Positions 1 through 64,000 of a stretch of DNA of 64,000 nucleotides are shown here, piece after piece. The translations under genes and the position numbers were made by a program. Source of the DNA: Robertkochia aurantiaca (lineage in GTDB: Bacteria; Bacteroidota; Bacteroidia; Flavobacteriales; Flavobacteriaceae); assembly GCF_020166495.1 (NCBI RefSeq), contig NZ_JAINZS010000002.1, positions 124,001 to 188,000 on the forward strand, read 5' to 3'. Positions within the stretch are counted from its first letter, which is position 1; each line of letters starts with the position of its first letter. The notes below the pieces were generated by a model. The model was given only the letters and a program-made list of their open reading frames with translations, had not been told where the DNA came from and made no database searches.

Positions 1-383
1 ACAATGCTAATCTGCCAAGGGATGAGTTTTCAGAGGATCAGCTGATTGAAGCGTGGAAATCATATGTGCAGATCACCGATGAACAAGGAAAAAAGATTCT
101 TAGTTCCGCCCTGGGATCAGACACCCCGAAACTGAAATCAGATTATCGTGTGTGGATCGAATTGCCTAATGATACCATGAAAAAGGAAGTGGAAAGAGAT
201 CAGTACCCCCTGATGGAATACCTGAAGAAAAAGCTGAATAATTACCACCTGCAATTACTCGTTACGGTAAACGAAGAAGTGGCGAAACAATACGCTTTCA
301 CTCCCCAGGAAAAATATCAGAAAATGCGGGAAAAAAATCCGCTTATCGATGTACTTCGTCAGGAATTCGATCTTGATGTTTAA
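1..383 (+). CDS. dnaX: DNA polymerase III subunit gamma/tau, C-terminal end (partial)
   Basis: The reading frame is open from base 3 to the stop at 381-383, giving about 126 residues of the end of a longer protein. No start codon is needed inside the window. The sequence resembles the tail of flavobacterial DnaX: an amphipathic segment with VERDQYPLMEYLKKKLNNY, then LLVTVNEE, QYAFTPQEKYQKMREKNP, and a terminal LRQEFDLDV. In this family the N-terminal part is the clamp-loader ATPase and the tail contacts the polymerase. Only the tail is visible, so the assignment rests on recalled family resemblance. Its stop overlaps the convergent TMEM220-like gene by four bases, with no room for a terminator between them. 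Confidence 0.8.
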   Translation, partial: NANLPRDEFSEDQLIEAWKSYVQITDEQGKKILSSALGSDTPKLKSDYRVWIELPNDTMKKEVERDQYPLMEYLKKKLNNYHLQLLVTVNEEVAKQYAFTPQEKYQKMREKNPLIDVLRQEFDLDV

Positions 384-742
384 GGTCGGCTTCCTTTCCT
401 GATATACCAAACCCTTAGTCCGAACATACCAAGAATGAGAGCCGTGAACAACAGGCCAAGAGCCTCTCTGCCTTCTTCTATATTCTTAATATCTCCCTGA
501 CCTATGGTCACCCCTTCAAAGGTTTCCGGCCACGTCATAACCCCGGCTATCAAAAACAACAGCACGACCATGAATACCAACCACACCGGAAGCCGGTCAA
601 AAACGAACAGTATTGAAAGAACAGCCGCCAGCAGGTAAATACCGTACCACAATAAGGGATCAGGATCATTGTGCTGTAAAAATGCTGACCATATAAAAAG
701 CAGGGCAAAGATCAGCGCGAGAGTTTTAAATAACAATTTCAT
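380..742 (-). CDS. TMEM220-family small membrane protein, last gene of the ebo cluster
   Basis: A 120-residue hydrophobic protein with about four predicted membrane segments (near residues 4-22, 30-48, 52-70 and 92-112). A short conserved-looking loop, QHNDPDPLLWYGIY, follows the first helix, and the C-terminus is basic. The NDPDP-W-Y pattern is typical of the TMEM220 family, whose function is unknown. Its start overlaps the end of eboF by 17 bases, so it is probably translated in step with the ebo genes and may be an extra membrane part of that pathway; this role is inferred from position only. The 3' end overlaps dnaX on the other strand. Confidence 0.75.
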   Translation of the reverse strand: MKLLFKTLALIFALLFIWSAFLQHNDPDPLLWYGIYLLAAVLSILFVFDRLPVWLVFMVVLLFLIAGVMTWPETFEGVTIGQGDIKNIEEGREALGLLFTALILGMFGLRVWYIRKGSRP

Positions 743-2117
743 CAGATGTAGTAGTTAGGTGTTGTTTAATCAGTTCGAAAACGCCTGTTGCGTCTGTTTC
801 CTCCGGAAGTTCAAAGTCGGAGTTCGTAATGAATACGGGATACTCTTCATTTGATTCGGGAACGATTCCGTGTGAGCCTTTTATCAAACCGGCATCAAGC
901 GGTATCAGATCCATAAGAACCCTGAATCCCATTTTTTTAGCGAGCAACTTCCATAAGACCCTCAGGGTCATGAGCGGCTTCTCCGGGTCGGTGAACATCT
1001 CAACGGGGTCATATCCCGGCTTTTTATGAATATCGACCGTTCTGGCGAAATCAGGAGCTTTCTCATTTTCATGCCAATAATAATAAGTGAACCATGAGCC
1101 GTCATCAGCCAGCAGAACCAGGTCGCCCGAACGCTCGTGATCGAGATGCAGTTCCTTTTGCTCATTTTTATCCAGGATGCTACCTACTCCCTGAATCCCG
1201 CTTAACAAAGCCTTTACCTTATCGATTTTTCTAAGATCCTTCACATAAACATGACAGATCTGATGATCGGCAACAGCAAACGCCTCAGAGGCCCCTGCAT
1301 CAAGTAACTCCAGGCCCCTTTCCCTTCTGATCGCCAGATAGCCTGCCTCCCGCAAAACACGGTTAACATGAACCGGGTGATCAGCATCACTTATACCATA
1401 CTCTGAAAGGAGCACGATCCCCGCACCACGGGATTCGTAAAAAGTTACCAGGTCTTTAACCACCGCATCAATTTCAGCGAGATCAGCCGCAATCTTTGCA
1501 TCATGAGTGCCAAAGCGTTGCAAATTGTAATCCAGATGAGGCAGATAAATAAGGGTGAGGGTCGGATCGTATTTTTCTTCTGTATACTTGCTGGCTTCGG
1601 CGATCCATTTGCTGGATTTTATTGAAGTCTTAGGACCCCAGAAATGGAATAAGGGAAAGGTCCCTAATCGCTGTTGTAATTCATCTCTGAGCTCAGCAGG
1701 TTGGGAATAAACATCAGGAATCTTCCTCCCGTCAGCCAGGTAATTCGGTCTGGGCGTGACACTATAATCAGCACCCGAATACATATTGTACCACCAAAAG
1801 AGATTAGCACAGGTAAAAGCGGGATCTTCCTTCTTCATAACATCCCAGATCTTTGGGGCCTGAACAAGACGATTTGACTGCCGCCAGAACCTGACCTCCT
1901 GTTCATCTTTGAAAAACCATCCATTCCCTACAACCCCATGAGTTGATGGCCACTCGCCTGTAAGGTAAGTTGCCTGGGCCGTACAGGTTACAGCCGGTAT
2001 TACCGGACGTATTTTACAGGAGCGGTTACGACCCCGGAACGCTTCAATAAAAGGGGTATGTTCTCCAATGAGCTTATCGCAAAGGCCTACGACATCAATA
2101 ACTACCGTCTTCTTCAT
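726..2117 (-). CDS. eboF: EboF-like alkaline phosphatase superfamily protein
   Basis: About 463 residues with the fold signature of nucleotide pyrophosphatase/phosphodiesterases: a first-strand metal Asp in VVIDVVG (residue 8) and a nucleophile-region PAVTCTAQATYLTG (residues 41-54). A later DYNLQRFGTHD and a VADHQICH segment also fit the superfamily. Where typical members have a Ser-Asp-His metal motif, this protein reads LSEYGISDADH, so the metal site may be altered. I use the ATG at 2117; a GTG two codons upstream (2123) is the alternative. It overlaps the end of eboE by 23 bases and is the sixth gene of eboA-F. Its substrate is unknown. Confidence 0.82.
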   Translation of the reverse strand: MKKTVVIDVVGLCDKLIGEHTPFIEAFRGRNRSCKIRPVIPAVTCTAQATYLTGEWPSTHGVVGNGWFFKDEQEVRFWRQSNRLVQAPKIWDVMKKEDPAFTCANLFWWYNMYSGADYSVTPRPNYLADGRKIPDVYSQPAELRDELQQRLGTFPLFHFWGPKTSIKSSKWIAEASKYTEEKYDPTLTLIYLPHLDYNLQRFGTHDAKIAADLAEIDAVVKDLVTFYESRGAGIVLLSEYGISDADHPVHVNRVLREAGYLAIRRERGLELLDAGASEAFAVADHQICHVYVKDLRKIDKVKALLSGIQGVGSILDKNEQKELHLDHERSGDLVLLADDGSWFTYYYWHENEKAPDFARTVDIHKKPGYDPVEMFTDPEKPLMTLRVLWKLLAKKMGFRVLMDLIPLDAGLIKGSHGIVPESNEEYPVFITNSDFELPEETDATGVFELIKQHLTTTSDEIVI

Positions 2118-3321
2118 ACGCACTTTTAAGTTTATCTTTTACCCAGTTTATCTCCCTGATAACCGATTCATCAAGAGGAAGCTGATACTCCCGGGGAAGC
2201 ACCTCCCAGGTATAAGTTTCGATTTCAAGATGATCACATAACATTTCCTTCTGTTCCAGGCATTTCAAAACTTTTATTATTTGATCTTGTGTTGATTCAA
2301 GATTACCATATCGCTCCATAAATAAGGGCACATGGAAATGGGCGCGCAACTCATCGAACTCTTTATTACGATCGAGTAAAACAGGTATATCCTGATACAC
2401 CCTCACCTTCCCTTTTCGCTTTTCAGTGACCTGATGCAGGTAAGTGGGCTCGTCGAAACGAGCCAATTCCTTTAATTTCAGATGATCGTTCTCATCGTTA
2501 AACACGATTTTTAAGGCTGAAGAAAGCTGTATCTTTCCGATACGAATCCCTGTACTTTTAAATCTTCTGATTACCTGTTCAGGATCTTCAAATGCTAATG
2601 CAAAGTGGCAGACATCATAGCAGACAGTGATATACTTAAACACCATTTCCTCGGTTTCGTCTATTGACTTATCGAGTCGGTGCTGCAGGTATTCGGCAGC
2701 AACCGGGAGGAGATATTCCCTGAAAAAATCAATAACATCCCTGCTGTTTTCGAGTAAACCATCAGGTTCAGGCTCCAGGTCCAAATGCAAATATTTTCCG
2801 GTTTCAGATTCAAGATTGTATAGATGCTCAGCTACCATGGCCAGGTTTTTAGCTGCTTTCTTAAAGGTGATTTCCTTTAATTCATCTGTAGGATGCCAGT
2901 GCCTGTAACTTATAGGAGAAGTTGAAATTCCTCCAGACACTCCTTCAGGAAGGAGATAGGCTAATTGCGCTACCAGTCTGAGGGTATATTCAAGACGTTC
3001 GTAGGTTGACCAGTCAGGGGCATGTACCAGATCTTTGACCCTTTGCCCGTGAAAGTCACCATAGGGAAAACCGTTAAGGGTAAAAACATAAAGGTCATTA
3101 TCACTTAACCAATTACTGAATTCAGCTATTTTCTCCTTAAATCCGAGTTCAATGCTGGCTTTATTAGATAACCGCAAACCGATACCGAACGATGCATCAG
3201 GTGCACACCCCTTCTTTATTATAGGAAGATGCGTACGTAACTGCATAAAAGTATCGTCCCAGCTTTCGCCGGGATGAATATTGGTGCAGTAAGTGAGGTG
3301 GTAACGGTCCTGCAATATCAT
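2095..3321 (-). CDS. eboE: EboE-like metabolite traffic protein (TIM-barrel, xylose isomerase-like)
   Basis: 408 residues resembling the sugar-phosphate isomerase/AP endonuclease 2 type of TIM barrel. Visible features are the N-terminal YHLTYCTNIHPGESWDD strand, a central LHLDLEPEPDGLLE segment with acidic residues suited to metal binding, and ITVCYDVCHFALAFEDP, a strand with paired Asp/His. These match the protein called EboE, proposed to take part in moving or modifying a metabolite, though no reaction is established. Its start abuts the eboD stop with no gap and its end overlaps eboF, so translation is likely coupled. Confidence 0.82.
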   Translation of the reverse strand: MILQDRYHLTYCTNIHPGESWDDTFMQLRTHLPIIKKGCAPDASFGIGLRLSNKASIELGFKEKIAEFSNWLSDNDLYVFTLNGFPYGDFHGQRVKDLVHAPDWSTYERLEYTLRLVAQLAYLLPEGVSGGISTSPISYRHWHPTDELKEITFKKAAKNLAMVAEHLYNLESETGKYLHLDLEPEPDGLLENSRDVIDFFREYLLPVAAEYLQHRLDKSIDETEEMVFKYITVCYDVCHFALAFEDPEQVIRRFKSTGIRIGKIQLSSALKIVFNDENDHLKLKELARFDEPTYLHQVTEKRKGKVRVYQDIPVLLDRNKEFDELRAHFHVPLFMERYGNLESTQDQIIKVLKCLEQKEMLCDHLEIETYTWEVLPREYQLPLDESVIREINWVKDKLKSAYEEDGSY

Positions 3322-4485
3322 TTAATTTACTTCTTTTAGTTCGCAAAAACGCCTGAGGGTGTCCATGGCCTCAGAAAGTCTTTCAAAATCCATTTCATGA
3401 ACATCAACAGGCTTCCCTATATCTTCTATAAGAGTAACGGTAAGGCGACCACCCAGATGTTCGCGAAACTCCTCTATTCCCTTAAAAAGTTCAGACTTAT
3501 CGGTTTCCGGTGGAATGCTCAGATCAAAACCACATTGCTCCAGGGTACCGATCACGTCAAGCAGGACCTTTCTGCTTAATAATCCTGAGAGGTAAGCATA
3601 GCAGGCGTCTAGCGCTATTCCCTTGGCTACTGCCTCTCCATGCCGTAATCGGTAACCGGTCATAGATTCCATTTTGTGTGCAGCCCAGTGCCCGAAATCA
3701 AGCGGACGTGAGGACCCGCGCTCGAAAGGGTCTCCCCCGGCTATATGCTCCAGATGCAAAGCCGCACATCGGTATATCAGGTACTTCATTTTATCGAGGT
3801 CCCGATTGTAAAGCGAGAGGCTGTTGTTTTTAATAAACTTAAAGAAATCAGGATCTTTTAATAAGGCTACCTTGACAGCCTCCGCTATTCCTGAAATCCA
3901 GTCACGGTCATCGAGTGTCTCCAAAAAACTCCAGTCATTGATCACGGCATAAGGTGTGGCAAAAGTGCCGAGAAAATTCTTCTTATCATTCCAGTTGATT
4001 CCATTCTTAACTCCAACCCCGGAGTCATTCTGCGCCAGAACAGTGGTGGGTATACGAATAAGTTTTACCCCTCTGTGAGCGGTCCCTGCAGCAAATCCGG
4101 CAAGGTCAAGAACCGCACCGCCACCGATGGCCACAACGAAAGAATGCCTGCAGATCCCATTGGTATCAATGGCATTCAGACACCTGTTCAAAAGCTGAGC
4201 ATCATTTTTAGCCACCTCACCTCCGGGAACAGTGAGTATACTCTTAAGCGAAATCACCGATGCGTAACGCTTACAGTAAGCTCTGATCTCATCTTTCAGA
4301 TAGGCATGGCATTGTTCCACACCCTGATCGATAATAAAAAGCACCTTAACCGGACTTTCGTTCCTTGCACTGTCCACCAACTCCATAAAGAAGGGATTAT
4401 TATAATCAAAAATACCCTCGGTAAAATGTACCTGGTAGCTGTAGGAGACAGTAAACGATTGTTGTATGGATGAAAACTTCTTCAT
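3322..4485 (-). CDS. eboD: EboD-like 3-dehydroquinate synthase family protein
   Basis: 387 residues from the ATG at 4485. An upstream in-frame start would run into eboC and adds unrelated sequence. The family signatures are clear: NAD-binding VPGGEVAKN (87-94) and GGGAVLDLAGFAAGT (121-135), then IPTTVLAQNDSGVGVKNGIN (145-164). The three expected metal ligands are present as Glu202 (AEAVK), His266 (FGHWAAH) and His282 (RHGEA). It should therefore catalyse a dehydroquinate-synthase-like cyclisation, but in this cluster the substrate is probably not the shikimate intermediate. It starts 8 bases after eboC and abuts eboE. Confidence 0.88.
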   Translation of the reverse strand: MKKFSSIQQSFTVSYSYQVHFTEGIFDYNNPFFMELVDSARNESPVKVLFIIDQGVEQCHAYLKDEIRAYCKRYASVISLKSILTVPGGEVAKNDAQLLNRCLNAIDTNGICRHSFVVAIGGGAVLDLAGFAAGTAHRGVKLIRIPTTVLAQNDSGVGVKNGINWNDKKNFLGTFATPYAVINDWSFLETLDDRDWISGIAEAVKVALLKDPDFFKFIKNNSLSLYNRDLDKMKYLIYRCAALHLEHIAGGDPFERGSSRPLDFGHWAAHKMESMTGYRLRHGEAVAKGIALDACYAYLSGLLSRKVLLDVIGTLEQCGFDLSIPPETDKSELFKGIEEFREHLGGRLTVTLIEDIGKPVDVHEMDFERLSEAMDTLRRFCELKEVN

Positions 4486-4493
4486 ATTCAATT

Positions 4494-5384
4494 TTAAGTA
4501 ACGGCAAATTGCCTTGACAGAACCAGAGACAGAGGCAGCAAAGCCAGGATGATCAGACCAAACCACCATACTGTGAGTCCGGCCGCTATACAGGCATCAA
4601 GTACGATCAGCGAAATGACCCCTGCCTTTACAGCTCTTTTTATGTTATCGGGGGTATTGTTTTTAAAAGCTTTAATTAGCGGAAGCATGATAAAAACTGA
4701 AAAAAGGAGCAGATAAGGCAAGGCATCAAATGAACCCGACTGAAAAACGAGAAACAACAAGGCCGAAATAACCACTGTATAAAATACTCCTGCAAGTATG
4801 ATATTGTTTTTATTGCCTCCTTTTACCTCTCCCTGGCTGATAAGGGTAATAGCTCCTATGTAGACTATGGGAATAAAAGCAAGCCACCAGGAGTTCAGGC
4901 TGCCAAAGATACTGGCTCCCAGAAGCAGATTCAACCCCCTGCAGATCCCCATGTTCAGGGGGCCCCAAAAGGAAGAATGTTTTGTTCTGCTGTCATATGC
5001 CCAAATGGCCACAAACAACAGAAAAGAAAGAAAACCTGCGAGATAATTCACACCAAATGCCAACAGCACTCCGGCTATCAATAGTATAATGGCAAGTGTA
5101 AACGCCTCTCCGGGAGATACCGTTCCGCTGGGGATAGGCCGCTCGGGACGCTCAATAGCATCCGTATCCCTGTCAAAATAATCGTTAAGCACCACTCCCC
5201 CGGCATACAGACATATGGATGACATCAGCAATAAAACCAGGTCAAATGACAACCATCGGCTTCCGAATGAAGCCGCGTCTACCGCTCCTGCCATAGTAAA
5301 GCCCGCAAGGATATCGGCCATGGCAGTAGGAAGATTAGCAGGTCTGGTAAGTGATATGAATGCCCTAAGACGGTTCTGTTCCAT
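4494..5384 (-). CDS. eboC: EboC-like UbiA-family prenyltransferase
   Basis: 296 residues, strongly hydrophobic with about eight or nine membrane helices. The first UbiA aspartate motif is intact at residues 67-87 (ND-x-x-D-x-D-x-D followed by RPxRPIPSG), which binds Mg-diphosphate of a prenyl donor. The second usual Asp-rich loop is not obvious; the equivalent place appears to read GEVKGGNKNN, so its activity may differ from classic aromatic prenyltransferases. It directly follows eboB (stop and start codons abut). It probably prenylates the product made by the soluble Ebo enzymes, or handles it at the inner membrane; this is inference. Confidence 0.88.
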   Translation of the reverse strand: MEQNRLRAFISLTRPANLPTAMADILAGFTMAGAVDAASFGSRWLSFDLVLLLMSSICLYAGGVVLNDYFDRDTDAIERPERPIPSGTVSPGEAFTLAIILLIAGVLLAFGVNYLAGFLSFLLFVAIWAYDSRTKHSSFWGPLNMGICRGLNLLLGASIFGSLNSWWLAFIPIVYIGAITLISQGEVKGGNKNNIILAGVFYTVVISALLFLVFQSGSFDALPYLLLFSVFIMLPLIKAFKNNTPDNIKRAVKAGVISLIVLDACIAAGLTVWWFGLIILALLPLSLVLSRQFAVT

Positions 5385-6299
5385 TTAAACTATTTTTTCT
5401 GAATCCACACGAGGCTGTTGTCCGCGCAAAACGCTGTTGTCCTGATATAATTCCCGCTGATCGATACCTGCCTGCTTTTCCCAGTGCTCTTCCTTCATTT
5501 TTCCTGATTTTCCGAACACATCAAGCGCATTCTGATAACAGGTCTTATGTACCGCTTCCCGGTCAATCCCCTTTTTCAGCATAAGTGAAGCTGTTTTGGG
5601 CACAGCCAGGGGATCACTCACACCCCAGTCTGCTGAGCTGTCGACTATAATGCGTTCACTTCCGAACCGCTTCACCACTTCCACCATTCGCTCATTTCCC
5701 ATCTTCGTCTTCGGATAGATCGTAAAAGCAGCATGAAAACCCCTATCAAGCACATCTTTGACCGTTTCCTCATTATTATGATCGATCACCACCATAGAAG
5801 GATCCAATCCATGTTCAAGGCAAACCTCCATGCTTTTGATGGTTCCCGCCTTTTTATCACGGTGGGGGGTATGAACCTGAACGACCATATTGAACTCCTT
5901 GGCCATCTCTAGTTGTAACCTGAAGTATTTATCTTCCGCCGGGGTTTGATCGTCATATCCGATTTCACCCACCGCCACTACGTTCTCCTTGAAAAGATAG
6001 AGAGGAAGCAACTCGATTACCTGCTCGGCAAGGGCTTCATTATTAGCTTCCTTAGAATTCAGACCAATGGTACAGTAATGCTTTATACCAAACTGGCTCG
6101 CTCTGAAGGGCTCCCAGCCAACCAGACTGCTGTAATAATCCTGAAATGACCCGACCTGAGTCCTGGGCTGCCCCAACCAAAAGGAAGGCTCAATTATCGC
6201 AACCACACCCGCCGCAGCCATGTTTTCATAGTCATCTGTGGTGCGGGAGGTCATATGTACATGCGGATCAATAAATTTCAAGTTGTTTTCCATAATCAT
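5385..6299 (-). CDS. eboB: EboB-like TatD-family metal hydrolase
   Basis: 304 residues of an amidohydrolase-type TIM barrel. All expected metal-ligand positions can be seen: HVH near residues 13-15, Glu in VAVGEIGYDD, His in QVHTPHRDK, His in VIDHNNEE, and Asp in VDSSADWG. This matches TatD-type hydrolases and specifically EboB. The start ATG overlaps the eboA stop (ATGA), a typical sign of translational coupling; a second ATG lies two codons in. The C-terminal tail (QDNSVLRGQQPRVDSEK) is an extension beyond the barrel. Substrate unknown. Confidence 0.85.
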   Translation of the reverse strand: MIMENNLKFIDPHVHMTSRTTDDYENMAAAGVVAIIEPSFWLGQPRTQVGSFQDYYSSLVGWEPFRASQFGIKHYCTIGLNSKEANNEALAEQVIELLPLYLFKENVVAVGEIGYDDQTPAEDKYFRLQLEMAKEFNMVVQVHTPHRDKKAGTIKSMEVCLEHGLDPSMVVIDHNNEETVKDVLDRGFHAAFTIYPKTKMGNERMVEVVKRFGSERIIVDSSADWGVSDPLAVPKTASLMLKKGIDREAVHKTCYQNALDVFGKSGKMKEEHWEKQAGIDQRELYQDNSVLRGQQPRVDSEKIV

Positions 6300-7159
6300 T
6301 CTTTTAGGTTATTCCAGTTCAGTTTTCCGTTTTCGATTTCCTCCTTAAAAGGAATAGCCAGAGTGCGAAGTTGATCATTATCATCAGAATAGCAGCAAAG
6401 AGCTGCCGCCCTGCGCTCTGCTATATTTTCGCTTTCTGAAAGACGCCTCATATCATCCTGAAGTTTTCCGGTGATATAGCCGGTTACCGGTCGCCATATA
6501 GACGGATCTATATCACGGTCTGCCGCCCATCTCTCATGGGCATAATCTGAGATGATACGGGCCAGTTCGGCATTCGCCCGTTGTTCAACACCTGAAATGC
6601 CATCCAAAGGCCGCTGCATGAAAGCTGCCTTGAGATACATTTGGTTCCACTGCTGGTCGTTAAAAAAAGCTGCCGGATAAGGATTCTCCTGACTGATGGC
6701 ATCAAAGATTACGGCGATATTGGTTCTGAGGGCCTCCACTGCAGCAGTGAGAAACATTTCTGCTTCCGGTAAAAGAGCAAGATATCTCAGAAATGTCTGT
6801 AATTCTCCGGTGTCTGCCAGTTCAATAAGCTTTGCAATCTTCTCCCTGAATCTCTCAGCATCCTTTGTCAGTATCTTATTCATGAGATAAAGGCGGGCAA
6901 GTTGATCTTTCCTGATCGTATTCTTTTGAAGATAGTCGAACCGTATATCCGAATCCGCATCAAACTTTACAGCTTCGTTACCTGTCTGCGAGGGAATAAG
7001 TGTATAGGTCATGTAAAAAAGCCTTGCTGAACCCGATTGAAGCACCCGATTTATCTGCTCCTCTAACCATTCTAAAACTTCGTTTTCGAGATTCCTCTCA
7101 AGCAATATGTGAAGATCATCGGCCGTCATGGTATTGGGGAGTGTTTTGTTCATTGACAT
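6296..7159 (-). CDS. eboA: EboA-domain protein, first gene of the ebo cluster
   Basis: 287 residues, mostly helical, with no signal peptide or membrane segment. It carries the pattern of EboA-domain proteins: an N-terminal helix LLERNLENEVLEWLEEQI, a middle FLRYLALLPEAEMFLTAAVEALRTN and AAFFNDQQWNQMYLKAAFMQRPL, and a C-terminal ERRAAALCCYSDDNDQLRTLA. No catalytic motif is recognised and the biochemical role is unknown. It heads the operon; the 200-bp gap to the divergent miaE should hold the promoter. A Met two codons downstream is an equally possible start. Confidence 0.82.
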   Translation of the reverse strand: MSMNKTLPNTMTADDLHILLERNLENEVLEWLEEQINRVLQSGSARLFYMTYTLIPSQTGNEAVKFDADSDIRFDYLQKNTIRKDQLARLYLMNKILTKDAERFREKIAKLIELADTGELQTFLRYLALLPEAEMFLTAAVEALRTNIAVIFDAISQENPYPAAFFNDQQWNQMYLKAAFMQRPLDGISGVEQRANAELARIISDYAHERWAADRDIDPSIWRPVTGYITGKLQDDMRRLSESENIAERRAAALCCYSDDNDQLRTLAIPFKEEIENGKLNWNNLKE

Positions 7160-7329
7160 AAGAATGAATTTTAACCAAAAGTCTGGATCAAAACGATTTA
7201 GCTTTTAACTAAAATTATCGATAATATCCCCTCATGGCTTTAAACATCGACAAAACCGTAAATTTCTCGATATATACTAGTCGGTTTTACAGGAAGCTGC
7301 CGGGGAGGAGTCGTATGGCTGCTTTTTAT

Positions 7330-7337
7330 TATTTTTG
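7330..7337 (+). promoter_or_regulatory. Candidate -7 box for miaE
   Basis: TATTTTTG matches the Bacteroidota -7 consensus TAnnTTTG and lies 23 bases before the miaE ATG. No convincing TTG is found 17-23 bases upstream, so support is limited. Confidence 0.3.
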
Positions 7338-7360
7338 TGCTGTAAAAAATTCTCTGAAAC

Positions 7361-7942
7361 ATGCTTGGATTAAAACTTCCCACCGATCCGCGTTGGGTCA
7401 ATATCGTCGAAAAGAATATCGAAGAGATCCTTACCGATCATGCCTATTGTGAGCAGAAGGCAGCGAGCACGGCAATTTCACTGATCGTCCAGTTTCCCGA
7501 ATATACCGAACTGGTTCAGGAAATGACCGCATTGGTCAAAGAAGAGATCAGTCACTTCAAAATGGTTCACGATAAGATCATCGACAGGGGCTGGGTTTTA
7601 GGCAGAGATCGAAAAGACGAATATGTAAACAGGCTTATGACCTTTTTTCCTAAAGGGGGGAATCGTACAACCCAACTTGTTCACCGCTTGTTATACGCCG
7701 CCTTGATCGAAGCGAGAAGCTGTGAAAGATTCAGGCTTTTATCAGAAGAGCTCGATGACGAAGAGCTGGCAGATTTCTATAAAAAGCTGATGGTAAGTGA
7801 AGCGAATCACTACACTATGTTCCTGGGCTTTGCCAGAAAGTATGGCGACCGGGAAGAGGTGGATAAAAAGTGGCAGGAATTACTCACCTTTGAGGCTGAC
7901 ATTATGAAAGACCTGGGCAAAAAGGAGACCATACATGGCTAG
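7361..7942 (+). CDS. miaE: tRNA-(ms2io6A)-hydroxylase, MiaE-like
   Basis: 193 residues of an all-helical ferritin-like diiron protein. Ligands of the di-iron site are visible: Glu31 (CEQKA), Glu62 and His65 (EEISHF), a Glu in the third helix (EARSCERF) and Glu/His in the fourth (SEANHYTMF). The family hydroxylates the isopentenyl side chain of the modified adenosine at position 37 of tRNAs reading U-starting codons, using O2. I start at the ATG at 7361. It diverges from eboA and its stop overlaps the ppx stop on the opposite strand by four bases. Confidence 0.88.
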   Translation: MLGLKLPTDPRWVNIVEKNIEEILTDHAYCEQKAASTAISLIVQFPEYTELVQEMTALVKEEISHFKMVHDKIIDRGWVLGRDRKDEYVNRLMTFFPKGGNRTTQLVHRLLYAALIEARSCERFRLLSEELDDEELADFYKKLMVSEANHYTMFLGFARKYGDREEVDKKWQELLTFEADIMKDLGKKETIHG

Positions 7943-8835
7943 ACACCTCCACGTTCTTCGTTATAAAGGGATTTAATGATGCCATCTGAAAGCCCGATTT
8001 TGGGTACGTGAATTTTTTTAGCCCCGCTCCATTTACAGGCATTCAGGTATATCTGGGTTGCAGGAATGATCACATCGGCTCTGTCGGGATTCAACCCTAA
8101 TTCTGAGATCCGCTCATCATAACTGAGCTCCTTTAGAAAATGATATTGGGCATTCAGATAAATGTATGACAAGGGTGTTCCTATCTTTCTGCCTGACATC
8201 TTGAAAAGCTTATTGATATTCCCTCCTGACCCGATAATATCGATCTGCTTGAACTCCCCGCAGACCTTACGAATCCATTTTTCTATATCTGTCCAGGTTT
8301 CCTGAGGAACCATCTCATTCAACAGCCGAACGGTCCCGATCTTGTACGATCGGGAAGCCACGATATCACCCTTCGAAAAAACCGTGAACTCAGTACTTCC
8401 GCCTCCTACATCCACATAAAGATAGTTTTTATCTCCTTCGATAAGGGTACTCAGGTCGGTACTGGCGATAATAGCAGCCTCCTTCTTCCCATCGATGATC
8501 TCTATATTAACGCCTGCCTCTTCCCTGATTTGCTCGGCAAGCTTTTTTCCGTTTTTTGCCTCACGCATGGCTGAGGTGGCGCAGGCACGGTATTTTTCAA
8601 CGCCATGAACTTCCATCAAAAGCGAAAAGGCCTTCATGGTCTCTATCATGCGTTCCCGGTTATGGTCAGATATGCGTCTTTCGATAAATGCATCTGCTCC
8701 AAGCCTGACAGGCACCCTGACCAGGGCACTTTTCTTAAATTGGGTCTCTCTGTCGCTGAATTCGATCACATTATTTATAAGGAGCCTGATAGCATTTGAC
8801 CCCACATCGATAGCTGCAAACTTCCTGATCTTCAC
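7939..8835 (-). CDS. ppx: Exopolyphosphatase (Ppx/GppA family)
   Basis: 298 residues of an actin-like phosphatase: the phosphate-1 loop AAIDVGSNAIRLLI is at the N-terminus and the second loop YLYVDVGGGSTEF lies near the middle, followed by GSGGNINKL. At about 300 residues it is the short form with only the N-terminal ASKHA domains, lacking the HD-like extension of E. coli Ppx. It starts with GTG, three bases after the ppk1 stop, so both are probably translated from one mRNA. It would shorten polyphosphate chains or hydrolyse pppGpp; which of the two cannot be decided from sequence. Confidence 0.88.
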   Translation of the reverse strand: MKIRKFAAIDVGSNAIRLLINNVIEFSDRETQFKKSALVRVPVRLGADAFIERRISDHNRERMIETMKAFSLLMEVHGVEKYRACATSAMREAKNGKKLAEQIREEAGVNIEIIDGKKEAAIIASTDLSTLIEGDKNYLYVDVGGGSTEFTVFSKGDIVASRSYKIGTVRLLNEMVPQETWTDIEKWIRKVCGEFKQIDIIGSGGNINKLFKMSGRKIGTPLSYIYLNAQYHFLKELSYDERISELGLNPDRADVIIPATQIYLNACKWSGAKKIHVPKIGLSDGIIKSLYNEERGGV

Positions 8836-8838
8836 CGT

Positions 8839-10950
8839 CTATTCACCGTTAATTTGATTGTTCTTTTTCAGATAGTAGTCATAGGTAGCGAACTGAGATC
8901 TCACAGGCGCTTTGGCATTCTTCCTGTAGGTATTATCCTGCTTCTCGTTAAAGATCCTGGCCTTAACATTATCCTGCCAGCAAATCTCGAATGTTTCCAG
9001 GAGCTCCTTCCTGATGTCGGTATCGTATATCGGACACCCCACTTCTACCCGGTAATCGAGATTTCTTGTCATCCAGTCTGCTGAGGAAATGTAAACCTTG
9101 GGATCATCATTATTACAAAACACAAAGAGGCGTGTATGTTCGAGAAACCGGTCAACCACGCTTATGGCTTCGATATTTTCACTCATTCCCTGTATGCCGG
9201 GTATAAGACAGCATACACCTCTTACGATCATCTGAATTTTCACTCCGTTACGGCTGGCCTCATAAAGAGCATCGACCATACCATAGTTCGTAATGGCATT
9301 CATTTTGACCTTTATATAAGCAGGCTTCCCCGCCCGGGCATTCTCTATCTCCTTTCTGATCAGCTTTTTAAACGTACTCTTGGTGTAATGGGGCGAAACG
9401 ATCAGGTGTTTGTATTTGTTGATCTTATAACTGGTCTCGAAATAATCGAAAACCTTTTTAAGATCTTTCAATATTGACTGATGAGAGGTGAATAAGGTAT
9501 AGTCGGTATAGATCCTCGCAGTGGTTTCATTAAAGTTACCGGTGCTAATAAAACCATAACGCTTGATTTTACCCTCTTCCTCTCTTTCAACCAGGCAGAT
9601 CTTGCTATGAACTTTCAGTCCGGGTATTCCAAAAATGAGCTTGACCCCTTCAGCCTGCAATTGTTCGGCATACTCGATATTGGCTTCTTCGTCAAAGCGG
9701 GCCTGCAGTTCTATCTGTACGGTGACCTCTTTCCCGTTTTTAACCGCATTGATCAGGGAGCTTGCGACCTGTGAATTGTTAGCCAGTCGGTAAACGGTCA
9801 GTTTGATCGAACGAACCTTGGGATCAAGGGCGGCTTCTCTCAGGAATTTGATGACATACGAGAACGAATGGTAGGGAGCATATTGCAGGTAGTCTTTCTC
9901 TGCGATACGTTCAAAAATGCTTCCTTCAAGATTCAGGTTTTTAACAGCCAGCGGCGGAAAAGGCTCATAAAGCAAATCCGTACGTCCCAGGCTGGGAAAT
10001 TTCATATAATCCCTTCGGTTATGGTAACGTCCGCCAGGAATAACGCTGTCATTATTATCAATACCCAGTTTATTGATCAGGTACTGAAGTGTATCTTTTT
10101 CGATGGTCTTATCGTATACAAAACGTACCGGCTCACTGATCTGCCGGCCCTTGACACTGCTTGATATCTTTTCGATGAAACTTTTACTCAGGTCACTGTC
10201 TATATCCAGTTCAGCATCTCTGGTGATCTTGATCATATGTGCAGAAACCGATTCGTAATTGAATATGCTGAAAATATTGCCCAGACAATAGCGAATCAGG
10301 TCATCGAGCATAATGATATAGTTCTTCCCATCATTACTGGGCAGTTCCACGAATCTGTCGATAGTACGCGGAATTTCTACCAAGGCATAGCGTTTGAGCT
10401 TTTCAGGGGATTTGATCAGCTTTTTGATTCCGGTGAGTTCCTGCTCCGGCTTCATGACCATTTTTACCGCCAGGTAGGCTGCACTGTCTTTAAGGTTGGG
10501 GATTTCTGTAAGGTCGTTCAGCATGATGGTCGCAAGTGCCGGACTTACCTTATTGAGAAAAAAATCTTTGATGTAGGCGCCCTGTCCGCTGTCGACCTCT
10601 GTTTCATCAATAATAAATATCCCTTCCTTTTGAAGTTCCTTTTTGATCGACCCCAATATCTTCAGACTCTCGGTTTGCTGGTCGATAACGATACGGGTGA
10701 TATCCTCCATCAGATCCTTGGCCTTGGCCCCGCCAAGTACACTTTTACCTGTTTTACCCGAAAGAGCAATGCGTTTCACCGTTGCATAACGCACCTTAAA
10801 AAATTCGTCGAGATTATTTGAAAAGATACCCAGAAAACGCAGTCGTTCGATAAGGGGGACCGAATGATCTTCTGCTTCCTGCAATACCCTTGCATTAAAG
10901 TTCAGCCAGCTGATCTCCCGGTTGATATATTGATTTTTAACTTTATCCAT
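8839..10950 (-). CDS. ppk1: Polyphosphate kinase 1
   Basis: 703 residues, the usual length. The N-terminal part begins NREISWLNFNARVLQEAED, and the two phospholipase D-like domains carry the catalytic histidine region IPGLKVHSKICLV, YGFISTGNFNETTARIYTD, and a C-terminal SSADWMTRNLDYRVEVGCPI. The enzyme polymerises the terminal phosphate of ATP into polyphosphate. It sits between sixA (no gap upstream) and ppx (3-base gap), forming a synthesis-and-breakdown operon. Confidence 0.96.
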   Translation of the reverse strand: MDKVKNQYINREISWLNFNARVLQEAEDHSVPLIERLRFLGIFSNNLDEFFKVRYATVKRIALSGKTGKSVLGGAKAKDLMEDITRIVIDQQTESLKILGSIKKELQKEGIFIIDETEVDSGQGAYIKDFFLNKVSPALATIMLNDLTEIPNLKDSAAYLAVKMVMKPEQELTGIKKLIKSPEKLKRYALVEIPRTIDRFVELPSNDGKNYIIMLDDLIRYCLGNIFSIFNYESVSAHMIKITRDAELDIDSDLSKSFIEKISSSVKGRQISEPVRFVYDKTIEKDTLQYLINKLGIDNNDSVIPGGRYHNRRDYMKFPSLGRTDLLYEPFPPLAVKNLNLEGSIFERIAEKDYLQYAPYHSFSYVIKFLREAALDPKVRSIKLTVYRLANNSQVASSLINAVKNGKEVTVQIELQARFDEEANIEYAEQLQAEGVKLIFGIPGLKVHSKICLVEREEEGKIKRYGFISTGNFNETTARIYTDYTLFTSHQSILKDLKKVFDYFETSYKINKYKHLIVSPHYTKSTFKKLIRKEIENARAGKPAYIKVKMNAITNYGMVDALYEASRNGVKIQMIVRGVCCLIPGIQGMSENIEAISVVDRFLEHTRLFVFCNNDDPKVYISSADWMTRNLDYRVEVGCPIYDTDIRKELLETFEICWQDNVKARIFNEKQDNTYRKNAKAPVRSQFATYDYYLKKNNQINGE

Positions 10951-11445
10951 TTAAGATTTCAGGTTTTTTGGAAATTCCACGATCTCAGAAACCCCTTTAC
11001 TCACAGACTGCCAATTGTCTTCCTCAAAAATAATATGTACGAGTCCCGCAGTAGGCAAATTATGAATATACTCTGACCCCAACTCATTGCTCACAGCCGT
11101 AAAGGCATGATTATGACCGAAGATCATCACGTGATCGTAAGAATTATCAAGCGAATTTATGAAATCCATTACTGACCTCCCTCCAAAATCGTAAAGATGT
11201 TTTGTAATAGTAAGCTTTTCAAACGGTACCTGCAGTGTTCTCATAAAGATCATGCAGGTATGGAGGGCTCTGTTGGCTGGACTTGAAAATACGGCATCAG
11301 GTAACTTTAAACGACCGGCAACGGCGGCTGCCACAAGATGGGCATCGCTTACCCCCCGCTCTTTCAGAGGTCGATCTTTATCATCGACTTCATAGTCCCA
11401 TGATGATTTCGCATGACGTATCAAAGTAATTCTTTTGACGCTCAT
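10951..11445 (-). CDS. sixA: SixA-type phosphohistidine phosphatase
   Basis: 164 residues of the histidine phosphatase superfamily. The catalytic RHG-type motif is present as LIRHAKSSW at residues 8-16, with the second catalytic His in IFGHNHAF. It retains the SixA pattern with DRPLKERG after the first motif. Such proteins remove phosphate from phosphohistidine. It is the first gene of the sixA-ppk1-ppx operon; a link to the phosphohistidine intermediate of polyphosphate kinase is possible but not shown. Confidence 0.85.
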   Translation of the reverse strand: MSVKRITLIRHAKSSWDYEVDDKDRPLKERGVSDAHLVAAAVAGRLKLPDAVFSSPANRALHTCMIFMRTLQVPFEKLTITKHLYDFGGRSVMDFINSLDNSYDHVMIFGHNHAFTAVSNELGSEYIHNLPTAGLVHIIFEEDNWQSVSKGVSEIVEFPKNLKS

Positions 11446-11763
11446 TTTTAACGTTTTAAAGACGATTTAAATAAGGATACTATTTATATTTGCGCCCGGT
11501 AAAAACAGCACAAACAGAAGAGGTGATAATCCCTGTAATTATCGCTATTGGAGCATTAAAGTTAAAATGTTTATTAACGATAAAAAATACTTTTAAACAA
11601 TTTTTTTTTGTGAGAAATCACATCATTTAGTTGCTTTGCATCAGATTCATAGTCGAACAAGTTGCAAGCTTATTACCCCCTCTGTTTTATTATAGTCTGG
11701 CACTAAGCCCCAATCGCCTGACAACCACTTTTGTAAGGTAATTTTTACCCTAAACGCTTGTAT
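11446..11763. other. 318-bp divergent intergenic region between sixA and the adhesin operon
   Basis: AT-rich, with no open frame I would call a gene. It must hold promoters for both directions. On the plus strand an exact TAnnTTTG match, TATATTTG, lies at 11485-11492, and a second candidate promoter at 11608-11638. Only an AT-rich stretch with no clear -7 box was seen for sixA. No terminator-like hairpin was found. Confidence 0.5.
11608..11638 (+). promoter_or_regulatory. Candidate promoter of the adhesin/PorP/OmpA operon
   Basis: TTG at the end of a T-tract (11608-11610), a 20-base spacer, then TTGCTTTG (11631-11638), one mismatch to TAnnTTTG. It lies about 125 bases before the ATG at 11764. 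An alternative -7 box is at 11485-11492. Confidence 0.35.
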
Positions 11764-14700
11764 ATGATAGGAAAACTACGCTGCTCACTTGTAATGATGA
11801 TAGTATGGCAGTTGACGGGGTTCGGGCAGGAAATTCGTTTCGACGGAGATAACTGTGCCCCGGGGGGTGCCACTGAATGGGGAACACCACATCACGTTGA
11901 TACCGATATAAATGGAGACGGATACGGCGACCCGGATACCACTCCGGGGTCTGCAGACGTATTGCATTTCTGGAGCTTCAGAAATACCGAGTATCTCTAC
12001 CTGGCTTTTGAACGAGTTCAAAAAGGAAACTCATACTTTTCTTTCTACCTTAACACCGATTGCAATACTTCCACCGGAGATCCTTCCAGAGACGGTGCAG
12101 ATATAGCCGTTGCTTTTGACATCAAGCCAAACGGAAACAAACAGGAAATCACCGATAACCTTATTTACCGTTGGAACGGTAGCTCATTTGAAAGCACCGG
12201 CCTTACTTTTGAAGCCAAGATCGGTAAAGAATCATGCACCGGAGATCTCGGTAAATTTTTCGAACTAAGACTGCCTCTGTCAGATATCTTTGATGTTTGT
12301 AATGAGACCAATCCCGGTTGTAGTTCCCTTGCTATAAATTTGGGGAGTGCCCAGGCTGGCGGTTCACCGAATTCTGCCCTGAAAGATCTCTTCGACTTAC
12401 CCGCCAATATTGGAATCAATTCAGTTCCCACTCCGGTAATTACGGCCGGCACCGTATTTTGCGTCAATACAGAGGTAACTTTCGACGGCTCTGCTTCTCA
12501 ACCTTCTGACTTGTCAAGAAGTATTACCGACGATGCAGATTTTATCGAAAGTTTCGAATGGGACCTGGATTATGATGGCAGCAATTTTGTCACTCGGGCT
12601 ACGGGAGCTATTGTTAATCAAACCTTTACCGAGACAGGAAACAAGCTCATAGCTCTAAGGGTTACAGACCGTTTTGGTTGTTCTCGTATGACCACCCTCA
12701 ACCTGGATGTATACAATAAGCCTGAAGCTGCTTTTGAAGTAAATAAAGATCCTGATTGTGATATGCAGTTCAGCTTTGATGCTTCAAATTCGACCGATGC
12801 TTCTGGCGGAAATAACCTGGACACCTATGAATGGGATTTCAATTATGACGGAACCTTCACAGTTGACGCCTCCGGCAGCACCACCACATACACCTACCCG
12901 GAATGCGGAGAATTTACAGTGGCCCTGCGGGTAACCGATAACGGCTCACCGGGAGAATGTTCACAGGCGATCACCACACAAACAATTGTCACTAACGATA
13001 ATCAGGCTCCCGATTTCGAGGTTCCCGGACAGATTGAAGTCACCAATCAGCAGGAAGCCGAAAACCTGGCTGTAACAGGCGAACCCTCAAATATTACCGA
13101 CAACTGCGGAAATATTGAGGTAGGTTATCAGGATAAGAAGAAATTAGATAAGTGCGGTGCAGGAAGCATTACGAGAACCTGGACGGTAAGTGACGCCTGT
13201 GGAAATACCACAGAAAAAGAACAGATCATCCTGGTTTCCGGTGATGAAAATGTTATAGAACTAACGGCTCCTGCCGATATCACCTTGTCTTGTCCGGGAG
13301 AGTACCTGCCTTGCATGGATTTCGAAAATGTAGCAGACCCCACCCAGATACCTTTGCTGAACAAAAAGGTCATCGTAACAGCAGGAACTGAAGACAATAG
13401 TTTTATGCCGGGAATCTTCCCTTCATCCAGTCCGACCTCAGCCGACCCTGATCTGGGCACGCCTCATCAGGATTTTAACGGCCCGGGAATTGGAGAAGGA
13501 GGAGCTTCAGGAAGCATTTATGCAAACTTCAGACCCAGAAATGACATCCTGATCGTTCAGAATCCCGCCAGTAATTACCCGAATGACCTGAATCTCGACG
13601 GAGTATACCTGTCTTTCGACTTTTCTGAGTTTGACGGGGTCAACCTGGCCTCTGTATCACTCCTGGACATTGAACCCAGTCACAACAGACATCTGGAATT
13701 GTATGACAGTAACGGAGACCTTGTCGGTAACCTGCCTATTCCTCCTGCAGGAGATAATGGTGCTGTCACTATAGATCTTACCGGAAACAATAATATCTAC
13801 ACCCTAAAAGTGGTATTGAGCGGATCTGGAGCCGTTACAGGCATCTGTTTTAATAACAACATCCTGCCAGAGGAAGAACCTGAGGTGAATTTTACGTGTA
13901 ATGCACCCGTAGGGACTTATTATGAAGATGAGTGGGTACAAAACGAATGCGGGGTTCAACAGATAAACCGTACCTGGTATGCGGTTGACGAAAACGGAAA
14001 AATTGTTTCAGACACCCAGCAGATCACTTTCATTGACCAGGAAGCCCCTGTATTTGCCGAAGATCTGCCAGAGAACATCACCGTTACCTGCGATGAAATC
14101 CCTGATGCTGCGGTCTTGACTGCTACTGACAATTGTTCAGGAACTGTTGATGTTACTTTCGAGGAAACCATCGATGAAGATGCAGCGTGCAGCGAAACCG
14201 CCACCATCACCAGAACCTGGACGGCCACCGACTGTGCCGGGAATACCGCCACTCATGTACAGACCATTGAAGTCACAGATGAGGAAGCTCCGGTATTTAC
14301 AGAAGATTTGCCTGCAGACGCCTCCGTAAGTTGCGGAAGCATTCCTGAAGCAGCGGTTTTAACTGCTACCGACAATTGCTCAGGCAGCATTGATGTTACT
14401 TTCGAGGAAACCATCGTTGAAGATACAGCGTGCAGCGAAACCGCCACCATCACCAGAACCTGGACGGCCACCGACTGTGCCGGGAATACCGTCACTCATG
14501 TACAGACCATCAAGGTTACAGATGAGGAAGCTCCCGTATTTACAGAAGATTTGCCTGCAGACGCCTCCGTAAGTTGCGGAAGCATTCCTGAAGCAGCGGT
14601 TTTAACGGCTACCGACAATTGTTCAGGCAGCATTGATGTTACTTTCGAGGAAACCATCGTTGAAGATGCAGCGTGCAGCGAAACCGCCACCATCACCAGA

Positions 14701-16551
14701 ACATGGACGGCCACCGACTGTGCCGGGAATACCGCCACTCATGTACAGACCATCGAGGTTACAGATGAGGAAGCTCCCGTATTTACAGAAGATTTGCCTG
14801 CAGACGCCTCCGTAAGTTGCGGAAGCATTCCTGAAGCAGCGGTTTTAACGGCTACCGACAATTGTTCAGGCAGCGTTGATGTTACTTTCGAGGAAACCAT
14901 CGTTGAAGATGCAGCGTGCAGCGAAACCGCCACCATCACCAGAACCTGGACGGCCACCGACTGCGCCGGGAATACCGCCACTCATGTACAAACCATCGAG
15001 GTTACAGATGAGGAAGCTCCGGTATTTACAGAAGATTTGCCGGCAGACGCCTCTGTAAGTTGCGGAAGCATTCCTGAGGCTGCGGTTTTAACCGCTACCG
15101 ACAATTGCTCAGGCAGCATTGATGTTACTTTCGAAGAAACTACTCAGGCCAGTAACGAATGTGAAGGGTTATCGACCATCACCAGAACCTGGACGGCCAC
15201 CGACTGCGCCGGGAATACCGCCACTCATGTACAGACCATCGAGGTTACAGATGAGGAAGCTCCGGTATTTACAGAAGATTTGCCGGCAGACGCCTCTGTT
15301 AGTTGCGGAAGCATTCCTGAAGCTGCGGTTTTAACTGCTACCGACAATTGCTCAGGCAGCATTGATGTTACTTTCGAAGAAACTACTCAGGCCAGCAGCG
15401 AATGCGAAGGGTTATCGACCATCACCAGAACCTGGACGGCCACCGACTGTACCGGGAATACCGCCACTCATGTACAGACCATCGAGGTCACAGATGAGGA
15501 AGCTCCGGTATTTTTGGAGTCCCTCCCTGACGATATCGTAATTAGCTGCGGTGAAATTCCTGCGGCTCCTGTTCTGACCGCCTTCGACGATTGCAGTGGA
15601 AATGTAGAGGTGAATTTCAATGAAATCCGATCAGACAATGATAATTCCTGTGAAGAGGTGATTATAACCAGAACCTGGAGCGCTTCAGATTGCAATGGGA
15701 ATACAGTTACACACACCCAACAGGTGACTATCTCAGACGAGGAAGCACCCGTATTGCAAAGCGAGATAGATCAGAACATCATGGTTAGCTGTGATGCAAT
15801 TCCTGAAGTTCCTGAGGTGGTCTTTACAGACAATTGCAGCGCAGAAGTAGCTATCGCGTTTGAAGAGATCGTACACACCGATATTCCGGGTAATGACTAC
15901 GATATAGAAAGGATCTGGACTGCTTCTGACAACTGCGGAAACACTACTGTTTTCATACAGGAGATCTTCGTTATGGGCAGCACACCCGAGCTACCCACAA
16001 GAGACTTAAGAATTTGTCCTGAGGATGGACCTGTCGATCTGTTCTCCGAAGTTGATGATCTGCCTGCCTCCGGAGGAAGCTGGGAATCAGTAGACGGAAA
16101 TGCCATGCTGAACGGCTCCGAGTTTGATCCAACCGAATTGAATCCCGGACTCTACCGGTTCCTATATACAACCCTTGACGGTAATTGCCGTGTAACGGTA
16201 CCGGTGAATGTTACAGTTCGGGGCGATTGTGTGGTACTTCCGTGTACCTCTGAGAAAGACATCTTTATTTCCAAAGCGATCACTCCCAACGGCGATGGTC
16301 ATAACGACTTCTTCGAGGTAAGGGGTATCAGTGAACAATGTGGTTTCAAAATTTCGGTTATGGTTTTCAATCGCTGGGGAGATAAAGTTTTTGAATCGGC
16401 GAATTACAAAAATAATTGGGATGGTTCCACTACGGGTATGATAGGCGGGTCCTCACATCTTCCGGCAGGCACCTATTATTATATCGTGAAACTGGCTGAA
16501 AGCGGCCTGGATCCCTTTACCGGATATATCTATCTCGGAACAGCCAACTAA
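11764..16551 (+). CDS. Large secreted repeat protein with PKD and HYR-like domains and a T9SS type B sorting domain
   Basis: 1595 residues from the ATG at 11764. An N-terminal signal peptide (GKLRCSLVMMIVWQLTGFGQ) is followed by an Asp/Asn/Gly-rich domain with NTDINGDGYGDPDTT, a likely calcium-binding pattern. Next come PKD-like domains near residues 220-410 (SFEWDLDYDG, TYEWDFNYDG), then a HYR-type segment. Six 81-residue repeats span roughly residues 759-1244, each with two cysteines in the TATDNCSG and TATDCAGN positions, followed by two more divergent copies. The C-terminus matches the gliding-motility-associated (CHU_C) type B sorting domain: AITPNGDGHNDFFEVRG, VFNRWGDKVFES, NNWDGS and LPAGTYYYIVKL. 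It should be exported by type IX secretion and displayed as an adhesin or matrix protein. The porP/sprF gene follows after 9 bases. Confidence 0.9.
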   Translation: MIGKLRCSLVMMIVWQLTGFGQEIRFDGDNCAPGGATEWGTPHHVDTDINGDGYGDPDTTPGSADVLHFWSFRNTEYLYLAFERVQKGNSYFSFYLNTDCNTSTGDPSRDGADIAVAFDIKPNGNKQEITDNLIYRWNGSSFESTGLTFEAKIGKESCTGDLGKFFELRLPLSDIFDVCNETNPGCSSLAINLGSAQAGGSPNSALKDLFDLPANIGINSVPTPVITAGTVFCVNTEVTFDGSASQPSDLSRSITDDADFIESFEWDLDYDGSNFVTRATGAIVNQTFTETGNKLIALRVTDRFGCSRMTTLNLDVYNKPEAAFEVNKDPDCDMQFSFDASNSTDASGGNNLDTYEWDFNYDGTFTVDASGSTTTYTYPECGEFTVALRVTDNGSPGECSQAITTQTIVTNDNQAPDFEVPGQIEVTNQQEAENLAVTGEPSNITDNCGNIEVGYQDKKKLDKCGAGSITRTWTVSDACGNTTEKEQIILVSGDENVIELTAPADITLSCPGEYLPCMDFENVADPTQIPLLNKKVIVTAGTEDNSFMPGIFPSSSPTSADPDLGTPHQDFNGPGIGEGGASGSIYANFRPRNDILIVQNPASNYPNDLNLDGVYLSFDFSEFDGVNLASVSLLDIEPSHNRHLELYDSNGDLVGNLPIPPAGDNGAVTIDLTGNNNIYTLKVVLSGSGAVTGICFNNNILPEEEPEVNFTCNAPVGTYYEDEWVQNECGVQQINRTWYAVDENGKIVSDTQQITFIDQEAPVFAEDLPENITVTCDEIPDAAVLTATDNCSGTVDVTFEETIDEDAACSETATITRTWTATDCAGNTATHVQTIEVTDEEAPVFTEDLPADASVSCGSIPEAAVLTATDNCSGSIDVTFEETIVEDTACSETATITRTWTATDCAGNTVTHVQTIKVTDEEAPVFTEDLPADASVSCGSIPEAAVLTATDNCSGSIDVTFEETIVEDAACSETATITRTWTATDCAGNTATHVQTIEVTDEEAPVFTEDLPADASVSCGSIPEAAVLTATDNCSGSVDVTFEETIVEDAACSETATITRTWTATDCAGNTATHVQTIEVTDEEAPVFTEDLPADASVSCGSIPEAAVLTATDNCSGSIDVTFEETTQASNECEGLSTITRTWTATDCAGNTATHVQTIEVTDEEAPVFTEDLPADASVSCGSIPEAAVLTATDNCSGSIDVTFEETTQASSECEGLSTITRTWTATDCTGNTATHVQTIEVTDEEAPVFLESLPDDIVISCGEIPAAPVLTAFDDCSGNVEVNFNEIRSDNDNSCEEVIITRTWSASDCNGNTVTHTQQVTISDEEAPVLQSEIDQNIMVSCDAIPEVPEVVFTDNCSAEVAIAFEEIVHTDIPGNDYDIERIWTASDNCGNTTVFIQEIFVMGSTPELPTRDLRICPEDGPVDLFSEVDDLPASGGSWESVDGNAMLNGSEFDPTELNPGLYRFLYTTLDGNCRVTVPVNVTVRGDCVVLPCTSEKDIFISKAITPNGDGHNDFFEVRGISEQCGFKISVMVFNRWGDKVFESANYKNNWDGSTTGMIGGSSHLPAGTYYYIVKLAESGLDPFTGYIYLGTAN
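14038..15495 (+). repeat. Six tandem 243-bp coding repeats inside the adhesin gene
   Basis: Units begin at 14038, 14281, 14524, 14767, 15010 and 15253, exactly 243 bases (81 codons) apart. Units 2-4 are nearly identical at the DNA level. Units 5 and 6 share a variant block (TQAS-ECEGLS) of the same length, and unit 1 is more divergent. Two further degenerate copies follow to about 15975. The lack of any length change keeps the frame intact. Confidence 0.95.
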
Positions 16552-16560
16552 TACCATGTT

Positions 16561-17496
16561 ATGATAAAAAGAAACTACACATATATAGCGACGATCGTAC
16601 TGCTTTTCTCGGCCTTTTGGTCATGGGGGCAGCAACTACCTCAGTTCACCCAATACATGTACAATACGATAGCTATTAATCCAGCCTATGCAGGAAGCAG
16701 GGAATCTCTGAGTTTTGTAGGCTTGCACCGCAGCCAATGGAGCGGTTTCGGAGGTGGTCCGCAGACACTCACCGCTTCTGTGCACTCTCCTCTTAGAAAT
16801 GACCGTATCGGTTTGGGGATGTCGGTTATAAATGATCAATTGGGATATGAAAACTTCTCATATGTTTATGCTGATTTCTCATATACCATCCCTACCGGTG
16901 ATGTTTCCAAATTATCTTTCGGGATTAAAGGTGGTGTTACTCAGTTCAGGCTCGACCAGGAATTTCTCACCGACCCCTCTATCGTCAATGACCCGTTCTT
17001 TACCGACATCTCCAATCGGGTAAGTCCGAATATCGGAGCAGGGGTATACTGGCACTCTTACCGCTGGTACATAGGCCTGTCATCTCCGAGGATTCTGAAT
17101 ACAGATTATAATAAAGGACGTGGAGCCGAGCAGGAATTTATCGCTGCTGAAAGACAGAGCTACTATCTGACAGGAGGCCTGGTCATCGATATGGGAACCG
17201 ATGTGAAGTTCAAACCTGCGTTTCTGATAAAGGCAACCAACGGAGCTGACCCTTCATACGACACTACGTTGAATTTCCTTTTCTACGAAAAACTATGGCT
17301 GGGAGCATCTTATCGTTTTGATGATTCCATAGGGGGTATTGCAGATTTTCAGATCACAGAGCAGTTGCGCCTGGGGTATGCATACGACTACCCCATCTCT
17401 GATATCAGACCCTACAACTCAGGTACACATGAGATCTTTCTGTTATTTGACCTGAAACTGGCAAATCCGAAATTCAAATCGCCCCGGTACTTTTAA
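16561..17496 (+). CDS. Type IX secretion membrane protein, PorP/SprF family
   Basis: 311 residues with a signal peptide ending near SWGQQ and the strongly conserved PorP/SprF opening QFTQYMYNTIAINPAYAGSR, followed by LSFVGLHRSQWSGFGGGPQT. The rest is alternating beta-strand sequence ending in an aromatic residue (SPRYF), as in outer-membrane barrels. SprF-type proteins are needed for secretion or anchoring of partner proteins carrying type B sorting domains. The gene lies 9 bases after such a partner and is followed almost at once by a PorE-like OmpA protein, so the three probably work as one unit. Confidence 0.93.
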   Translation: MIKRNYTYIATIVLLFSAFWSWGQQLPQFTQYMYNTIAINPAYAGSRESLSFVGLHRSQWSGFGGGPQTLTASVHSPLRNDRIGLGMSVINDQLGYENFSYVYADFSYTIPTGDVSKLSFGIKGGVTQFRLDQEFLTDPSIVNDPFFTDISNRVSPNIGAGVYWHSYRWYIGLSSPRILNTDYNKGRGAEQEFIAAERQSYYLTGGLVIDMGTDVKFKPAFLIKATNGADPSYDTTLNFLFYEKLWLGASYRFDDSIGGIADFQITEQLRLGYAYDYPISDIRPYNSGTHEIFLLFDLKLANPKFKSPRYF

Positions 17497-17506
17497 AGAA
17501 TTGAAA

Positions 17507-19414
17507 ATGATGAAAAATACCACCCTTCTTTTCTTCGGAATATTGCTGATTAGCAGCTGTACGTTTGCCCAATATGGGAAACAGAAAAAAGCAGATGCAC
17601 TTTTCAATGAATTCTCCTTTGTTGAGGCTTCAAAAGTGTACAGGGAATTGCTGGCTAATAACTACAACGCCGATTATGTCACCAGGAAACTGGCCGACTG
17701 CTATTTTATGCTCAGAGATCCGGAGCATGCAGAACCATATTATGAGAAAGCCGTTCAGCAGGAAGGCATTTCTAAAGACTACTTTTACAATTATGCGGTG
17801 GTACTCAGAGGTCTTGGCAAATATGAAGCTTCTGAAGAATGGGCCAAAATGTATAAGAAGGAGGGCGGTGAAGCAAAACTGGTGCGTGAACTCAAAAAAG
17901 CACCTTTTGATTCCGCTTTTTTCGAGACCCGTGTCAGATATCAGCTGCACCCTTTCGAACACAATTCAAAAAACAGTGACTTCGGGGCTTACGAGCATAA
18001 CTACCAGTTATACTTTGTCTCCGCGAGAAATTCAAAAAGCAATGAAGGTGATATACATGGCTGGAACGAACAGCGATTTTTAGACATGTATACTCTCAAT
18101 CTGAATACAACAGATCCCGGCATCAAGCCGGTAGAGGGAATCAATTCTGTGTACCACGAAGGCCCCATGGCTATCAGTCAGGATGGAAAGACCATGTATT
18201 TTTCAAGGAACAACTATCTCGACAACAAAAGGGGAAAAGATAAAGAGGGGGTGGTACACCTTAAGATATACCGTGCTCAGAAAACCGGCAACACCTGGAC
18301 CGATATCGAAGAATTGCCTTTTAATGACGACGCCTATTCGGTATCTCATCCCGCCCTCTCTCCGGATGGAAAAACACTCTATTTCGCTTCAGATATGCCC
18401 GGAGGCTATGGCCTTGCCGATATTTACAAGGCAGAGGTAAGGGCTGATGGCAGCTTTGGAAAACCGGTCAATCTCGGACCCGAAATAAACACTATAGGGA
18501 ATGAATTATTCCCTTTTGTCTCCAGGGAGAACAGCCTTTTTTTCGCATCAGACGGACAGCCGGGATATGGTCTTCTGGACATACAGGTCGCTATTAAAAA
18601 TGAGGCAGGTGAAATTACTGGCGTGCTAAATATGGGCGAGCCCATTAACAGCACCGCTGACGATTTCTCCTTCTTCCTGTCTGAAAACGGAGTAAACGGC
18701 TATATCGCCACCAACAGGCATAGCACCGTGGGAGATGATGATATCTTCAGATTTGAACGCATATTACCGCTCATGCTGAAAGGGCATGTACTGGACTCGG
18801 TCAACCACCGACCCATCGCCAATGCCCGTATCGACCTTAAAACCCGTAACGGAGAAGATGTGGCTTATCTTATTACAGATGAGAAGGGTTATTATGAGAT
18901 CAATATAGATCGGGGAATGGATTTCACCATTAAGGCGACCCATAAGAAATACAATGAAAAGTCAAGGGATTTCTCAAGCAAAGAACTGCCCAAGACGCTT
19001 ACCGAGCTGGTAGTGAATCTCGAACTGAGCCCTGTCAAAGACATCAGGGTACTGGCTGACTTAAACACCATTTACTTCGATTTTGATAAATATGACATCA
19101 GACCTGATGCCGCACGTGAACTTGATAAGATCGTTCGGTTGCTTTCCGATGAATATCCCGACATGGTAATGCGAATAGAGGCACATACAGATTCAAGGGG
19201 CTCAACCTCTTATAATGACCGCCTTTCTATAGACAGGGCTAATTCCACCGTCGAGTATCTGGTAAGCCAGGGGCTTTCTCCTGAACGGATTCTTACCTCG
19301 CAGGGATATGGTGAAAAAAGACTTACCAATGGATGTGAAGACGGCATTCAGTGCGAAGAGGCGCTTCACCAGCAAAATCGCCGAACCGAGTTCATCGTTG
19401 TGAAAATGGAGTAA
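17507..19414 (+). CDS. PorE-like OmpA-family lipoprotein with TPR, WD40-like and carboxypeptidase-regulatory domains
   Basis: About 635 residues. I use ATG at 17507 (the next codon is also ATG). A signal peptide ends in a lipobox LISSC (Cys18). TPR-like helices (about 20-110) are followed by WD40/PD40-type blades with SQDGKTMYFSRN, SPDGKTLYFASD and SRENSLFFASD (about 160-420). A carboxypeptidase-regulatory-like domain lies around 430-510, and a C-terminal OmpA peptidoglycan-binding domain has TIYFDFDKYDIRPDA, RIEAHTDSRG and NRRTEFIV. This domain order matches the type IX component PorE. It probably anchors the secreted partner or its SprF-like protein to peptidoglycan. Its stop abuts the convergent CAP gene. 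Confidence 0.9.
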   Translation: MMKNTTLLFFGILLISSCTFAQYGKQKKADALFNEFSFVEASKVYRELLANNYNADYVTRKLADCYFMLRDPEHAEPYYEKAVQQEGISKDYFYNYAVVLRGLGKYEASEEWAKMYKKEGGEAKLVRELKKAPFDSAFFETRVRYQLHPFEHNSKNSDFGAYEHNYQLYFVSARNSKSNEGDIHGWNEQRFLDMYTLNLNTTDPGIKPVEGINSVYHEGPMAISQDGKTMYFSRNNYLDNKRGKDKEGVVHLKIYRAQKTGNTWTDIEELPFNDDAYSVSHPALSPDGKTLYFASDMPGGYGLADIYKAEVRADGSFGKPVNLGPEINTIGNELFPFVSRENSLFFASDGQPGYGLLDIQVAIKNEAGEITGVLNMGEPINSTADDFSFFLSENGVNGYIATNRHSTVGDDDIFRFERILPLMLKGHVLDSVNHRPIANARIDLKTRNGEDVAYLITDEKGYYEINIDRGMDFTIKATHKKYNEKSRDFSSKELPKTLTELVVNLELSPVKDIRVLADLNTIYFDFDKYDIRPDAARELDKIVRLLSDEYPDMVMRIEAHTDSRGSTSYNDRLSIDRANSTVEYLVSQGLSPERILTSQGYGEKRLTNGCEDGIQCEEALHQQNRRTEFIVVKME

Positions 19415-19415
19415 C

Positions 19416-19925
19416 CTATTCTTCCAAACGCTTGATGAATATATGGGTAAAATAAAAATTACCCTCCTTGTCCTTTCTGGCGCTGATGGAAGCATGGGTA
19501 AAATCACCCTCAATCACTGCACGATGCTGCTCACTGTTTAACCAACCATTTACCACGCCTGTAGCGGTAGTGTAGGCAAAAGCCACATTCTCAGCAACCA
19601 GAGCTGCATTGGCATTGCTCTTTAAATAAGCTTCTCTCTCGAAAAAATAATCATGATTGGCTTCCTGGGTAGCGATCATATAGTTCGTGTGTTCCTCTGC
19701 TTTTGCATAAACGATATCAAGATTTTTCAACGGGTTGAGGGAAATTGAAATTCGGTGTTCGTTTATCAGTTCGAAAACTTCATTTTGAAGAGACACATCC
19801 TCTAAAGAAGCCACATAGAGGTTTTCTGTTTCGGTAATGCTCTCATTTGCACAGGAATAACAGCACAGACAGAGAATCATTATAGGCAACATGAGGCGTG
19901 TTGCCGCTAAAGTTCTGGCATTCAT
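19416..19925 (-). CDS. CAP-domain (YkwD/SCP-like) lipoprotein
   Basis: 169 residues. An N-terminal hydrophobic stretch ends in a Cys-rich CYSCAN site, consistent with a lipoprotein signal. The CAP domain follows: VFELINEHRISISLNPLKNLDIVYAKAEEHTNYMI with the first conserved His/Glu, NANAALVAENVAFAY, and a C-terminal NSEQHRAVIEGDFTHASISAR plus YFTHIFIK. CAP proteins are extracytoplasmic and of varied or unknown activity. It stands alone between the surface operon, convergent with it, and pdxH on its own strand. Confidence 0.85.
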   Translation of the reverse strand: MNARTLAATRLMLPIMILCLCCYSCANESITETENLYVASLEDVSLQNEVFELINEHRISISLNPLKNLDIVYAKAEEHTNYMIATQEANHDYFFEREAYLKSNANAALVAENVAFAYTTATGVVNGWLNSEQHRAVIEGDFTHASISARKDKEGNFYFTHIFIKRLEE

Positions 19926-20021
19926 AGGTTAATGTAATAAGATTTGGCCTTACTAATTTACGTAGCCCTATGAATAGAACTGTTAAAAAAATGTTAATTT
20001 AGATGAAATGCCTTACAGTTA

Positions 20022-20669
20022 TCATGGGGAGAGTCGTTCAATAATCCAATCGAAATCTTTCGTTAACCGATATCTCAGCCGGTCATGCAGTCTGTTTGGA
20101 CGGCCTTGCCAGAATTCAATTGATTCAGGTCTCACCAGATAACCTCCCCAGTAATCGGGACGTTCGATCTCCTTCCCTTTCCATTCGAACTCCAGCTTGC
20201 GAAGATTCTCTTCTATCGCCTCCCTGGAAGGTATAACGGTACTCTGCCTTGAAACCACGGCCCCCAGTTGACTGCCTCTTGGCCTGGATTCAAAGTATCC
20301 GTCTGAAAGGTTTTCTGCTATCTTTTCTGCCTTACCCTTCACAATGACCTGTCTTTCCAGGTTAGGCCAGAAGAATGAAAGGCAAACCCTGGGATCTTTA
20401 TCTATAGCCCTGCCTTTTTCACTTTCATAATTGGTAAAAAAGATAAAACCTTCTTCTGTGTATCGCTTCAAAAGAACCACACGATTCTTCGGAAATCCGT
20501 CCAGACCTACAGTCGAGATGGTCATGGCATTGGCTTCTTCCACCCCGCCAAATTTTTCCACTTCGTAAAACCAGGTCTGAAACAACTGTATAGGATTATC
20601 AGGAACCTTATCTTCGGTCAGTTCGCTTTTCTCGTAATTTCGCCTGTAATGTCCCAGGTCTTTTTCCAT
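20022..20669 (-). CDS. pdxH: Pyridoxamine 5'-phosphate oxidase
   Basis: 215 residues, full length. Family landmarks: LGHYRRNYEKSELTE near the N-terminus, NAMTISTVGLDGFPKNRVVLLKRYTEEGFIFFTNY for FMN contact, SRQSTVIPSR, and a C-terminal WGGYLVRPESIEFWQGRPNRLHDR. The enzyme oxidises pyridoxine or pyridoxamine phosphate to pyridoxal phosphate using FMN and O2. It is last in the pyrR-pyrB-small protein-rnz-pdxH run, with 47 bases after rnz. Confidence 0.95.
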   Translation of the reverse strand: MEKDLGHYRRNYEKSELTEDKVPDNPIQLFQTWFYEVEKFGGVEEANAMTISTVGLDGFPKNRVVLLKRYTEEGFIFFTNYESEKGRAIDKDPRVCLSFFWPNLERQVIVKGKAEKIAENLSDGYFESRPRGSQLGAVVSRQSTVIPSREAIEENLRKLEFEWKGKEIERPDYWGGYLVRPESIEFWQGRPNRLHDRLRYRLTKDFDWIIERLSP

Positions 20670-20716
20670 ATCCTTTTTAATCTTGAAAATACTAAGAATC
20701 GCCCAAATCAGGCTTG

Positions 20717-21631
20717 TTAAAAGTCAAAAGTCTTACCATCCTCTGCCAGTGCCACCGGTTCGAAAATCGTTTCGGCTTCCTGCCTGAATGCTTCCAACGA
20801 ATTATAACGTGTCGAATAATGCCCGAGAACAAGCTTTTTAACCCCTGCTTTCAAGGCTATGCTCGCAGCCTGCTTTGCGGTGGAATGCCCCGTCATTGCC
20901 GCCAGGTCTTCGTGGTCCTGGAGAAAGGTGGATTCATGATAAAGTATATCAACCTCCCTGATCAAGGGAACGATGCCCTGATCGTAGGCCGTATCACTGC
21001 AAAAAGCATACGATTTTACAGGGGGCGGATCGTAAGTAAGCATTTCGTTGGCTATCACCTCTCCCTCTTCGGTTACCACATCTTTTCCTTGTTTGATCTT
21101 TCGAAAATAACTTCGGTCTACACGAAACTTCTCGGCCGCTGTAATATTGAGTTTCCGCAGGCCGGGTTTCTCTCTGAACAAAAATCCATTGGTGTAAATA
21201 CGATGCTTTAAAGGGATGGTAAAAACCTCCACCTTATCATCTTCAAAAATAAGTTCTGAATTCTTCGACTCCAGTTCATGAAATATCAAAGGAAAATTGG
21301 TCCATGCATTTCCCACCTTCAACATTACCGTTATGGCTTCCTTGATTCCCTTCGGCCCATGTATATGCAAAGCACTTTCCCGGCCCAGCAATCTGAAAGT
21401 GGTGATCAGTCCGGGCAAACCAAAAAAATGATCACCGTGTAAATGGGAAATAAATATATGTTTTATCCTGGCAAATTTGATCTTTTGCTTCCTGAGAGCC
21501 ACCTGAGTACCTTCCCCGCAATCTATAAGGAAAATATGGCCATTGATATGCAGCACCTGAGCCGTAGGATTTGTCATGGCTCTCGGTGTGGCACTGTAGC
21601 ACCCCAAAATATGCAGTTTGTTTATATTCAT
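20717..21631 (-). CDS. rnz: Ribonuclease Z
   Basis: 304 residues of the metallo-beta-lactamase fold. The zinc motif ISHLHGDHFFGLPG is intact, with further ligands in CSDTAYDQ, a LYHESTFLQDH segment and TGHSTAKQAA plus VLGHYSTRY. The enzyme cuts the 3' trailer of tRNA precursors, fitting a genome where the tRNA in this window lacks an encoded CCA. It lies 18 bases after the small STAS-like gene. Confidence 0.95.
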   Translation of the reverse strand: MNINKLHILGCYSATPRAMTNPTAQVLHINGHIFLIDCGEGTQVALRKQKIKFARIKHIFISHLHGDHFFGLPGLITTFRLLGRESALHIHGPKGIKEAITVMLKVGNAWTNFPLIFHELESKNSELIFEDDKVEVFTIPLKHRIYTNGFLFREKPGLRKLNITAAEKFRVDRSYFRKIKQGKDVVTEEGEVIANEMLTYDPPPVKSYAFCSDTAYDQGIVPLIREVDILYHESTFLQDHEDLAAMTGHSTAKQAASIALKAGVKKLVLGHYSTRYNSLEAFRQEAETIFEPVALAEDGKTFDF

Positions 21632-21649
21632 CTGATCAGAAGGTCTGTA

Positions 21650-21982
21650 TCAGGCGTCCAGATCACGCTCAATATCCTCCATTTCGATCAGATCGTATGC
21701 TTCTTTTAAAGTAGGGACCACCACCATATTATCATGTACATCATCATAATTCACGGCATTGGTAACGATTACAAAAGACTTATTGCCTTTTCGGTGGTCT
21801 TCTGAAACCTCGAAGAATTCTGTCAGGTCATTTGCTGTTAAATTACTGATCTCCTGAAGATTTAAAATGATGTTATCCTTTTTGTGTTTGTCGTAATTCT
21901 CTCTGAATCGCTCTACGAAAGTTCTGAATGAAAGGCTTTCCTGGGTAAATAGGGCGATGTTCTCCTGTCTGTCAATGATCAT
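21650..21982 (-). CDS. Small conserved STAS-like protein between pyrB and rnz
   Basis: 110 residues, acidic, no signal or membrane segment. The alternating pattern NIILNLQEISNLTANDLTEFFE then KSFVIVTNAVNYDDV resembles the strand-helix order of STAS (anti-sigma antagonist-like) domains, but no phosphorylatable Ser in the usual place is evident, so the comparison is tentative. It begins 3 bases after the pyrB stop and precedes rnz by 18, so it is co-transcribed with both. Function unknown. Confidence 0.65.
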   Translation of the reverse strand: MIIDRQENIALFTQESLSFRTFVERFRENYDKHKKDNIILNLQEISNLTANDLTEFFEVSEDHRKGNKSFVIVTNAVNYDDVHDNMVVVPTLKEAYDLIEMEDIERDLDA

Positions 21983-21985
21983 GTT

Positions 21986-22915
21986 CTACTGTTTAATTTT
22001 TGATGCTAGTAAGTAAATCACGGCCATACGAATGGCCACACCATTCTCAACCTGATTGAGAATTATTGCCTGACCGGAATCGGCTACGTCACTTGTGATC
22101 TCTACTCCCCTGTTAATGGGTCCGGGGTGCATGATAACGATCTCTTTGTCAAGCGATTCCAGCAGGGCACGGTTCACACCATATTGTTGGGTATATTCAC
22201 GGGTAGACGGGAAATAACTGATGTCCATACGCTCGTTCTGCACGCGCAACATGTTAGCGACATCACACCATTCCAGAGCTTTTTTAAGATTGGGTTCCAC
22301 AGTCACCCCAAGGGAGGTGATGTATTTGGGAATAAGGGTTTGCGGACCGCATACCTTTACCTCTGCTCCCTGCAGCTGAAGGGCAAAAATATTCGAGAGG
22401 GCCACCCTTGAGTGCAGAATATCGCCTACTATCACCACTTTTTTGCCGGCTACAGTTCCCAGTTTTTCCCTGATTGAGTATGAGTCAAGCAACGCCTGTG
22501 TAGGGTGCTCATGTGCCCCGTCACCAGCATTGACAATACTGGCATTTACGTGCTTAGACAAAAAGATGCCGGCTCCCGGATTCGGATGCCGCATAACCAC
22601 CATGTCAACCTTCATCGAAAGAATATTATTCACCGTATCGATAAGGGTTTCGCCTTTTTTAACCGAAGACTGGGAGGCCGAAAAATTGATCACATCGGCA
22701 GAAAGCCGCTTCTCAGCAAGTTCAAATGACAACTTGGTACGGGTACTGTTCTCAAAAAAGAGATTGGCAATAGTGATGTCTCGAAGCGAAGGTACTTTTT
22801 TGATCGGCCGGTTAATCACCTCCTTGAAGTGATCGGCGGTTTCAAAGATCAGTTCGATATCTTCGGCTTTCAGGTACTTAATTCCAAGTAAGTGATCTAC
22901 ACTTAATTCACTCAT
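21986..22915 (-). CDS. pyrB: Aspartate carbamoyltransferase catalytic subunit
   Basis: 309 residues, the normal length. Carbamoyl-phosphate site FFENSTRTKLSFE, the mobile loop SSVKKGETLIDT, VMRHPNPGAG, AHEHPTQALLD and the C-terminal MHPGPINRGVEI are all present. It makes N-carbamoyl-aspartate, the first committed pyrimidine step. It follows pyrR by nine bases. No pyrI regulatory subunit lies next to it. Confidence 0.96.
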   Translation of the reverse strand: MSELSVDHLLGIKYLKAEDIELIFETADHFKEVINRPIKKVPSLRDITIANLFFENSTRTKLSFELAEKRLSADVINFSASQSSVKKGETLIDTVNNILSMKVDMVVMRHPNPGAGIFLSKHVNASIVNAGDGAHEHPTQALLDSYSIREKLGTVAGKKVVIVGDILHSRVALSNIFALQLQGAEVKVCGPQTLIPKYITSLGVTVEPNLKKALEWCDVANMLRVQNERMDISYFPSTREYTQQYGVNRALLESLDKEIVIMHPGPINRGVEITSDVADSGQAIILNQVENGVAIRMAVIYLLASKIKQ

Positions 22916-22924
22916 TTCGTTAGG

Positions 22925-23464
22925 CTATTGTTTTACCATATATACTTTATCTTCTCCGTCGTTTTCCTGCCACATTACCAGAACCCGCTCTTCATTGATG
23001 GCATCTACCTGCCTCCCTCTGTAATCGGGCTGTATGGGAAGATGCCTGCTGAAACGGCGGTCGATCAGGGTAAGGAGTTCTATTTCACTGGGGCGACCAA
23101 AAGACTGGATGGCAGTAAGGGCTGAGCGAATGCTCCTGCCCGTATACAAAACATCGTCTATAAAGACTACCTTTTTGTCTTCTACAAGAAAATCGATACG
23201 GGTTTTATTGGCTTCAAGTGTCTTTTCTCCCCGCCTGAAGTCATCCCTGAAAAAAGTGATGTCGAGATAGCCAAGTCTCACCTGTTCGATCCCGTAATCA
23301 TTCTCAAGCAATCTCTTAAGACGTTCTGCCAGAAAAACCCCTCTGGGTTGTATTCCGATCAGTACGGTTTCTCTGAAATCATGGTGATTCTCGATAAGTT
23401 GACAGGCGAGTCTGTGTAAAATTATGTCGATCTCTTTGGCTGAAAGCAGGACTTTTTGACTCAT
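22925..23464 (-). CDS. pyrR: PyrR: pyrimidine regulator / uracil phosphoribosyltransferase
   Basis: 179 residues of the type I phosphoribosyltransferase fold. The PRPP loop VVFIDDVLYTGRSIRSAL is clear, with the family's VLIGIQPRGVFLAERL and ELLTLIDR-FSRHLPIQPDYRG. PyrR proteins can bind pyr mRNA to cause attenuation and convert uracil plus PRPP to UMP. Here the leader before the gene is only about 25 bases if the predicted promoter is right, and no anti-terminator or terminator pair is visible, so enzyme activity may be its main role. It heads the operon with pyrB. Confidence 0.93.
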   Translation of the reverse strand: MSQKVLLSAKEIDIILHRLACQLIENHHDFRETVLIGIQPRGVFLAERLKRLLENDYGIEQVRLGYLDITFFRDDFRRGEKTLEANKTRIDFLVEDKKVVFIDDVLYTGRSIRSALTAIQSFGRPSEIELLTLIDRRFSRHLPIQPDYRGRQVDAINEERVLVMWQENDGEDKVYMVKQ

Positions 23465-23490
23465 ATCGAAAAGCGAAAGTATATGTTTGG

Positions 23491-23522
23491 TAAAAGTACA
23501 TATTTTTAGGCAGAATACTCAA
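23491..23522 (-). promoter_or_regulatory. Candidate pyrR operon promoter
   Basis: On the minus strand: TTG (23522-23520), a 21-base spacer, then TACTTTTA (23498-23491), one mismatch to TAnnTTTG. It lies about 27 bases before the pyrR ATG. Confidence 0.4.
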
Positions 23523-23664
23523 CAATTTTAGAAGCCCACTCCCTCCTCACATTCGCAGAGGCCTGAATTACAATACGCCCGTTTATTTAAATTTCTTACA
23601 TTTAGGCAAACTAACTGCTCCGGAGTCAAGCCGGGACAACCCATTAACCATTCAAATAATTTTT

Positions 23665-25095
23665 ATGAAAAAAATCGTTTTACTTTCCTTGCTGCTGCTG
23701 ACAGGCCTGCAACCTGCGCTGTCTCAGCGCTTATCAAAAGATAAAAAACAGGTTATCGCCAGCGTCGAAAATCATAAGGAAGAATTGATCAAAATAAGCG
23801 ATTCTATCTGGAGTGCAGCAGAAATTGCATTTCAGGAAGAAAAGTCATCAGCTTACCTGGCCGATTATGCAGAAGCCAACGGTTTCACGGTAGAACGTGG
23901 GGTAGCAGGTATTCCTACTGCCTTCACTGCCACCTACGGTTCGGGCAAACCGGTAATAGGGATCCTGGGGGAGTTTGATGCTTTACCCGGAATTTCTCAA
24001 AAGGCGAGCCCTGAAAAAGATCCCCTGGTAGAAGGGGGAGCCGGACATGGTTGTGGTCATAACCTTTTCGGTACGGCAAGCCTTGGCGCTGCTCTTGCTA
24101 TAAAAGAACAGATCGAAAAGGGAGAGATCGAAGGCACCATCAGGTTCTACGGGACACCCGCTGAAGAAAAATATTTCGGGAAATTATGGATGATTAGAGC
24201 CGGGCTTTTTGATGACCTCGACGTTTGTCTGGATTGGCATCCATCTGCCACCACCAAAGCTGATGTTCAGAGCTCCCTGGCTCTGGTCGATTTCATTGTT
24301 GAATTCAGGGGGCAGGCTGCCCATGCAGCTGCTGATCCGTGGAACGGACGAAGTGCTTCAGATGCACTGGAACTGTATACAACCGGAATCAACTATTACC
24401 GTGAACACATTAAACCCACCGTACGTATTCATTACCATATACAGGATGGCGGACAGGTGGTTAACGTGGTGCCTGATTATTCCAAGATCTGGGTGCGGGT
24501 TCGTGACACCAAACGTGAAGGTCTCACTCCTGTTTATGAACACGTGAAAAAAATGGCCGAAGGAGCTGCTATCATGGCTGATGTGGAACATGAGATCTCG
24601 CTGGTCTCAGGCATCTATGAAGTACTGGTCAACCGAACCGGTGGTGCAGCCATGCAGGAGAACCTCGAAATGCTGGGACCTATAGAATACACAGAAGAAG
24701 AAATCGCTTTTGGCAAGAAAATACAGGAAGCAACGGAAAAACCTCAGGTAGGGATGGATAGCGAAATTCGTCCGTTAGAGGATACCAAAGAAAACCCCGG
24801 AGGCGGTTCGACCGATGTAGGTGACGTAAGCTGGGTCGTACCTACAGTAAGGTTGGGCGTAACCGTAGCTCCCAAAGACACCCCCTGGCATTCGTGGGCA
24901 GTGGTTGCCTGTGGCGGAATGTCGATCGGGCATAAAGGCATGATCAGGGCAGCCAAGATACTGGCTATGACAGCAACCGATCTTTACAACGATGAAAAAC
25001 TGGTTGAAGAAGTTAAGTCAGAGTTCAGGGAAAGAAAAGGAGATCATGAATATAAAGGAATGATCCCCGATGGACCTCCACCGGTTGGGAATTAA
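23665..25095 (+). CDS. Secreted M20-family amidohydrolase (AbgB-like)
   Basis: 476 residues with an N-terminal signal peptide (KKIVLLSLLLLTGLQPALSQ). M20 metal-site motifs are present: GILGEFDALPG, GHGCGHNLFG, RFYGTPAEE and DWHPSATT, with the dimerisation domain between (VEFRGQAAHAAADPWNG). The closest family by length and motifs is the aminobenzoyl-glutamate utilisation protein B group. It would hydrolyse an acyl-amino-acid or peptide-like amide outside the cytoplasm; the substrate cannot be deduced. It is a single gene ending in a strong hairpin shared with the convergent murA. Confidence 0.88.
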   Translation: MKKIVLLSLLLLTGLQPALSQRLSKDKKQVIASVENHKEELIKISDSIWSAAEIAFQEEKSSAYLADYAEANGFTVERGVAGIPTAFTATYGSGKPVIGILGEFDALPGISQKASPEKDPLVEGGAGHGCGHNLFGTASLGAALAIKEQIEKGEIEGTIRFYGTPAEEKYFGKLWMIRAGLFDDLDVCLDWHPSATTKADVQSSLALVDFIVEFRGQAAHAAADPWNGRSASDALELYTTGINYYREHIKPTVRIHYHIQDGGQVVNVVPDYSKIWVRVRDTKREGLTPVYEHVKKMAEGAAIMADVEHEISLVSGIYEVLVNRTGGAAMQENLEMLGPIEYTEEEIAFGKKIQEATEKPQVGMDSEIRPLEDTKENPGGGSTDVGDVSWVVPTVRLGVTVAPKDTPWHSWAVVACGGMSIGHKGMIRAAKILAMTATDLYNDEKLVEEVKSEFRERKGDHEYKGMIPDGPPPVGN

Positions 25096-25101
25096 TCGTA
25101 T

Positions 25102-25143
25102 AAAAAAGCCCCGGAAAGCGAAAACTTCCGGGGCTTTTTTTTA
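25102..25143. terminator. Bidirectional terminator between the amidohydrolase and murA
   Basis: A GC-rich stem (AAAGCCCCGGAAG with CTTCCGGGGCTTT) with a short loop, A-tract on the left and T-tract on the right, so it can act in both directions for these convergent genes. Confidence 0.9.
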
Positions 25144-25172
25144 TTGAATATTTTATCTGATTAGGCTTCGCC

Positions 25173-26483
25173 TTAATCTACTCTGATGATCGAGGCACCA
25201 ATTGCCTGCAATCTTCCGTCGATGTTTTCATATCCACGATCGATCTGTTCGATATTATGAATAGTCGAAGTGCCTTTTGCAGACAAAGCAGCTATTAACA
25301 GTGAAACTCCCGCCCTGATATCAGGGGAAGTCATGGTGGTAGCCTTGAGAGTTGATTGAAAATCGTGACCGATCACCGTTGCCCGGTGCGGATCACACAA
25401 AATGATCTTGGCCCCCATATCGATCAGCTTATCGACAAAGAACAAACGGCTTTCAAACATTTTCTGGTGAATGAGTACACTTCCCCGGGCCTGTGTTGCA
25501 ATGGTCAAAACGATACTAAGCAGATCGGGAGTGAAACCCGGCCAGGGAGCATCAGAGATGGTCAATACCGAGCCATCTATATAATTCTGTATTTCGTAAC
25601 CTTCGCTGTGTTCGGGAATGTATATATCGTCTCCCCTCTTCTCCAGCGTAATACCCAACTTGGCAAAAACCGAAGGTATCTGCCCAAGGTAATCCCACCC
25701 GGCGTTTTTGATGGTCAGCTCACTACGGGTCATGGCAGCCATACCCACCCATGATCCGATCTCGATCATATCGGGTAGCATGGTATGCTCGGTTCCTCCA
25801 AGCTTTTCAACCCCTTCTATGGTAAGCATATTCGAGCCGATACCACTGATCCTGGCTCCCATACGGTTCAGCATTTTACACAATTGCTGAAGATAGGGTT
25901 CGCAGGCAGCATTATAAATGGTAGTGGTTCCTTCCGCCAGCACAGCGGCCATCACGATATTAGCTGTACCGGTTACCGAGGCTTCATCGAGCAACATAAA
26001 AGTACCTTTCAGCTTTTCAGCTTCAACCCCATAGAAATATTCTTCCCGATTGTACCTGAAATTAGCACCCAGCTTTATAAACCCTTCAAAATGCGTATCC
26101 AGTCGTCTCCTGCCGATCTTGTCTCCTCCCGGTTTGGGAATATAACCCTTTCCGAATCTCCCCAGCAAGGGTCCTACCAGCATGATCGAACCTCTGAGAC
26201 CTTTCCCGTCAGACTTAAACTGAGGGGTTTCCAGGTATTCCAGATTCAGATCGTTGGCCATAAAAGTATAGGAAGCCGGTCCTATTTTCTTGATAATCAC
26301 GCCGAGGTTTTCAAGCAGATCGATCAGCTTGTTCACATCGATGATGTTCGGAATATTGTGAATGGTGACTTTTTCTTCGGTAAGCAAAACAGCACATAGT
26401 ATCTGCAGTGCCTCATTCTTGGCACCCTGGGGAGTGATCTCACCCTTCAGCTGGTGCCCGCCTTCAATTTTGAAAGTACCCAT
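25173..26483 (-). CDS. murA: UDP-N-acetylglucosamine 1-carboxyvinyltransferase (MurA) with Asp at the catalytic Cys position
   Basis: 436 residues, full length. The catalytic Lys22-Asn23 (AKNEALQ) and the two inside-out alpha/beta domains are recognisable. In the active-site loop (116-130), which in E. coli has Cys115, this protein reads PKPGGDKIGRRRLDT with Asp121 (codon GAC, 26121-26123). Fosfomycin acts by alkylating the Cys, and Asp enzymes are naturally resistant. The enzyme adds enolpyruvate to UDP-GlcNAc, the first step of peptidoglycan synthesis. It lies 34 bases after the DUF4290 gene. Confidence 0.95.
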   Translation of the reverse strand: MGTFKIEGGHQLKGEITPQGAKNEALQILCAVLLTEEKVTIHNIPNIIDVNKLIDLLENLGVIIKKIGPASYTFMANDLNLEYLETPQFKSDGKGLRGSIMLVGPLLGRFGKGYIPKPGGDKIGRRRLDTHFEGFIKLGANFRYNREEYFYGVEAEKLKGTFMLLDEASVTGTANIVMAAVLAEGTTTIYNAACEPYLQQLCKMLNRMGARISGIGSNMLTIEGVEKLGGTEHTMLPDMIEIGSWVGMAAMTRSELTIKNAGWDYLGQIPSVFAKLGITLEKRGDDIYIPEHSEGYEIQNYIDGSVLTISDAPWPGFTPDLLSIVLTIATQARGSVLIHQKMFESRLFFVDKLIDMGAKIILCDPHRATVIGHDFQSTLKATTMTSPDIRAGVSLLIAALSAKGTSTIHNIEQIDRGYENIDGRLQAIGASIIRVD

Positions 26484-26517
26484 AAATAAGCGGTAAAATT
26501 TGGTATGATATTACGTT

Positions 26518-27150
26518 TTAATAGCGTTTTTTTCTGCCCTTATGCTTGCGCGGACTACTGGTTGTTCGGGTTTTGCTTTTGCTGCGAACCAACTCCTTGC
26601 TTTCCCTGAGGTCTTCATCCCACTTTGCAAGATTGATCTTCCCTCCGCTAAGCTCATACAAATGGTCGAAGATCACCTCATCTTCCACACTGTCTTTATT
26701 CCAGTTCAGGTAGCTTTTCTTCATATGATTGGCTATGGTGAACTTCAGGGCATCTTTGAGGTCACCCTCGTCCCAGCTCACACAAACGTCAATCATACGC
26801 TTAATATTGTTACCATAGAAGCGGTATTTGGGATGATTCTGCGGGTAATCAAGCTTTTCAGGCCTCTCCTCAAGCATTTCCCGGGTCGGTTTTGGAAAAG
26901 GTGAATCAACATCGAGTTCAAAGTCAGAAATAATGAATAATTGATCCCATAGTTTATGCTGAAAATCAGGCACGTCGCGCAGGTGAGGGTTGAGATTTCC
27001 CATCACTCCGATTATGGCTTTGGCCATTTTATTCCGCTCTTCACGGTCATCGATGGAGATCACATGGTCTACCATCTTTTGTATATGTCTTCCGTACTCA
27101 GGTATGATCAACCTGGGTCTCTCGCTGTTGTATTCTAAATTTTCTACCAA
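26518..27150 (-). CDS. DUF4290 family protein
   Basis: 210 residues with no membrane segment. The N-terminus (LEYNSERPRLIIPEYGRHIQKMVDHVISIDDREERN) and the middle GNNIKRMIDVCVSWDEGDLK match the DUF4290 family, restricted to Bacteroidota. The tail is very basic (SKSKTRTTSSPRKHKGRKKRY), which suggests nucleic-acid or ribosome contact but this is only inference. It lies between DUF493 and murA on the same strand and is likely co-transcribed with both. Confidence 0.85.
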   Translation of the reverse strand: MVENLEYNSERPRLIIPEYGRHIQKMVDHVISIDDREERNKMAKAIIGVMGNLNPHLRDVPDFQHKLWDQLFIISDFELDVDSPFPKPTREMLEERPEKLDYPQNHPKYRFYGNNIKRMIDVCVSWDEGDLKDALKFTIANHMKKSYLNWNKDSVEDEVIFDHLYELSGGKINLAKWDEDLRESKELVRSKSKTRTTSSPRKHKGRKKRY

Positions 27151-27234
27151 AACGTATTGAAATTATTAATAGGGTGAGTCGCTCGTATAGCGCTTGTGGT
27201 CCAAAATACTAAAAATATATCGTTCCCGTCGTAT

Positions 27235-27525
27235 TTAGAGAGAAATAACTCCTTCAACCTGCCCTACTTCTTTATAGATCGCTATTACAGATTCAGGATC
27301 TTCCATAGTGACCTTAACCGAAATGCTGGTATAGTTGCCATTCGAGGAGCTCTTTTTATCGATCACCGCTCCCATATTGTCAAAGGTCTTTTCTATTGTC
27401 AGTATTTTTTGTTCATCAGAAGGCACGATGAACTTATACATATAAAGGGATGGCCATTGAGTACTTTTGGCGAGCTCCCCTTTTAATCGCTTGTAAAAAG
27501 CTTCCTGGTCATTCTTGTTTCCCAT
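27235..27525 (-). CDS. DUF493 (YbeD-like) protein
   Basis: 96 residues from the ATG at 27525. An upstream in-frame ATG at 27549 sits on a -7 promoter box, so it is not the start. The protein has the ACT-like small-fold pattern LKGELAKSTQWPSLYMYKFIVP then SSNGNYTSISVKVTMEDPESVIAIYKEV, typical of DUF493/YbeD. The family's role is unclear; in some bacteria YbeD lies next to lipoate genes, but none is near here. It is first in the DUF493-DUF4290-murA run. Confidence 0.82.
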   Translation of the reverse strand: MGNKNDQEAFYKRLKGELAKSTQWPSLYMYKFIVPSDEQKILTIEKTFDNMGAVIDKKSSSNGNYTSISVKVTMEDPESVIAIYKEVGQVEGVISL

Positions 27526-27546
27526 AACGTTACTCCCTGTTTTTGG

Positions 27547-27554
27547 CAAAGATA
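27547..27554 (-). promoter_or_regulatory. -7 box for DUF493-DUF4290-murA
   Basis: Minus-strand TATCTTTG, an exact match to TAnnTTTG, 21 bases before the ATG at 27525. No TTG is seen at the matching -33 distance. Its position rules out the longer start at 27549. Confidence 0.5.
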
Positions 27555-27617
27555 AGCCTTCGATCGGGAAATTTTTATTAATTGGCCGGTATTAGTTAAT
27601 TTGCCCCACAATTTGTC

Positions 27618-28157
27618 ATGAAGAAGGAACACAAGAAGATAGTGATCACAGGAGGGCCGGGCACAGGCAAAACGACACTGATCGAAGACCTGAAAGGCAG
27701 GGAATATACCTGTCTCCCTGAAATATCAAGACAGGTTACCCTGAAAGCCCGGGAAGAAGGAATCGAGCAACTCTTCCTCGAAGACCCTTTGCTTTTCAGT
27801 AAAAAATTGCTGGAGGGCAGAACTATGCAGTACCACGAAGCCAGCCGGTTACAGGCTGACCCCGTTTTTTTCGACCGCGGCATTCCTGATGTGGTGGCTT
27901 ACCTGGATTATATAGGAGATGAATACCCCGATTGGTTCTCTGAACCCTGTAAAGTATTTCGTTACGATACTGTTTTTTTGCTCCCCCCCTGGGAAGATAT
28001 CTATCGGTCAGACAGTGAACGCTACGAAAATTATGAACAAGCCAGCCTGATTCACGACCACCTTGAAAAGACCTATAAGCGCTTCGGCTACAACTTACTG
28101 GAGGTACCGAAAGATTCGGTTTCCCAGCGTATCGAGTTCATTCTCGACAACCTATAA
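27618..28157 (+). CDS. Small AAA-family (NadR-like) ATP-binding protein
   Basis: 179 residues starting with a Walker A loop ITGGPGTGKTTLIEDL (residues 10-25). An aspartate strand follows in VFFDRGIPDVVAYLDY, with a lid region RSDSERYENYEQA. This matches the AAA_28 / NadR-type kinase-like family, whose members phosphorylate small molecules or have unknown targets; no adenylyltransferase domain is present. It precedes recQ by nine bases and is likely co-transcribed with recQ and fmt. Confidence 0.75.
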   Translation: MKKEHKKIVITGGPGTGKTTLIEDLKGREYTCLPEISRQVTLKAREEGIEQLFLEDPLLFSKKLLEGRTMQYHEASRLQADPVFFDRGIPDVVAYLDYIGDEYPDWFSEPCKVFRYDTVFLLPPWEDIYRSDSERYENYEQASLIHDHLEKTYKRFGYNLLEVPKDSVSQRIEFILDNL

Positions 28158-28166
28158 TTATACGGT

Positions 28167-30068
28167 GTGATAAATAACCCGACAGACATACTCAGAAAAT
28201 ACTGGGGTTTCGAAAGTTTTCGGCCATTGCAGCAAGAGATCATTGAATCGGTCATGCTACAAAACGATACTGTGTCACTGCTACCTACAGGTGGGGGAAA
28301 ATCGATATGCTATCAGGTACCCGCGCTTCTTAGAACGGGTATTTGCATTGTGGTTTCACCCCTGGTGGCTCTTATTGAAGACCAGGTAAGTACTCTGAAA
28401 AGCAAAGGAATCAAAGCAGTAGGAATCAGCAGTGGGATCAGTCATAAGGACCTGGATGATATACTGGATAATTGCATTTACGGAAATTTCAAGTTTTTGT
28501 ATCTCTCGCCTGAGCGGCTGCAACAGGAATTGGTCAGAAATCGTATTCAGCAAATGGAAGTATCACTTATCGCTATCGATGAGGCCCATTGCATCTCACA
28601 ATGGGGCAATGACTTCAGGCCGGCATACCGCCAATGTGCAGACCTCAGAGAATTTCACCCGAAAGCACCGGCTATCGCCCTTACTGCTACTGCCACAAAC
28701 AAGGTCTTGAACGATATCTGTGACAATCTATCACTTCACCAGCCACAGGTTTTCAGAGGTTCTTTTCATCGCAAGAATATCGGCTATTTTGTTCTGAAAG
28801 ATCAGGACAAGCAATACCGGTTGCTACAGGTACTTGGTAAGAAATCAGGAAGCTCCATCGTATATGTCAGGAGCAGAAAGGCCACTAAAAGACTGAGTGA
28901 CCTGCTCAATGAAAAAGCAATCAGGTCAGAACCCTTTCACGGGGGAATGCCCACAGGTGAAAAAGAAGCAGCACTTAAAAGATGGTTAAAGGGAAATACC
29001 CGGGTCATGGTAGCGACCAACGCCTTTGGGATGGGAATCGATAAACCCGACGTGGAAACGGTTATTCATATGGCCCTGCCCGAATCTCTTGAGAGTTATT
29101 ATCAGGAAGCAGGAAGGGCAGGCAGAAACGGCGAGCCGGCATTTGCTGTGGTGATCACCAATGAAAGCGATCAGGCACAGGCCAACCGGCAGTTTATTGA
29201 GTCGTTGCCTGATGTACACTTCCTCAAGGAACTGTATCGTAAATTAAACACCTATTACCAGATCTCTTACGGAGAGGGAGAGTTTGAAAGCTACTTTCTT
29301 AACTTCAATATTTTTTGTCAACGATATGGTTTCGACCCGGTATTGTGTTACAACGGACTCAAAACCCTTGACCGCCATTCTGTGATTCAGATCCGTGAAC
29401 ATTTTCAACGCACCACAAAAATCCAGTTCAAGTGCAGTAACTCTGCGCTCTTCAATTACCTGGATCGCCACCCTGAAACCGGTAAGGTCATACAGACACT
29501 GCTTCGTACCTATGGAGGCCTGTTTGAACTTGAAATTACCGTTAACCCACAGCTCATTGCATCGAAATCAGGAGAGTCGGCAGAAAAAGTGATCGCTGTG
29601 TTCAGACGACTGGAAAAAGATGACATGATATTTTACGAAGAACAGCAGACCGATACTGAGATCACCTTCCTGCTTCCCCGGGAAGATGATCGTACCATTA
29701 ATAATATAGCCAGGGCTGTAAAGAACCACAACGAAATAAAAGCCGACCAGCTGCATCAGGTCATCAACTGGATCGAAAATGAGGATCACTGTAAAACTCG
29801 TTTGCTTTTACATTATTTCGGAGAAAAAACCGGAGAAGATTGTGGCAATTGCTCCTATTGCGTAAAAAAATTACGATCCGCTCAGAAGAAAACGACAGGC
29901 ATATCGAACGTCATTTTATCGGCCCTGGAGAATACTCCGCGTTCCTCCAGGGAACTGGCCGCCCTGATACAGGTTGAGGAATCGATATTATTGGAACAAC
30001 TGTCACTGCTATTGGCAGAAGAAAAGATCGATATCAAAGAAGGAAATAAATATTACCGAACAAAATGA
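28167..30068 (+). CDS. recQ: RecQ-family DNA helicase
   Basis: 633 residues, starting with GTG because no upstream or near ATG keeps the N-terminal helix. Motifs: FRPLQQEIIESVM (motif 0), LLPTGGGKSICYQ (Walker A, Lys45), VSPLVALIEDQV, IDEAHCISQWGNDFRP, LTATAT, VATNAFGMGIDKPDV and YYQEAGRAGRNG. The RecQ zinc site is present near residue 540 (CKTRLLLHYFGEKTGEDCGNCSYC pattern of four Cys). The C-terminus holds a winged-helix-like segment but no clear HRDC domain. It unwinds DNA 3'-5' in repair and fork processing. Its end overlaps fmt by four bases. Confidence 0.93.
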   Translation: MINNPTDILRKYWGFESFRPLQQEIIESVMLQNDTVSLLPTGGGKSICYQVPALLRTGICIVVSPLVALIEDQVSTLKSKGIKAVGISSGISHKDLDDILDNCIYGNFKFLYLSPERLQQELVRNRIQQMEVSLIAIDEAHCISQWGNDFRPAYRQCADLREFHPKAPAIALTATATNKVLNDICDNLSLHQPQVFRGSFHRKNIGYFVLKDQDKQYRLLQVLGKKSGSSIVYVRSRKATKRLSDLLNEKAIRSEPFHGGMPTGEKEAALKRWLKGNTRVMVATNAFGMGIDKPDVETVIHMALPESLESYYQEAGRAGRNGEPAFAVVITNESDQAQANRQFIESLPDVHFLKELYRKLNTYYQISYGEGEFESYFLNFNIFCQRYGFDPVLCYNGLKTLDRHSVIQIREHFQRTTKIQFKCSNSALFNYLDRHPETGKVIQTLLRTYGGLFELEITVNPQLIASKSGESAEKVIAVFRRLEKDDMIFYEEQQTDTEITFLLPREDDRTINNIARAVKNHNEIKADQLHQVINWIENEDHCKTRLLLHYFGEKTGEDCGNCSYCVKKLRSAQKKTTGISNVILSALENTPRSSRELAALIQVEESILLEQLSLLLAEEKIDIKEGNKYYRTK

Positions 30069-31012
30069 AGAATCTAAGTATAGTTTTTATGGGGACGCCC
30101 GATTTCGCTGTGGCTTCCCTCGACGCGATCCTGAAAGCCGGCTATCCGGTAAAGGGGGTAATCACCGCCCCTGATCGTCCGGCCGGAAGGGGTCGAAAAT
30201 TACGCCCTTCAGCTGTAAAGCAGTATGCCCTGGCGCACGATTTAAAAGTAATGCAGCCCACTAACCTGAAAGACCCTGTATTCCTGGACGAACTGCAACA
30301 GCTGCAGGCTGATGTCTTTGTAGTGGTAGCGTTCAGAATGCTTCCCGAAGCGGTCTGGAGTATGCCGCCAAGGGGCACCTTTAACCTGCATGCTTCCCTG
30401 TTACCTGAATACCGGGGAGCAGCACCCATTAACTGGGCGATTATAAGGGGGGAGAAACAAACCGGGGTCACCACCTTTTTTATAGATGAAAAAATCGATA
30501 CAGGAGCTATTATCGATCAACGAAAAACCGAGATTGGCCAAAATACCACTGCAGGGGAACTGCACGATACCCTCATGGACCTGGGAGCCGGCCTGGTGAC
30601 TGATACGCTGGAGATGATCGGACAGGGAACTGTTCAAACCAAGGAACAGGACAAGGAAGCCGAAGTGAAAACAGCACCTAAGATCGACAGGGAGAGCACC
30701 AGGATAGACTGGAACAAACCGGTAGCTGAGATCCATAACCTTATCAGAGGAATGAGCCCCTATCCTACTGCCTGGACTTATTTAGTAAACAAAGGGGAAG
30801 AAATCCCGGTAAAAATATTTACGGCATCCATAGCCGAAGGTGCAACAGATACCAAGCCCGGACAGGTTTTTATCGATAACAGAACGATGAAGGTAAGCGG
30901 TAAAGACGGCTGGCTGGAACTGTATGAGATCCAAATGCCCGGGAAACGAAAAATGTCAGTTCAGGATGTTTTGAACGGTATAGAAATAGAAAAGAGTGCG
31001 AAAATGCGCTGA
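30065..31012 (+). CDS. fmt: Methionyl-tRNA formyltransferase
   Basis: 315 residues, normal length. Formyl-folate binding and catalytic motifs: FMGTPDFAVASLDAIL, TAPDRPAGRGRKL, FVVVAFRMLP and FNLHASLLPEYRGAAPINWAI with the catalytic Asn-His pair. The C-terminal OB-like domain follows from about residue 205. It formylates Met on the initiator tRNA. The start overlaps the recQ stop (ATGA), so translation is probably coupled. Confidence 0.96.
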   Translation: MKNLSIVFMGTPDFAVASLDAILKAGYPVKGVITAPDRPAGRGRKLRPSAVKQYALAHDLKVMQPTNLKDPVFLDELQQLQADVFVVVAFRMLPEAVWSMPPRGTFNLHASLLPEYRGAAPINWAIIRGEKQTGVTTFFIDEKIDTGAIIDQRKTEIGQNTTAGELHDTLMDLGAGLVTDTLEMIGQGTVQTKEQDKEAEVKTAPKIDRESTRIDWNKPVAEIHNLIRGMSPYPTAWTYLVNKGEEIPVKIFTASIAEGATDTKPGQVFIDNRTMKVSGKDGWLELYEIQMPGKRKMSVQDVLNGIEIEKSAKMR

Positions 31013-31060
31013 GCCCTTTGATAATAAGCCTTGGCGTATATATGGTAAAAAAAAGCTTAC

Positions 31061-31091
31061 GTTATTAACAATCGCTGTAAGTTATTAACAA
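31061..31091 (+). repeat. Direct repeat GTTATTAACAA, two copies 20 bp apart, upstream of HU
   Basis: GTTATTAACAA occurs at 31061-31071 and 31081-31091, exactly 20 bp start to start (about two helical turns). Each core GTTA-T-TAAC is itself a palindrome around one base. The pair lies about 60-90 bases upstream of the predicted HU transcription start, as an activator or repressor site might. Confidence 0.55.
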
Positions 31092-31116
31092 AAACGCTGA
31101 TTTCCCTTGCTATTAC

Positions 31117-31146
31117 TTGCGTGGTATGTAATTCCGTCTAAATTTG
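31117..31146 (+). promoter_or_regulatory. HU gene promoter
   Basis: TTG (31117-31119), 19-base spacer, TAAATTTG (31139-31146), an exact match to the Bacteroidota consensus TTG-N19-TAnnTTTG. It would give a leader of about 50 bases before the HU ATG. Confidence 0.75.
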
Positions 31147-31199
31147 TTAACCGATTAAAGAAATGTTAAACCAAACTATTAATTAAAAATCTTTAAATT

Positions 31200-31472
31200 A
31201 TGAACAAAACGGAATTAATCGATGCTATGGCTGCCGACGCCGGAATTACTAAGGCTGCTGCAAAGAAAGCCCTTGAATCTTTTCTTGGAAATGTAGAAGA
31301 CACTCTTAAAAAAGGAGGTCGTGTTTCATTGGTAGGATTTGGTTCATGGTCTGTTTCGAAAAGATCGGCACGTGAGGGAAGAAATCCTCAAACCGGTAAA
31401 ACCATTCAGATTCCAGCTAAGAACGTAGTGAAGTTCAAAGCAGGTGCTGAACTGTCTGACGCTGTAAACTAA
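31200..31472 (+). CDS. HU-family DNA-binding protein
   Basis: 90 residues, the usual HU size: MNKTELIDAMAADAGITKAAAKKAL for the helical base, GGRVSLVGFGSWSVSKRSAREGRNPQTGKTI for the DNA-gripping beta arms, and IPAKNVVKFKAGAELSDAV at the end. It binds and bends DNA as a nucleoid protein. It has its own strong promoter and terminator, so it is a single-gene unit. Confidence 0.96.
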   Translation: MNKTELIDAMAADAGITKAAAKKALESFLGNVEDTLKKGGRVSLVGFGSWSVSKRSAREGRNPQTGKTIQIPAKNVVKFKAGAELSDAVN

Positions 31473-31495
31473 CTCAATTCAGTATATTTATTAGG

Positions 31496-31523
31496 AAAGC
31501 GTTCCTTCGGGAGCGCTTTTTTT
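31496..31523 (+). terminator. HU terminator
   Basis: Stem AAAGCGTTCC / GGAGCGCTTT with a TTCG tetraloop followed by eight T residues, about 25 bases after the HU stop. Confidence 0.9.
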
Positions 31524-31628
31524 TATTCCATTTATCCATAAAAATTCGTCTTTCGGCGCGAGTTCTTGAAACTTATTTACCAAAATCATTTATCTTTATG
31601 TAAATAACAATCATTAATTCAAAGGCTT

Positions 31629-32189
31629 ATGGTTTCTTTAACTCCAAAAAAAGGCCATTTGCTTATTGCCGAACCTTCCATCATCGGCGATGTAGCGTTT
31701 AACAGATCTGTGGTATTGTTGGCAGAACACAATGTAGACGGATCGGTGGGTTTCATACTCAATAAACCTTTGGAATTCAGATTAAACGAGCTTGTCCCCG
31801 ATATCAATAAATCGTTTAAAGTGTATAACGGAGGCCCCGTTGAGCAGGATAATCTTTATTTTATCCACAAGGTTCCCGACCTGATCGAAAACAGTATCGA
31901 GATCTCCAATGGCATTTACTGGGGCGGTGATTTTGAGAGAATCATCGACCTGATAAATAACGGAAGCATACAGGAAGACGATATTCGTTTTTTTCTGGGA
32001 TATTCCGGATGGGACAATATGCAGCTCGAGAAAGAACTCGACAGCAGCTCGTGGGTCGTTTCAGAAAACATTTACAAAAGCAATGTGATCAAGAAATCAG
32101 CCATACATTTCTGGAAGGAAAAAATGCTCGAATTCGGAGGGGATTACCTGATCTGGTCCAATGCCCCTGAAAACCCCAGCCTGAACTGA
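31629..32189 (+). CDS. YqgE/AlgH family protein
   Basis: 186 residues. The family opening KGHLLIAEPSIIGDVAFNRSVVLLAEH and the GFILNKPLEF, VYNGGPVEQDNLYFIHK and RFFLGYSGWDNMQLEKEL segments are all present. YqgE/AlgH proteins are cytoplasmic and of uncertain function (AlgH was once described as a transcriptional regulator in Pseudomonas). It is convergent with the aminotransferase gene, 12 bases apart. Confidence 0.9.
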   Translation: MVSLTPKKGHLLIAEPSIIGDVAFNRSVVLLAEHNVDGSVGFILNKPLEFRLNELVPDINKSFKVYNGGPVEQDNLYFIHKVPDLIENSIEISNGIYWGGDFERIIDLINNGSIQEDDIRFFLGYSGWDNMQLEKELDSSSWVVSENIYKSNVIKKSAIHFWKEKMLEFGGDYLIWSNAPENPSLN

Positions 32190-32201
32190 TACCTTAGCTG
32201 C

Positions 32202-33047
32202 TTAGGAAAGCCGCAACAGCGCATTCAATCTCCCTATCAACTTTTTCGAAACCTCACTGCCATACTCTTTCTTCCGATATTTCGATACCGGAATAATACC
32301 CGTAATAACGTTGGTGATGAACATTTCATCTGCCTTTTGCAGTTCGAAAGGTGACACCGGCTTTTCTTCCAACTGAAACTCATCGGTCTTTCCGATGACC
32401 TCAATAAGCTGTTTACGCATGATCCCGTTCAGAGCACCGCTTTCAAGCGGAGGTGTCTTGATGGTATTTCCCTTAACCAGAAACAGGTTTCCGCTTATCG
32501 CTTCCACCACTTCTTTCTTCTCGTTAAGCAGAAGACAACTGTCGTACCCGTTCTCTCTGGCATAAACCCCTGCAAGGATGTTTACCAGGCGATTGTTGGT
32601 CTTCAAAGTTGAAAGCAACCCACTACCGGTAAAATGATCTTTAAAAAGCTCTATTTCATAGGCATTTTGATCTATGGTATAGAATGGATCATCAAGAGGA
32701 TGAGATTCGATAATATAAGAGATCTCTCCGGTTTCCGGGGTGTACAACCCACCTGCATTCCTGAAAACGGTAATTCGTACTCTGGCCGGAGAAGATTGCA
32801 GTTCGTTAGCGGCGAGAAGATCACTGATCTCAGACGAGAGAAATTCCATGGTGAAATTCATGGGAATTTCCATACGCAGGATTCGCATGGAAGCCATCAG
32901 CCTCAAATAATGGGGCTCCCAAAAATTGATCTTACCATTCACCACCTTGATGGTTTCGAAAAGAGAATCTCCATATCGCAGCCCTCTGTTTCCATGATCC
33001 AGAAAACTCTGAGAGGAAGAAATGATCGTACCGTTAAAATTTACCAT
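32202..33047 (-). CDS. Class IV aminotransferase (PabC/IlvE/DAT-like)
   Basis: 281 residues of the fold type IV PLP family. It has the opening NHGNRGLRYGDSLFETIKV-type region (DHGNRGLRYGDSLFETIKV), the middle LKTNNRLVNILAGVYARENGYDSCLLLNEKKEVVEA with the PLP Lys expected in STLKTNN, and FLVKGNTIKTPPLESGALNGIMR. It could be an aminodeoxychorismate lyase or an amino-acid transaminase; the sequence does not separate these. It ends 52 bases after the START-like gene's stop on the same strand. Confidence 0.85.
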   Translation of the reverse strand: MVNFNGTIISSSQSFLDHGNRGLRYGDSLFETIKVVNGKINFWEPHYLRLMASMRILRMEIPMNFTMEFLSSEISDLLAANELQSSPARVRITVFRNAGGLYTPETGEISYIIESHPLDDPFYTIDQNAYEIELFKDHFTGSGLLSTLKTNNRLVNILAGVYARENGYDSCLLLNEKKEVVEAISGNLFLVKGNTIKTPPLESGALNGIMRKQLIEVIGKTDEFQLEEKPVSPFELQKADEMFITNVITGIIPVSKYRKKEYGSEVSKKLIGRLNALLRLS

Positions 33048-33099
33048 AAAAAAAGCCTTGAAAAATCAAGGCACAAAGATAATGGTTCTGTGGCGATCT

Positions 33100-33483
33100 C
33101 TAAACCGATCCCAGTACGTGTTTCAGGTCAGAGATCTGATTTTCCCATAACATCTTCGCCTCATCCACCTCATCTTCATCGGTAAAATCGGTAACCATAA
33201 GAGAAACATCTTTAGTAATCTCATCTACTACTATGCGCAACTGGAAAAAAGTATCTTCATCGCCTTCCATCCAACGGAATTTCACAAGTTCCCCGCTTTT
33301 CTTCTTCAGGAGTCTCGCACGCTCTTCTGAGCCATCCCAGATAAAGGTGAAAAATTCACCTCTGGAATTTACATTATCTGCGAACCATTCTGATAAACCT
33401 GAGGGAGTGGAGATATATTGATAAAGAAGTTGCGGAGAGGAATGAATGGGAAATTCTAATTCGTATTTTACTTTTTCTTGCAT
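33100..33483 (-). CDS. START-like / Bet v1-fold domain protein
   Basis: 127 residues from the ATG at 33483; the longer upstream start adds a poor N-terminus. The sequence KYELEFPIHSSPQLLYQYISTPSGLSEWFADNV then FTFIWDGSEERARLLKKKSGELVKFRWMEGDE is that of START-like (AHSA1/SRPBCC-type) small-molecule-binding folds, common in Bacteroidota. No ligand is known. It precedes the aminotransferase on the same strand and may share its transcript. Confidence 0.85.
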   Translation of the reverse strand: MQEKVKYELEFPIHSSPQLLYQYISTPSGLSEWFADNVNSRGEFFTFIWDGSEERARLLKKKSGELVKFRWMEGDEDTFFQLRIVVDEITKDVSLMVTDFTDEDEVDEAKMLWENQISDLKHVLGSV

Positions 33484-33571
33484 ACAGTAGACATTAATAC
33501 TCGCTGGCAATATAATTATTTCTCACAAACTAGTTTAACAATTGGAAAAAAAATATTTTTCGCAAATAGGT

Positions 33572-33601
33572 TTGCCAAGGCTATAATTGTTGTTATATTT
33601 G
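33572..33601 (+). promoter_or_regulatory. tRNA-Met promoter
   Basis: TTG (33572-33574), 19-base spacer, TATATTTG (33594-33601): an exact consensus match, 32 bases before the mature tRNA. Confidence 0.8.
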
Positions 33602-33633
33602 CAGCCGCTAAAAGCAAAAAACGAATCAAATCT

Positions 33634-33707
33634 GGCGAGGTAGCTCAGTTGGTTAGAGCGTCGGATTCATAACCCGGAGGCCACGGGTTCAAATCCCGTC
33701 CTCGCTA
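33634..33707 (+). tRNA. tRNA-Met (CAT anticodon)
   Basis: 74-nt cloverleaf: acceptor stem GGCGAGG/CCTCGCT (first pair G-U), D arm with AGCTCAGTTGGTTAGAGC, anticodon loop TTCATAA, and T arm ACGGGTTCAAATCCCGT. The discriminator is A and CCA is not encoded. The normal first pair argues against the initiator. Elongator Met is most likely; a lysidine-modified tRNA-Ile reading AUA cannot be excluded. The anticodon stem has one A-C mismatch next to the loop. Confidence 0.93.
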
Positions 33708-33712
33708 CGCTG

Positions 33713-33742
33713 AAACCGGAAGAAAATCTTCCGGTTTTTTTG
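33713..33742 (+). terminator. tRNA-Met terminator
   Basis: AAACCGGAAGA / TCTTCCGGTTT stem with a three-base loop and a T-run, beginning six bases after the tRNA. Confidence 0.92.
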
Positions 33743-34281
33743 TTTTTCCAGTCAATATTATCTCCATGCCCTTCAATATTTAGAAACCGGAATTCATCCC
33801 TGTAATATTCTCTCTTTTTAAGCCGTCCGACAACAAATACGATCAGCCCTGTTTATCAACAAAGGCTTGTTTTCTTCTTCCTATTCTTATCAATGTACTT
33901 CACACAGTCAGTTAATCCTCTGTCGGGTATCTTTTCTGGGCTCTCACTATGAATATGGGTATTTCTCGAGTAAGTTCAACCCTCTGGTACCAATGAGCTT
34001 TTTTAAGCAGAGACCATATTATCACTGAGCGTGAAAATCTGAAGATATTCCAATTCAACAACGGTTAACGTGATACTATAAAACCCATTCCCGAAATAAG
34101 ACAAAATAATGCACCAAAGACCTGTAAATAAAAAGTAGGAATAAGATAAAAGATTACTTACAACAATGGTCTCCATCACATCGAATCCCAAGATTAAATA
34201 CTAATCTTTTTTTAAATCTTTTTTTATTCGCATTAAAATAGGTAATTTATTGATAATCAACCTTATAAATAATAAACAGAC
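33743..34281. other. Gene-poor stretch downstream of tRNA-Met, with possible degraded minus-strand coding sequence
   Basis: No complete gene is recognised. On the minus strand several open segments in different frames lie end to end. One covers about 34191-34003; another continues through WYQRVELTREIPIFIVRAQKRYPTED (two pieces) near 33990-33925. Another frame reads HSESPEKIPDRGLTDCVKYI near 33950-33880, and one more runs through about 33835-33745. Changes of frame with protein-like composition suggest a decayed gene, but no family could be named. The final part before 34282 is AT-rich leader sequence. Confidence 0.3.
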
Positions 34282-34857
34282 ATGAAAAAATCAATTCTTT
34301 TAATACTGCTCGCAGCCTTTACTTTGAGCTGCAACGTGAAAACTGAAGAAAAAGGAGAAATGCCTGAAGTCGATGTCGACGTAGATACCGAAGCGGGGGA
34401 ATTACCGGAATACGATGTGAACTGGGCTGATGTAAATGTAACCACAACCACTAAAATGGTCGAAGTTCCGAAAATAATCGTGGTGACTGAAGAAGAAGAG
34501 GTTGAAGTGCCGGTGATCGATGTTGATATGCCGGGAGAGGAAAAAATGGAACGCAGTATAGTGGTCGAAGCCGAAGTTTCAGGTGTAGAGCACAAGCTGG
34601 ATATAAAAGAAGTTCGGGCAACTAATCGAAGACTGTATGTTATCTCTACCCTGGAAAAACTCGAAACAGATCTTTCAGATGAGACCATGAGGGTACAGGA
34701 TCATATTGAACTAAACGCTCCTGATCTGGAGGTGGTGCATATCATTGTCGGAGAAAAAGCCGATAATGTCATCAACAATCAGTATCGTTATGTGAATTCA
34801 ATGAGTGAACTGGATCCCGAGGTGCAGAATGCAGAGGTAATTTATTCTGACTCCTGA
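34282..34857 (+). CDS. Acidic lipoprotein of unknown function
   Basis: 191 residues. A lipoprotein signal ends at FTLSC (Cys17). The first third of the mature protein is rich in Asp, Glu and Val with VDVDVDTEAGELPEYDVNWADVNV and a VVTEEEEVEVPVIDVD stretch, suggestive of cation binding but not proof. The remainder (HKLDIKEVRATNRRLYVISTL, then HIELNAPDLEVVHIIVGEK) looks like a small beta-alpha domain. I do not recognise a family. It stands alone; no clear promoter or terminator is seen. Confidence 0.7.
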   Translation: MKKSILLILLAAFTLSCNVKTEEKGEMPEVDVDVDTEAGELPEYDVNWADVNVTTTTKMVEVPKIIVVTEEEEVEVPVIDVDMPGEEKMERSIVVEAEVSGVEHKLDIKEVRATNRRLYVISTLEKLETDLSDETMRVQDHIELNAPDLEVVHIIVGEKADNVINNQYRYVNSMSELDPEVQNAEVIYSDS

Positions 34858-35022
34858 AGGTTTTGAAAATCCTGTACTAAGACTTCCGAACACGGCAGAC
34901 TCGAAGAAATATACGATTCGCCTAATTGCTATCGCAATATTTAAAAATAGTTCTCAAAAGCGCAGGTAAATGTGGTGCCGATCGACATCTGGACCTGTAA
35001 TTATATTGACCCATTCTCCCGG

Positions 35023-35664
35023 TTATATTCTGAATACCAGTCCACCGCCTAAACCAAATTGATAGATCGTTGAATAACTGTCGAAACTGAGACCGGCCCC
35101 GCCCGTACCGAAATAAAGTCCGCCACCAACAGCCTGAACCACTGATACCAACGACGCCTGCAGCTTAATCGCTATATAGGGATTCAACCACAGGTTCGCT
35201 CCTCCTCTCACCTGCCAGGCAAATTTGGTCGACTGATCACTGGAGAGTGTATCCGGGTTATCTACATAAATGAGGCCTAATCCCAAGCCCCCGCCAAAGA
35301 AGGCTTCTACCCTTTGATTCAGTGGAAAGTACCGCGTACTGTTTAAAAGTATATAATTCAAGGTCAGTTCAAAGTCGGTTCGCTCCACGCCTCCCGCAAA
35401 GGTGGAATATCGCGTAGGGGCTTTGGTCTCCTCCCTCAGATACTGTAGTTCAAATGACGAATTTCCGGGTAATTGATATTCCAGGCCTGCACCCCATCGA
35501 AAACCCTCTTCAACCCTTCCGTCAAAAAAATTCCCGGATCCGAAATAGGAACTGAACTGATCGGCAAATACATGATCGGCATATATATTGATTCGTGCCT
35601 CCTGCCCTTGCAACCAAAAGGAACAGAACAGAAACAGGATACTGTAAACACTATAAGTCTTCAT
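35023..35664 (-). CDS. Probable outer-membrane beta-barrel protein
   Basis: 213 residues with a signal peptide (YSVYSILFLFCSFWLQGQ). The rest is made of short alternating, Gly- and aromatic-rich strands: GAGLEYQLPGNSSFELQYL, EAFFGGGLGLGLIYV, and a terminal FGLGGGLVFRI with a hydrophobic/charged end typical of outer-membrane barrels. No specific family is named. It follows the MscS-like gene by 18 bases on the same strand. Confidence 0.7.
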   Translation of the reverse strand: MKTYSVYSILFLFCSFWLQGQEARINIYADHVFADQFSSYFGSGNFFDGRVEEGFRWGAGLEYQLPGNSSFELQYLREETKAPTRYSTFAGGVERTDFELTLNYILLNSTRYFPLNQRVEAFFGGGLGLGLIYVDNPDTLSSDQSTKFAWQVRGGANLWLNPYIAIKLQASLVSVVQAVGGGLYFGTGGAGLSFDSYSTIYQFGLGGGLVFRI

Positions 35665-35682
35665 ATATCAGAAAAAAATATA

Positions 35683-37356
35683 TTATGATGTGTTTTTTTT
35701 CTTTGTCGCTTTACCGGGAAGGGTCGACTCACTGCCATCGCGATTCGCCCTGTAGTGAGGAGACAGGATCTCGATCCCCGCTTCGTTAAAGGCATCCTGA
35801 ATATTTGCGTGCAGATCGCTGTGGATCACAGCAGTATTCTCCGGATGCTCGGTATACAGGTTCACCTGGTAACTCACAAAAAAATCATTCAGACTGGTCT
35901 GCAAAACAAAAGGGGAAGGTTCCTTCCTGATCTTTTCCGTCTTAAGAGCAGCACCTATAAGCAATTCATGAACCTTCCTCCAGGGCACATCATAACCAAT
36001 AGTCACGGTGGTATTCAGTATAAGTCCCAGCTCTGTGGCACTGCTGCTGTAATTAATGGTACTGCCATTAAGAATCGCAGAATTCGGAATGGTCACCTCT
36101 TCATTTCTGATAGTTCTCAGTCGTGTGATTAGCATGGATTTTTCCACCACATCTCCGGTAATCTCTCCGATCTTCACCCGGTCTCCAGGCTTGAAAGCCC
36201 GCATGTAAATAATAACAAGACCTGCGATAATGTTACTGATCGCCGAGGTCGATCCCAGGGAGATCAAAAGCCCTAGAAAAACACTCACCCCCTGGAAGGC
36301 CGGAGAATCACTTCCCGGCAAATAGGGGAATACCAGAACAAAAGCAAAAATATAGATCAATATACCCAGCAAACGATAGGTCGGAGCAGCCCACTCGGTA
36401 TAAAAACCGGGAATCTGCAATCTGCCTCTCTCAACCTCCTGGGAAAGAAACTTTAAAAACCGGACCAGGGCCCTGGCCAGGAAGAAAACAATAACCACCG
36501 TAATGAGTTCCGGAATGTAATTGACAATGGCTATAATAAAGCGTTTCAGTGGTGTGACTATGTATTCGACCAGGGCATCGGCTAAAGGCTTGGTACGCGG
36601 AAAAAGGCTGAACAACACGAGGGAAAAAACGTATATCAGAACAAACAACAGCACATATTTCAGTGCTCTGAGAATAAGCCTTATAAGGGTTCTGATTTTT
36701 TTCCGGGTGAAAAAGCGATATCCGCTGTATTCAACATCGGGAAAACGGTAATTGTATTTAGCAAGCAACCATTCGATAAGCTTGTTCAAAGCGCGATTGG
36801 AGAAAAATATGAGAACCACCAACCCCAGCAGCGATAAGAGAGCCAGCCCCAGTCGCTTCATAAAAGGGGCAAAACCCACTTCCCTCTTGGGCTTGACCGT
36901 CGACTTAATACGGTCAAAATACTCTGATGCCAAAGCTCCATAGCTTTTAGATAACATATTTCCGTCATCTTTTGTGATGGTGGTGACAGGAATATTCTTG
37001 TAAAATATCTGACAATAGAGATCTTCGCAATCGAGTCTGAAATGATCGGAACGAAAACGGTCAAAGCGGGATATAACATAGAGTTTATCACTTACCTGTT
37101 TGGCCCGGGTCTGAGGAGAGACCGAATCGAGAGTGGTGTAAATATAAAAAAGCGTATCTGACAAAAATCGTACAGGATAACCGGAATTACTTACTGAATC
37201 TGCGGTCTGCAGACCGGATTCCGAAGGAGAAGCTGCAACCGTGAGCTGCTGAGAAGCACTGACTTCAAACAAACCTGAAAACAGCATCAGGTACAAAAAG
37301 AATTTGCAGCCGGAAAGTTTGATCATAGTAGCCATAGAAAAATAATCGCTTTTCAT
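35683..37356 (-). CDS. MscS-type mechanosensitive ion channel
   Basis: 557 residues from ATG at 37356 (later Met codons at 37335 and 37326 are possible). A signal-like hydrophobic start and an extracytoplasmic region of about 110 residues precede several membrane helices. The MscS core follows: VFLGLLISLGSTSAISNIIAGLVIIYMRAFKPGDRVKIGEITGDVVEKSMLITRLRTIRNEEVTIPNSAIL (in pieces), then the beta domain and a cytoplasmic C-terminal domain ending in a basic, Ser/Lys-rich tail. It should release osmolytes under membrane tension; the extra N-terminal part may sense other signals. Confidence 0.9.
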   Translation of the reverse strand: MKSDYFSMATMIKLSGCKFFLYLMLFSGLFEVSASQQLTVAASPSESGLQTADSVSNSGYPVRFLSDTLFYIYTTLDSVSPQTRAKQVSDKLYVISRFDRFRSDHFRLDCEDLYCQIFYKNIPVTTITKDDGNMLSKSYGALASEYFDRIKSTVKPKREVGFAPFMKRLGLALLSLLGLVVLIFFSNRALNKLIEWLLAKYNYRFPDVEYSGYRFFTRKKIRTLIRLILRALKYVLLFVLIYVFSLVLFSLFPRTKPLADALVEYIVTPLKRFIIAIVNYIPELITVVIVFFLARALVRFLKFLSQEVERGRLQIPGFYTEWAAPTYRLLGILIYIFAFVLVFPYLPGSDSPAFQGVSVFLGLLISLGSTSAISNIIAGLVIIYMRAFKPGDRVKIGEITGDVVEKSMLITRLRTIRNEEVTIPNSAILNGSTINYSSSATELGLILNTTVTIGYDVPWRKVHELLIGAALKTEKIRKEPSPFVLQTSLNDFFVSYQVNLYTEHPENTAVIHSDLHANIQDAFNEAGIEILSPHYRANRDGSESTLPGKATKKKNTS

Positions 37357-37402
37357 AACCTGGCATCAGAAAAGGCAAGAGAAGGGAGAGCATCAAAAAA
37401 CA

Positions 37403-37421
37403 TGTAAAACACTGTTTTACA
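37403..37421. repeat. 19-bp perfect inverted repeat upstream of the MscS gene
   Basis: TGTAAAACACTGTTTTACA: two 9-base arms around a single central C. The loop is too short for a good RNA hairpin, so a dimeric protein operator is more likely. It lies 47 bases before the MscS start on the minus strand, in the 171-bp gap after the TonB receptor gene's end. Confidence 0.45.
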
Positions 37422-37527
37422 GCCTGTTTTGATAACAAAAGATAGTAAGAATTCAGAAAACAGCTATGAACAGCCGGCTGAAATACGCAAATTACATGGG
37501 CTATGGCATTCTTGGTGAAATCGTCCC

Positions 37528-39879
37528 TTAATGGGAACTTCCAAACCTTAACCCTACAAAAAATGTTCTGGGAATACCGGGACCATAGATATAATCTGAA
37601 TCCCGGTTGGGACCTGAATCAAAATCATCCTGGTAGCTGTTAAGAAAATTCTTAATCCCTGTATAAGCGATTATATGGAAGTGTTCACTGAGATCTTTAT
37701 GCCATGAAAGTTTCACGTTAAGATCATAGAACTCGGAACTTCTGCGCAGATCAATTGCACCATCCGCATTAATGACCCGTGGCACGACCATGCTTCCTGT
37801 GTACGTACCGGTCAGATCGACATCTATGTTTTCAAAAGGGGTATAACTGATATTGGTGAAGCCGTAAAATTCAGGATTTCGCAGGAACTTGTCTGTTGTT
37901 ACCGGGACCCCTTCACCTGTTGAGGGTTCAAACAAAATTTGTGGTTCTACATATTCAGCTCGCTGAAGCGTACCCCCCGCCTGAAAACTAAACCGGTCTG
38001 AGGGAGAAAACCCCAGTTCAAAATTCATCCCGTACACCCTGGATCCTTCACCATTTCTGACTTCCTCCACTATGGAGCCATTAGGAAGTGTGGCTCCTGT
38101 GCTTACCAGCACGAAAGGGTCTTTCAGGCGGGTATAAAAGCCTTCAATAAGGGCATCTGTCTGCCAGTATCCAAAGGTTTCATTATAATTGAAAGAGGCG
38201 GTGAACGCATCAGAATACTCTGTATTCAGATCTTCTGAAAGAATAACGAACTGCGGCTCTCCCCCTACCGAAGAGATATGAAGGTCTTCATTAAATGCCT
38301 GAGGAGCTCGGAAACCACGGGCATACCCACCCCTGAACTTCAGATAATCAGTGATAGCGTAACTCAGGGTAATTCTCGGGCTCATCACGAACTCCTGTAT
38401 ATCACTCTCCCTGAAAATATCAGCAACCTCATAACGCCCGTCGACAGCAACTCTGTCGAATCTCATTCCCAACAAAGCGCTAAAGCTTTTTACAGGCTTC
38501 CATTCATATTGAACATAAGAACCGAGAGCAGTGGTTTCCTGATCTATAATTCGATCATATCCGGGAATGCGGTCTTCAGTTCGGGTCATATTATATTCCA
38601 CACCGGAGGTAAGAACATCCCGGCCACCTATCTTAAAAGTAAATTGCGTTCCTGAAAGCCAGGAAAGATCATTTGTTCTACCGTAAGCGTTAAGTGCCAG
38701 AGTGGAGTCCTGTTCGGTTCTGCCCCCTCCGAGACCGCCATAATAGCTTTGTCGGTCGGTATGCTGAGCAGAACTATACACAGACCATCTTACCTTCTCG
38801 GTTCGGCTCTGCCCTTCAAATGACAGCCCTCCCATAAAAGTATTATGATCCAGTTCTTCTGTAATATCTGTCAGGTGAGGCGCCAGGTCAAGCCGGTCAC
38901 CCCCTCTTCTGTATTCATCAAGTACGGTGACATCAAAATTCAAACGAGATCGTTCACCGGTCTTGTAATACCCTTTTCCCCCAAAGGTGGTATTCTGAAG
39001 TCGCACCAATTCGGTAAATCCGTCTCCATTTGCATCATAAGCATCGCGATTTCTGTGCATCCCGTAAAATGTCACCCCGCTTTTCATGTCGTCTCCCACC
39101 AAAGAGGCATTAAAATTTAGCAAACGATCTGTCGCATCACCTCTTACAGAGGCCAGATAGCTGTCTACTTCCCAACTGTTAAGAATAGGGTCTTTGGTAA
39201 TAATATTGATCGTACCAGCGATTGCATTGGAACCATACAAAGCAGAACCTCCACTGCGTACAACTTCAACCCTTTCAATTATGCTGGCCGGAATTTGCTC
39301 AAGTCCGTAAACGCTGTTCAGTGCACTGAAAACTGCACGGCTGTTGATCAGCACCTGGGTATATCCCCCGTCGAGTCCGTTGAGTCGCACCTGAGTAAAA
39401 CCGCAATTCTGACAATTGGTCTCTACCCTGACTCCGGGAGTAAAATTCAACCCATCTGCCACAGCAAGCGAATTATTTGCCTGGAGTAAAGACTGACCCA
39501 CGATGTCGACAATAACCGGGGAATCTTTACGACTCACCAGGTTTCTGGTAGCAGTAACCACCACTTCTTCAAGATCAAGCCGGTCTTCCTGGATTTCGAA
39601 TTCCAGATAGGTATCATCTGCTAACGACACCTCACGGCTTAAGGTGCGAAAACCCATGGCCTGAATGGTCAGATTGTAAGTACCCGGATCAACAGATTCG
39701 AACTGAAAGGAACCATCATCACCACTTTGTGAAACCCGCTCAGCCCCCTCCTGATATATTATAAGGGTAGCGAAAGGTACCGGCTCACCCCCTGAGCGTA
39801 CCTTGCCCCTGAAGTCAACCTGCTGAGCAGTGACGCTTATAATTCTCAATCCTACCAGGAGCCACACCAAATACCTCAT
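37528..39879 (-). CDS. TonB-dependent receptor, probably for a metal or metal chelate
   Basis: 783 residues. An N-terminal signal peptide and a carboxypeptidase-regulatory-like domain (about 20-105, VDFRGKVRSGGEPVPFATLIIYQEG) come first. A plug domain follows with FTPGVRVETNCQNCGFTQVRLNGLDG (two Cys, in pieces) and a TonB-plug box ERVEVVRSGGSALYGSNAIAGTINIIT-like region. A 22-strand-type barrel ends in an aromatic residue-rich terminus. It takes up a ligand across the outer membrane using TonB. It diverges from a DtxR/MntR-type regulator; its -7 box TAATTTTG (39900-39893) sits just downstream of the palindromic operator at 39908-39925, which suggests metal control. Confidence 0.9.
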   Translation of the reverse strand: MRYLVWLLVGLRIISVTAQQVDFRGKVRSGGEPVPFATLIIYQEGAERVSQSGDDGSFQFESVDPGTYNLTIQAMGFRTLSREVSLADDTYLEFEIQEDRLDLEEVVVTATRNLVSRKDSPVIVDIVGQSLLQANNSLAVADGLNFTPGVRVETNCQNCGFTQVRLNGLDGGYTQVLINSRAVFSALNSVYGLEQIPASIIERVEVVRSGGSALYGSNAIAGTINIITKDPILNSWEVDSYLASVRGDATDRLLNFNASLVGDDMKSGVTFYGMHRNRDAYDANGDGFTELVRLQNTTFGGKGYYKTGERSRLNFDVTVLDEYRRGGDRLDLAPHLTDITEELDHNTFMGGLSFEGQSRTEKVRWSVYSSAQHTDRQSYYGGLGGGRTEQDSTLALNAYGRTNDLSWLSGTQFTFKIGGRDVLTSGVEYNMTRTEDRIPGYDRIIDQETTALGSYVQYEWKPVKSFSALLGMRFDRVAVDGRYEVADIFRESDIQEFVMSPRITLSYAITDYLKFRGGYARGFRAPQAFNEDLHISSVGGEPQFVILSEDLNTEYSDAFTASFNYNETFGYWQTDALIEGFYTRLKDPFVLVSTGATLPNGSIVEEVRNGEGSRVYGMNFELGFSPSDRFSFQAGGTLQRAEYVEPQILFEPSTGEGVPVTTDKFLRNPEFYGFTNISYTPFENIDVDLTGTYTGSMVVPRVINADGAIDLRRSSEFYDLNVKLSWHKDLSEHFHIIAYTGIKNFLNSYQDDFDSGPNRDSDYIYGPGIPRTFFVGLRFGSSH

Positions 39880-39892
39880 CTTACTTTTTTAG

Positions 39893-39900
39893 CAAAATTA
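39893..39900 (-). promoter_or_regulatory. -7 box of the TonB receptor gene
   Basis: Minus-strand TAATTTTG, exact TAnnTTTG match, 14 bases before the ATG at 39879. The matching -33 region falls on the operator at 39908-39925, so a bound repressor would block the polymerase. Confidence 0.5.
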
Positions 39901-39907
39901 AATATAT

Positions 39908-39925
39908 TTTTAGACATACCTAAAA
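39908..39925. promoter_or_regulatory. DtxR/MntR-like operator shared by the receptor and transporter operons
   Basis: TTTTAGACATACCTAAAA: perfect 6-base outer arms TTTTAG/CTAAAA around ACATAC. This is the form known for DtxR/MntR-family boxes. The half-site TACCTAA is repeated at 39957-39963, near the regulator's own start. A weak promoter for the regulator (TTA at 39929-39931, 19-base spacer, TATTTTTA at 39951-39958) lies between. Confidence 0.6.
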
Positions 39926-39975
39926 TTATTATTATGTGAGTTAAAATTCTTATTTTTACCTAATAAAAAAAGAGG

Positions 39976-40629
39976 ATGACCCTTTCCGAAGAGAATTATC
40001 TGAAGACCATCTTTCACCTGGCCCGTGATTTTGATAAGGAAGTGCCAACCAATGCCATTGCTGAAAAGATGGAGACCAAGGCATCGTCGGTGACCGATAT
40101 GCTTAAAAAACTCGCAGAAAAAAAACTGGTTCATTATAAAAAATACCAGGGCGTCAAACTTACTGATCAGGGAAGGTTCTATGCTGCCAGCATCGTGAGG
40201 AAACACCGGCTATGGGAAGTGTTTCTGGTAGAAAACCTGAATTTTACATGGGATGAGGTGCATGATGTGGCCGAACAGCTGGAACACGTAAAATCTGAAA
40301 AATTGGTAGATGAACTTGATGAATTCCTCGGTAAGCCTACAGTTGACCCTCATGGTGACCCAATCCCTGATAAATCAGGGAATGTACAGAGAATGGAGAA
40401 AATTCTGCTTTCAGCCTGTAAACCTGGAGAATCGGGAACCTGTGTCGGAGTAAAAAGCAATGCCTCAAGATTCCTTCAGTATCTCGATAAACTGGAAATA
40501 GGCCTTGGCAACGAAATCGAAATACTTTCAAAGGAGCCCTTTGACCAATCGATGGTCATCAGCAACAATGGGAAGAAGCTAAGTATCTCAGCTCTTACCG
40601 CTAACAATATATACATACAGAAAAAATGA
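39976..40629 (+). CDS. DtxR/MntR-family metal-dependent repressor
   Basis: 217 residues. The N-terminal winged helix (LSEENYLKTIFHLARDF, TNAIAEKMETKASSVTDMLKKLAEKKLVHYKKYQGVKLT) is followed by the metal-binding/dimerisation domain (RKHRLWEVFLVENLNFTWDEVHDVAEQLEHVKS, with His/Glu ligands) and a C-terminal FeoA/SH3-like domain. It represses metal-uptake genes when loaded with Mn2+ or Fe2+. It is first in the metal operon and overlaps the next gene at ATGA. Confidence 0.9.
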   Translation: MTLSEENYLKTIFHLARDFDKEVPTNAIAEKMETKASSVTDMLKKLAEKKLVHYKKYQGVKLTDQGRFYAASIVRKHRLWEVFLVENLNFTWDEVHDVAEQLEHVKSEKLVDELDEFLGKPTVDPHGDPIPDKSGNVQRMEKILLSACKPGESGTCVGVKSNASRFLQYLDKLEIGLGNEIEILSKEPFDQSMVISNNGKKLSISALTANNIYIQKK

Positions 40630-41567
40630 AAACAGGCAGTTTAGCTATCATCATCACCTCGGCACTTCTACTCATGGCCTCCTGCAAAACAGAAAACGGG
40701 ACAGGTAACAAAGGAAAACTTCAGGTGGTTACTACCACGACCATGCTTACAGATCTGCTTGAGGTTATAGGAGGTGATTCCATCAACACGCAAGGGTTGA
40801 TGGGCACCGGAGTCGATCCGCATTTGTATCGCGCCAGTGAGGGAGACATGACAAAGCTGTATAATGCAGATATGGTCTTTTACAATGGCTTGCATCTGGA
40901 GGGAAAGCTGGTCGATGTGTTTGAAAAAATGGAACAAACCAATAAATACACGGTTGCGGTCTCTGATACCCTGAACCGGGATTCATTGATAGGCTCTGAA
41001 TACTTCGCTTCCAATTACGACCCGCACATATGGTTCGATGTCTCATACTGGAAAAAAATAGCTGTCTTCACCAGCCGTGAATTAGAAAGAGAAAGACCGG
41101 AGCTTGCGCCCTTTTTTCGTAAAAACCTGGAGGAGTATCTTAGAGAACTTGACATCCTTGACCGGGAATTACGCGAAAAAATTGAAGAACTGGATCCCGA
41201 AGAGCGTATTCTCGTTACGGCGCATGACGCCTTTAATTACTTCGGAAGGGCCTTCGGTTTTGAGGTGGTCGGCCTGCAGGGACTTTCAACTGCTACCGAG
41301 GCCGGGGTAAAAGATGTACAGGAACTGGCAGATTTCATCATAGAGAATGATATCAAGGCTATATTTGTAGAAAGTTCTGTCCCCGTTCGAACCATCGAAG
41401 CGCTGCAGGAAGCGGTCAGAGGACAGGGCCATGAAGTTGCCATCGGCGGGATGCTCTACTCAGACGCCCTGGGAGACAAGAATACTCCTGAAGGTACCTA
41501 CCTGGGCATGTTCAGATCAAATGTTCAAACTATAGTTGAAGCCTTGAAAAAAGACCAATATGAGTAA
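40626..41567 (+). CDS. Metal ABC transporter substrate-binding lipoprotein (ZnuA/TroA/MntA-type)
   Basis: 313 residues. A lipoprotein signal ends at LLMASC. The cluster A-I pattern is visible: [17 protein letters not shown], the metal His in [60 protein letters not shown], and [20 protein letters not shown]. It captures a divalent metal (Mn2+, Fe2+ or Zn2+) in the periplasm. It starts within the regulator's stop and overlaps the ABC ATPase gene by eight bases. Confidence 0.92.
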
Positions 41568-42303
41568 TCAGAAACCCGCTATTGCAATTAACGATCTCAC
41601 CGTGGCCTATGACTATAAGCCCGTTCTCTGGGACATTGACCTGGAGATACCCGAAGGGGTCCTCATGGCGATAGTAGGCCCTAACGGCGCAGGAAAATCA
41701 ACCCTGATCAAATCGATACTGCAAATCGTCAAACCGATCGCAGGCAGTATCGAGGTTTTCGGAAAACCTTACAAAAGAAATCAGAGAATGGTAGCCTATG
41801 TTCCTCAAAAGGGCAGCGTTGACTGGGATTTTCCGACCAATGCCCTGGATGTGGTGATGATGGGAACCTACGGAAAACTGGGGTGGATAAAGCGACCCGG
41901 TCAAAAGCAAAAAAAGGCAGCACTTGAAGCGCTCGAAAAGGTAGGGATGCTGGAATTTAAAGAACGACAGATCAGCCAGCTAAGTGGCGGACAGCAACAG
42001 CGCATCTTTCTGGCAAGGGCATTGGTTCAAAATGCGCGTATCTACCTGATGGACGAACCTTTTCAGGGGGTTGACGCAACCACAGAGAAAGCCATCGTCA
42101 ATCTCCTGAAAGAATTGAGAAAAGCAGGGAAAACGGTAGTGGTGGTTCATCACGACCTTCAAACCGTACCGGAATATTTTGACTGGGTAACTTTTTTAAA
42201 TGTAAAAAAGATTGCAACGGGACCCGTAAAAGACATTTTTAACGACGATAATCTCACCAAAACCTATGGTATTAATTATAAGGTTGCGGTAAGTGAATCC
42301 TGA
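41560..42303 (+). CDS. Metal ABC transporter ATP-binding protein
   Basis: 247 residues. Walker A is [16 protein letters not shown] (residues about 36-51), the Q loop [15 protein letters not shown] signature [16 protein letters not shown], Walker [12 protein letters not shown], and H loop VVHHDL. The VDWDFP insertion after the Q loop is typical of Mn/Zn/Fe-type (TroB/MntB) ATPases. It powers import through the two permeases encoded downstream. It overlaps its neighbours on both sides. Confidence 0.93.
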
Positions 42304-43057
42304 AGCAGGTGACCAATTGAAAGCGGGAGCAGACCATAACGAAAGTGAACTTCACCGTACCTCACATACCTTCGGGAGACTGGAAAAGTATCTGGGAGAA
42401 TTCGTGTATGGAGGTATCGACGGCTGTGTGACCACCTTTGCAGTGGTGGCCGGAGCTGTAGGTGCCAGCCTGGATAGTTCGGTCATCATCATTCTGGGTT
42501 TCGCAAACCTGCTGGCAGACGGATTCGCCATGTCGGTGGGAGCATTCTTATCGGCCCGTTCTTCGGCAGACAATTACAGGAAACACCGGCAAATAGAATA
42601 TTGGGAGGTCGAGAACATGCCGGAAACAGAAAAAGAAGAAATACGGGAAATCTATCGTGCCAAAGGATTTGATGGTGCTTTGCTCGAACAGGTAACCGAG
42701 GTGATCACTAAAGACCATGACCGGTGGGTCGATGTGATGATGAAGGAAGAGCTGGGGCTGGTCAGGGAAGATAAATCTCCATTTTTGATCGGCGCCACCA
42801 CCTATCTTTCGTTTATATTGATCGGATTGATCCCCCTGGTTGTGTATGTATGGGATCACTTTCAACCGGTAGGAAAGAATCTGTTCCTGTTGTCATCGGT
42901 GCTTACAGGAGGCGGGTTCATCATTATCGGATGGCTTAAGGCTCATGTCAACCAGACCGGAAAACTGAGAGGCGTAGCCGAAACCCTGCTGCTGGGAGCC
43001 ATCGCTGCAGCAGTCTCGTTTTATGTAGGCGACCTTATTGAAAAAATTATTATGTAG
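42293..43057 (+). CDS. VIT1/CCC1-family transporter
   Basis: 254 residues with a GTG start inside the end of the ATPase gene. About five membrane helices carry the VIT1/CCC1 pattern: [58 protein letters not shown] (in pieces), a cytoplasmic helical loop [26 protein letters not shown], and C-terminal [17 protein letters not shown]. The family moves Fe2+ or Mn2+ out of the cytoplasm (or into vacuoles). It is unusual to find it inside an import operon, where it might balance the metal supply. Confidence 0.88.
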
Positions 43058-43065
43058 CAACGTGC

Positions 43066-44193
43066 ATGGATTTTACAGAATATTTCACACAGGTATTTAA
43101 CGATTATACCCTTCGTACGATCACCCTGGGCACGGCCATACTCGGGGCGATAAGCGGTATGCTGGGGAGTTTTGCCGTTCTGAGAAAGCAAAGTCTTTTA
43201 GGTGATGCTATTTCTCATGCCTCTCTGCCCGGTATCGCTCTTGCCTTTTTACTTACCGGTATAAAGTCTACCGACGTACTTTTGGCAGGTGCACTGATCA
43301 GCGGCCTGATCGGCACCTATTGGATAAGAGGGATCGTTAAGAACACCCATTTAAAATCTGATACTGCGCTGGGTCTGATTCTTTCTGTATTCTTCGGCGC
43401 GGGTATCCTATTGCTCACTTTCATTCAAAAAATGCCTGATGCGAACCAGGCAGGCCTTGACACCTATCTTTTCGGACAGGCAGCCACCCTGGTCGAAAGC
43501 GATGTCTGGCTGATGAGTCTTGTTACAGGGGTCAGCCTTTTTCTTGTCATGTTATTCTGGAAGGAATTCAAACTGAATCTTTTCGATGCCGATTTCGCCC
43601 ATTCGCTGGGTTTCAATACGAAATTCCTGGATCTTCTTATCAGTTCCCTGATCGTTATCGCCATTGTACTGGGGTTACAAACTGTGGGTGTGATATTGAT
43701 GAGTGCCATGCTTCTCGCTCCTGCCGCAGCAGCCAGGCAATGGACTCACAAACTCGGAGCCATGGTCATTCTGTCAGGGATTTTCGGAGCCCTCTCAGGT
43801 ATTGTCGGTACCGCCTTCAGCGCCTCGGGAGATAACCTCTCAACCGGTCCGGTTATCGTTCTGGTCGCGGCTTGCTTTGTCTTGTTATCATTTATTTTTG
43901 CCCCCGGCAGAGGACTCTTATTTCGCGAATTGCGCTACAGAAAGAACCGCAATGACCTGGAGATGAATAAGACCCTGGCTTTTATGTATAATATTGCCAA
44001 AGGACATGAAAATATCTCCCATCCCCACTCTGTGAGAATCCTGAATAATTTCAGAGGATATACCCGGAAGTCTCTCAAAAAACTTATCGATAAGGAATAT
44101 ATCAGAGTATATAACAATATGTGGTCGCTTACTGACAAAGGTTTCAGACAGGCGGTCAATATGTACAATCAAAGCGAAGACAGCTATGAGTAG
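43066..44193 (+). CDS. Metal ABC transporter permease with a winged-helix-like C-terminal tail (first of two)
   Basis: 375 residues. The first roughly 285 form the TroC/ZnuB-type permease with eight or nine helices (GLQTVGVILMSAMLLAPAAAARQW, VLRKQSLLGDAISHASLPGIALAFLLTG). A cytoplasmic tail of about 80 residues follows (LAFMYNIAKGHENISHPHSVRILNN then YTRKSLKKLIDKEYIRVYNNMWSLTDKGFRQAVNMY), with the helix-turn-helix-wing order of DtxR/MarR-type DNA-binding domains. Ordinary permeases are about 280 residues. It starts eight bases after the VIT1-like stop and overlaps the second permease by eight. Confidence 0.9.
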   Translation: MDFTEYFTQVFNDYTLRTITLGTAILGAISGMLGSFAVLRKQSLLGDAISHASLPGIALAFLLTGIKSTDVLLAGALISGLIGTYWIRGIVKNTHLKSDTALGLILSVFFGAGILLLTFIQKMPDANQAGLDTYLFGQAATLVESDVWLMSLVTGVSLFLVMLFWKEFKLNLFDADFAHSLGFNTKFLDLLISSLIVIAIVLGLQTVGVILMSAMLLAPAAAARQWTHKLGAMVILSGIFGALSGIVGTAFSASGDNLSTGPVIVLVAACFVLLSFIFAPGRGLLFRELRYRKNRNDLEMNKTLAFMYNIAKGHENISHPHSVRILNNFRGYTRKSLKKLIDKEYIRVYNNMWSLTDKGFRQAVNMYNQSEDSYE

Positions 44194-45346
44194 TGCCCAG
44201 ATAGAAATACAACTTATAGCCACCCTTGTTGCCGTGGCATGTGCTATACCGGGAACCTTCCTGGTGCTGCGAAAGATGGCTATGATCAGTGATGCAATCA
44301 GCCACTCCATCTTACCCGGTCTGGTTGTCGGGTTCTTCCTAACGCAGGATCTCAATTCTCCCTTGCTAATCCTGCTGGCCGCCGCCTCAGGACTGATCAC
44401 GGTGATACTGGTCGAATTCATTCAAAAAACAGGCCTGGTCAAAGAAGACACGGCCATCGGCCTGGTCTTTCCCGTATTGTTTAGCATAGGGGTCATCCTC
44501 ATAGCAAAAAACGCCAATGATGTACACCTGGATATCGATGCCGTGCTTCTCGGAGAGATCGCTTTCGCACCCTTCGACCGAATTCTCATTGACGGGATGG
44601 ATTACGGGCCTAAATCCCTTTGGGTGATCGGTAGTATTTTGCTTTTGACAATAATATTACTGCTATTGTACTTTAAAGAGCTAAAGCTGAGCACATTCGA
44701 CGAACAGCTGGCCACGACCCTGGGTTTCTCCCCTGTCATCATACATTACGGATTGATGAGTGTAGCTTCCGTAACCACTGTCGGTGCTTTTGATGCGGTT
44801 GGAGCCGTGCTTGTAGTCGCTCTCATGATCGCTCCGGCAGCAACGGCCTACCTTTTGACTACCGATCTAAAAAAGATGCTGGTTTTAGCCGTGTTATTCG
44901 GATGTGCAGGAGCCATCGGGGGCTACTGGCTTGCACACTATCTCGATGCCTCCATTGCGGGCTCTATAACCACCGTTCTGGGAGCCTTTTTCCTGCTCGC
45001 TTACCTCTTTGCCCCGGGAAGAGGAATGCTTTCTGTGAGTTACAAACAGAAAAGACAGGAAAAAGAGGTTCACCTGTTAACCTTTCTGCTTCACCTTCAG
45101 AATCACGAAGAAACAAGTGAGCGACATATAAAACACCTGAATGAACATATTAACTGGCACCGAGTCAAAGCACGGTCTGTAGTTAATCTTGCTTTAAAGA
45201 ATAATATGATCGTGATCGAAGACGGAGTCATATCACTGACCCCTAAGGGAAGTGAGTTTACCCGGCAGGCCATAGAATTCATCATGTCGGGTAAAAGCAG
45301 TGCTATTGAAGAAATGAAAAAGAAATTCTTTCTGTTCAGGGGATAA
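44186..45346 (+). CDS. Metal ABC transporter permease with a winged-helix-like C-terminal tail (second of two)
   Basis: 386 residues. Permease features: FLVLRKMAMISDAISHSILPGLVVGFFL, a membrane-rich core and AVLVVALMIAPAATAYLL. The cytoplasmic tail (LTFLLHLQNHEETSERHIKHLNEHINWHRVKARSVVNLALKNNMIVIEDGVISLTPKGSEFTRQAIEF in pieces) again resembles a winged helix, and the end is Lys/Phe-rich. With the first permease it forms the membrane pore of the importer. Both permeases carrying such tails recalls the chlamydial YtgC-YtgR fusion, though here the repressor is also encoded separately. Confidence 0.9.
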   Translation: MSSAQIEIQLIATLVAVACAIPGTFLVLRKMAMISDAISHSILPGLVVGFFLTQDLNSPLLILLAAASGLITVILVEFIQKTGLVKEDTAIGLVFPVLFSIGVILIAKNANDVHLDIDAVLLGEIAFAPFDRILIDGMDYGPKSLWVIGSILLLTIILLLLYFKELKLSTFDEQLATTLGFSPVIIHYGLMSVASVTTVGAFDAVGAVLVVALMIAPAATAYLLTTDLKKMLVLAVLFGCAGAIGGYWLAHYLDASIAGSITTVLGAFFLLAYLFAPGRGMLSVSYKQKRQEKEVHLLTFLLHLQNHEETSERHIKHLNEHINWHRVKARSVVNLALKNNMIVIEDGVISLTPKGSEFTRQAIEFIMSGKSSAIEEMKKKFFLFRG

Positions 45347-45370
45347 AAAAATCCCGGCGTTCACCGGGAC
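45345..45370 (-). terminator. Terminator on the minus strand after the small gene at 45387 (weaker for the permease operon)
   Basis: TCCCGG / CCGGGA hairpin with a six-base loop, followed on the minus strand by seven T residues. On the plus strand the T-run is 11 bases farther, so it is weaker there. Confidence 0.7.
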
Positions 45371-45386
45371 TTAACTGCCCTTTTTT

Positions 45387-45524
45387 TCAGGCCTTATTTT
45401 CCTTCTTATTGATCTCCAACGGGGTTTCTTTTTGCTGTTTCTTCAATAGAAGCTGGCGGTTAAAGTATACCCCGTTATCGTGCATATCTGCCAAAATAAC
45501 CTGGTCTTTATTGCGCTTTTCCAT
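45387..45524 (-). CDS. Small basic hypothetical protein (45 residues)
   Basis: MEKRNKDQVILADMHDNG then VYFNRQLLLKKQQKETPLE and an INKKENKA tail; a very basic, partly helical peptide of 45 residues. It has a plausible minus-strand promoter (CAA/TTG at 45574-45572, 19-base spacer, TTTTTTTG at 45552-45545), AAAAAAG ahead of the ATG, and a terminator 17 bases past the stop. No family was recognised. It sits after hisS on the same strand, 70 bases downstream, and might instead be read from hisS. Confidence 0.45.
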   Translation of the reverse strand: MEKRNKDQVILADMHDNGVYFNRQLLLKKQQKETPLEINKKENKA

Positions 45525-45544
45525 ATCTTTTTTATTTAAAGAAA

Positions 45545-45574
45545 CAAAAAAAGCACCAATGTCAATGTTTACAA
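45545..45574 (-). promoter_or_regulatory. Candidate promoter of the 45-residue gene
   Basis: Minus strand: TTG, 19-base spacer, TTTTTTTG (one mismatch to TAnnTTTG), about 20 bases before the ATG. Confidence 0.3.
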
Positions 45575-45593
45575 TACGTTAAAAATCAAAGAG

Positions 45594-46967
45594 TTACAAA
45601 TTAAGCCGACTGGAGAGTTCAGACAAATTGAGTTGTTGCTGTTCCCCTGTTTTCATATTCTTGAGGGTATACACCCCATCTTCCATTTCCTTCGTCCCGG
45701 CAAGTACTACAAACGGAATGTTTCTTTTATCGGCATATGACATCTGCTTTTTCATCTTGGCATCATCAGGATATAATTCTGCTTTGACACCTTCTGCTCT
45801 TAAGGCAGCCACAGCCTTCATACCGTAAAGGGCTTCTTTATCGCCAAAATTCAGAAAGAGAACCTTCGTTGTCTGAGCTACAGAGGCCGGGAAAAGATCT
45901 AATTCTTCCAGAACGAGATAGATGCGGTCGAGTCCGAATGAGATCCCTACCCCACTAACCCCTTTCAGACCGAAAATACCCGTCAGATCATCATAGCGTC
46001 CGCCACCTCCGATAGACCCCATACTGACTCCTTCAGGAGCCGATACCTCGAATATGGCCCCGGTATAATAATTCAGTCCTCTGGCAAGAGTAACATTGAG
46101 TTTGAGAGCAGCATTACTCAGGGGCAAGCTGTCGATGGCTTTTAAAACAAAGTCCAGTTCATCTAATCCCTGCGTACCTGTAGCTGAGTCTCTGAGCAAA
46201 TCGCGCAAGACCTGCATCCGGGATTCATTATCTCCGGTGAGAGTGAAGAGCGGCTGAACCTTTTCGATCGCCTCTTGTGAAATACCTTTTTCGGCCATTT
46301 CCTTTTTCACTCCCTCAGCTCCGATCTTATCGAGTTTATCAAGGGCTACCGTAAAGTCTATCAGGCGGTCTTTAGCTCCGATCACTTCTGCGATACCTGC
46401 CAGAACCTTACGGTTGTTTATCTGAATGCTCACTCCTTCCAGGTTTAGGTCAGAGAAAACCGCATCATACAACCTTATAAATTCAACTTCCTGCCAAAGG
46501 GAATCGGATCCAACCACGTCAGCATCGCACTGATAAAATTCTCTGAATCTTCCCTTCTGGGGTCGGTCTGCCCTCCAGACAGGCTGTATCTGGTATCGCT
46601 TAAATGGAAAGTCGATCTCATTCTGATGCATTACCACATAACGGGCAAAAGGCACGGTCAGGTCGTATCTCAGGGCTTTTTCAGATATAGAGGCCGCCAA
46701 CCCGGTGCTGTCACCTGAACTGTAGGCTGCCTCATCTGCCTTCCGAAGAAAATCTCCTGAGTTAAGAATTCTGAATATCAGCCTGTCACCTTCATCCCCA
46801 TATTTACCAAGCAAGGTCTCTGAATTTTCAAAACTGGGGGTTTCAATAGGCATGAAACCAAACAATTCAAAACGACTCCTGATTATGTTGATGATATAAT
46901 TTCTCTTGCTCACCTCTTCAGGTGAAAAATCTCTGGTACCTTTAGGTATTCCCGGTCTCTTAGCCAT
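45594..46967 (-). CDS. hisS: Histidyl-tRNA synthetase
   Basis: 457 residues. Class II motifs: PKGTRDFSPEEVSKRNYI, motif 2 FKRYQIQPVWRADRPQKGRFREFYQCDADVVG (in pieces), and the histidine-specific LARGLNYYTGAIFEV. The C-terminal anticodon-binding domain follows (VLFLNFGDKEALYGMKAVAALRAEGVKAELY). It charges tRNA-His. It lies 25 bases after the DUF6495-like gene on the same strand. Confidence 0.96.
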   Translation of the reverse strand: MAKRPGIPKGTRDFSPEEVSKRNYIINIIRSRFELFGFMPIETPSFENSETLLGKYGDEGDRLIFRILNSGDFLRKADEAAYSSGDSTGLAASISEKALRYDLTVPFARYVVMHQNEIDFPFKRYQIQPVWRADRPQKGRFREFYQCDADVVGSDSLWQEVEFIRLYDAVFSDLNLEGVSIQINNRKVLAGIAEVIGAKDRLIDFTVALDKLDKIGAEGVKKEMAEKGISQEAIEKVQPLFTLTGDNESRMQVLRDLLRDSATGTQGLDELDFVLKAIDSLPLSNAALKLNVTLARGLNYYTGAIFEVSAPEGVSMGSIGGGGRYDDLTGIFGLKGVSGVGISFGLDRIYLVLEELDLFPASVAQTTKVLFLNFGDKEALYGMKAVAALRAEGVKAELYPDDAKMKKQMSYADKRNIPFVVLAGTKEMEDGVYTLKNMKTGEQQQLNLSELSSRLNL

Positions 46968-46992
46968 TGAGTTTTAGTTTTGGAATGGGTAT

Positions 46993-47463
46993 CTAGGCAA
47001 TTATTTCTTCGAACCACCTGTATAGTTCTCCTTTGGTGATCACTGCTCCTTTTTCGATCAGCTCAAAAATATCGCGGTGTTTGTCATCGGTAAATTTTTT
47101 CGAAGCCGTCATGATCTGTACTGCATCGCTCATAAAGTGTTTCTTAAACCATGCAAATCCTTCTTCGGTTCCCAGGTCTATGTTCTCATTATGAACCTTG
47201 ATAGCGATCAGACTGATCTCTTTTTCCTTGATCCAGAACAGGTGCATGTCTCGCGCTGAAATATTTTCCAGATATTCGACCTTGGCCAAAACTCCTTCCC
47301 AGATCAGATCGCTGAATACATCAAGCTCCTCTTCTGCCACCTCAGGTTTGTTCTTTTTCAGATCGTCCCATTCAGAAGCAGTGATAGATTGTGTAGCCAG
47401 GAAGTTGATGAATTCCTGGTGAAGTTCCTCAAATTGTTCTTTGGTAAGTCTTCTGTACTTCAT
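46993..47463 (-). CDS. DUF6495-like conserved protein
   Basis: 156 residues from the ATG at 47463. An in-frame ATG at 47493 lies inside the terminator of the preceding receptor gene and gives a poor extension, so it is rejected. The protein is soluble, acidic-to-neutral, with MKYRRLTKEQFEELHQEFINFLATQ at the start and WFKKHFMSDAVQIMTASKKFTDDKHRDIF in the second half. It resembles a Flavobacteriia-restricted family of unknown function. It precedes hisS by 25 bases and may share its mRNA. Confidence 0.75.
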   Translation of the reverse strand: MKYRRLTKEQFEELHQEFINFLATQSITASEWDDLKKNKPEVAEEELDVFSDLIWEGVLAKVEYLENISARDMHLFWIKEKEISLIAIKVHNENIDLGTEEGFAWFKKHFMSDAVQIMTASKKFTDDKHRDIFELIEKGAVITKGELYRWFEEIIA

Positions 47464-47471
47464 AGGTGTGC

Positions 47472-47506
47472 AAAAATAAGAAAGGCCATGCATAATGCAT
47501 AGCCTT
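47472..47506 (-). terminator. Terminator of the Oar-like TonB receptor gene
   Basis: An 11-bp stem AAGGCTATGCA / TGCATGGCCTT with a three-base loop (47506-47482), followed on the minus strand by TCTTATTTTTG, about 23 bases past the receptor's stop. Confidence 0.8.
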
Positions 47507-47529
47507 CCATAATTATATTTAAAGGTGGA

Positions 47530-50500
47530 TTAATTAAAGATATAGCGTAATCCCACCTGTGCCTGCCATCTGGAGATAACATCAGAAAGCGGACTAAAGG
47601 TATTGGTAAGCGATGGATTGAAAGAATAGGTAGGTGTATTCGTTTCATCCACACTAACAGATACCGGTTGCAGATTGTTAGGAATTTGAACAATACCCCA
47701 GTTTGAGTTCAGAAGGTTCCCGAAATTCAGGATGTCAAGACTCAACTGAATGGTATTGGTCTTATCGCCTGCCACGGTGAAGTTATAATCCTGAAGGATC
47801 TTTATATCCCAGCGGCTTCTCCAGGGAGCCAGAGCTGCATAGCGCTCAGCATAGCTTCCTCTGTTCTCTCTCAGGTAATCATCCTGCTCGATATAGTCAC
47901 CGAAAGCTGCTCTTTCGGCATCATTCACAAAGTTCATCTGAGCCAGCTCATCTTCTGTAGGGATGTACAGCAGGTCGTTGAAATTAGACCCGTCGTTGTT
48001 GATATCGCCTCCGTAGGTATAGTTGAAACGTCCACCCTGAGCATATTCAGAGAACAATGAAATAGTGGTTCCCCAATGGTCATTTCCGTAGTTAAACTGC
48101 TTAGAGAACACCCCGATGAATCTGTGAGTATCTCCGTATTTAGAGAACCCAAGAACATCAACGTTGGCGTTACCTACCACAGGGTTACCTGCAAAGGCAT
48201 CACCCGTGATTTCAGCCTCGATCGAGTTTACGTCTTTTGCATTCAGGTAGCTGTAGGCCACACTGGCAAACATTCCGTTGCTGAAATTCTTCTGAGCCTT
48301 AAAGCTGGCATTCCATACACGACCTTTATCAGAGTTCGTGAAGACATATGCATTGGTAGGCCCGCCGAAAATCGTAGACTTATCACTCGTTTCATAAACG
48401 GCGCGGTTATCTACACCCTGCAGGGTTCCTGAAGGAGTATCTAGCCCCCAGTTTTGCACGTGTGCAGCATTGAGATCTTTGGTATATGAAAGATCGGTGG
48501 TCAGTACTAATCCGTTTTCGAATCGGTAGTCAGCACCAAGGCTGTTACGCCAAACCTGTGGCCATTTAAAGTCAGGATCCATGATCTGGTAGAAGAAGAA
48601 ATCAACCCCCTGAACCTGGTTACCCAACCATACGAATGGGAAACGTCCGGTAAAGATTCCTGATCCTCCTCTAACTTTAAAGGAGTTATCTCCTTTTACA
48701 TCCCAGTTAAAACCAAGTCTTGGTGATACCAGGAAGTCATTGCTGGGTAATTCCAGTGAATTCAGCATGGTTTCTTCTCCGGTCTCAGGATCGAAGTAAA
48801 CAATATCAGGCTGGTAAGTACCGGTACCGGCACCACCTTTTCTGTCGATATTTTCCTGGATCTTGGTTTTGGTGTCGAAATACATCGGCTTGTCAAAACG
48901 CACCCCTGCGGTGATCTTGAAATCTTCAGTGATATTCCATTCATCCTGCGCATAGAAAGCAAGCTGCCCTACATTGGTCTCAGCAAGCGCCCATCCACCC
49001 GGATTACCGGTTCCGTTAGCCTCAGAAGTTTCGAATACCCCAATGGCATCGTTGAATTGTTGCTGTATGGTTCCGTCGTTTACCTGGTTCAGGAAATCAT
49101 CAACCGAAGAGGCGGTCGGGAAGAAAACTCCCGCGGCACCGTAAGCACCCAGGTTGAATGAGTTGTCAAACTGGAATTTCTCGAACGAGAAACCTACGGT
49201 TACCGTATGCTCTCCCACAAAGAAGTTCATATTATCGGTAAGCTGGAACACTTTCTGATCCAGTCGGTTATTGATCGAGAAAGGCTCGTGGCCTGCGATG
49301 ATATAATTACTACCGTCCTCCTGGATGGTGATACTCGGAGCCGGGCTTGAAAGCGGGTTACGGAAATCATCAAAATGTGTATAACCTACCTGCAGCTTAT
49401 TAACCGCTTTATCAGAAAGGGTGGAGTTCAACTCGACCTGAACTGATTGAATGTTATTATTGATCTCATAACCTGCGTTCTCAAATTGCAGGGTGTTGTT
49501 ATTCGGACCTCTGAAGCCAAGTGCGGTAGGGTGAGCGGGCTTCTCTTTAGAGGCGTTCAGGAAATTATAAATAACAGCAAGTCTGTTGTTGTCATTGATA
49601 TTCCAGTCGAGCTTCAATATACCTTTGGTAGATTCGGCACCAAAAGTGAAACCTTCATAACGACCCGGGTTATAAAAAATATCATTCCCCTGGTCGTCCT
49701 GACCGATCACAATACCTGAAAGGGCATTTTGAACTGCCATCAGGTCATCTACTGTTACTCTTGATTCGTTAATGGCGATATTACCATCCTGATTATTCGG
49801 TACAAAACCGGCAGTTCCTATATCGGTACGTTCATCGCGCTCGAAATTGGCAAAGAAAAAGAGTTTGTTCTTGACAATAGGTCCACCGATACTGAAACCA
49901 TATTGGTTTTGCTCCAGTTTAGGCTTCACCACGTCTTCTCCTTCAATTTTTCCTCCTGTAAGATCTTCATTTCTGAAGAACCCGTATGCAGTACCATAGA
50001 ATTCATTGGTTCCGCTTTTCGTTACAGCGTTCACTGAAGCACCTGTAAATCCTGAGAGCGTCACATCATAAGGAGCGATCGATACCTGGATCTGTTCGAT
50101 AGCATCGAGGGAGATCGGCTGAGCGTCTGTCTGCCCACCAGGAGTGGCGGCATCAAGTCCGAACGGGTTATTGAAGATCGCACCGTCTAACGAAAAGTTA
50201 TTAAACTGATCGTTTCTTCCGGCAAATGAATTTCCACTGGCTGTGGGTTCAAGTCTTGTAAAATCCTGTGCAGATCTTGAGATCGTCGGCAGCCTGGTAA
50301 GTTCTTTTCTTCCCACGGAAGTCTCAGCTCCGGTTCGGTCTGAAGCGAAGGTACCGGCACGGTCAGCCACCACTACAACCTCATCGAGTTGCTGGCTGTC
50401 GTCTAACAGTTGTACATCAAGCGTATAGGTTTTTCCCAGTTCCAGGTAGATACCGGTGATCTCCTGGCTTTGAAATCCAATATACGAGATGGTTACCGTG

Positions 50501-50724
50501 TAAGGCCCGCCTACACGCATGTTCAACAGGTTAAACCTGCCGTCAAAGTTGGTAGCACCTCCATAGGTGGTTCCTGTAGGGGTGTGTACAGCCACAACGC
50601 TGGCACCCGGTAGAGGTTCACCCTGAAAGTCTGTCACCAACCCTTTCAGGTTAGAGGTGGTTACCTGCGCTAGTGCAGAAACCGACACGAGCAGCAAGGT
50701 CACTGCAAGGTAAAAATGTTTCAT
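47530..50724 (-). CDS. Oar-like TonB-dependent receptor
   Basis: 1064 residues. A signal peptide (FYLAVTLLLVSVSALAQ) is followed by a carboxypeptidase-regulatory-like domain (about 25-110, LKGLVTDFQGEPLPGASVVAVHTPTG). A plug-like region comes next with ELTRLPTISRSAQDFTRLEPTASG and GFTGASVNAVTKSGTNEFYGTAYGFFRNE (in pieces), the hallmark of the Oar group. A long outer-membrane barrel ends VGLRYIFN. Oar-type receptors import peptides, proteins or large ligands, or export products; the ligand is unknown. It is a single gene with promoter and terminator on either side. Confidence 0.92.
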   Translation of the reverse strand: MKHFYLAVTLLLVSVSALAQVTTSNLKGLVTDFQGEPLPGASVVAVHTPTGTTYGGATNFDGRFNLLNMRVGGPYTVTISYIGFQSQEITGIYLELGKTYTLDVQLLDDSQQLDEVVVVADRAGTFASDRTGAETSVGRKELTRLPTISRSAQDFTRLEPTASGNSFAGRNDQFNNFSLDGAIFNNPFGLDAATPGGQTDAQPISLDAIEQIQVSIAPYDVTLSGFTGASVNAVTKSGTNEFYGTAYGFFRNEDLTGGKIEGEDVVKPKLEQNQYGFSIGGPIVKNKLFFFANFERDERTDIGTAGFVPNNQDGNIAINESRVTVDDLMAVQNALSGIVIGQDDQGNDIFYNPGRYEGFTFGAESTKGILKLDWNINDNNRLAVIYNFLNASKEKPAHPTALGFRGPNNNTLQFENAGYEINNNIQSVQVELNSTLSDKAVNKLQVGYTHFDDFRNPLSSPAPSITIQEDGSNYIIAGHEPFSINNRLDQKVFQLTDNMNFFVGEHTVTVGFSFEKFQFDNSFNLGAYGAAGVFFPTASSVDDFLNQVNDGTIQQQFNDAIGVFETSEANGTGNPGGWALAETNVGQLAFYAQDEWNITEDFKITAGVRFDKPMYFDTKTKIQENIDRKGGAGTGTYQPDIVYFDPETGEETMLNSLELPSNDFLVSPRLGFNWDVKGDNSFKVRGGSGIFTGRFPFVWLGNQVQGVDFFFYQIMDPDFKWPQVWRNSLGADYRFENGLVLTTDLSYTKDLNAAHVQNWGLDTPSGTLQGVDNRAVYETSDKSTIFGGPTNAYVFTNSDKGRVWNASFKAQKNFSNGMFASVAYSYLNAKDVNSIEAEITGDAFAGNPVVGNANVDVLGFSKYGDTHRFIGVFSKQFNYGNDHWGTTISLFSEYAQGGRFNYTYGGDINNDGSNFNDLLYIPTEDELAQMNFVNDAERAAFGDYIEQDDYLRENRGSYAERYAALAPWRSRWDIKILQDYNFTVAGDKTNTIQLSLDILNFGNLLNSNWGIVQIPNNLQPVSVSVDETNTPTYSFNPSLTNTFSPLSDVISRWQAQVGLRYIFN

Positions 50725-50758
50725 TCTTAAATGGATGTTAAGGGTTTGAAATTTGGCG

Positions 50759-50766
50759 CAAAAGTA
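50759..50766 (-). promoter_or_regulatory. -7 box for the Oar-like receptor gene
   Basis: Minus-strand TACTTTTG, exact TAnnTTTG match, 34 bases before the ATG. It abuts the ribosomal terminator; the -33 position has TTT instead of TTG. Confidence 0.5.
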
Positions 50767-50770
50767 GCAT

Positions 50771-50799
50771 AAAAAAAGCCGCTTTAAAAGCGGCTTTTA
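50771..50799 (-). terminator. Terminator of the rpsF-rpsR-rplI operon
   Basis: AAAGCCGCTTT / AAAGCGGCTTT stem with a tiny loop and a seven-T run on the minus strand. Confidence 0.88.
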
Positions 50800-50825
50800 A
50801 TGTTTTATTAACGTATAAATGTTAA

Positions 50826-51287
50826 TTATTTAGCTTCGGCTACAACCTCAAACGGGAATTCTTCAACCACCTCGCGATGGAATCTGATGATAGCCTCATA
50901 AGGACCGGCAACTTTAACGTTACCACCCTTAATGCTGATATACTTCTTATCGATAGTCACTTCACCGTTGCTTTCCTTTTCAATGGCTTCTGCCAGGTCA
51001 GCACTGGTTACAGAACCGAACAGCTTATTTCCTGTTCCGGCCTTGGCAGTGATTTTCACCTCAAGAGTACGCAGTTTTTCAGCCATTTTCTTGGCATCTT
51101 CTACGATCTTCTTCTCTTTATAAGCTCTTTGCTTCAGGTTTTCAGCCAACACCTTTTTAGCAGAAGGGGTAGCCAGAATAGCGAAGCCATGAGGAATAAG
51201 ATAGTTGCGACCATAACCATTCTTTACAGTTACAACATCATCTTTAAACCCTAAATTATCTACGTCTTTCTTTAAAATTAACTCCAT
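50826..51287 (-). CDS. rplI: Ribosomal protein bL9
   Basis: 153 residues. The N-terminal L9 core MELILKKDVDNLGFKDDVVTVKNGYGRNYLIP is followed by the long connecting helix (EKKIVEDAKKMAEKLRTL) and the C-terminal domain. It binds 23S rRNA. It is last in the S6-S18-L9 operon, 15 bases after rpsR. Confidence 0.96.
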   Translation of the reverse strand: MELILKKDVDNLGFKDDVVTVKNGYGRNYLIPHGFAILATPSAKKVLAENLKQRAYKEKKIVEDAKKMAEKLRTLEVKITAKAGTGNKLFGSVTSADLAEAIEKESNGEVTIDKKYISIKGGNVKVAGPYEAIIRFHREVVEEFPFEVVAEAK

Positions 51288-51302
51288 GGGTACCTTTTAC
51301 TT

Positions 51303-51599
51303 TTATTTTAATAAATCTGCTACATAAGGCATCAGTGCCAGGTGTCGCGCTCTCTTCACAGCAGTAGAAACCTTACGCTGGTACTTCAGGGAAGTTCCTG
51401 TAAGTCTTCTTGGAAGAAGTTTACCCTGCTCGTTCACAAATTTCAAAAGAAAATCAGGATCCTTGTAATCGATATATTTAATGCCCGACTTTTTGAATCG
51501 GCAATATTTCTTCTGCTTAGTGGTCTCTATATTCAGAGGAGTCAGATATCTGATCTCTCCGTCTTTCTTACCTTTTGCTTGTTGCTCTATAGATGACAT
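51303..51599 (-). CDS. rpsR: Ribosomal protein bS18
   Basis: 98 residues. The S18 core [21 protein letters not shown] and [18 protein letters not shown] are intact. It has a single Cys, as in the zinc-free form. It partners S6 in the 30S platform. It lies six bases after rpsF. Confidence 0.96.
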
Positions 51600-51605
51600 A
51601 ATTCT

Positions 51606-51944
51606 TTACGCTTTTTCTTTTAGTCTTTTTCTTCTTTTCTCAGCCCATTCGATGGCATGCTTGTCCAGTTTAACGGTCAGGTAACGCATAACACGCTCGT
51701 CACGTCTGAACTCCAGTTCATAAGGACCGATAGCTTCACCATCAACCTTAAATTCGAACAGGTGATAAAATCCGCTCTTTTTGTTCTGGATCGGGTAAGC
51801 CAGTTTTTTCAGGCCCCAATCTTCTTTCGCTACAAATTCTGCCCCTTTAGAGGTTAAGAAATCTTCAAACTTCTTAACTGTTTCCTTTATCTGGGTCTCA
51901 GATAAAACGGGATTTAGAATGAAAACAGTTTCGTAATGATTCAT
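51606..51944 (-). CDS. rpsF: Ribosomal protein bS6
   Basis: 112 residues: NHYETVFILNPVLSETQIKET, KLAYPIQNKKSGFYHLFEF and VMRYLTVKLDKHAIEW match S6. It is first in the S6-S18-L9 operon and has a consensus promoter 35 bases upstream. The tail is basic (KRRKRLKEKA). Confidence 0.96.
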   Translation of the reverse strand: MNHYETVFILNPVLSETQIKETVKKFEDFLTSKGAEFVAKEDWGLKKLAYPIQNKKSGFYHLFEFKVDGEAIGPYELEFRRDERVMRYLTVKLDKHAIEWAEKRRKRLKEKA

Positions 51945-51978
51945 AATGTTTTATACTATTATTAAATTTATGAGGCTG

Positions 51979-52008
51979 CAAAAGTAAAACTAATTCTACT
52001 AATTACAA
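51979..52008 (-). promoter_or_regulatory. rpsF operon promoter
   Basis: Minus strand: TTG (52008-52006), 19-base spacer, TACTTTTG (51986-51979): an exact consensus match, 35 bases before the ATG. Confidence 0.8.
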
Positions 52009-52154
52009 AGTGCCATTTTAACAATTCTTTCTGATTCAGGGAAATACCCCCTTTTTCCACATAATATTTTGATTTCACAACATTTTCTTTGTATCCGCTT
52101 TTATTTTTCACTAACATTGTATTGGACATAAACCCAACCACTTACCTGAGTATC

Positions 52155-52844
52155 ATGAGAATGAATTGTATTATCGTAGACGACTCAAGTATCCAACGTA
52201 TGTCTGTGGCCAGGTTGATAAAAAACCACCCTATGCTAAATTTAGTTGCTGAATACAGCAACGCTATCGAGGCTAAGAATGGTTTAAAAAATCACAAGGT
52301 CGACATCATATTTTTGGATATAGAGATGCCCGTAGTATCCGGGTTCGATCTTCTAGAGTCATTGACAGACCCTCCACAGGTAATCTTGATTACTGGTAGC
52401 GCAGAATATGCCTTAAAGGCATTTGATTATGATGTGACCGATTATTTGCACAAACCCATTACCCAGGAGCGATTTGAGGCTTCTGTGAAACGCGCACAGG
52501 AAAACTACCGCATGAAGGTAGCAACCAAAGAAGATGATGAACACATTTTTGTGAAGAGCAATCTGAAAAAGCGCAAGGTCTTTTTAAATGAGATCAACTG
52601 GGTAGAAGCACTTGGCGATTACATCAAACTGGTAACCAACGAAGCTAACATTGTGATCCTTTCTACTATGAAGTCTTTTGAAAAGGAACTTCCGTCAGAT
52701 CGCTTTTTACGTATCCATAAATCGTACATAGTGAACCTCGATAAGGTAGAAAAGTTCAACAGCAAAAGCGTTGAAGTAAATGGAAAGAAAATACCATTGA
52801 GCCGAAACAAGAAACAAGAGTTATCTGAAGCATTGAGCAACTGA
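52155..52844 (+). CDS. LytTR-type response regulator
   Basis: About 229 residues from the ATG at 52155; an ATG two codons later is equally good and an upstream Met gives an odd hydrophobic extension. The receiver domain (residues about 1-120) has the acidic pair, the phospho-acceptor Asp in IIFLDIEMPVVSGFDLLE, the Thr in VILITGSAEYALKAF and the Lys in YLHKP. The C-terminal LytTR DNA-binding domain is clear: DHIFVKSNLKKRKVFLNEINWVEALGDYIKLVT-type region and RFLRIHKSYIVNLDKVEKF. No histidine kinase gene is adjacent. Its stop abuts that of priA. Confidence 0.9.
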   Translation: MRMNCIIVDDSSIQRMSVARLIKNHPMLNLVAEYSNAIEAKNGLKNHKVDIIFLDIEMPVVSGFDLLESLTDPPQVILITGSAEYALKAFDYDVTDYLHKPITQERFEASVKRAQENYRMKVATKEDDEHIFVKSNLKKRKVFLNEINWVEALGDYIKLVTNEANIVILSTMKSFEKELPSDRFLRIHKSYIVNLDKVEKFNSKSVEVNGKKIPLSRNKKQELSEALSN

Positions 52845-55310
52845 TCAGTAGTTGTCGACATCATTTATTAATCGAACACTTCTAAAATTGGCAATGGCTG
52901 TATAGCTTTTGCCAATTTTTTTTAGCACCGCCTTGGTCTGTTTCAGGGAAACTCCCGGACCGATCTTCAGTATAGCGTGCTTATGGTAGCGATTCCTGAT
53001 CCTGGCTACCGGTGGGAATTCAGGTCCGAGTACCTCAAAACCACCCGAACTCAAAAATGTATTTCTCAATGCCCCGGCATACCAATCAGCAGCCTCATTT
53101 ACCCTGTTATAATCCCTTCCTTTAAAGACGAATTTGATCATTTTATACACCGGCGGATAATGAAACTGCCTTCTTTCGTTCATCTGATCTTCAAACATCT
53201 CCTCATAACTGTTGGTCGAAGCCTGCTGCAGGATCTGGTGATGAGGATTAAATGACTGTATGATCACCTTTCCCCGTTTACGGGTTCTCCCTGCCCGGCC
53301 GGCCACCTGCTGAATAAGCTGAAAGCTGCGTTCATGTGCCCTGAAATCAGGGAAGTTCAGCATGGTATCAGCCTGCAGAATCCCTACCAGGGTCACATTA
53401 CGAAAGTCCAGCCCCTTGGTGATCATTTGTGTCCCCACCAGGATATCGTATTCCTGCTGTTCGAAAGCACTAATTATCTTTTCATATCCATGCTTCCCAC
53501 GGGTGCTGTCAGAATCCATACGTCCGGTCTTAGCCCCGGGAAATAATTCCTTTGCTTCTGCTTCGATCTGTTCAGTTCCGAAGCCTTTGGTATCCAGTTC
53601 GCTGCTGCCACAGGCAAGACAGCTTAACTGCATGGCCATATGATGACCGCAATAATGACAACGCAACTGATTCTTATATTTATGGAAGGTAAGGCTGACA
53701 TCACAATTCGGGCACTGCGGAGAATGACCGCAGGTATTGCACTCAAGTATAGGAGCGAAGCCTCTTCGGTTCTGAAACAGAATCACCTGCTCTCCTTCAT
53801 CCAGGCACTCCCTGATCGCCTCTGTGAGTCTTTCTGAAAAATGCCCCTGCATTTTCTTTCTTCGGTGGGCATCTTTTATATCACAAATTTCCATGTCAGG
53901 CATAAGCACATTACCGAAACGACGGGTTATTTGCACCAGACCGTATTTCCCCGTTCGGGCATTGTAATAAGACTCCACCGAGGGTGTGGCAGACCCAAGC
54001 AATGTCTTTGCTCCATGAATGGCAGCCAAAACAATAGCTGAGTCTCTTCCGTGATAGCGCGGCGCCGGCTCAAATTGTTTGTATGAAGTTTCATGTTCTT
54101 CGTCAACGACCACAAGACCGAGATCAGAGAATGGCAGTAAAACGGCAGATCTTGCTCCAACGACTATCCTTGCCTTTTCATCCCTGTCTTTTACAGCATG
54201 CCATACCTCTACCCTTTCGTTTGAACTGTAACGGGAATGAAAAACACTTACTTTGGTTCCAAAACGCCTTTCGAGTCTTTTTATGAGCTGGGTGGTCAAT
54301 GCAATTTCAGGCACCAGGAACAGAACCTGCTTCTGTTGCTCCAATGCCCGGTCGATCAGCTTAAAATACACCTCGGTCTTACCGGAGGAAGTAACCCCAT
54401 GCAACAGGACTGTATCTTTGAACTGAAATGCCTGTTCGATCTCTTCAAAAGCCTGCTGCTGAAATTCATTGAGCTCGAATAGAGCCCCGGCATCTGCCTC
54501 TGTTCCCTGCAAACGATCGATCTCAAGGTAATAGTCTTCAAGTATTCCTTTATCAATCATGGTTCGAAGAATAGCCGAGGAGGCTCCTGATTCCTTTTCC
54601 AGCTCAGTTGTTCTGACCGGCTTCTGGTCCACTGCCTCTAATCGATAAAGGGTTAAAAGAACTTCTCTTTGCCTGGGCGCTCTTGACAGGTCATCCAGCA
54701 AAGTCTGCAGGGCCTCCTCCTTTTCATAATCCGGCATCAGCCTGATATACCTTACTTTTTTGGGTTTGTATTGCTCAACAACCTCTTCCTTGAGCTCTAC
54801 AACCCCTTTTTCGATAAGCCTTTTAAGAACGGGCAGAACATTCTTGCGGTCTATAACCGCACCTACTTCATGAACCTTCAACTGAGGCTGATGTTGCAGA
54901 GCCTCAAGAACGAGCCATTCCTCATCGGAAAGATCACTCTCATCTCCTTCAAAATCTCCTGCCTTGCATACCAATGTTTCGCTTTCAAGCAGCAGGGAGG
55001 AGGGTAAAGCGGCCCTGAACACATCGCCAAGGCTGCACATGTAGTAGTCTGCCAACCACTCCCAGTGCCTGAGTTGCCGCTCTGTTACCAAAGGGGTTTC
55101 ATCAAGCACCTGGTCGATCGGTTTGGCATCGTAAACCTGAGGTGGCTGCCTGTGTACCCTATAAACGAGACCAGTGTAGACCTTTGACTTCCCGAAGGGT
55201 ACTGCTACGCGCATCCCCTCCTGCAGAAGATCTGCCTGCTCAGGAGTAAGTAAATAGGTGAATTGCTTCTCGAGGGGAATCGGAAGTATCACATCTGCAA
55301 AAAAGCTCAT
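52845..55310 (-). CDS. priA: Primosomal replication helicase PriA
   Basis: 821 residues. An N-terminal 3'-DNA-binding domain (ILPIPLEKQFTYLLTPEQADLL) comes first. The helicase core has Walker A LLHGVTSSGKTEVYFKLI, VVDEEHETSYKQ, and the zinc-binding cysteines CNTCGHSPQCPNCDVSLTFH and CHYCGHHMAMQLSCLACGS. The helicase C domain follows with GTQMITKGLDFRNVTLVG and AGRAGRTRKRGKV. It restarts stalled replication forks. It is the last gene of the nadC-yihY-DUF2147-priA run. Confidence 0.96.
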   Translation of the reverse strand: MSFFADVILPIPLEKQFTYLLTPEQADLLQEGMRVAVPFGKSKVYTGLVYRVHRQPPQVYDAKPIDQVLDETPLVTERQLRHWEWLADYYMCSLGDVFRAALPSSLLLESETLVCKAGDFEGDESDLSDEEWLVLEALQHQPQLKVHEVGAVIDRKNVLPVLKRLIEKGVVELKEEVVEQYKPKKVRYIRLMPDYEKEEALQTLLDDLSRAPRQREVLLTLYRLEAVDQKPVRTTELEKESGASSAILRTMIDKGILEDYYLEIDRLQGTEADAGALFELNEFQQQAFEEIEQAFQFKDTVLLHGVTSSGKTEVYFKLIDRALEQQKQVLFLVPEIALTTQLIKRLERRFGTKVSVFHSRYSSNERVEVWHAVKDRDEKARIVVGARSAVLLPFSDLGLVVVDEEHETSYKQFEPAPRYHGRDSAIVLAAIHGAKTLLGSATPSVESYYNARTGKYGLVQITRRFGNVLMPDMEICDIKDAHRRKKMQGHFSERLTEAIRECLDEGEQVILFQNRRGFAPILECNTCGHSPQCPNCDVSLTFHKYKNQLRCHYCGHHMAMQLSCLACGSSELDTKGFGTEQIEAEAKELFPGAKTGRMDSDSTRGKHGYEKIISAFEQQEYDILVGTQMITKGLDFRNVTLVGILQADTMLNFPDFRAHERSFQLIQQVAGRAGRTRKRGKVIIQSFNPHHQILQQASTNSYEEMFEDQMNERRQFHYPPVYKMIKFVFKGRDYNRVNEAADWYAGALRNTFLSSGGFEVLGPEFPPVARIRNRYHKHAILKIGPGVSLKQTKAVLKKIGKSYTAIANFRSVRLINDVDNY

Positions 55311-55345
55311 TTCTGGTTACGCTTGAATGGTGAAGAGCGCTGAGC

Positions 55346-55777
55346 CTACTCTACCCTGAACCATTCCTGGGTACGGTACAAAAAGGCGATATAGCCACGC
55401 ACGTTCAGTTTGTCGGGGTTATCTTCATCAACCCAAATCTTGCAGCGGTAGACCTTCCCCTTGTTTGGATCAAGAATGGTTCCTCCTTCATATTCGTCAC
55501 CATCCTTCTCCAGTCCTTCCAGGATCACCATGCCCAGAATAGGCTCATCTTTCTTTTCTCCTTCACAAAGGTCACAAACGGCATCAACGCGGTCTTTATT
55601 CAATATTTCCACTACCTTTCCATAGACCTCTCCGTCTTTCTCATAGATCTCAACGATAGACTTTTCCTTACCGGTCTCGTCATCTATGGTTTTCCATTTA
55701 CCATAAACACTTTGAGCATTAGCGGAAAAAGTAACGGTTAAAAAACTGAAAAAGGCAAGAAAACTGTATCTCATCAT
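55346..55777 (-). CDS. DUF2147 secreted protein
   Basis: 143 residues with a signal peptide (YSFLAFFSFLTVTFSANAQS). The mature part matches DUF2147: VYGKWKTIDDETGKEKSIVEIYEKDGEVYGKVVEIL (in pieces), then CDLCEGEKKDEPILGM and GTILDPNKGKVYRCKIWV. It has two Cys in the CDLC pattern. Function unknown; likely periplasmic. It lies 17 bases after the YihY-like gene. Confidence 0.88.
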   Translation of the reverse strand: MMRYSFLAFFSFLTVTFSANAQSVYGKWKTIDDETGKEKSIVEIYEKDGEVYGKVVEILNKDRVDAVCDLCEGEKKDEPILGMVILEGLEKDGDEYEGGTILDPNKGKVYRCKIWVDEDNPDKLNVRGYIAFLYRTQEWFRVE

Positions 55778-55794
55778 AGTAATTTTTAGAAGGA

Positions 55795-56721
55795 TTAATA
55801 ACTTTTTCTCAAACTTCGCAGGGAAGCATTCAGCTCAAACCCCAGCAAAAGTATGTTTGAATTCAACCAAATATAAAGCATAAAAATGAGCAGCGCACCT
55901 ATCGATCCGTAAATTTCATTATACAGGGAGAAGTTCTCTATGTAAATCCCAAAGAGATAAGTCGTTAAGATGATCAGTATTGTGGTTAACAAAGCACCGG
56001 GGGAGAAAAACCGCGATTCTTTCCCTTCAGGGGTACCGAAATAATAAAGAATAGCGGTGACAATGTAAGAGATCAGGATAAAGAAAAGTGCCTGCCCGAT
56101 CTGTATCCCTGTCATCTCCTCTGCACTGATGGCCAGCTCCCGGGTCTGGGCATAGAATTCTGTCAGGTACTGCAAATAGATAAAAACACCCACAGAGACC
56201 AGAAATAATATGGAGATCAGCAGGGCCACTCCCAGCGCCACGATATATTGCCGAATGAGATTACGGGTAATACGTACGTGATACGAGGTCTCGAATCCGC
56301 CAAAAATAGCATTGATCCCGTTCGCCATGAGAAAGATCGACAGTATAAACACTGATGAGAGCAGTCCCCCGCGTTTATTACTGATGATATCCTTTATGAT
56401 ATTATCGAAGAATTCCACCGTTCTTGGCGGCAACAGACCATCTACATATAGCAGAAATTCTGACTCAAAATTATCGATCGGCACATAAGGGATCAGGTTC
56501 AGAATAAACAGCAGAAAGGGAAATAAGGCCATAAAAAAACTAAACGAAATGGCACTTGCACGATAGGTAAGCGCGCCCTTGACAATTCCGATCAGATACA
56601 TTTCCATGAGGTCATAGAGCGAAAGCCCTTCAAATCCGGGCAACCGTATCTTTTTTAAAAAATCGACCAGGATATTAATGACCGGTATTTTATCTAGCTT
56701 CTCTTCGATCTCTGCCGACAT
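55795..56721 (-). CDS. YihY/BrkB-family membrane protein
   Basis: 308 residues, about six membrane helices. Family landmarks: GALTYRASAISFSFFMALFPFLLFILNLIPYVP, a middle FILSIFLMANGINAIFGGFETSYHV and a C-terminal YGSIGALLIFMLYIWLNSNILLLGFELNA (in pieces). The family's role is unclear; it was once misnamed ribonuclease BN. It starts one base after nadC ends. Confidence 0.9.
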   Translation of the reverse strand: MSAEIEEKLDKIPVINILVDFLKKIRLPGFEGLSLYDLMEMYLIGIVKGALTYRASAISFSFFMALFPFLLFILNLIPYVPIDNFESEFLLYVDGLLPPRTVEFFDNIIKDIISNKRGGLLSSVFILSIFLMANGINAIFGGFETSYHVRITRNLIRQYIVALGVALLISILFLVSVGVFIYLQYLTEFYAQTRELAISAEEMTGIQIGQALFFILISYIVTAILYYFGTPEGKESRFFSPGALLTTILIILTTYLFGIYIENFSLYNEIYGSIGALLIFMLYIWLNSNILLLGFELNASLRSLRKSY

Positions 56722-56722
56722 G

Positions 56723-57580
56723 CTATACTGCTTTAAGGCTCAGATCCATATTGTAAACCGAATGGGTAAGCGCTCCGGAGGAGACATAATCAACCCCGCA
56801 TTCTGCGTATTTTCTAAGGGTGGTTTCATCAATACCACCTGAAGATTCGGTTTGACAACGACCTCCTATAAGTTTTACAGCTTCGCGAGTATCTTTATAA
56901 TTGAAATTGTCAAGCAGAATACGGTGCACCCCTTCAGATTTTAATATGGTCTTTACCTCCTCAAGGTTTCTGGCTTCTACGATTATCTTCAGGGATCGGT
57001 CGGTTCGCTTCAGGTAATCATGAGTCTTCTCGATAGCCCTGGTGATGCCTCCTGCAAAATCGATATGGTTATCTTTCAGCATGATCATATCATAAAGCGC
57101 AAACCGGTGGTTCACCCCGCCCCCGATACGAACGGCCCATTTCTCCAGTGCTCTTATGCCTGGGGTCGTCTTGCGGGTATCGAGTATTTGGGTTTGAGTT
57201 CCTTCAAGTATATCGGCATAATGCCGGGTCTTTGTAGCGATAGCACTCATTCGCTGCATAGCGTTGAGAACCAGTCTTTCAGCTTTCAGAATGTTACGGG
57301 AACTTCCTTCCACCTCGAAGGCTACGTCTCCGTTTACGACCTTGCTACCATCCTTTTTCAGTACATCAACTTTCAGCGCCGGATCTATATAATCGAAGAC
57401 CATAAGAGCAAATTCAACCCCGGCGAGTATCCCTCTGTCTTTCACCAACAGTTTGGCCCTCCCTGTGGCATCTTCGGGTATGCAGGCCAGCGAACTATGG
57501 TCACCATCCCCCACATCTTCTCTGACTGCATTAGTGATTATCAGGTTCAATTCATTTTGGAACTGAGCTTCCGAGATCAT
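56723..57580 (-). CDS. nadC: Quinolinate phosphoribosyltransferase (nicotinate-nucleotide pyrophosphorylase)
   Basis: 285 residues. Motifs: DVGDGDHSSLACIP, ILAGVEFALMVF, AERLVLNAMQRMSAIATKTR, LDTRKTTPGIRALEKWAVRIGGGVNHRFALYDMIMLKDNHI (in pieces) and the SSGGIDETTLRKYAECGVDYVSSG region. It converts quinolinate and PRPP to nicotinate mononucleotide for NAD synthesis. It is first of the nadC-yihY-DUF2147-priA run and diverges from rlmH. Confidence 0.96.
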   Translation of the reverse strand: MISEAQFQNELNLIITNAVREDVGDGDHSSLACIPEDATGRAKLLVKDRGILAGVEFALMVFDYIDPALKVDVLKKDGSKVVNGDVAFEVEGSSRNILKAERLVLNAMQRMSAIATKTRHYADILEGTQTQILDTRKTTPGIRALEKWAVRIGGGVNHRFALYDMIMLKDNHIDFAGGITRAIEKTHDYLKRTDRSLKIIVEARNLEEVKTILKSEGVHRILLDNFNYKDTREAVKLIGGRCQTESSGGIDETTLRKYAECGVDYVSSGALTHSVYNMDLSLKAV

Positions 57581-57719
57581 GTGATTTTTTTTGCTAAGTT
57601 AAAAAAAGCTTTTTCCAGTTGGTGCCCTGAGCTGAAAAAATACGGCTTGCACAGGTTTCCGTATCAAATAATTTCCTGCAAAAGAAGAAATAACCACTGA
57701 CACTTACTACCTTTACCAT

Positions 57720-58193
57720 ATGAAGATTAAGCTGGTGACCATCGGAAAAACTGACAGCAAACAACTTTCTCAACTGATCGACCTGTATAAGAAGCGCCTG
57801 AGTCATTATATCAGGTTCGAGTTTGAAACGATTCCTGATCTGAAAAACACAAAGAACATGAGCGAAGCTCAGCAAAAAGAGAAAGAAGGGGAGTTACTGA
57901 TTTCAAGTCTTCAAAAAGCTGACAGGGTCATCCTTCTCGATGAAAAAGGCAAGAGTTTCACTTCGGAAGGATTTGCCGAACAATTGCAGAAAATCATGAA
58001 CGCCGGCACCAGAGAACTGGCCTTTGTGATTGGTGGGCCCTATGGGTTTTCAGATGCGGTATATGCAAGGGCAGATCAAAAGATCTCCCTGTCTCAGATG
58101 ACGCTCTCTCACCAGATGGTACGACTCTTTTTCACTGAACAGCTCTACCGGGCATTTACTATTTTAAAGAACGAACCTTATCATCACCGGTAA
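57720..58193 (+). CDS. rlmH: 23S rRNA (pseudouridine1915-N3)-methyltransferase RlmH
   Basis: 157 residues. SPOUT-fold motifs: LVTIGKTDSKQLSQLIDLY, ELAFVIGGPYGFSDAVYARAD and ISLSQMTLSHQMVRLFFTEQLYRAFTI, ending NEPYHHR, as in all RlmH. It methylates pseudouridine 1915 in the ribosome's decoding helix. It precedes rdgB by 29 bases. Confidence 0.96.
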   Translation: MKIKLVTIGKTDSKQLSQLIDLYKKRLSHYIRFEFETIPDLKNTKNMSEAQQKEKEGELLISSLQKADRVILLDEKGKSFTSEGFAEQLQKIMNAGTRELAFVIGGPYGFSDAVYARADQKISLSQMTLSHQMVRLFFTEQLYRAFTILKNEPYHHR

Positions 58194-58222
58194 ATTTTAC
58201 ACCAACTAATAGACATAAGCCA

Positions 58223-58795
58223 ATGAAACTGGTATTTGCCACTCACAACCCAAATAAACTCACAGAAGTAAGAGCCCTGCTTCCCAAACATATTGAACTG
58301 GTCGGTCTTGATGCGATCGATTGCCACGAAGACATCCCTGAAACTTCAGACACCATCGAAGGAAATGCCATAATAAAGGCTAATTATGTTTCAAAAAAAT
58401 ACGATTTTGACTGTTTTGCCGATGATACCGGACTTGAGGTAGACGCCCTGAACGGAGCGCCGGGGGTTCACTCTGCGAGATATGCAGGTGCAACCAAAGA
58501 CGACAACGCCAATGTCGCTAAACTTCTTAAGGACCTGAAGGGCGAAACCAACCGCAAGGCACGATTCAAAACTGTTATAGCGCTGAACCTCGAGCGTGAA
58601 AAGATCCTTTTTCAGGGAATCGTAAACGGCACCATAGCCGAAGAACCCAGAGGGGATCAGGGTTTTGGCTACGACCCGGTCTTTATTCCCGAAGGCTATT
58701 CAAAAACCTTTGCTGAACTCTCGATACTGGAAAAGAACAAGATCAGCCACAGAGCCAATGCCATACGCGAATTGATCGATTACCTGAAGACCTGA
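58223..58795 (+). CDS. rdgB: Non-canonical purine NTP pyrophosphatase (RdgB/HAM1)
   Basis: 190 residues. Motifs: LVFATHNPNKLTEVRALL, FADDTGLEVDALNGAPGVHSARYAG, PRGDQGFGYDPVFIPEGY and KNKISHRANAIREL. It hydrolyses dITP, XTP and similar damaged nucleotides to monophosphates. Same strand as rlmH and probably co-transcribed. Confidence 0.96.
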   Translation: MKLVFATHNPNKLTEVRALLPKHIELVGLDAIDCHEDIPETSDTIEGNAIIKANYVSKKYDFDCFADDTGLEVDALNGAPGVHSARYAGATKDDNANVAKLLKDLKGETNRKARFKTVIALNLEREKILFQGIVNGTIAEEPRGDQGFGYDPVFIPEGYSKTFAELSILEKNKISHRANAIRELIDYLKT

Positions 58796-58885
58796 GAGTC
58801 GTCTCAAAACCTGTAATTTATTAATAATCAACAAAAAAAGTTGTAATATTTACACTTCCCGGCCTGCATTGTTAATTATTAAAAC

Positions 58886-58893
58886 TACCTTTG
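58886..58893 (+). promoter_or_regulatory. -7 box of the DEAD-box helicase gene
   Basis: TACCTTTG, exact TAnnTTTG match, with CTG 19 bases upstream. It overlaps an in-frame TTG at 58891, so the gene's start is the ATG at 58915. Confidence 0.55.
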
Positions 58894-58914
58894 CCCCCAT
58901 TTTTAAAATTATAT

Positions 58915-60639
58915 ATGTTGACATTTAAAGAATTAGGGCTGGAAGACAGGTTGTTAACCGCCATAACAGATATGGGGTTCACAAAACCTTCAGAGATACA
59001 GGAAAAAGCCATTCCCATTCTTCTGGAGAAAGACAAAGACCTGGTCGCACTGGCGCAAACCGGAACCGGTAAAACTGCTGCCTTTGGCTTTCCGCTTCTT
59101 CAAAAAATAGACCCTGCCAAAAAGAGCGTGCAGGGACTTATACTTTCCCCTACCCGCGAGCTATGCTTGCAAATCACACAGGAACTCGCTCTTTACGGGG
59201 CTCATATGCCTGGTATCAATACCGTTGCAGTTTATGGCGGAGCCAGTATAACCGATCAGGCCAGTAAATTGCGTAAAGGTGCCCAGATAGTGGTTGCCAC
59301 CCCGGGTCGTATAAAGGATATGATAAGCAGAAGGCTGATCGACATTTCGTCAATCAGGTACTGTATACTCGATGAAGCAGATGAAATGCTGAACATGGGA
59401 TTCCTTGACGACATCAAAGACATTCTTTCCAATACCCCATCAGAACGCCATACCTGGCTCTTTTCTGCCACCATGCCTAAAGAGGTGGCACAGATTGCCA
59501 AACAATTCATGCGCAAACCGGATGAAATCACCGTGGGAAGCAAGAATACGGGTTCTGTGAACGTAAACCACGAATATTACGTGGTATCAGGAAATAACCG
59601 ATATAAAGCCCTTAAACGTCTGGCCGATGCCAATCCGGAGATCTTTTCGGTAATATTCTGCCGCACCAAGAGAGATACTCAGCGGATTGCTGAAAAACTG
59701 ATCGAAGACGGATATAACGCAGGGGCCCTTCATGGAGACCTCAGCCAAAACCAGCGTGACATCGTCATGAAATCGTTCAGGAACAGGCAGATTCAAATGC
59801 TTGTAGCAACCGATGTGGCTGCCAGAGGGATCGACGTTGATGATATCACTCACGTGATCAATTATCAGTTACCAGACGAAACTGAAACCTATACCCACAG
59901 GAGCGGACGTACAGGTCGTGCAGGTAAATCAGGGATCTCTATGGTGATCATCACCAAGAGTGAGATCAGAAAGATCAGATCCATAGAGCGTATCATCAAA
60001 AAGGAATTTGAAAGAAAAGACATTCCGGGACCGGAAGAGATCTGTGAAATTCAACTTTACCACCTATCAGATAAGATCAGAAATACCAAAATCGACAAAA
60101 ACATCGAGCCTTACCTTCCGGCAGTGAATGACGTGCTTGAAGGGATCGACAGGGAGGAACTGATCAGAAAGCTGGTAACTGTGGAATTCAGTCGCTTCGC
60201 TTCTTACTACAAAGACACAGATAACCTGAACGCCTCAGGCGATGAGAGGGTTTCTGGCGGAAACGAATCTGTTCGTTACTTCATCAACGTAGGAGCCAGA
60301 GATGGTTATGACTGGAAGACCTTGAAAGACTTCCTCAGAGTACAACTCAACTTAGAACGTGATGAGGTTTTCAAGGTAGAGGTAAAAGACAGTTTTTCGT
60401 TCTTTTCTTCAGAACCTTCTGTTAAACAACAGATACTTGACACTTTCTCAGAATTTAAACTGGATGGCAGATTCATCAATGTAGAAATTTCTGAACCTAC
60501 CGGCAGAGGAGGAGGAGGTAAAAAAGGCAAAAAAGGACGTAAGAGCCGTGAGCGCTTTGATGGAAACCAAAAATTCGGCCATAAAGGCAAAAGAGGAAAG
60601 CAATCTGCTAAAAATAAGAATAAACGCAAACAGCGTTAA
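58915..60639 (+). CDS. DEAD-box RNA helicase with DbpA-type RNA-binding domain
   Basis: 574 residues from the ATG at 58915. Helicase motifs: Q motif region MGFTKPSEIQEKAIP, AQTGTGKTAAFGFP (Walker A), SPTRELCLQI, ATPGRIKDMI, DEADEMLNMGF, FSATMP, VATDVAARGIDVDDITHV and HRSGRTGRAGKSG. A DbpA/CsdA-like RNA-binding domain follows (about 430-550), then a very basic tail (GGGGKKGKKGRKSRER). It remodels RNA, probably in ribosome assembly or cold adaptation. Single gene with its own promoter and a downstream hairpin. Confidence 0.93.
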   Translation: MLTFKELGLEDRLLTAITDMGFTKPSEIQEKAIPILLEKDKDLVALAQTGTGKTAAFGFPLLQKIDPAKKSVQGLILSPTRELCLQITQELALYGAHMPGINTVAVYGGASITDQASKLRKGAQIVVATPGRIKDMISRRLIDISSIRYCILDEADEMLNMGFLDDIKDILSNTPSERHTWLFSATMPKEVAQIAKQFMRKPDEITVGSKNTGSVNVNHEYYVVSGNNRYKALKRLADANPEIFSVIFCRTKRDTQRIAEKLIEDGYNAGALHGDLSQNQRDIVMKSFRNRQIQMLVATDVAARGIDVDDITHVINYQLPDETETYTHRSGRTGRAGKSGISMVIITKSEIRKIRSIERIIKKEFERKDIPGPEEICEIQLYHLSDKIRNTKIDKNIEPYLPAVNDVLEGIDREELIRKLVTVEFSRFASYYKDTDNLNASGDERVSGGNESVRYFINVGARDGYDWKTLKDFLRVQLNLERDEVFKVEVKDSFSFFSSEPSVKQQILDTFSEFKLDGRFINVEISEPTGRGGGGKKGKKGRKSRERFDGNQKFGHKGKRGKQSAKNKNKRKQR

Positions 60640-60715
60640 TCCACCTTTTAATTCGTTAAGAATTATTTAAAAAAGCAACAAAGAACACGTTGTTGTCTGA
60701 TAGTTTGCTACATTT

Positions 60716-60765
60716 AGCCCCATTCCAAATCTTGCCTTGCTGAGAGTTTCGGGTGGGGCTTTTTG
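60716..60765 (+). terminator. Terminator-like hairpin after the helicase gene
   Basis: AGCCCCA / TGGGGCT stem with a large (about 31-base) loop followed by TTTTT. It may end the helicase transcript; a weak promoter-like TTG-N16-TACATTTA (60690-60716) just upstream means it could also sit in the leader of the next gene. Confidence 0.6.
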
Positions 60766-60849
60766 GTGTTGATACCTGATATTTATTTTATACCTGTATC
60801 AGGTTTCAGTATTTTTACCCAGATCCCATATTTGAAGCAGGGTATTTTT

Positions 60850-61608
60850 ATGAGAGAATTACTTACTATATGTTGTCTTTTTTGGCTGACCATGTCTGTT
60901 GCTCAGAACGATGAGGTGCGTGGTAAAGTGGTCAATGCTGAAAATGACTTCCCCCTTTCCAATGTACACGTTGTCAATCTCAATCAGGTAGTGGGAACCA
61001 TTACTAATGATAAAGGTGAGTTCCTTATAAGCGCCAAACCCAATGACACCCTGTATTTTAGTTTCATTGGTTTCAAATCCATGCAGGTTCGCGTAACCAA
61101 CGACATGTTAAAATTCCAGAACATCGAAATTGGCATGACCGAGCTGGCATATGCGCTGGAAGAAGTCGTTGTCAGGCCTTTTCAACTCACCGGTTATCTC
61201 GATATCGACTCCAAGAACATTCCCATTAACCGGTCTTCGCGATACCGTATTCCCGGTTTAAACCTCGGGTATGAAGCCGGAAGCCGTAACCCCGGAGCCT
61301 TCGCAAAAGCGCTGGGATCCATCTTCAATCCGGCCGATATGCTTCATAATATTTTCGGAAAAAGACCTCAGCAAATGAGGAAATTGAGGAAGATGAAACA
61401 AGATGATGAGATACGGGAACTACTTGCCTCAAAATTTGACAGGGAGACTTTGATGGCCATGCTGCAGGTAGACAAGACCGAAATAGAAGACATACTCAGA
61501 AACTGTAATTATTCCGACAGCTTCATACAAACGGCCAATGATCTGCAAATTCTTGATGCGATCAACGATTGCTATGAAGAGTATAAGGTGCTCAACCGGG
61601 AAAATTAA
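60850..61608 (+). CDS. Secreted protein with a carboxypeptidase-regulatory-like domain
   Basis: 252 residues from the ATG at 60850; an upstream TTG extension is poor. A signal peptide (RELLTICCLFWLTMSVAQ) is followed by the regulatory-like beta domain (EVRGKVVNAENDFPLSNVHVVNLNQVVGTITNDKGEFLISAKPNDTLYFSFIGFKSMQV in pieces, about 20-95). A helical, charged C-terminal half follows (RPQQMRKLRKMKQDDEIRELLASKFDRETLMAMLQ). Function unknown; it lies between the helicase and the amylase, and no partner is evident. Confidence 0.8.
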   Translation: MRELLTICCLFWLTMSVAQNDEVRGKVVNAENDFPLSNVHVVNLNQVVGTITNDKGEFLISAKPNDTLYFSFIGFKSMQVRVTNDMLKFQNIEIGMTELAYALEEVVVRPFQLTGYLDIDSKNIPINRSSRYRIPGLNLGYEAGSRNPGAFAKALGSIFNPADMLHNIFGKRPQQMRKLRKMKQDDEIRELLASKFDRETLMAMLQVDKTEIEDILRNCNYSDSFIQTANDLQILDAINDCYEEYKVLNREN

Positions 61609-61661
61609 CTTTGTCAACCCTGCCTATTTTTCATAGATTTAGACCGTAATAATGCTTAATC

Positions 61662-63335
61662 ATGAGATATCTACTTTTGCTGCTGGCCGGCATGACAGTC
61701 TTTTTCGGCTGTAAATCAGAAAAAAAACAAGATCAAATGGCTTCAAAAGAGATCGGATCACTGGAAGAACCACCTTTTGAATGGAAAGCAGCAAATATCT
61801 ATTTTTTACTTACAGACAGATTCAATAACGGCAATCCGGAGAACGATGTGAATTTCGACCGAACTGAAGAAACAGGAGTTCTCAGAGATTTTAAGGGCGG
61901 TGATATCAAAGGAATCACCGAAAAAATAAAGGACGGTTATTTCACTGAACTCGGTGTCAATGCCATTTGGTTCACTCCCGTGGTTGAACAGATTCATGGC
62001 GTGGTTGATGAAGGAACCGGTAATACTTATGCTTATCACGGTTACTGGGCAAAAGACTGGACCACCCTCGACCCGAATTTCGGCACCAGGGAAGAACTGG
62101 CCGAACTGGTGGAAGAAGCCCATAAAAGAGGTATCAGGGTTTTGCTCGATGTAGTGATCAACCACACGGGACCGGTTACTGCTAAGGATCCTGCCTGGGA
62201 TGAAGACTGGGTTCGACTTGACCCCACTTGTACATATCAGGACTATGAAAGTACGGTAAGTTGTACATTGGTTGATAACCTTCCCGATATAAAAACCGAA
62301 AGCGACGGACCCGTCGATCTGCCTATGCCACTTTTAAAGAAATGGCAGGAAGAAGGGCGTTACGATCAGGAGATCGAAGAGCTGGACCGCTTTTTTGCTG
62401 TAAACGGCTACCCTATGGCTCCCCGCTTTTACATCATTAAATGGCTTACTGATTATGTACGTGAATTAGGTGTTGACGGATTCAGAGTAGATACCGCCAA
62501 ACATACCGAAGCATATGTCTGGCAGGAACTTTACAGGGAAGCATCCATCGCCTTCCAGGAATGGAAGACCAATAACCCTGATAAAGTACTCGATGATAAG
62601 GGATTTTACATGGTTGGCGAAGTCTATAATTATGGCATCTCGACCGGGCGAATGTTCAGTTATGGCGACAAGGAGGTTGATTTCTATGATCACGGTTTTG
62701 AAAGCCTGATCAACTTTGATTTTAAACACGATGCCACCCGTGGCTATGACACCCTATTCACAAAATACGACAGTCTCCTGCAAAAGGAACTCTATGATAA
62801 AAGTGTGCTGAATTATCTCAGTTCCCACGACGATGGCTCTCCTTTTGACAGAAAAAGAAAGAAAACCTATGAGACCGCGACCAAATTATTGTTAAGCCCT
62901 GGGGCATCACAGATATATTATGGCGATGAATTAGCCAGACCACTACAGGTAGAGGGGGCTGTTGGCGATGCGAACCTGAGATCATTTATGAACTGGGAAG
63001 ATCTCGAAAAAGAAGAAACCCGTGCATTACTGGAGCACTGGCAAAAGCTCGGTCAATTCAGAAAAAACCATCCTGCAATCGGTGCCGGCAAGCATACAAC
63101 CCTGAAAAAGCAACCATTCGTTTTCAGCAGAACCTACGAAACCGATACCTATGCAGATGCGGTCATAGTCGTGCTCATGGCCAAAAAGGCTGTAAAAACG
63201 ATAGACGTGTCTTCTGTATTCAGTGACGGAACCCTCGTGAAGGATGCCTATTCAGGCATTACAGCTGAAGTAACAGATGGAGAGGTACGTATGGAGACTC
63301 CCTTCGAAATCCTGCTTCTGGAAAAAAGCCTTTAA
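61662..63335 (+). CDS. GH13 alpha-amylase lipoprotein (SusA-like)
   Basis: 557 residues. A lipoprotein signal ends at FFGC (Cys17). GH13 motifs in order: LDVVINHTGP (I), GVDGFRVDTAKHTE (II, nucleophile Asp), MVGEVYNYG (III, acid Glu) and YLSSHDDGSP (IV). The region NIYFLLTDRFNNGNPENDVNFDRT at the start is typical of alpha-amylases, and a C-terminal all-beta domain ends FEILLLEKSL. It should hydrolyse alpha-1,4-glucans in the periplasm or at the outer membrane. No susC/susD pair lies in the window. Confidence 0.93.
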   Translation: MRYLLLLLAGMTVFFGCKSEKKQDQMASKEIGSLEEPPFEWKAANIYFLLTDRFNNGNPENDVNFDRTEETGVLRDFKGGDIKGITEKIKDGYFTELGVNAIWFTPVVEQIHGVVDEGTGNTYAYHGYWAKDWTTLDPNFGTREELAELVEEAHKRGIRVLLDVVINHTGPVTAKDPAWDEDWVRLDPTCTYQDYESTVSCTLVDNLPDIKTESDGPVDLPMPLLKKWQEEGRYDQEIEELDRFFAVNGYPMAPRFYIIKWLTDYVRELGVDGFRVDTAKHTEAYVWQELYREASIAFQEWKTNNPDKVLDDKGFYMVGEVYNYGISTGRMFSYGDKEVDFYDHGFESLINFDFKHDATRGYDTLFTKYDSLLQKELYDKSVLNYLSSHDDGSPFDRKRKKTYETATKLLLSPGASQIYYGDELARPLQVEGAVGDANLRSFMNWEDLEKEETRALLEHWQKLGQFRKNHPAIGAGKHTTLKKQPFVFSRTYETDTYADAVIVVLMAKKAVKTIDVSSVFSDGTLVKDAYSGITAEVTDGEVRMETPFEILLLEKSL

Positions 63336-63336
63336 A

Positions 63337-63720
63337 TCACTTTCTGGAATGCAACGCGATTCGGTTGCCCTCAGAATCGATAAATACACCCATAAAACCA
63401 TGTTCTTCTGAGATCATTGTTTTGGGGTGATATATTTTGCCTCCGGCCTTTTCAACCCGGCTGAGTTCATCGTCAAGATCTACAGAAGAAAAATATATCA
63501 ACACCCCTTCCTGGCTGGGAATATAAGAATCCTGCTTTATAAGAGTACCCTGAGAACCGGGCTTATCTCCCCTGTCAGGAAACCAGCCCATCAGCAATCC
63601 GTTAAAATCGTGAAGGGTGATATCTATCTGAAAAACCTCCTCGTAAAAGTTGCGGGCACGGTTCATGTCCGCTACCGGAATTTCAAACCATCCTACCATA
63701 TTTCTATTCCCGGGTATCAT
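63337..63720 (-). CDS. VOC-family (glyoxalase/dioxygenase-fold) protein
   Basis: 127 residues with the VOC pattern: GWFEIPVADMNRARNFYEEVFQIDI, YFSSVDLDDELSRVEKAGGKIYHPK and GFMGVFIDSEGNRIALHSR. A metal His/Glu set is likely but its activity is unknown. Its start overlaps the end of the next gene on the same strand by 17 bases, so the pair is probably translated together. Confidence 0.9.
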   Translation of the reverse strand: MIPGNRNMVGWFEIPVADMNRARNFYEEVFQIDITLHDFNGLLMGWFPDRGDKPGSQGTLIKQDSYIPSQEGVLIYFSSVDLDDELSRVEKAGGKIYHPKTMISEEHGFMGVFIDSEGNRIALHSRK

Positions 63721-64000
63721 CTTCCAATATCTTTTTTAATCTGTTCAGTCCTGATTCAAAATCTTTACCCACTGCTTTATCCATGTTCATGAATAACATC
63801 ATTATGCTCATAGGGAACCTGTTACTTCCCGAAAACCCCCAGATAACCTCTGAGGAGGAAGAATCCAAAGGACGTACCCTGATGTAGGCATCTGAGGTAG
63901 AACGAAAGGGCTTATAAAACCTAAGCTGGGTTTCTAACATTTCCCCTTCCCTGATATTGGTGATCTCCTGCTCTCCTTCCCCGACCTCCTTATTGCCTTT
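63704..64000 (-). CDS. SRPBCC/polyketide cyclase-like protein, C-terminal part (gene continues past the window edge)
   Basis: The minus-strand frame is open from the stop at 63704 to base 64000, giving about 98 residues with no need for the internal ATG at 63940. The visible part (EQEITNIREGEMLETQLRFYKP then SSEVIWGFSGSNRFPMSIMMLFMNMDKAVGKDFESGLNRLKK) has the strand-and-long-C-terminal-helix pattern of SRPBCC/START-like ligand-binding domains. The N-terminus lies outside the window. It overlaps the VOC gene downstream. Confidence 0.8.
   Translation of the reverse strand, partial: KGNKEVGEGEQEITNIREGEMLETQLRFYKPFRSTSDAYIRVRPLDSSSSEVIWGFSGSNRFPMSIMMLFMNMDKAVGKDFESGLNRLKKILEDDTRE

Follow-up and report, generated by a model that had tools for sequence, protein, structure and literature searches.

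Among the closest described systems, YtgCR of Chlamydia trachomatis joins an ABC permease to a repressor of the DtxR type, and the repressor part, YtgR, is reported to be released by cleavage and to repress (PMC7755916). In MetNI and ModABC, cytoplasmic regulatory domains are reported to bind the imported substrate and to inhibit transport, which provides a precedent for the regulatory role considered below (PMC10710835). The excerpts of the related-system literature that were consulted hold no description of tail-based, protein-level control of manganese or iron ABC-3 importers, and a search by title found no publication on the permease tails reported here, from which their absence from print cannot be concluded.

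The window, that is, the whole 64,000-nucleotide stretch of Robertkochia aurantiaca DNA that was analysed, encodes two ABC-3 permeases, PermA and PermB, which are both predicted to end in a winged helix. These tails seem to descend from a metal-sensing repressor, and they look more like a rebuilt metal sensor of the transporter than like a DNA binder.

The importer operon and its tailed permeases

The permeases close a compact operon on the forward strand, in which the genes for an MntR/DtxR repressor, a ZnuA-type substrate-binding protein, an ABC ATPase, a VIT1-family protein, PermA, and PermB follow one another in this order, with overlaps of a few bases at four of the five junctions (Table 1). 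The first-pass annotation had placed a separate repressor next to the permeases, and a full MntR is indeed encoded by the first gene, with DNA-binding, metal/dimerization, and FeoA domains (Pfam); it is also the single match to PF02742 in the whole genome. The ATPase is 247 aa long, and the best 25 of its 34 Pfam matches all belong to ATPase or P-loop families. Both permeases belong to PF00950 (ABC-3), scoring 239.2 (PermA) and 174.4 (PermB) bits against a curated cut-off of 20.1.

Members of the VIT1 family are iron and manganese transporters; a VIT1 gene is absent from the position between the ATPase and PermA in every related locus listed, and its close homologues in relatives (n = 4) do not lie within about 1.5 kb of any importer gene. 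None of the four other genomes of the same genus has a PermA match, so the operon of the window (39976–45346) is patchy, having been gained here or lost there. Upstream, an ORF at 37528–39879, divergent from mntR, resembles a TonB-dependent receptor by eye; the gap between the two genes measures 96 bases (39880–39975) and contains an imperfect AT-rich inverted repeat (39887–39946) that could hold an operator.

Table 1. Features of the importer operon and of the permease tails (window coordinates)
Feature	Coordinates	Strand	Evidence
Stand-alone MntR/DtxR repressor, first gene of the operon	39976–40629	+	Pfam Fe_dep_repress, Fe_dep_repr_C, and FeoA above cut-off
ZnuA-type substrate-binding protein	40626–41567	+	Pfam ZnuA, E 1.2e-72
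Importer ABC ATPase	41560–42303	+	Pfam ABC_tran; top NCBIfam row is a manganese/iron ATPase model, under its cut-off
VIT1-family protein, between ATPase and PermA	42293–43057	+	Pfam VIT1, E 1.2e-62
PermA, ABC-3 permease with predicted C-terminal winged-helix tail, 375 aa	43066–44193	+	Pfam ABC-3 at 14–278, E 6.9e-71
PermB, ABC-3 permease with predicted C-terminal winged-helix tail, 386 aa	44186–45346	+	Pfam ABC-3 at 10–275, E 4.2e-51
Tail A, PermA 280–375: long linker helix (tail 3–32) and winged helix (predicted)	43903–44190	+	AlphaFold2 mean pLDDT 88.5; hhalign to MntR profile, E 2.1e-7, prob 93.6
Tail B, PermB 275–386: long linker helix, winged helix, and extra C-terminal helix (predicted)	45008–45343	+	AlphaFold2 mean pLDDT 76.9; hhalign to tail A, E 4.6e-11, prob 97
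Conserved histidines of tail A: H314, H319, H321 (tail 35, 40, 42)	44005–44028	+	H35 in 82/83, H40 in 60/83, H42 in 78/83 rows
Putative metal site of tail B: H303, H307, E312, H317, H321, and W324 (tail 29, 33, 38, 43, 47, 50)	45092–45157	+	Row counts (see text)

The first-pass annotation had described both permeases as some 90–100 residues longer than usual, with a winged-helix order of elements in the extra part. Both ORFs lie where it had put them and contain the two peptides it had quoted, and the Pfam ABC-3 limits leave 97 residues in PermA and 111 in PermB past the domain. The predicted structures agree with the second point as well: AlphaFold2, run on input alignments of 38 (tail A) and 37 (tail B) sequences, gives both tails the order helix–helix–helix–strand–strand–helix, with a long first helix and with the strands as the wing (mean pLDDT in Table 1). 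No Pfam or NCBIfam domain was found above cut-off in either tail, and the best winged-helix match of Pfam below the cut-off was HTH_45 for tail A (E 0.021).

The structure matches listed for the two tails are mostly winged-helix regulators, together with some methyltransferases and one helicase. By VIA-align, the best among the matches listed is 3ov8 for tail A (Z 9.1 over 75 residues, rmsd 2.0) and 2h09, an E. coli DtxR-like protein, for tail B (Z 10.5 over 96 residues, rmsd 3.8); 2h09 ranks 16th for tail A and first for tail B among the matches listed, in the latter case tied with MarR-type proteins, as Z-scores no more than 1 apart count as ties. With Foldseek, neither tail model had a match at E ≤ 0.001, and profile searches of PDB sequences gave marginal matches, namely ZitR (E 0.0028) and ScaR (0.022) for tail A and a MarR-type protein (0.089) for tail B. 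Both tails are thus predicted winged helices whose family is not given by structure alone, and because Foldseek was empty and the Z-scores fail to separate DtxR from MarR, the claim of descent made below is based on sequence profiles and domain architectures.

Descent and distribution of the tails

Residues 22–96 of tail A match a profile of 17 MntR sequences in register (hhalign E 2.1e-7, prob 93.6), over a span that begins near the MntR start and reaches the domain border; this places the tail among homologues of the first, DNA-binding domain (D1) of DtxR/MntR. Tail B alone gives a weak match to MntR (prob 27, E 7e-4), and it matches tail A with E 4.6e-11 and prob 97 over an alignment that is partly shared linker. 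The second domain of DtxR, which serves metal binding and dimerization (D2; PF02742), was not found by Pfam scans in PermA or PermB.

Relatives with a fuller fusion exist within the phylum. Among 40 Bacteroidota loci, which were picked for long reading frames so that the class sizes do not represent frequencies, both permeases have winged-helix tails in 23; in 10, PermA has a winged helix plus the DtxR metal domain and PermB is tailless; and in 5, a single permease has a winged helix and the metal domain. One further locus is truncated by the end of its contig, and one is tailless. A permease fused to both DtxR domains, as in YtgCR, is therefore present in 15 of the 40 loci, and neither permease of the window is of this type. 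The combination of a YtgCR-like fusion, a tailless PermB, and an adjoining full MntR was observed in Bacteroidota at L074, L080, L081, L084, L089, L090, L095, L101, L102, and L103, and an additional D2 fusion (L182) occurs in the gammaproteobacterial sample described below.

In a quick, unrooted permease tree of 89 rows, the PermA proteins of the two-tail class and the D2-bearing PermA proteins lie in one starred group, and the two-tail and tailless PermB proteins lie in the other; each group also contains one permease of L053 (Actinomycetaceae) that has no recognised tail. Four of the five single fused permeases fall outside both groups, and the fifth (L096) lies with PermA on a long branch. 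Profiles, architectures, and tree together support a common ancestry of the tails with the DtxR winged helix, probably through a fusion to an ancestral ABC-3 permease. Because some Bacteroidota relatives keep the winged helix together with the metal/dimerization domain, the tails of the window look like shortened descendants of a permease–repressor fusion, and the classes are most simply explained by a single old fusion, after which the two-tail class lost the metal domain and the D2 class lost the entire tail of PermB. The permease–repressor fusion of Chlamydia, to which the first-pass annotation had likened the locus, is accordingly an apt comparison in descent, since Bacteroidota relatives have the fuller fusion; it does not extend to the domain content of the window tails, which lack the second DtxR domain.

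The tails are no chance feature, since 50 of the 52 PermA rows of a genome scan carry one, in several phyla (Bacteroidota, Chloroflexota, Poribacteria, Zixiibacteriota, Krumholzibacteriota, Bacillota, and Pseudomonadota), a proportion that is favoured by the scan itself, as two of its six peptide patterns lie inside the tail. The two rows without a tail (L051 and L053), as well as L091, were excluded from the tail alignments. Matches to tail B at E ≤ 0.001 were obtained in 49 of 251 genomes of a Chloroflexota sample, 6 of 249 of a Bacillota sample, and 4 of 229 of a gammaproteobacterial sample, each count including a starting genome that had been picked for having the tail. From these three samples 36 loci were fetched, of which L173, L174, L178, and L179 have no usable permease, and L177 (tail broken off) and L182 (D2 fusion) were excluded from the residue counts; in the 30 loci used, the tail is on PermB only in 21 and on both permeases in 9. 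In an Anaerolineales locus (L047, 7212–8711), PermB is 499 aa long and matches ABC-3 in two separate pieces, as if an insertion lay between them. Plasmid searches listed records that are mostly annotated as metal ABC transporter permeases, and 3 of the 15 listed rows were examined; these three operons (Deinococcus deserti, D. peraridilitoris, and Paracoccus aestuarii) stand outside the 102-row (tail B) and 83-row (tail A) residue counts. Judging by their lengths of about 435 and 367 aa, respectively, Bacillus subtilis MntC and Treponema TroD are presumably tailed ABC-3 permeases too, the former of the D2 class and the latter of the class with a B tail only.

Putative metal site and recognition helix

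In tail B, H29, H33, and W50 are present in all 102 rows, E38 in 101, and H43 in 93; position 47 is His in 84 rows, Glu in 14, Asp in 3, and Gly in 1, so that 17 of the 102 rows have an acidic residue there, as a metal ligand may vary. The layout is HxxxH … E … HxxxH, in which the spacing puts one helical turn between the two histidines of each pair (H29/H33 and H43/H47). This conservation is partly built in, because rows had to match the tail profile to be counted: newly fetched tail B rows required a profile match at E < 1e-10, and the phylum searches also used the tail B profile. The 72 earlier PermB rows, which include 23 Bacteroidota loci found by frame length and not by the tail, have H29 and H33 in 72, E38 in 71, H43 in 68, and H47 in 70. 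The tails are also richer in histidine than the winged helices of D2 fusions, with means of 4.4 (tail A) and 5.4 (tail B) against 1.8 (range 0–6, n = 15).

The fuller fusions retain a different site. In their 15 fused DtxR domains, H77, H96, E103, and H104 are invariant, and E100 is kept in 14, with one Asp; these residues align with the metal ligands of DtxR/MntR. Of the two roles that the first-pass annotation had offered for the tails, the membrane-attached sensor is favoured by the tail histidines and by this retained DtxR metal site. The reading of the tails as metal-sensing regulatory domains on the importer, which would include the feedback inhibition set out below, is judged to have about an even chance of being right.

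Individual losses were also considered. Of 81 two-tail loci, 5 lack A-H42 and 6 lack B-H43, the 5 being among the 6. This apparent coevolution is striking by rows, but on a tree of 47 of the 81 loci, from which 34 close relatives had been left out, the losses amount to about 2 and 3 changes, respectively; the joint loss thus comes down to about two events, is not significant, and is suggestive only. By eye, the plasmid operon of P. aestuarii lacks A-H42 and has Thr at B-H43 and Asn at B-H47. In D. deserti and D. peraridilitoris, tail B is without most of the histidines and keeps the Trp (by eye); its profile matches (E 3.2e-9 and 3e-7) would miss the cut-off of E < 1e-10. Behind PermB, both Deinococcus operons have a small DtxR-type gene (L199, 5076–5471, and L200, 5121–5465; 131 and 114 aa), whose products comprise a winged helix and D2 with no FeoA match.

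A structural role is the strongest competitor, although it is considered rather unlikely: contacts between the tails, or between the tails and the ATPases, could assemble or stabilize the heterodimer, or the tails could shield it from proteolysis in the manner of FeoC, which is reported to block FtsH proteolysis of FeoB (PMC10710835), the histidines then being packing or incidental residues. The conserved wing residues (W74, T77, and G80 in tail A; L77, T78, and G81 in tail B) look structural, and the Deinococcus tail B that keeps its Trp without most histidines fits this role. However, two HxxxH motifs and a Glu that are near-invariant across phyla, with Glu or Asp as the substitute at position 47, point to metal, as does the DtxR metal site of the parallel D2 class; moreover, PermB is tailed and PermA tailless in 21 loci, so tail–tail pairing cannot be obligatory.

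The second role proposed by the first-pass annotation, an unlinked DNA-binding tail, is not supported. It was examined in a paired comparison of 36 loci of close relatives (mostly Flavobacteriaceae genera) that have MntR and both permeases, with one best-scoring MntR per locus, some of which are distant paralogues. Helix 3, the recognition helix, is better conserved than the rest of the domain in MntR (0.71 v 0.50), but in tail A (0.53 v 0.63) and tail B (0.61 v 0.71) its conservation falls below that of the rest, so that the tails have no conserved DNA-reading helix and their pattern is opposite to that of MntR at the same 36 loci. Beyond the close relatives, in five loci only, the values are 0.45 v 0.39 for MntR and level for the tails (A, 0.30 v 0.31; B, 0.35 v 0.36). 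The recognition helices of the window are basic, with net charges of +3 (tail A) and +4 (tail B), but the family means are lower: +1.43 in close relatives and +1.15 in others for tail A (minimum −4), and +2.58 and +0.68 for tail B (minimum −2). In the fuller fusions, too, recognition-helix identity is 0.25 among the 15 fused domains versus 0.62 among 18 stand-alone MntRs (that of the window and 17 from the 40 Bacteroidota loci), at a similar D2 identity (0.52 v 0.57). The helix 3 data argue against a conserved DNA-binding role, a role in single species being possible, and the tails have probably lost DNA binding.

By the same evidence, it is improbable that the tails act as membrane-tethered or released transcription factors that would bind DNA, perhaps after cleavage as reported for YtgR, which is cut from YtgC and represses (PMC7755916). 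The charges of +3 and +4 in the window and the good conservation of helix 2 and the turn of tail A in close relatives (0.84 and 0.79) would suit such factors; against them stand the weakly conserved helix 3 of both tails, unlike that of MntR at the same loci, the lower mean charge outside close relatives, the lack of a dimerization domain in the tails, and the complete MntR that the operon already encodes.

Docking of the stand-alone MntR, by which the tails would keep the repressor at the membrane while the importer is active, is very doubtful. Tail A and the MntR winged helix share ancestry and their genes adjoin in the window and in many relatives, but 17 of the 23 two-tail Bacteroidota loci have no MntR in the stretch examined (up to 13 kb), and two of 40 genomes (G135 and G309) have two-tail permeases and no PF02742 match. 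The other 38 genomes have such a match, which in G204 is solely the fused domain; from this pattern among the 40 genomes, the tails are in general neither a substitute for a separate DtxR-type repressor nor dependent on one. The slightest chance is given to a vestige of a lost repressor fusion with no present function, for which the truncation relative to the fuller fusion, the absence of the A tail in 21 loci, and the mostly lost histidines of Deinococcus could be cited, and against which stand the near-invariant His, Glu, and Trp over several phyla.

Proposed mechanism and known systems

The metal-sensing reading may be stated as a sequence of steps. A DtxR-type repressor would have been fused to an ancestral ABC-3 permease, giving cytoplasmic winged-helix tails, and in the class of the window both subunits would have dropped the metal/dimerization domain and kept the winged helix. 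The tail histidines (H35/H42 of tail A and the HxxxH … E … HxxxH of tail B) could then bind cytosolic Mn2+ or Fe2+, possibly Zn2+; the two tails would meet beside the ATPases, and their loading with metal would slow import. Metal sensing by the tails would thus probably give feedback inhibition, with transcriptional control presumably left to the separate MntR. The wider claim, that ABC-3 importers took over a metal-dependent repressor as a metal gauge that no longer binds DNA, is put forward tentatively, at somewhat less than an even chance; in this view, one lineage (D2) kept the metal site while its recognition helix decayed, and the other dropped that site and evolved a new His/Glu site in the winged helix, on both subunits. 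If true, feedback on manganese and iron uptake would act at the protein level in several phyla. A permease-borne winged helix with a putative metal site would offer a mechanism open to direct testing; it would also suggest why permease–DtxR fusions such as YtgCR arise, and it would counsel caution against annotating such permease tails as transcription factors.

Compared with DtxR/MntR, the tails match the winged-helix half in register (tail A profile), and 2h09 is among the structure matches listed; unlike these repressors, they lack D2 and a conserved DNA-reading helix, are attached to the membrane, and have their histidines inside the winged helix. FeoC has a winged-helix fold. It resembles the tails as an accessory part of a metal importer, being reported to guard FeoB against FtsH (PMC10710835), but it is a separate protein of a different transporter. 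As proposed here, the tails would share with MetNI and ModABC a cytoplasmic regulatory domain that binds the substrate; in those importers the domain is on the ATPase and has another fold, whereas in the window it would be on the permeases, and no such domain appears among the best 25 of the 34 Pfam matches of the ATPase. YtgCR, a permease with a C-terminal DtxR-derived part (PMC7755916), has the layout that is also found in the D2 classes of Bacteroidota. The window differs from it in that the tails are without a metal/dimerization domain, are on both subunits, adjoin a full MntR, and have an unconserved recognition helix. Since YtgCR, the nearest system in layout, is reported to release a domain that acts as a repressor (PMC7755916), a switch of function between the branches of these fusions is possible.
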